IMG/VR virus record: IMGVR_UViG_3300009599_000081
Location: 1-20,497 of that record
From: a virus
Reading direction: 5' to 3' (one strand)
DNA: 20,497 bases
Shown here: positions 1 through 20,497 of the stretch, piece by piece
Position numbering within the stretch: the stretch's first letter is position 1
Layout: every line of letters begins with the position of its first letter
Position numbers and translations under genes: made by a program
Notes under the pieces: generated by a model
What the model was told of the DNA's origin: nothing
Seen by the model: only the letters and a program-made list of their open reading frames with translations
Databases searched by the model: none

Positions 1-127
1 CGTTGTTCTCGTCGTGGATGGACTCGTCGATGGCGATCTTCGTCTCCCCCTGAACCTTCTTGATCAGCGTCAGGACGCTGTTGCTGGAGGAGTTCTGGCT
101 GTAGTCCTCGAACTCCGGCGTCCCCAT
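1..127 (-). CDS. Partial GC-rich ORF of unknown function, open at the window edge
   Basis: Reading the minus strand from the ATG at 127-125 gives about 42 residues with no stop before the edge, beginning MGTPEFEDYSQ and continuing through LTLIKKVQGETK. About 40 of the 41 codons after the ATG end in G or C, and the segment is roughly 58% GC, while the neighbouring phage genes are clearly AT-richer. Such third-position bias is hard to get by chance and suggests a real coding sequence from a high-GC genome. No Shine-Dalgarno sequence precedes the ATG. I do not recognise the protein. The frame stays open for some distance upstream of the ATG, so the start is uncertain. It does not look like a gene of the phage that fills the rest of the window; a chimeric assembly or clone junction is a likely explanation. 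Confidence 0.4.
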   Translation of the reverse strand, partial: MGTPEFEDYSQNSSSNSVLTLIKKVQGETKIAIDESIHDENN

Positions 128-191
128 TTCATACGCATATAAAAGCACAAGCCATTTAAAGTCTCTGGTAGCCCCTTTATATACGCACAAT

Positions 192-212
192 AAAAGCCTT
201 TGGTGGCCTTTT
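192..212. other. Weak hairpin with A-run and T-run flanks (possible bidirectional terminator)
   Basis: AAAAGCC at 192-198 can pair with GGCCTTTT at 205-212 with one bulged C, around a six-base loop. Either strand then ends in a T-run, as in small bidirectional intrinsic terminators. The stem has only three G-C pairs and a bulge, so function is doubtful. Confidence 0.25.
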
Positions 213-242
213 GTGTGGCCTTAGTGCCCCCGTCCCCTATTA

Positions 243-263
243 AATGCGAATGATTATCATTTC
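243..263. promoter_or_regulatory. Fur-box-like palindrome
   Basis: Positions 249-261 read AATGATTATCATT, a perfect 6-1-6 inverted repeat identical to the inner 13 bases of the classical Fur box (GATAATGATWATCATTATC). On the minus strand the extended site reads AAATGATAATCATTCGCATT, close to the overlapping-heptamer form of Fur sites in gammaproteobacteria. No iron gene is visible nearby. The site sits in the non-coding terminal region, 116 bases upstream of the GC-rich partial ORF. A chance match in AT-rich DNA is possible, so only the sequence match is certain. Confidence 0.35.
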
Positions 264-335
264 CAGGGCTGCCAAGGGGGGAAACCCTCCGTGCCCCATA
301 TGGTATACCCTCTCAGATTTTTCTGTGAAAATAAG

Positions 336-376
336 CCTCCTCCTTTCTACTCTTATAAGTAGGTGTAAGGAGGAGG
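336..376. other. Nested inverted repeat (10-bp outer stem, 5-bp inner stem)
   Basis: Outer arms CCTCCTCCTT (336-345) and AAGGAGGAGG (367-376) are perfect complements. Inside, CTACT (347-351) pairs with AGTAG (358-362) around a six-base loop, with a 1/4-base internal loop. The right arm lies inside the first copy of the 52-bp repeat, while the left arm lies outside it. In the second copy the right arm carries a G to T change and has no partner arm. It could be a structure involved in transcription pausing or DNA processing next to the genome end. On the minus strand it is followed only by a weak T-tract, so it is not a clear terminator. Confidence 0.5.
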
Positions 377-452
377 AATTAGAGCACTATTTAACTATAT
401 ACTCTTATAAGTAGGTGTAAGGAGTAGGAATTAGAGCACTACTTAACTATAT
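349..452. repeat. Tandem direct repeat, two 52-bp units
   Basis: Units 349-400 and 401-452 match at 50 of 52 positions, differing at 373/425 (G/T) and 390/442 (T/C). Each unit contains CTTATAAG, GTAGGTGTAAGGAG and TTAGAGCACT. The copies are adjacent with no spacer. The position just past the large terminase suggests duplicated regulatory or packaging signals. Confidence 0.95.
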
Positions 453-461
453 ACTATAGTA
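452..461. promoter_or_regulatory. TACTATAGTA palindrome, candidate phage-polymerase promoter core
   Basis: The ten bases are a perfect palindrome and contain ACTATAG, the conserved -6 to +1 segment of T7, SP6 and K11 type promoters. The upstream recognition part does not match any promoter I know on either strand. T7 has its last promoter (phi OR) in the equivalent place. This is a position-plus-core argument only. Confidence 0.2.
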
Positions 462-491
462 ACCCGGGGGGGACCCTCCGATAGTGCAACT

Positions 492-2159
492 TTAGAACCA
501 TATATCCTTATTACTTTTTGGACTAAGCGTATTAATACCACCTAAGAACTTCTCTAACTCAGCCTCAAGTATAGCCTGTTTGTTGTCTTCCATGATCTGG
601 TCTGCATCCGCAGCCATCTGTTCGACCCAATACTGGACAGCCATAGCTACCACATCCAATCTATCGTCATGTGCAAGGGACCCTCGGTCCTTTGTTATGC
701 GAGTCATTTGGTAAGTTAGCATATATCTTTGAGCTTTCTCAGGGGGATGATGTTGTACACTCTCATAATCGTTGCGGATTACTTCAGGATCTATGATTAG
801 CTTGTGCTGGTTCATAACAGGCTCAAGTGTATCAATGATACGAAGCTCTTTCTGCTTGCTATGCCTAACCTCTTCCATGCTTACAGGGTAAGTACGCTGT
901 ATGTATGGCTTGAATAGCTCTGAGAACATGCCATCACCAAAGTTACTCTCTATCAAAACAGTATTAACCTTATGCTTTTTAGCTATATCGGCTAGTGTTT
1001 GGAGTGTCTTTTGGTCATAACCACCATCTATACCGCCTGCTTCTACAAGATAGAGATAACCAGCCAGCATTTTGACTACAGCATAGCCAGTTTCGTCAGC
1101 ACCACGACCAGAAGGGTCTATTGCAAGTACAGATCCGTCATAGTCTCTGTAAGCTCCTAGAAGCTCCTCTGGTGCGTAGTAACGATCACCACTAAGGCCA
1201 ACATTAGGCAGGTCTGTAAGGGGCTTCATGATGCCATACAGAGGCTTCTCAGGGCCTTTGTCAGAATCACACGACATAACCATAAGATCCCTAAGTCTGA
1301 GTGGGTATCTGTTTGCATCGGAGAGAGAAGTATCCAGCATAAACTGCAAAGCAAACCCAGAGCGTCCATAAGACAGCTCACGTTCAATCAGATCCTCTTC
1401 ATCAAAGCGATCAGGGTCTGTAGGTGTACCTTGTAGGCTTTCATCATACTCAATCTTTTCGTAAAGCATGGGTGCTAGGCGTGAACCATAGCTCTTCTCT
1501 ATTTTCTCTAGTGTAGGATAACGAGCAGGCCAGATTCTCATGTCATAGCCACGCTCAGTTAGCGTATTGTACAAGGACATTTCGCACTGAGGAGTACCAA
1601 GGTAGATGATACGTCCATCAGGTTTTAGTACCGCATCAAATTCCTTAACAGCCTCAGAGAGTTTCTCTCGCATCATCTGTGTCATGGAGTTGTTGGGTAC
1701 TTCTATGTCATCAGCAATGATAATGTCTGCACGAGAGCCTGTAAGCTGCCCTGTGATGCCCACAGACTTAACTGAGGGCGAACCACTGGCCTTAGCTGGA
1801 GCAACGTCAAAGGCGATTTTAGACCACCTCTGGTCGCCCCTAGCTACTAGGTGTTGACATATAGGAAGCTCAAGGATGATCCTCTGTGTAAAGGTAGAGA
1901 AATCATCTGCACGAGACTTAGATGCTGAGACCACCATGAATTTCTTTTCAGGATCTAGGAGTAGTTGGTGTACTACAAACGCACAGGTAACGTATGACTT
2001 GCCGACACCACGGAACGCTTCTGTTATGGTTCGTCTTGGTCCATTTTGTAGGAAGTCAGCAATGTCATACTGTACTGGAGTTGGGTCTGGTAAGTTTAAG
2101 TGCTTCCAGACCAGATACATGAAGTTACGAAAGTCATGCAAAGGTTCAGGGATATTCAT
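492..2159 (-). CDS. Terminase large subunit (T7 gp19 / DNA maturase B type)
   Basis: This is the ATP-driven packaging motor and nuclease that loads phage DNA into the prohead. The 555-residue length is close to T7 gp19. Visible motifs are the Walker A FRGVGKS at about 49-55, Walker B IIIADDIE at 146-153, a coupling motif LGTPQ near 187, then a C-terminal RNase H-like nuclease domain with acidic residues in LAIDPSGRG (about 345-353), LIESNFGDG (402-410) and HDDRLD (497-502). The ATG overlaps the stop of the phoH-like gene by one base (TAATG), with AAGAAGG upstream as ribosome binding site, so translation is probably coupled. It is the last gene of the late block before the non-coding terminal region. 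Confidence 0.96.
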   Translation of the reverse strand: MNIPEPLHDFRNFMYLVWKHLNLPDPTPVQYDIADFLQNGPRRTITEAFRGVGKSYVTCAFVVHQLLLDPEKKFMVVSASKSRADDFSTFTQRIILELPICQHLVARGDQRWSKIAFDVAPAKASGSPSVKSVGITGQLTGSRADIIIADDIEVPNNSMTQMMREKLSEAVKEFDAVLKPDGRIIYLGTPQCEMSLYNTLTERGYDMRIWPARYPTLEKIEKSYGSRLAPMLYEKIEYDESLQGTPTDPDRFDEEDLIERELSYGRSGFALQFMLDTSLSDANRYPLRLRDLMVMSCDSDKGPEKPLYGIMKPLTDLPNVGLSGDRYYAPEELLGAYRDYDGSVLAIDPSGRGADETGYAVVKMLAGYLYLVEAGGIDGGYDQKTLQTLADIAKKHKVNTVLIESNFGDGMFSELFKPYIQRTYPVSMEEVRHSKQKELRIIDTLEPVMNQHKLIIDPEVIRNDYESVQHHPPEKAQRYMLTYQMTRITKDRGSLAHDDRLDVVAMAVQYWVEQMAADADQIMEDNKQAILEAELEKFLGGINTLSPKSNKDIWF

Positions 2160-2869
2160 TAAATGCCTTCTTTGTAGAACATCCTTACCATTTGAGCGCA
2201 GGTGTCGGACCGAACTATGTCGTTCAGGTCAAACGTGGTGACTGAGCAGCCATCAGGCGAGTGTTTCTCTACAAGGTCTACGAACTGCATTAGTCCAGAT
2301 CGTGTACGCAGGTCTGATTGCTTAGGGTCACCCATGAGGACGAGTACGCTACCCTCCCCAATACGAGTGGTGATAGCTTTAACTTCGTCTATTGTAAGCT
2401 GTTGGGCTTCATCTACGAGAACTATAGCGTCTTTAAAGCTACGTCCTCGGATAGTCTCAATGGAGACTGTCTCTATCTGTTGGTTTTTAACCAGATATTC
2501 ATAGAATCCATTACCCAGACCATAACGTAATACGTCTGTCATAGGTAACATCCAAGGAATAAGCTTCTCTTCTAGCGTTCCTGGAACTGCACCTAAAGAT
2601 TTACCTGTAGGTACGTTGGCTCTTGTAAGGATAATTTTGTTTATTTGCCCTTTAGACAACCACGAGGCGGCTTTCATGCAGCAGGTATAGGTTTTACCAG
2701 TACCAGCAGGGCCTAAAGCCACCACTAAGCTCTCATGATCTAGGTCATAGTAGAGTTCAGCTTGTGATTGTGTCTTGGGGTGATAAGTTACTTCAGGTCT
2801 ATTCAGAATTTTATCTTCATTGTGACGCTGTTTCTTAGGACGATCCTTGCGTATTTGGCGCTTTGCCAT
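2159..2869 (-). CDS. phoH: PhoH-like P-loop ATPase
   Basis: This is a 236-residue PhoH-family protein. Walker A is GPAGTGKT at 53-60, Walker B VLVDEAQ at about 150-156, followed by GDPKQSDL (180-187) and a conserved DIVRSD near 217, all typical of PhoH ATPases. The N-terminus (about 1-20) is very basic. PhoH is common as an accessory gene in marine phages. It is linked to phosphate starvation in E. coli and proposed to act in RNA or nucleotide metabolism, but its role in phages is not settled. Here it lies between the terminase subunits, six bases after the small subunit and overlapping the large subunit by one base, with GAGG just upstream of the ATG. It is therefore expected to be made late, with the packaging proteins. 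Confidence 0.95.
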   Translation of the reverse strand: MAKRQIRKDRPKKQRHNEDKILNRPEVTYHPKTQSQAELYYDLDHESLVVALGPAGTGKTYTCCMKAASWLSKGQINKIILTRANVPTGKSLGAVPGTLEEKLIPWMLPMTDVLRYGLGNGFYEYLVKNQQIETVSIETIRGRSFKDAIVLVDEAQQLTIDEVKAITTRIGEGSVLVLMGDPKQSDLRTRSGLMQFVDLVEKHSPDGCSVTTFDLNDIVRSDTCAQMVRMFYKEGI

Positions 2870-2875
2870 AAATCC

Positions 2876-3088
2876 TCACTGAATTTTCTCAGAATATTCA
2901 AATGGAAGTTTCTCCAAAAGATTTCCCAAGGGGGATTCAGCAGTTACTACGTCAAGGGTTGCATTATTGTCTTTAAGAAATTTTACAGCAACGGACAACT
3001 CAGATGCTGAAGCTTCGCCAGATTGCACTCGGCCTAATAGTTCCTTGGCCGTGGCATCATGAAGCAAATCTAGGAGTGTTTTTTCCAT
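2876..3088 (-). CDS. Terminase small subunit (T7 gp18 / DNA maturase A type)
   Basis: The 70-residue protein has the pattern of T7-like small terminase subunits: an N-terminal helix (LLDLLHDATAKELLGRV), then GEASASELSVAVKFLKDNN and a short C-terminal tail. It would recognise the concatemer and guide the large subunit. It is shorter than T7 gp18 (89 residues), mainly at the C-terminus. It sits six bases after the endolysin gene and just before phoH. The ribosome binding site (GGGTAAAAC) is weak. The family call rests on sequence style plus position next to the large subunit. Confidence 0.85.
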   Translation of the reverse strand: MEKTLLDLLHDATAKELLGRVQSGEASASELSVAVKFLKDNNATLDVVTAESPLGNLLEKLPFEYSEKIQ

Positions 3089-3094
3089 TACGTT

Positions 3095-3748
3095 TTACCC
3101 AGTTTTGAGTTCTGTTGTGTATTTCTTACCTTTGTAAGTGAATACTTTTTTTCCATCCGCACGAGCTGTTTGGAATGCCTTTCCGAAAGTTGTTATCTCT
3201 TTCTTTTCAGGAGAGTTTTTAGGAACAAGTTCCATCTCTTTCTTTTCAAATGTAGATATATTGTAAGCAGCATTACGAGTTTCTTCTGCTCGCGTTGTCC
3301 ACCCATTTTTAAAATCTTCCCAATCTTCATGGTTCATATATAAGTCCATGCGTTTTTCTGTGAGCGTGTCTAGCAGGGTATCGCCATTATCTACCCAAGC
3401 ATTCTCAATAGCTTTAATGGTTTCGTCACCTACCTTACCATCAACCTTAGCGCCTACAGCTTTTTGTATCATTTTTGTAGCACCACTCACACCAGAGTTA
3501 ATAGCAAGATCAAAAAACATTAGAGCTACTGGAGTAGGAACATGGTCACCCTTGATTTTATCCCAGTAGTCTCGCTTATATAGTTCTCTTGCTCTTTCTA
3601 GTGTTAGGTTTGGTATATCTTCGTTTGGGTAGGATTTCTTTGAGATACCAAACTTTGTCTCCCCACCATTATCTTTGGGGTGGTCTACATAACCTTTCTC
3701 AAGGTCGAGAACAAAGTCTTCGATCATTCTATAATCAGGGTTTATCAT
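3095..3748 (-). CDS. Endolysin, GH108-type N-acetylmuramidase with C-terminal phage motif
   Basis: This 217-residue protein would cleave the glycan strands of peptidoglycan at lysis. The GH108 signature is clear: Glu17 in LEKGY as predicted catalytic residue, then DHPKDNGGETKFGIS (22-36) and DYWDKIKGD, followed by a second helical domain (about 80-150) with FFDLAINSG and VDGKVGDETI resembling the family's peptidoglycan-binding part. There is no signal peptide, so it needs the holin. Residues from about 187 form a separate tail with the pattern F..AF..AR..GKK.F.Y.GK.Y.T, a motif I know from C-termini of varied phage proteins. The start overlaps the holin stop as ATGA. T7 itself uses an amidase (gp3.5) encoded in the middle region, so enzyme type and location differ from T7. 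Confidence 0.93.
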   Translation of the reverse strand: MINPDYRMIEDFVLDLEKGYVDHPKDNGGETKFGISKKSYPNEDIPNLTLERARELYKRDYWDKIKGDHVPTPVALMFFDLAINSGVSGATKMIQKAVGAKVDGKVGDETIKAIENAWVDNGDTLLDTLTEKRMDLYMNHEDWEDFKNGWTTRAEETRNAAYNISTFEKKEMELVPKNSPEKKEITTFGKAFQTARADGKKVFTYKGKKYTTELKTG

Positions 3749-4140
3749 ACTGTTTTCCCTTTTATTTTCTCGTAAGTCCTTAGACCTCCAAGACCTAATA
3801 AGGATAAAGTTAAAGTCATAAGCTCCGCAGCTTGGATAGCTGGCAGCTCGACAGGAATTGTAAGGAAAGAGTTAATCAATCCAGCGAAGGGCAGGATCAG
3901 GAATTGGTACGCAAGACCAATAGCCGATACCCACCCTATAGCTGGTCTCCAGCCAGCGACCCACACAGATCGGTGTTTAGCCTCTTCTATGTTGATCATG
4001 GCTTGGAGGATGTGAGGCTTCTGAAGCATCTCTTCCATTCGGAAACGTGCCGCAGCTTTCTCTTCATCGGACGTAAATAAATCGTCCAGACCATTCATAA
4101 CTCCCTCAGCAATCCCAGCGAAAGGATTGAGTGAAGACAT
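3745..4140 (-). CDS. Holin, 3-TM type (GTA-holin-like)
   Basis: The 131-residue protein has an amphipathic N-terminal part (about 1-58), then hydrophobic segments around 63-80, 76-94 and 104-121, ending in a basic tail (YEKIKGK). The stretch VAGWRPAIGWVSAIGLAYQ is characteristic of the three-transmembrane holin family first described from gene transfer agents. It would make inner-membrane lesions that release the endolysin. It overlaps the endolysin start by four bases (ATGA) and has AAGGA upstream of its own ATG. It is unrelated to the T7 gp17.5 holin. Confidence 0.88.
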   Translation of the reverse strand: MSSLNPFAGIAEGVMNGLDDLFTSDEEKAAARFRMEEMLQKPHILQAMINIEEAKHRSVWVAGWRPAIGWVSAIGLAYQFLILPFAGLINSFLTIPVELPAIQAAELMTLTLSLLGLGGLRTYEKIKGKTV

Positions 4141-4158
4141 AAATTTTCCTTTGGTTAT

Positions 4159-4386
4159 TTAGGAACCTAACCACCTACCAAGTACAGACGTACCTACGCC
4201 CCCTAAACCCATACTCAAAAGCATAGCTCCAGCTAAGAAGCCTTTGCCTTTGACTAGTTGCTTTTCTAGGTCGTTGACACGAGCTGTAAGCTGGTCGGTA
4301 GTTTTTTGGTGTTCTCTAAGTTGTTGTGATAATTGTTCAACGAGAGCGACTAACCGCCCAGCATCATAATCTGACATTGTGGACAT
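4159..4386 (-). CDS. Small coiled-coil membrane protein, probably lysis-related
   Basis: The protein has 75 residues: a heptad-like helical segment (about 10-46, LVALVEQLSQQLREH... RVNDLEKQL), a short basic linker, and one C-terminal hydrophobic segment rich in Gly (about 49-69). This layout resembles XhlA-type or other small holin-associated proteins. It is opposite to an inner-membrane spanin, which has its membrane segment at the N-terminus. It lies 18 bases upstream of the holin gene. The first ATG has AGAGGA six bases upstream; a second ATG four codons on (MSDYD) is also possible. Function is inferred from topology and neighbours only. Confidence 0.75.
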   Translation of the reverse strand: MSTMSDYDAGRLVALVEQLSQQLREHQKTTDQLTARVNDLEKQLVKGKGFLAGAMLLSMGLGGVGTSVLGRWLGS

Positions 4387-4389
4387 TGG

Positions 4390-4590
4390 TTAATCCTCTG
4401 TTTTCTCCTTAATACGAATCCAATAATCACCTAAAGGGTTTTTAAAGTAAGGCGTATCGCCATCTTGAGGCTTCTCTTCAGTCACCGCCCCTTGATCATC
4501 ACGATAAACAATACTTTCAAAGTCTTTTAAGTATATCGGAGTTCCGTATAATTCAGTTTCATATTGAAATAAATTTTCTTTAGTAATCAT
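4390..4590 (-). CDS. Hypothetical protein, 66 residues
   Basis: I do not recognise this protein. It is small, soluble and acidic, beginning MITKENLFQY and ending WIRIKEKTED. I prefer the ATG at 4590: it overlaps the preceding stop as ATGA and has GGAAAG a few bases upstream. An ATG at 4602 would add four residues but overlap the upstream gene by 16 bases. It is followed after three bases by the coiled-coil membrane protein gene, so it belongs to the same operon between the adhesins and the lysis cassette. It could be a small tail-associated protein or a lysis regulator. Confidence 0.7.
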   Translation of the reverse strand: MITKENLFQYETELYGTPIYLKDFESIVYRDDQGAVTEEKPQDGDTPYFKNPLGDYWIRIKEKTED

Positions 4591-5234
4591 ACTGCTTTCC
4601 AATAAACGTACTTTCCACTTTCATCGACAATTTTAGCAGTTACAGGGGCAATCCCTAATAACCTTTTTTGCGTATCTTTTATTTGAGCTACGCCTAATGC
4701 AACCATCGTAGGGCTTGATGTCCTATTTTGCATATTTGTGTCTGGATCGTACAAAAAATATTCATCTTCATCAGCATTGTGGTCCAAATTATCAGGGTGA
4801 AAGCTTCTAATTGTTTCATTACCTTCATCATCTGTGGTTATAGAACCTGTCTGAATAAACGTGTTTAAATTTTGTAATTCAGCATGAGTTAGGCTATCTG
4901 TGTATTCTCTAGCATCTGCTTCATTATCAAACACTTTACCATCAATGCAGTGATACTCTTCAATAGTGTGGTCATTAAAGTAAGTAATTGCTTCTAATCG
5001 CGTAGGTAATTCGTCAGCCCAATCATACCAGCCTTGGATAGTATTATGACCATCTTCGTCATATTCATCAATAAAGGTTTCAAGGTACTCACGATTAGCA
5101 TCAGCTTTAAATGCAACACTTAACTCACCATAATCCCCCTCAGTAATGCCATTCATTTCAAACCAATGTGTAATAGCAGCCAAAGAACCCTCACAGGCTC
5201 CCATATCTTTAAAAAATTCTAATGTAACTTTCAT
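4587..5234 (-). CDS. Hypothetical acidic protein, 215 residues
   Basis: I do not recognise a function. The N-terminus (LEFFKDMGACEGSLAAITHWF, quoted without its first four residues) resembles a short Ala-Cys helical segment seen in assorted phage proteins of unknown function; this is a weak resemblance. The rest is strongly acidic and rich in aromatic residues (DEYDEDGHN, NADEDEYFLYDPD), with no membrane segment or signal peptide. The ATG overlaps the preceding adhesin stop by one base (TAATG). The position after two adhesin-like genes suggests a tail-fibre chaperone or tip component, but no sequence feature proves it. Confidence 0.75.
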   Translation of the reverse strand: MKVTLEFFKDMGACEGSLAAITHWFEMNGITEGDYGELSVAFKADANREYLETFIDEYDEDGHNTIQGWYDWADELPTRLEAITYFNDHTIEEYHCIDGKVFDNEADAREYTDSLTHAELQNLNTFIQTGSITTDDEGNETIRSFHPDNLDHNADEDEYFLYDPDTNMQNRTSSPTMVALGVAQIKDTQKRLLGIAPVTAKIVDESGKYVYWKAV

Positions 5235-5902
5235 TAGCCTACTGCCCCCATTGTTCTACTAGTATTTAAACCGCCGACAAAAGTGACAGAGTGTCCATTA
5301 GTCTGAACAGCCTTTCCTCCTTGGCCTCCAGACTGGACGTATGAAAAACGCGTCCCTGATGAGTAGCCCTGGCTGGTAGGATTTGCTATAAGTAATCTGT
5401 ATGCGTTACCACCACGAGCACCCCAGCCCCCTCCACTACAGGTTGCCCAATACTGCCAATCATAATCGTTAGACCCATACTTCCACCATGCGTTATTGTT
5501 AGATTTGTAAGGGGTTATATGATCCGCCTTCAGTTGGGTATAATCGTATCTGTACCACGTAGTGCCACCACTTGTTTCAACAGTGATATAACCATTAGTT
5601 TGCGCCCAGCTATCAGACTGATGATAGTTAATACGCTGCACAAAATTATCAACAGAATCATATCCTACTGCTGATCCAGCAGCTCCAGGATAACAAAATC
5701 TGTGATCTTGATAAAATACTATACCGCCTGATGTAGAGGAGTATGGAGTGTTTGTGCTAGTATTTAAATAACAAAAACCTGCTCTATTAGAAAGTCTCCC
5801 ATTATTTGTCTCACTTCCATCTGTTCCTGGCATTTTTCTGCCACCAGCGTAGCCATGTACAATCTGCCATTTCGTGTAATGGTCTGGTGTTGAACCGCCC
5901 AT
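5234..5902 (-). CDS. Glycine- and tryptophan-rich putative receptor-binding protein
   Basis: The 222-residue protein is rich in Gly, Ser, Tyr and Trp, as in phage tail-tip adhesins. The N-terminal 150 residues (HYTKWQIVHGYAGGRKMPG; AWWKYGSNDYDWQYWATC) are unfamiliar. The C-terminal part has SGGGWGARGG (156-165) and SGGQGGKAVQTNGHSVTFVG (191-210) and ends GAVG, closely matching the end of glycine-rich gp38-type adhesins that cap tail fibres. The ATG follows AAGGAG at good spacing. It is in the same reading frame as the upstream adhesin gene, only one TAA and five codons apart. It probably contacts the host surface. No enzyme motif is visible. Confidence 0.75.
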   Translation of the reverse strand: MGGSTPDHYTKWQIVHGYAGGRKMPGTDGSETNNGRLSNRAGFCYLNTSTNTPYSSTSGGIVFYQDHRFCYPGAAGSAVGYDSVDNFVQRINYHQSDSWAQTNGYITVETSGGTTWYRYDYTQLKADHITPYKSNNNAWWKYGSNDYDWQYWATCSGGGWGARGGNAYRLLIANPTSQGYSSGTRFSYVQSGGQGGKAVQTNGHSVTFVGGLNTSRTMGAVG

Positions 5903-5917
5903 AATTATACTCCTTAA

Positions 5918-6685
5918 TTAGACTGTGAATGGTTGTGTGGAACTCATGACACCGCCTGAACCACCTGCACCTGTTTGTACTGGTAGTTGAACGTAGTTAG
6001 TTCCATAGTTAGGGACTTCACTATTACCATACTTCCAAGATTGTGAAGGTTTGTTACCAACGGAAGGCACAGGGCATTGATCTGTCATATGCTCGTTACC
6101 TGCATTCCCGTCAGAGCCTGAAGTGTAAGGTTCGTTGTTTTTGTACTTACCACCTTCACCTCCACCAGCACCACCGCCAGCTAAGTGACCAGCACCACCG
6201 CCACCTCCACCACCTATATAGCCATTTCTGGTATCAATAGTCATATTTCCAGTGAGTTTAATCGCAGTGCCTCCGTCTGTAGCTGCGTCTGCGGAACTAA
6301 AGTAAGTTTCAGCAGGGGTTGTTATCCAAGTACCTCTTTCTCCTGTACCATTTGCATATATTTGACCTCGGCCACCTTTACCCATGATGTAACCATTGTT
6401 TACCAATGTAACACCTCCAGGAAAGGAGCCGCCCATATCTAATGCTGGTAGGGATGTACTATCAGACCAGATATATTTACCTGATCCGATAGTTACAGTA
6501 ACAGCACTAGAGCCATTCCATCCATTGTTTATACAGGTACTACGCAGATTTAGATTCTGCACATTACTACTAATGGTAAGTTCAAACCCACCTTCCCAAA
6601 TAGTAACATTGTCGAGCTTAAGTTCGTCAACGGATGAACCATTGAACTGCACTTCATTAATATTGTTTAAGTTGATTGTTGTCAT
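5918..6685 (-). CDS. Glycine-rich putative tail-tip adhesin
   Basis: The 255-residue protein starts with a short repeated beta pattern (INEVQFNGSSVDELKLDNVT then IWEGG) often seen at N-termini of marine phage tail-tip proteins. A beta-rich middle (about 34-150) follows, then a run of Gly at 157-180 (GGGGGGGAGHLAGGGAGGGE), as in receptor-recognition proteins that fold into polyglycine sandwiches. The end (GAGGSGGVMSSTQPFTV) lacks the usual final strand motif, which is instead found in the next gene. An excellent AGGAGG lies before the ATG. It lies ten bases after the second collagen-like fibre protein, so it may cap that fibre. Confidence 0.78.
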   Translation of the reverse strand: MTTINLNNINEVQFNGSSVDELKLDNVTIWEGGFELTISSNVQNLNLRSTCINNGWNGSSAVTVTIGSGKYIWSDSTSLPALDMGGSFPGGVTLVNNGYIMGKGGRGQIYANGTGERGTWITTPAETYFSSADAATDGGTAIKLTGNMTIDTRNGYIGGGGGGGAGHLAGGGAGGGEGGKYKNNEPYTSGSDGNAGNEHMTDQCPVPSVGNKPSQSWKYGNSEVPNYGTNYVQLPVQTGAGGSGGVMSSTQPFTV

Positions 6686-6695
6686 TCATAGCCTC

Positions 6696-7754
6696 CTATG
6701 TAGTGATATAAAGAACACCACCAGAGACAGAGAACGTAGCCCCAACAGCACCTTGGGGACCTGTAGCGCCTTGAGGACCAGTTGGACCTTGGGGACCTGT
6801 CGAACCTGTAGCCCCAGTATTTCCTGTAGGACCTTGTGGACCTATAGCTCCAGTATTACCAGTATTACCTTGAGGACCTGTAGAGCCTTGTGGACCTGCT
6901 GGACCTGTAGGACCTGTGTCTCCTTCTGGGCCTGTAGGACCTTGGGGACCTTGGGGACCAGTTGAACCAGTAGCTCCAGTATTCCCTGTAGGACCTTGGG
7001 GACCTGTAGGACCTTCTGCTCCATCATCTCCATCTGCACCAGCAGGGCCTTGGGAACCTGTCGAACCTGTAGCGCCTTGAGGACCTGTAGCACCTTGAGG
7101 ACCTGTAGCGCCTTGAGGACCTGTAGCGCCTATGGGTCCTATTGCACCTTGAGGACCTTCATCACCTTCAGGGCCTTGAGCACCTGTCGAACCAGTTGGT
7201 CCGTCATCCCCTTGAGGACCTTGGGGACCTGTAGGACCAGTTGGGCCTGTAGCTCCTTGTGGGCCTGTAGGACCTGTGGGTCCTTCATCGCCTTCTGCTC
7301 CAGTCGCACCTGTTGCGCCTGTTAAACCTTGGGGGCCTTGGGGACCTGTAGGACCAGCAGGCCCTTCGTCACCTTCTGCCCCTTGAGGGCCAGTTGCACC
7401 AGTTGAGCCTGTAGATCCTTGTGGACCAGTAGGACCAGTAGGGCCTTCATCGCCATCCGCACCTTGAGGGCCAGTTGCACCAGCAGGACCCTGTGGACCT
7501 GTGGCTCCAGTTGATCCCGTAGAACCCTGTGGCCCAGTCGCCCCTGTCGCCCCAGCAGCACCTGTATCGCCTTTCTCGGCAATCAGTTGCCAGATAGTAG
7601 CTTGAGCGCTTGGGATAGTACCAGCAGAAGATGCTTGAATGGCTACATAAGTGGAGCCTTGATACTCCACTGCGTCAAATACTTCATAGGCTTGTGTCGA
7701 ACTCCATGTTCCTTGGAGTGCAAAACGTACCTTACCTAAATTTAATGTTGGCAT
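6696..7754 (-). CDS. Collagen-like fibre protein with N-terminal carbohydrate-binding-like domain
   Basis: The protein has 352 residues. Residues 1-60 ([20 protein letters not shown], then [11 protein letters not shown]...P...IWQLIAEKG) have the spacing of small chitin/carbohydrate-binding-type modules found in phage fibres. Residues 62-340 are Gly-X-Y for 93 triplets without interruption, mostly GPQ, GPT, GAT and GST, with acidic blocks such as GDEG. Only about 12 residues ([12 protein letters not shown]) follow. It should form a rigid trimeric rod. With no C-terminal trimerisation domain, it may depend on the following adhesin as cap. The ATG overlaps the upstream fibre stop by one base, with GGAGG upstream. 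Low-complexity DNA here creates several spurious reading frames. Confidence 0.9.
6735..7571 (-). repeat. Collagen-like Gly-X-Y coding repeat, 93 triplets
   Basis: This is the repeat part of the second fibre protein. The DNA is a degenerate nine-base-periodic repeat dominated by codons for Gly-Pro-Gln, Gly-Pro-Thr and Gly-Ala-Thr. Larger modules recur, such as [15 protein letters not shown] near residues 256-270 and again near 310-322, pointing to growth by internal duplication. Confidence 0.95.
7072..7125 (-). repeat. Three near-identical 18-bp tandem repeats inside the fibre gene
   Basis: Units 7072-7089, 7090-7107 and 7108-7125 differ by one base (G/A at the third position of each unit) and encode consecutive Gly-Ala-Thr-Gly-Pro-Gln units. 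Gain or loss of units would keep the reading frame and only change rod length. Confidence 0.9.
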
Positions 7755-9286
7755 TAGATAGTTACCTCCAATTCGCCATCTGAATTAATTGAAAAATCTT
7801 GGTCATCAGCGTCACCATAATATTCTACAGAAAGAGCACCTGTAGATGCGTTCAAAACAAAACGTCCAAATGATAAACCAAGTGGGCTTGTACCCATTGG
7901 ACCTTGGCTACCTGTAGAGCCTGTTGGACCTACTGGACCTTGGTCACCATCAGGTCCTTTATTACCTAAATCCCCTTGGATACCCTGCGGACCTTGTGGG
8001 CCTGTTGGGCCAGTTGCACCAATAGGACCTTGAGAACCTGTAGTACCTATAGGACCTTGAGAGCCTACTGGACCTTGAGGACCTGTATCGCCTGTATCGC
8101 CTTTCTCGCCCTGTGGCCCAGTTGGACCTAATGGACCTGCGCTACCTGTAGGACCTTGAGCACCTGTGGCTCCAGAAGTACCTTGAGGACCTTGATCACC
8201 TGTAGCGCCTTGGGGTCCTTGTGCCCCAGTTGGGCCGGTAGGACCAGTGTCGCCAGTATCACCCTTAGTACCTTGAGGACCTGTAGGACCTAAAGGACCT
8301 GCATTACCTTGAGGACCTTGAGGACCTGTATCACCTGTGGGGCCTATTTGACCTTGAGCGCCTGTAGAACCTTGAAGACCTACTTCACCTTGAGGACCTA
8401 TGGGACCTGTTTCGCCTGCTATACCCTGTGGACCTTGGTCACCTGTCACACCTTGTAAACCAGTTGGTCCTACTGGACCTGTCTCACCTCTAGGGCCTTG
8501 AGCACCATCGACACCTTGAATGCCTGTAGGGCCTGCTGGGCCTGTATCACCTGTGGGGCCAATAGGACCTCTTGGGCCAATAACGCCTTGAGGACCTGTG
8601 GGACCTGCTGGACCTGTAGCACCTGATGGACCTTGCTCACCTATTGGGCCTTGTGGGCCTTCAGATAGTGAGAAGGTTAGTACACCTGTGTTAGCATCGT
8701 AGACTACAGTACCTGTTTGCCCATAAGGTAATGCAACAAGTTCAGTAGTTAAGTTGTACAGTTCATCACGGATCTGCGAAACATCATTTGTATCAATACT
8801 TGCTTGAGCTGCGGCTGCTAATATTTCATCGGTTACCGAAATAATCTGGTCACGAGTGCCTTTAGCATAGCCCATAGTAGCGGCATCTGAATCGTTGACA
8901 GGTTCAGATAGGTTGGTAATGCGCTTGGTTTTACCATTAAAATTAGCATCAGCACCTTCTGACAAAGAAAAATCTGATACGTCTTTAGCTTCTTGTGCAG
9001 CTTGTAAAACTTGTCTTGCTGCTAGATCCAAGTCTTCTGCTCTCAATAAAGAAGCAGAGCTAAAGCTAACAATAGGATCTGTAAGGTTTGTATTACGTTT
9101 GACAGTAACAAGAGACCCCAATTCAGGGGCCTCGTTTAGTGTTACTATGTTTGCGGATGATAAGCTCCAAGCCGAACTTTCTGTGCCATTAATTTCGACT
9201 GTAAGCTCACTGTCATCTAAGTAAGAAAAATCGAAAGGGATGTTTGGGTTACCATCCGAAACTATTTTCAATATTGCATAAGCCAT
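7754..9286 (-). CDS. Tail fibre protein with gp17-like N-terminus and collagen-like shaft
   Basis: The protein has 510 residues. Residues 1 to about 150 match the T7 gp17 virion-attachment domain in pattern (start MAYAILKIV, then [41 protein letters not shown]). A helical and beta linker follows (150-209). Residues 210-465 are Gly-X-Y for 86 triplets without a break. The C-terminal 45 residues ([20 protein letters not shown] onward) look beta-rich and resemble a short strand unit also present just before the collagen part ([15 protein letters not shown]). It should anchor at the tail and carry a long rigid shaft. It differs from T7 gp17, which has a beta-helical shaft and a knob tip. The ATG lies two bases after the gp16 stop, with AGGA upstream. 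Confidence 0.93.
7892..8659 (-). repeat. Collagen-like Gly-X-Y coding repeat, 86 triplets
   Basis: This is the shaft of the first fibre protein. A longer module, [11 protein letters not shown] then KGDTGDTGP, occurs twice (residues about 329-348 and 383-402), with Thr or Glu at the variable position. The register of glycine is unbroken from residue 210 to 465. Confidence 0.95.
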
Positions 9287-9288
9287 AA

Positions 9289-12200
9289 TTAATTTCCTGT
9301 TAATGGGGCATTAAGCTCATTGTATACTTCAATTAGCTTTTGTCCTTCGGGAGACATTGCCATGTCGCCTGCTGCTTCTACGTGCTGTACAGCAAGCGCT
9401 AGCTTTGGGTTATCAGCAATAACTCGCTGCAAAGCTTCATCCTTGGCTTCTTGAATGATAGCTCTAAGAATCGCGTCTTTTTTCCCTTTGAACTCTACAA
9501 ATTTTCTGTCGCCTGTACTCAGCCTAATTTTAATGTTTGGCGTTGCACCAGCATACTCATACCTACGAGTAGTTACAGCTTCATGCAAAGCTTCTCGTAA
9601 GGTCTTACCTCCAAATTTCTCTAGGCCAGTGTTACCAAGTATAAAGTTAAATTGGTCATACGCTGAACGATTATCTGGATATAGTGGTTTACCTGTAGGA
9701 CTAGTCCTAAACTCAGGGGAATGCATATCAACCAATCCCCCAGCTATTTTAGGAGACTGTTTTGTTACAGTTATCCCTTGGTTTTGGAAAGCTACGCTTA
9801 CTGGATCAGTTTTAACCTTACCTGTCATAATTGGACTAGCCATATCTTCGATAAACTCAGGGAATACACCTGCTGTGGCGTAGTTAGTCTTAGGTATTGG
9901 TTCACCTAAAATGTTATAACGAGGGGGTACATCCTGTCTAATACCAGGAATTTTTGACTTTATAGCATCTAGGTAGGTTCGCGATTCCCTTTGGTAAGGG
10001 TCATTATACGCAGAAATAGTTCCAAGCATACCTGACATTGGGACTATCTGTCCTGTGCGACCCTTCAAGAATTTTTCAAAACCTGCTTCAGATTGCATAG
10101 AGTACATAAGCTGACGTACAGAAGTACCATAGGTTTCATTAGCCATCATATTAGCAAGGCCCAAAGCAGCAGCTACATATACTTCCTCTGCTTCTTCAAA
10201 CTTACCAGCACGAGTGAACTCTTGGATAAGACCAACCATTTCTAACTGAGAAGAGAACGGATCGGCACGGGATATTTGATACTGTTGACCATCGGGGGTT
10301 AGTATAGATCCATAAATTATCCCACCAACCTCTTGCATATTCTGACGTTCACCAACATTTGTAGGCCCTGCCCCTCTCATTTGGTACTCACCATACTCAC
10401 TACCATCATCAAATTCCCAGCCACTCTCAGTGGATTGAGTCAACCATGAAGCCATGATAGCAGTGCCGTAGGCATAGCGTACCATTGCTAGAGCTGAACG
10501 CTCACCACCAGCCGCCATATCTTCTCTCCAACGTCCACTAGCAAAAGCCAAAGGACTACGTTGGATAAGGTCTGAGTGTAGATTTAAAGGTGTACGGACA
10601 AATGGGAATATCTGACGCATTAAAGGAACTTTCTCAACCATATTTTGGAATGACTGAGAACCAGTACCTAATTGCTGAGTGAAAGTACCTTCTTGAGCGT
10701 ATTGTAAAGCATCTTCCCCATAAGGAGACTTTCTGGCATTTTTACTAAGAGTGCCATTAGCTACTCTGAATTGCTCTTTGACTGCAAAATCAACTGCTTT
10801 TTCTGCCTCTGTGTGTAAGAACGACTCTAGCTCTTCACCTTTTAAGCCCTTTTCTTTTGCAGATTTTCTTAAATCTCGTCTAGCTAAAGAATAAACTTGG
10901 CCTTGGAAGTTTAACTGCTTGAAGAACTCGTCTTCCATTGTAAGCGCACGAGTAGACACTGCGCGAATAGTAGTGCCAAACAAGTCAACCATAGTACCTG
11001 TAGGATTTTCCTTCATCCATGTACCTAAGTTTTCAAGGGTATTCTTATCAAAGGCTAAATCTTTACCGATAACAGCTTTACCCTGATCTTCATAAGTATG
11101 ATGATTATCTAGTTGTGCTTGGCCTATCTTGTAGGCTTTGCCAGCATAGTTCCACGAACTGGATAAAGCGTATCGCATACCTATGAACTGATCCACACCA
11201 GCTTGCCAAGTTTCCTTAGCGCCTTGTGTATCACCTACAGATAGACGTAAACCAGCAGCCGCTAAACGCTCCGTTGGTACAGCAATAGCTTTGGCAGCGT
11301 TAGAAGTAGGGTTGATAACGTGTGTCTTAAAGCCAGATAGGATACTTGTTATAAATATTTCATCTAGTGCTTTAAGAGACTTACTACCAACACGCAGCAT
11401 ATAAGCAGCCGAGCGATTTACAAAGCTGTTACGCGCCTTATCACTAGGTAAGTTATCTAGTAATTCATCAAAGTGGCGTTGTACTGCATATTCAGGAACA
11501 TTAAAGTTCTGGAACAACTTGGACACCTGAACTGCGCGGCCCAGTGATTTTCCTGCACCTCGAAAAGCATAAACAGAGCTTAGGTAGTCTAGCTGCACAT
11601 CGTGGTAAATCTTCTGGTCTTTCTCGAACTGAATCTGCAACTCTTTAAGTAGAGTAACTTTATCAGCTTCAGTAAGGTCTTGGCGTTCAGCAATCTTCCT
11701 AATTTTAGCTTCGTTCTCTGCGCGGATAATCCGCCAGTTTTGGGAAGCAACTGCAAAGTTTTTAGAAGTCATTTGTAGTACACGGCCCATAGCAGTGTAT
11801 ACAATGTCCTTTTCATGAGCATTGGGATAAGCAAGGTCTAGTGCTTGCAGATTTTCTTTTACAGAAGCTACATCGTCAAAGTGTTCTGCAATAACATCAT
11901 CAGCTTGGCGTATTAACTGTTTATTAGTCTTGTGTACGCCATAGCCAGTTTCCTGACCTATCTGATCAAACTCAGTATCACCTACAGCTTTTTTAGTGCC
12001 AGCTTCTGCTTCAACACGAGCTGATTGTTTAGCTGCGGCAATAGTAGCAGGACTTAAAACAGCCTTATTAGCATCAATACGCTTGTAGGTTTGCTGTAGT
12101 TTAGTCTGCGCTCGGGACGCTTTCAGCATCTTAGCTTCAAGTTCATCTAGACTGACACCTACTTTAGCGCCTGCTTCTTCAATGAACTTCTCTAAAGCCT

Positions 12201-13104
12201 CAATATCTGTAGGATCTGCTTTGAGACCTTTGCGATATGCGTTTACAACCTTAACAGTAGCGAAAAGGCCCATACCTGCACCTTCCATACCCAGAGCTTC
12301 TATAGCCATCTTAAAACGAGCTTCAGCTTCTGTGTCTTCGGGGTCAGATTGTAAGTATTCAGTTATCGGATTTTGCAGACTTGGGAAGTCTTGAACTAGA
12401 TCTGACAAACGTGCTTCATAAGGATCAAAAGCAATTTGCTCACCAATGATACCTTGTGCAGCAAGGCTTGTTCCACTGTTTAGGTTCTTTACGCCTGCGG
12501 CTTTCCCAGCGCCACGAGTCATAAGTAGACCAGAAGCAAACTGAGACAGCCCTCCTACTATATTAGCTGTTGCTGTCTCTAAATTGAATACTTGTACAGC
12601 GTCGTCAGGTAATTCAGATGCTATTACATTACCCTCTGCATCGTAGGGAGATTTATTCTTAGTCCAGTACATCGTACTATCAGTAAAGTGTAAATAACCT
12701 GAATTATGTACATACTTTTGGAATAAATCATCAGCAGCGTAATATAGACCTCCAGAAAGATTATTAACTAATTTATTAGTTTGTCCTAAAGCTTTGCTAG
12801 CACCAAAAATTACGCCTTCAGGTGTTTCTGCAATGTGCTTCAAGATGCCGTAATTAGGGTCTTCTTCTTGGACTGTCTCTCCAGCTTGTTCAGGAATTTC
12901 TGTAGTTGTTTCTTTTTCCTCACCTACTGTCGCAACAGTTTGTTCAGGTGGAGGAGTAATAGGTTGTTGTTGGGATAAGCTCTGCGCTTCAGCTTCTAGC
13001 TCCTGCATTAATTGCATTTCGTCTAGTTCCTGTTGCAGAGCTTCCTCTAGGCTATTCTCTGGATCGTCCACAACTCGTTGTAGATCATCAATAATATCAG
13101 CCAC
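9289..13104 (-). CDS. Internal virion protein D (T7 gp16-like)
   Basis: This 1271-residue protein belongs to the ejected inner core that forms the DNA conduit across the cell envelope. Length and position match T7 gp16 (1318 residues). The N-terminus is acidic and Gln-rich (1-85). I see no lytic transglycosylase motif there, unlike T7 gp16. A helical region follows (about 270-350 and 420-520), then the central block [20 protein letters not shown] (near 580-600), typical of gp16 proteins of marine T7-like phages, and a C-terminal region with [12 protein letters not shown]. The start codon is GTG at 13104-13102, the first possible start after an in-frame TAA six bases upstream, with GGAG at correct spacing. 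No other start is needed. Confidence 0.93.
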
Positions 13105-13118
13105 AATTTATCTCCGTG

Positions 13119-14798
13119 TTAAGGCATGTTTGTTAATGTTTCCATAGTTGGCTTTGGCTGTAAGGGGATCGGGTTATCAGGATTCATAAACTCCTGACGC
13201 TCTCTAAATGGCATTTTAGAGCCATCCGCATTTACAATGCTTTCAATCTGTTTAGCACGTTCCATGATCTCAACTAATTTTTGGAACTTTTCTGCTTGGG
13301 TCATTTGATCCCACATATAACCAGAACCATCTGGTGTTTTTCTGTGATACAAGTCAAAATACTCAGTCTTAAATAAAGTAAATCGAGTTGCTTTTGTGTC
13401 TGTAAAATTATCTGCAAAGCCTGTGAACAGTCCTGGCCTAAAGGTACTTGCTACAGGATCTTTAGTAGCATCCCTTGGCCTTTCCCCTCGTTCAACGTAT
13501 TGTGCGTTAGAGACAGCTAGATTCATTAGTTTGTTAAGTGTTGCACTATCGGTAACTTGTTTATTAGTAACTAAGTTCACTACTTCTTGAATTTGCCTTT
13601 CAGCAGGGGTAGCAAGTATGTGCTGTTGTACTCTTGCTTGAGCCTCAAGAGACATAGGTTCAGTTGTAAAGTTGCTTACGAACTTCTCTTTAAGCTCCTC
13701 CATGTCTACAGCTAAGGTAGGGTGAAAATGTAACCATTGATTAACTACTTCGTCACCATACGTTGCTCTAGCGTCAATCATGATTTTATTCACACTACGC
13801 TCATTCCTTGAAAACGCATTCATAAATACTTGGTGAATGTTGTCTAAAGTAGTTTTAGTATTCCAAGTTATTTCTTTCCTCTTACGCTCTTCTGCTTTCC
13901 ACCTAGCATCAGCAAACTTTGTACGAGTCTCTGCTAATTTAACCTGAGCATACCTAGTACCAGCTAGGTTGCCTGTACCGCCACTTGTGGCTTGTAAGGC
14001 TTTCTGAAGACCATCTATGTCATTCCCTGCTTGTGCATAATAATCAATTAAAGCATCTACAGTTTTCTTGTTTTGAGCACTGTAGTTGTAATTTATACCG
14101 CCTGATTGGGCTAGGTCTGCTTGCTTTAATGCTAAAGTAGTTTGATAGTTAATTACTGAATCAGGATCATCGAAATCAACATTAGCAACAGAGTGGAAAA
14201 TATAGTTAGCATATGCGGTGTCTGTAACTTCCTCAAAGTTGCTATTAGAAGTTGCAATATGTTGAGACAATAAGTTCTGTCTAGCTTGGTTAGCTACTTT
14301 ATCAAAGCTTGGGAAAGCACCTTCCAGTCCTAGTACACCTTGGTTATTGGCTACATAATCTTCATAATACTTATTGTACCAATCATTAAACGTAGAGCTG
14401 TCTATTGCTTCAGTTAAACCTGATCGTGCATAGTCTTGACTTACTGATTGTATAAACTCATTGCCAGCTATACCGCCCCTAGTCTCGTTAAAAGCGAAAC
14501 GGAATATAGGACTTTCTGCTGGATCTATGGTTCCGTTTGCAACCAGTTCATCATAAGCAGCCGTAGAAGTCTTTGCTATTTCTACAGCACGAAGTCTATC
14601 TGCTTCTTGTTCTGCTTTCCTATCTCGGTCAAACTTAGCTTGTAGCGTTGGTTCAACTTTATTTAGGAAGTTAGATAATTCTCTAAGCCCACCCTCTTGG
14701 ACAGGCGCTGGTTGTACATATGTATTTACTGGGCGAACTATAACACTCTGCTGTGTTAGCGGTCGCAACCTTTGTACAGGCGTTCTTTTAGTTGCCAT
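13119..14798 (-). CDS. Internal virion protein C (T7 gp15-like)
   Basis: The 559-residue protein is assigned by its position between gp14-like and gp16-like genes and by its composition: long, soluble, helical, with Gln- and Ala-rich segments (KFDRDRKAEQEADRLRAVEI; ARWKAEERKRKEI). It would form the periplasmic part of the ejection channel with gp14 and gp16. The early region (IFRFAFNETRGGIAGNEFIQ) resembles other gp15-like proteins. It is shorter than T7 gp15 (747). The gene starts six bases after the gp14-like stop with only a weak AGAGAG upstream, and ends 14 bases before the GTG start of gp16. Confidence 0.85.
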   Translation of the reverse strand: MATKRTPVQRLRPLTQQSVIVRPVNTYVQPAPVQEGGLRELSNFLNKVEPTLQAKFDRDRKAEQEADRLRAVEIAKTSTAAYDELVANGTIDPAESPIFRFAFNETRGGIAGNEFIQSVSQDYARSGLTEAIDSSTFNDWYNKYYEDYVANNQGVLGLEGAFPSFDKVANQARQNLLSQHIATSNSNFEEVTDTAYANYIFHSVANVDFDDPDSVINYQTTLALKQADLAQSGGINYNYSAQNKKTVDALIDYYAQAGNDIDGLQKALQATSGGTGNLAGTRYAQVKLAETRTKFADARWKAEERKRKEITWNTKTTLDNIHQVFMNAFSRNERSVNKIMIDARATYGDEVVNQWLHFHPTLAVDMEELKEKFVSNFTTEPMSLEAQARVQQHILATPAERQIQEVVNLVTNKQVTDSATLNKLMNLAVSNAQYVERGERPRDATKDPVASTFRPGLFTGFADNFTDTKATRFTLFKTEYFDLYHRKTPDGSGYMWDQMTQAEKFQKLVEIMERAKQIESIVNADGSKMPFRERQEFMNPDNPIPLQPKPTMETLTNMP

Positions 14799-14804
14799 AA
14801 TAAT

Positions 14805-15362
14805 TTAAGTCTCTCTGTCGTAATAATCAGTGCCAGCTTCAAGACCAAGACCTAGTACACTGGGTCGTCTTACTGGTTGATATTGGTTAATCATGCTCAG
14901 GGCTTCTGCATCAATTCCCTTACGATCAAGGGTTCCTTGAAGTGCCAAGGTCTGAAGGTCAGCATCAATCGTATTATTGGTAGTTAAACGATCACGCTCA
15001 TTCTTAGCCATAACAGCATTTACTACCCTGCCAGCTACATTAGATTCACCTGCGGATAAGGCTGATGTGGATGCCTGTTCCAGTGCAGTTATATCGTTGT
15101 CTATTTTCTGTTGAGCTAGTTTAGCTTCTTGCTGGCTTTGAGATAATTTCTGTTGAGAGATTTTATCATCACGAGCTACGCCAATCTGTAATTGTTGAGC
15201 AGCGTTTCGCTTGTTTGTTTCTCTAGCTAATTGATCATCAGCAGCAAACTTAGCTACGCTAGTACCTATGGATAGCGCTGTGCCTGCGCTCATAGTTCCT
15301 ACAGCAGTAGCAACAGAGGAAGCAGCACTACCAATAGCACTAAGCGTTATTGGGTCACACAT
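14805..15362 (-). CDS. Internal virion protein B (T7 gp14-like)
   Basis: The 185-residue protein starts MCDP and has an Ala/Ser/Gly-rich hydrophobic segment (about 7-32) followed by a long Gln-rich coiled coil (45-95). This is the layout of gp14-like ejection proteins, which form the outer-membrane part of the DNA conduit. It overlaps the gp13-like gene by eight bases and has GTGAGG before its ATG. Sequence identity to T7 gp14 looks low, so the call rests on architecture and gene order. Confidence 0.85.
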   Translation of the reverse strand: MCDPITLSAIGSAASSVATAVGTMSAGTALSIGTSVAKFAADDQLARETNKRNAAQQLQIGVARDDKISQQKLSQSQQEAKLAQQKIDNDITALEQASTSALSAGESNVAGRVVNAVMAKNERDRLTTNNTIDADLQTLALQGTLDRKGIDAEALSMINQYQPVRRPSVLGLGLEAGTDYYDRET

Positions 15363-15822
15363 AGTTAATCCTCACAAATTCATAAAATGGTTTGCTTCCT
15401 ACACCGAACTCGTCAACCAACTGAGGAAACTTAAAGCCTAGATAGCGTAGCCATCTGATTGCTTTCTTGTTTCGCTTATCAACGTAATTAAGCAGTATTG
15501 GAAACTTCTTATTTACTTCCTTCACCCATTCTAGTGATTGGGGTAGGAACTCTTTTTTAATTTCTGGTAATCTGTCTGAAGCAAGCATCCACGGAATCCC
15601 AATTAGGGGATCAGCAGATGGTACTACTCCAAACATACCTATAACTTCGCCATCTTGGGCAATGATACTATTAGTCTCAGCACCAGCGAGAAGAGACAGA
15701 AACAGAGCTTGAGCTGGTTCTACACCAGAGCTTGCTTCTATCTCCTCAACGTCTGACTTTCTCATTTTAGGGGCTAATTCATGCACATCATCCAAAGTGG
15801 CTGGACGATAATGTGGAATCAT
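15355..15822 (-). CDS. Internal virion protein A (T7 gp13-like), acetyltransferase-like fold
   Basis: The 155-residue protein begins YRPATLDDVHELAPKMR and contains IAQDGEVIGMFGVVPSA and LNYVDKRNKKAIRWLRYLGF, a pattern shared by GNAT acetyltransferases and by the gp13 family of T7-like phages. In T7, gp13 is needed for correct virion morphogenesis. Enzyme activity in this family is not established. It overlaps the gp12-like stop as ATGA and the gp14-like start by eight bases, in the same gene order as T7. Confidence 0.88.
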   Translation of the reverse strand: MIPHYRPATLDDVHELAPKMRKSDVEEIEASSGVEPAQALFLSLLAGAETNSIIAQDGEVIGMFGVVPSADPLIGIPWMLASDRLPEIKKEFLPQSLEWVKEVNKKFPILLNYVDKRNKKAIRWLRYLGFKFPQLVDEFGVGSKPFYEFVRINYV

Positions 15823-18194
15823 ACCTGTCTAGCCCTCGATACAAAATAACCTTCCCAATCTATGCTCTGGAAAGAACAAGGTAAGAAGCTATCAGATTCA
15901 ATTATAATTCTAACTTCTTTAGCTTGGGATAATACTGGGAACCTAAAGTCACCTGTCAGTATTGATACCTGATCTAAAAGTGAGCTTGAAGAATCTAGTG
16001 TAATAGCAGTGAACTCATTAACAACTTCATCTCGTGCCGTAGGTTTTACCTTAGTAATGAAGTAACCTGAGTCACTAAATGTCACTGTCATGTTCCGTAA
16101 CTGTAAACGTCCTTTAATAACTGAGTTCTCATTCTTTAGCATTTGTTCAGAAAGCTGATACTTAAATTTATACGCCACACCTACAGCTACAGTACCTCCT
16201 TCATTCACAATATCTAAAGCATCAGAGTAAGACACTATAGCGCCTTGATTAGTTACATATAGTAGAGCACTGCCATTGATAGGTGTTGGATCTGGTAGCA
16301 AGTTTGGAGAACCTAATGCGCCCCATATTTGTCTACGATCTAAATGCACAGAATGCTTATGTTCTGTTATAGAAACAGCTTCATCTGTAGATAGGTTTAC
16401 ACGCTCTAGCGTAACTACAGAGCCTGATCCATGTGCAACATCGTACTGGAACAGTATATCTATGTACGATTTGTTGAAAGTTATGTTGAGTACATTACCC
16501 TCAAAAGTCCAACGTGACCAACTTGATTGTAACTTCTGCTGTCCTTGCCAGTAGTAAGAGTAAACATAGATCGCCTTTGGATCATCAGTAGATAGTGCCA
16601 GAAGAATATCCTCATTGGAACTAGCTTCCAGTTTCTTAATGGTTCCTTGAATGTACTCTGGTACATGGGCTGTAATATCAGCAGCATCATCTACATTAGC
16701 TTCGCTCTCAACAAAGTATTCTCGTATCCCAGACCACTCATTGCGGTTAGTAGCGAAGAATACATAACGCCCTGCACCTACAGGCTTGGCTTTTAAAGAA
16801 GCTTCAAACTGAGTTGTAACATCAATGGCTACAGTCTCAGGTGTTAGTAAGTCTTGGGCTGTCATTCTAAACTGAGTTAGGTCAGAGAATAGAAGTAAGC
16901 TTTCATTAAAGGGTACAGCGTGTTTCAGGATAGAGACCTTGTTGTTTGATACAGCAGCATCAATAGGGTCAGTATCCAGTAATGTTAAAGTAGTTCGTTT
17001 AAAGAAGTTAAATTCATCGAACTTACCTGCTTCGGATAATACTACATTTTCGTCAGCTAATACACCTAGTCGATTTCTATGGAAGAATATATCAGCTAGG
17101 GGCAGGCCAATAAAGCTTGGGAATGGATTAGTTTCCTCGTCCCCCACTTTCCTATCTTTGTAATCTGCTACATCAAAGGTAAATGTGCCATCAGCATTTC
17201 TAATAAGCTTATGTGGCATAGTGGCAGCATCAATACTCGTTTTGACACTAGGCTTTAATGTTTCATTCCATACTTGACCGCCAGTAGAGTTAGAATCCAA
17301 GCGTACATAGTAATCATCTTGTCCTTTGTCGTTAGAGCCTACTACACCAATAATATAACCATCAGGACCAGAAGGGGGTAATTTCTTAAAGTCGGCAGCG
17401 GTATCTTTAAATGCAAAGATAGAGTTATTGCCTCGTGAGTCCTCAACCTCAATCTCAAAGTCTGCGTTATCTGTGGTTAGTACATGAATTACGTTACCAT
17501 ACTGAACAAAGTTTACTCCAGGAACAGTCATAGCAGGCGTAGTGCCACCATAATAAGTTGCGTCTACGGCATTAGAGAACATTAAATTCTCAGCGATACG
17601 ATCTGTTTGGATTGAGCGTTCAGCAGTACGAGCAGTAGCATCATCAGGCTGAGTAGACCCCATAGTCTCAATAGTTCTAGTATACTTTGTGCCACCTTTA
17701 GTGATGTGGATTGTGTAATTTGTGGTGTAATCACCCTGCTTCACATATACCAAAGCCTCTTTAGAACGTGAGGGGCTGGTGGCAGTGTCTTCGCTGGTTA
17801 CAACATTTTTATTTAGTATGAATGTATAATCAGCCACAGTAGTAGCAGCTAGCTCTTCTCTAGGATTAGTGAGGCCAGACAGATAACTTGCTTGGTTGTT
17901 CGTAACAGTACGTTCAGTACCGTCTTTATCTATAACTTTAATATCTGAGTCAGTAATGATCAGAGTATAGTATTCATTCTCGTCCCTACGAATGTCATGG
18001 ATAAAAGCATTATCGACATTAGGTATATCACCAAGGTTTGCCACTAGTTGTGAGCTTGGACGTTTTGTTAATCCTTTTACTACAGAGGATAATCCATTCT
18101 CTTGTACTTCTGCTTGCGTTTTCAAACGTAGAGAAGGGGGCTGCTGTGATACACCATTAATAAGGTTAGGAATGGAGTGGCTGATTAAGGACAT
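15819..18194 (-). CDS. Tail tubular protein B (T7 gp12-like nozzle)
   Basis: The 791-residue length is almost the same as T7 gp12 (794). The N-terminus has the family signature IPNLINGVSQQPPSLRLKTQ, followed by LTKRPSSQLVANL. The rest is beta-rich, with a segment (FHRNRLGVLADENVVLSEAG) typical of the nozzle protein. It forms the distal tail tube that holds DNA in and bears the fibres. The ATG shares one base with the gp11-like stop (TAATG). Confidence 0.97.
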   Translation of the reverse strand: MSLISHSIPNLINGVSQQPPSLRLKTQAEVQENGLSSVVKGLTKRPSSQLVANLGDIPNVDNAFIHDIRRDENEYYTLIITDSDIKVIDKDGTERTVTNNQASYLSGLTNPREELAATTVADYTFILNKNVVTSEDTATSPSRSKEALVYVKQGDYTTNYTIHITKGGTKYTRTIETMGSTQPDDATARTAERSIQTDRIAENLMFSNAVDATYYGGTTPAMTVPGVNFVQYGNVIHVLTTDNADFEIEVEDSRGNNSIFAFKDTAADFKKLPPSGPDGYIIGVVGSNDKGQDDYYVRLDSNSTGGQVWNETLKPSVKTSIDAATMPHKLIRNADGTFTFDVADYKDRKVGDEETNPFPSFIGLPLADIFFHRNRLGVLADENVVLSEAGKFDEFNFFKRTTLTLLDTDPIDAAVSNNKVSILKHAVPFNESLLLFSDLTQFRMTAQDLLTPETVAIDVTTQFEASLKAKPVGAGRYVFFATNRNEWSGIREYFVESEANVDDAADITAHVPEYIQGTIKKLEASSNEDILLALSTDDPKAIYVYSYYWQGQQKLQSSWSRWTFEGNVLNITFNKSYIDILFQYDVAHGSGSVVTLERVNLSTDEAVSITEHKHSVHLDRRQIWGALGSPNLLPDPTPINGSALLYVTNQGAIVSYSDALDIVNEGGTVAVGVAYKFKYQLSEQMLKNENSVIKGRLQLRNMTVTFSDSGYFITKVKPTARDEVVNEFTAITLDSSSSLLDQVSILTGDFRFPVLSQAKEVRIIIESDSFLPCSFQSIDWEGYFVSRARQV

Positions 18195-18781
18195 TATACA
18201 GACCTCGCATATCCTGTACGATCAAGAACTCGGTATACGTCATAATTATCCATGATATTGTAATCTTCAGTATCTAGTTCAAAATCTTTTAATTGAAAAT
18301 AAGCAGTAGCTTCATCTTGCATAGTAAAGCCATGTAAAGCGTCTGAGCCTACTACACGATCTTGGAATACTCGTGCAGATTTAATTGCTATATAGCGCCT
18401 TGCTACTTCTGGTAATTCTGTGAAGTCTAGTTCGATTATTAAATCAAGCTTTACTGATTCACCTATATTGTATGTATGGTTTTTCTTGTCATACATTTTT
18501 GAGCCACGCTGAACTAAGTCTTTACTGTTTGTTACTAGTGAAGCATCTGCTCGTAATGTGTTTAGTGGGACAACAATCTCACCAGCAACAGTAGGAGAAA
18601 CACTAAACTTATCTTCACGATTGAAGTTCCATCCTTCTGCTTGTACGGACTTACTTATGTTTTCTAAGATTGTCTCAGCTAGTTCTGCATCGACCAAGCC
18701 AGAAGATAGGCTATTTACGGGTGTTTCCCCGATAGTCGATAACATGATATTAATTGCCTCTAACTTGGTAGTGGGTGTCAT
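18194..18781 (-). CDS. Tail tubular protein A (T7 gp11-like adaptor)
   Basis: The 195-residue protein matches T7 gp11 (196) in length and pattern: LEAINIMLSTIGETPVNSL at the N-terminus, AEGWNFNREDKF near 48-59, and ARRYIAIKSARVFQDRVVGS near 128-147. It forms the ring joining portal and tail nozzle. AGGAAC precedes the ATG. It directly precedes gp12 with a one-base overlap. Confidence 0.96.
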   Translation of the reverse strand: MTPTTKLEAINIMLSTIGETPVNSLSSGLVDAELAETILENISKSVQAEGWNFNREDKFSVSPTVAGEIVVPLNTLRADASLVTNSKDLVQRGSKMYDKKNHTYNIGESVKLDLIIELDFTELPEVARRYIAIKSARVFQDRVVGSDALHGFTMQDEATAYFQLKDFELDTEDYNIMDNYDVYRVLDRTGYARSV

Positions 18782-18792
18782 AATAGTTCCTA

Positions 18793-19044
18793 TTAACGTC
18801 TTGATTTAGACCCAGAACATTTCCACCTCTTACGAGAAAGTCGTAAGGGAGAGTTAGGGTTTGAGGCTGCTTTCTTGTGGATCTTTAGCTGTGCAGCAGA
18901 ACGAGCGCAGTAACTGTCGCCTTTACTAGTTCCTGGACGTACACGAGGGCCGCCATCTTTTGACTTGCCTGCTTGTCCATAACTTACACGTTTACCACTC
19001 GCTGTGATTTTAAGTTTAGCTTTACCTTTTCTTGGACTTGCCAT
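18793..19044 (-). CDS. Small, very basic Cys-containing protein of unknown function
   Basis: The 83-residue protein has 14 Lys and 10 Arg against only two acidic residues. It starts MASPRKGKAKLKITASGKRV, has a conserved-looking GTSKGDSYCARS centre and ends LSRKRWKCSGSKSRR. I recall similar small proteins of unknown function in marine podo- and myoviruses. The two Cys, in SYCARS and WKCSG, could form a small metal site or disulfide. The gene has a strong GGAGGAAGT just before ATG and starts 14 bases past the T-run of the post-capsid terminator, so it depends on read-through transcription. Binding to DNA or RNA is plausible from charge alone. Confidence 0.85.
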   Translation of the reverse strand: MASPRKGKAKLKITASGKRVSYGQAGKSKDGGPRVRPGTSKGDSYCARSAAQLKIHKKAASNPNSPLRLSRKRWKCSGSKSRR

Positions 19045-19058
19045 ACTTCCTCCAAAAC

Positions 19059-19087
19059 AAAAAAAGGGCTACCCGAAGGTAACCCTT
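19059..19087 (-). terminator. Intrinsic terminator after the capsid gene
   Basis: On the minus strand GGGTTACC (19085-19078), loop TTCG, then GGTAGCCC (19073-19066) form an eight-pair stem with one G-U pair and a UUCG tetraloop, followed by seven T. It begins 12 bases after the capsid stop. T7 has its T-phi terminator at the same place, limiting the level of tail genes relative to capsid by partial read-through. Confidence 0.93.
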
Positions 19088-19097
19088 AAATTTAAGC

Positions 19098-20117
19098 TTA
19101 GGCTGAAACCAAAGCGATTGCACAAGCAGGACGTAGGACGTTGTGGCCCATTGCGTACTTAGCAACCATGATAGTGCCTTGACGATCAATCTGGTACTCA
19201 GACTCAACACCAAGATCTAGCAACTTAACAGTTGCAGCAGCATCTTGAGAGAAGATCAAACCTTTCACGCCAGAGAAGTCGCCAGTGTAAGCGCCAGAGC
19301 GAGAAGAAGTTAGAGGAGCAGGAGTTGCACCAGTAGAGCTTTCGTCAGTTCCTGGAATGTTGTTAGACATAAAGATGCTAACACCACCAACTTGAGGAAC
19401 AACACCGCCAGATACAGAGCCAGCACCGCCAACGTCTTTGTTCAACCAAGTGGCAGAAGTAACGTCAGTAGCATTTAGCAAAGCGTAGTATTGAGCAGGT
19501 GGTAGTACACACACCTTATCGCCAGTCACGTCTTTGCTATCGAACTCTTCAAGAGCAGCATAGATAGAACGGACGATCTCAGCACCAACAGTAGCATCAG
19601 AGGCTACAGAGCCAATGGTTACGTTGCTGGTGTAAACTTCGTCAGCGAAAGAAGCGCCAAAAGCAGCAGCAGCTTCAGAAGCGTCATTGATCAAAGCAGC
19701 TTTAGCGATAACGCGAGAGATATTCTTATCGGCAGTGTTAGCCAATGCGTTACCAGCTTCTTTGGAGTAGATAGAACGTACATCGTAGTGGTTGATAGCT
19801 TCGTCAATAGAAGCAATGAACTGGCTAGAGATTAGCAAGTCATCAACAGTAACAGTACGCTCACCATGGTTGATCTTATCAGATTCGATAAGTTCACCTG
19901 GAGTGTGATATTTTGCAGAAGCAACGCCTGTCAGTGGGAACTGGGCAGACTTACCGCTAGCAATAGTACGGGTGCGGTGTAGGCCCATGAAGATATTCTT
20001 CTCTTCAAAAGCAGTAAGAACTTCACCAGCATATAATTTAAGAAATAACGCACGATCATCACCTGCGCCATTAACCTGACCCAGACGGGATACAGTTTGG
20101 TTTTGTGGAAATGCCAT
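19098..20117 (-). CDS. Major capsid protein (T7 gp10A-like)
   Basis: The 339-residue protein is close to T7 gp10A (345) in length and style. It opens MAFPQNQTVSRLGQVNGAGD and continues LFLKLYAGEVLTAFEEKNIF, with FPLTGVASAKYHTPGELI near 60-77, all typical of the T7-type HK97-fold shell protein. The ATG is preceded by AAAAGG at about eight bases. A 152-bp leader separates it from the scaffold gene and a strong terminator follows, so it is set up for high, separately adjusted expression. I see no convincing frameshift extension like T7 gp10B. Confidence 0.96.
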   Translation of the reverse strand: MAFPQNQTVSRLGQVNGAGDDRALFLKLYAGEVLTAFEEKNIFMGLHRTRTIASGKSAQFPLTGVASAKYHTPGELIESDKINHGERTVTVDDLLISSQFIASIDEAINHYDVRSIYSKEAGNALANTADKNISRVIAKAALINDASEAAAAFGASFADEVYTSNVTIGSVASDATVGAEIVRSIYAALEEFDSKDVTGDKVCVLPPAQYYALLNATDVTSATWLNKDVGGAGSVSGGVVPQVGGVSIFMSNNIPGTDESSTGATPAPLTSSRSGAYTGDFSGVKGLIFSQDAAATVKLLDLGVESEYQIDRQGTIMVAKYAMGHNVLRPACAIALVSA

Positions 20118-20269
20118 TTTAATTTACCTTTTAGTAATATTTAATTTGAGTTTGGGTTGTTCTACTCAGCTTAAACATCACATCCTTTTCGCTTGGGTTG
20201 TCTCCGCAGAGGCCAAAGGTAATCATTCTGTAATAGTATTTGCTTCGTATATAAAAAAGACATAAAACT
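20118..20269 (-). promoter_or_regulatory. Leader region of the capsid gene, candidate promoter region
   Basis: This 152-bp gap between scaffold and capsid genes is the longest non-coding stretch inside the late block, and T7 has its strongest late promoter (phi 10) in the same place. TTGGGTTGT occurs twice on the plus strand (20152-20160 and 20193-20201), 41 bases apart. On the minus strand AAATACTATTACAG (around 20230-20243) shares TACTAT with the palindrome at 452-461. No known promoter consensus matches, so the exact site is unresolved. Confidence 0.35.
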
Positions 20270-20497
20270 TTAGAACACGTTAGAGCGTGACAATTTCTGT
20301 GCTACGCTCTGTCGGTAGGCAGGATCGTTTTGGTATCTTGGATCACGCATTGCTGCTGTCAGTTCCGCAGCACTATTAAACGAACCGCCTGAGTTTCCTG
20401 TAGTCTCACCTTGAATAAGTTGAGGCTCGGTTCCAACTTCAGAGCGATACCTTGCTGCCAATCCATTTACTGCCATGTTCACCATGCTCATATCTCC
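20270..20497 (-). CDS. Capsid assembly scaffold protein (T7 gp9-like), C-terminal part
   Basis: The frame is open to the window edge, so only the last 75 or so residues are seen. The end, MRDPRYQNDPAYRQSVAQKL followed by SRSNVF, is typical of scaffold proteins of marine T7-like phages, and the gene directly precedes the major capsid gene as in T7. An ATG at 20491 has GGAGAT just before it, but these bases are also in-frame codons; given the family's length of about 300 residues the true start must lie outside. The part seen is soluble and Gln/Ser/Ala-rich. Confidence 0.85.
   Translation of the reverse strand, partial: GDMSMVNMAVNGLAARYRSEVGTEPQLIQGETTGNSGGSFNSAAELTAAMRDPRYQNDPAYRQSVAQKLSRSNVF

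Follow-up and report, generated by a model that had tools for sequence, protein, structure and literature searches.

Genes A and B of a T7-like phage record as a probable inherited two-chain gp38-type adhesin

Main finding

The window, i.e., the whole stretch of DNA analysed (IMG/VR virus record IMGVR_UViG_3300009599_000081, positions 1 to 20,497; 20,497 nucleotides), contained two adjacent genes, A and B, which together were one gp38-type adhesin in two pieces. The preferred reading, given a probability of roughly 0.8, is that A and B constitute an inherited two-chain gp38-type adhesin, being separately translated subunits of one predicted receptor-binding tip. The features concerned are listed in Table 1.

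Table 1. Adhesin genes, junction signals, and neighbouring genes in the window
Feature	Position	Strand	Evidence
Tail fibre, T7-type N-terminal domain plus collagen-like repeats	7754..9286	(-)	Pfam Phage_T7_tail 9.5e-24, Collagen 2.4e-40
Collagen-like fibre protein, immediately 5' of A	6696..7754	(-)	Pfam Collagen 1.2e-44; PHROG tail fibre families
Gene A, 255 aa, gp38-type adhesin front part (beta domain, first glycine-rich motifs)	5918..6685	(-)	ORF; motifs; match to PHROG tail-fibre family phrog_11439, E 1.3e-8; homologous split A proteins; gp38 fold in model
Stop codon TAA of gene A	5918..5920	(-)	Read from sequence
AAGGAG, Shine-Dalgarno-like site of B, 7 nt before its ATG	5910..5915	(-)	Sequence; SD-like cores in relatives too
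Gene B, 222 aa, adhesin back part (GGRxxPG, GGGWGA, GGKAxxxNG...GAVG motifs)	5234..5902	(-)	ORF; motif order versus intact homologues; homologous split B proteins
Gene C, 215 aa, conserved neighbour; one-base overlap of its start with B's stop	4587..5234	(-)	In split relatives, homologues immediately follow B

General features of the window

The window reads as a T7-like podovirus from its T7-type fibre N-terminus together with an internal virion protein (9289-13104), a holin, and an endolysin, the last three found by PHROG/Pfam searches; a short stretch of terminase DNA resembled that of Roseobacter phage CRP-125 (78% over 192 bases). Gene A came after two collagen-like fibre genes, and the nearer one is, from its position, a possible fibre carrying the A/B tip.

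Several further observations concerned these neighbouring genes. The collagen-like fibres of the window (6696-7754), L018 (13401-14801), and L036 (9319-10752) were near-identical over their first ~65 residues, but their C-terminal tips differed, which points to an exchange of tips at that place; among these three, a separate A-B-C set followed in the window only. The L036 homologue of tail tubular protein B was found as two overlapping ORFs (3-569 and 553-1776), by frameshift or assembly error. The window also contained a 559-residue ORF (13119-14798) within the virion gene block, with no PHROG or Pfam match, and a PhoH-like gene (2159-2869; GPAGTGKT) read by eye from its translation.

The A-B junction

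Five codons (TTA AGG AGT ATA ATT) lay between A's TAA and B's ATG (5902-5900), and A, spacer, and B were all in one frame, giving 483 residues if the TAA is read as an amino acid. The sequence-only reading had described this shared frame, the TAA with five AAGGAG-holding codons, and a read-through length of about 483 residues, and each was confirmed; the window stop codon is known from one metagenome-derived record. The 130 intact adhesin ORFs, 148,239 nt in all, contained 47 cases (overlapping matches and duplicate loci counted in) in which an ATG of any frame was preceded at 4-9 nt by AGGAG, GGAGG, or AAGGA, taken as SD-like cores. At that density, roughly 0.8% of random nonsense mutations would be followed by such a signal within 24 nt. 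The SD-like site plus ATG after A's stop was more than chance.

A and B match the front and back of intact homologues

Gene A carried the Gly runs GGGGGGGAG, AGGGAGGG, and GAGGSGG, and B contained GGGWGARGG and GGKAVQTNGHSVTFVGG...GAVG. The 15 IMG/VR loci of A each had a single open frame through the region, mostly of 280-400 residues stop to stop (L012 was cut by a contig end, L006 and L011 were longer, and L014 equalled L015 in sequence). The motif order in single-ORF homologues was YIWSD..NNGYIMGKGG, YIGGGGGGG..GGGGAGGG, GGRIxPG, GGGWGA, and GGKAxxxNG..V..YGAVS: the first two corresponded to A and the last three to B. The window aside, 35 complete ORFs had the first motif, and all four downstream motif patterns (in loose form) were found in 27 of them, with one or two patterns missing in the other 8; 6 further ORFs were cut by contig ends.

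The uninterrupted homologues that the sequence-only reading had proposed looking for were thus found, with the gp38-like Gly runs of A at the front and the GWG and back-end motifs of B at the back of single ORFs, in the order expected of one adhesin split in two. It had also named a case against itself, namely relatives in which the two genes are clearly independent and have full-length homologues of their own. This applies only partly: relatives do encode A and B separately, but each of the two is homologous to a portion of a single intact protein.

Other searches gave 3 partial matches for A in phage records, no match for the B and C of the window, L042 B, or L216 C among 50,697 phage records, no match for L216 B among plasmids, no family profile match for B in PHROG and Pfam searches, and no pattern match for window B alone in viral contigs; a search with a B alignment returned 600 stretches, none of which was a confirmed relative.

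Structural and profile comparison with gp38

Known gp38-type adhesins have N-terminal attachment helices capping a trimeric fibre, and the host receptor is bound via distal loops. An AlphaFold2 model was built for the read-through chain of the window, artificially joined, from a 73-row alignment (mean pLDDT 65, pTM 0.67). Confidence was high at residues 31-110 and 131-180 in A, pLDDT was 70-96 at residues 411-483 (the end of B), and confidence was low at residues 187-404 (mostly under 50) and at A residues 1-30. The two best fold matches of this model were (i) S16 gp38 (6f45_D; Z 18.9, rmsd 4.0, 213 of 248 residues, model range 3-483; Foldseek 8.1e-4) and (ii) PP01 gp38 (9v85_C; Z 18.6, rmsd 2.6, 197 of 222 residues; Foldseek 4.4e-5), and the next-best row had Z 6.2. 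The match took in A plus the end of B. With the caution that the chain is a joined one and the mean pLDDT only 65, the model predicts the gp38 fold, a beta-helix domain with glycine-rich excursions, in agreement with the earlier proposal of one adhesin split in two.

Homology to solved gp38 is likewise indicated by profile A4 (the alignment used for the model), which matched 6f45_D with E 1.6e-6; the smaller profile A1 gave E 0.042, and profile A2 (B alone) gave no match to solved gp38. In the Pfam search with PF05268 (GP38), window A and B had no match at E 0.001, and L216 A scored 19.9 bits, under the curated cut-off of 25. Known gp38 is a single polypeptide and the window has two ORFs with separate starts, so the pair was filed as a two-chain gp38 variant, not as ordinary gp38.

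As described in excerpts of PMC6851490, the S16 gp38 chain exits the beta-helix twice, both excursions make the polyglycine sandwich, and the second is a stretch of 77 residues forming helices 3-10 before the chain goes back into the beta-helix. From the motif order set against this layout, the A/B break would fall in the second excursion.

Recurrence of the split

The sequence comparison was applied to 222 sequences (221 loci plus the window) among the matches listed. These included 196 ORFs with the front domain, again among the matches listed: (i) 130 intact, (ii) 39 with the back half in a separate ORF downstream, (iii) 18 cut by contig ends, and (iv) 9 others, of which 8 were intact by eye and one (L135) was of the split type. 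Merging of duplicates by the last 60 residues of A reduced the 39 split entries to 29 distinct ones, and removal of L219, a false split call whose second gene was not real, left at least 28 distinct split loci, the window being one of them. Split loci occurred in Rhodobacterales assemblies of Marivita, Defluviimonas, Loktanella, Salibaculum, Ruegeria, and Sulfitobacter, and marine lysogens with the locus include Ruegeria intermedia DSM 29341 and Loktanella sp. PT4BL; among 394 genomes sampled from the family of G005, the A alignment matched G005 alone.

Twenty-six compact junctions were tabulated, with the window in and L215 (insertion) and L145 (broken A frame) out. All 26 had an SD-like core plus ATG after A's stop, with a gap of 9-24 nt. 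The stop codons of A were TAG in 18, TAA in 5, and TGA in 3, and the offset of B relative to A was 0 in 10, 1 in 2, and 2 in 14; B was therefore out of A's frame in 16 of the 26, and sharing a frame, as in the other 10, is not special. Beyond the compact junctions, the A-B spacer of L232 was longer, and L215 carried an IS110-like transposase ORF (named by eye) between A (ending at 2666) and B (starting at 3973), with B retaining its own SD and ATG despite the insertion. Damaged copies were seen as well: in L149, B was interrupted near its beginning by an in-frame stop (B's start was placed by hand at an ATG 12 nt after A's stop, with AAGGAG by eye 8 nt before the ATG), and the A frame was broken in L145 and L233, the latter sharing one genome with L232, whose A was open. 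The recurrent split, the varied frames, stops, and spacers, and the SD plus ATG retained by B argue that the two-gene arrangement is inherited and that no gene has been broken here.

The B genes varied in length (222 aa in the window, 158-169 aa in most split relatives, longer still in L045 and L192, and shorter in L096). Window B was distant, with 29-40% identity to most split B proteins, which counts against the two-chain reading.

Phylogeny, selection, and co-divergence

The front-domain tree comprised 118 rows, 23 of them split (quick method, 92% identity filter), and the split label required 3 changes on it versus 21.3 in shuffles. Constraining all split rows together beat the free quick search (lnL +10.8, p-AU 0.62), and so did the same constraint without L096 (lnL +24.8, p-AU 0.81); these AU tests do not reject one clade, with the split arising once. 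L096 may have been split separately. The nearest tree row of the window by path length was the intact L056, a further point against the two-chain reading. The tree gives no direction, and the intact form is taken as ancestral from its wider spread.

The dN/dS ratio was calculated for a chosen Rhodobacterales-type subset (11 A and B genes paired, 8 C genes; window outside the set, as too distant for this ratio) with saturated or failed pairs left out. The medians for A, B, and C were 0.15, 0.17, and 0.13, based on the 37 of 55, 28 of 55, and 15 of 28 pairs, respectively, that were usable. For 22 loci (231 pairs; window again outside the set), the pairwise identities of A and B correlated with r 0.80, with 0 of 2000 permutations as high, and B diverged more than A (mean identity 0.62 versus 0.72). 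Free exchange of B between lineages was unsupported, since A and B diverged in step.

Gene C

Homologues of C directly followed B in split relatives, most of them overlapping B's stop codon. A C search motif, built from split members, was found downstream in 33 of the 39 split entries versus none of the 130 intact ORFs, 120 of which had 1,200 nt or more of downstream sequence. Of the six split entries without it, L134, L039, L132, and L145 ended too soon, L096 had another next gene, and L219 was the false call. A profile search for C gave weak matches in three intact loci (L084, L190, and L115), and many intact loci were seen by eye to have a comparable 'FNPxTGxY' stretch in a shorter protein encoded downstream; the idea that C is tied exclusively to split adhesins was weakened by both.

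The C model (mean pLDDT 88) was helical in its front part and contained a pair of similar beta-beta-helix-beta-beta units, with no clear PDB fold match (best Z 3.8; Foldseek best E 0.13). Window C had no PHROG, Pfam, or NCBIfam family match, and C alone as the query gave 23 stretches with no relative among them; C was found in 3 of 390 genomes sampled from the order of G005, 2 of the 3 being already in the set. The fibre chaperones of phages V22 and Pam3 are encoded downstream (excerpts of PMC7289586 and PMC9608196), which makes an assembly role a natural guess, and C may by analogy be an assembly factor.

Discussion

In the two-chain reading, A and B would lie on one message, and B would be translated separately via its own start, by re-initiation or direct initiation. 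The two chains, not joined by a peptide bond, would then come together: the final strands of B would close A's beta domain, and glycine-rich segments of both chains would complete the polyglycine sandwich, with the break in a variable loop; C may help folding or assembly of A plus B. The wider proposal, that a lineage of phages and prophages makes a single receptor-binding domain out of two chains that are translated independently and interlock in a polyglycine lattice, with C as the dedicated assembly factor, is put forward tentatively and with the odds leaning against it. As part of this proposal, a break in the variable loop would leave two chain ends there and may allow longer, glycine-poor receptor loops than in one-chain gp38.

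It is unlikely that B is instead a separate protein (second adhesin, cap, or helper) that does not complete A's fold, leaving A alone as the tip. B is indeed its own gene and the more divergent of the two, and helpers follow some fibre proteins (excerpts of PMC7289586 and PMC9608196), but the motif order of B agrees with that of the C-terminal portion of intact homologues, the gp38 match of the joined-chain model needs B's end for completion, the two genes diverge in step, and the helper position is already occupied by C.

Fused synthesis by stop read-through, which the sequence-only reading had offered as an option, is not supported. The frame is open across the window stop and 10 compact junctions are in frame, but at the 16 others read-through cannot fuse the products; TAG, TAA, and TGA are all used, the spacers of L232 and L215 are longer or interrupted, and B's own SD plus ATG make read-through unnecessary. 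Frame, stop codon, and spacer evidence rule it out as the normal route, and it is very improbable that this phage makes some fused A-B in that way beside free A.

Least probable of all is a single adhesin gene broken by recent nonsense mutation, decay, or sequencing or assembly error: one frame, one stop, a metagenome-derived record, and the damage in L149, L145, and L233 fit it, but it was rejected on the same-place split in at least 27 other distinct loci, including several Rhodobacterales genera; against it also stand conserved start signals, low dN/dS in the subset, and an SD plus ATG expected after roughly 0.8% of random stops.

The two-chain adhesin can be compared with four known systems. 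With gp38 of T-even-like phages (S16, PDB 6F45; PP01, PDB 9V85; Pfam PF05268), it shares the fold in the read-through model, the profile match to 6f45_D, and the combination of a beta domain with glycine-rich segments that variable stretches separate; it differs in having two chains instead of one, in that the window family stays below the PF05268 cut-off, in that even the single-chain homologues of this family are longer, and in adjoining collagen-like fibres in a T7-like phage. Pam3 gp24 with its chaperone gp25 offers a glycine-rich distal domain and an adjoining helper gene, but gp24 is a single-chain trimeric fibre and gp25 resembles Mu Tfa, whereas C is without a PDB fold match (excerpts of PMC9608196). 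In the V22 fibre, the receptor-binding protein gp26 is followed by the ~20 kDa gp27 gene, needed for gp26 maturation, but gp26 is not reported to be split, and gp27 is likened to C by position and size (PMC7289586); V22 is a marine phage and Pam3 a cyanophage. LtfA/LtfB of the T5-like phages DT57C and DT571/2, with two proteins sharing a fibre function that one protein has in a relative, is the nearest precedent found for a two-chain adhesin, but both Ltf proteins are said to have receptor-recognition domains in a branched fibre, whereas A and B divide one domain (PMC4728585). A literature search confined to open-licence PMC papers found no report of a naturally split gp38-type adhesin.

Host range in many phages is set by gp38-type tips (excerpts of PMC6851490 and PMC12892980). 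Gene pairs of the A/B type resemble either one broken gene or a pair of unrelated hypothetical proteins, which is a warning for annotation. A natural two-chain gp38, if true, would reveal at which point the polyglycine sandwich can bear a break, and whether separate chains can build such a glycine-rich lattice.
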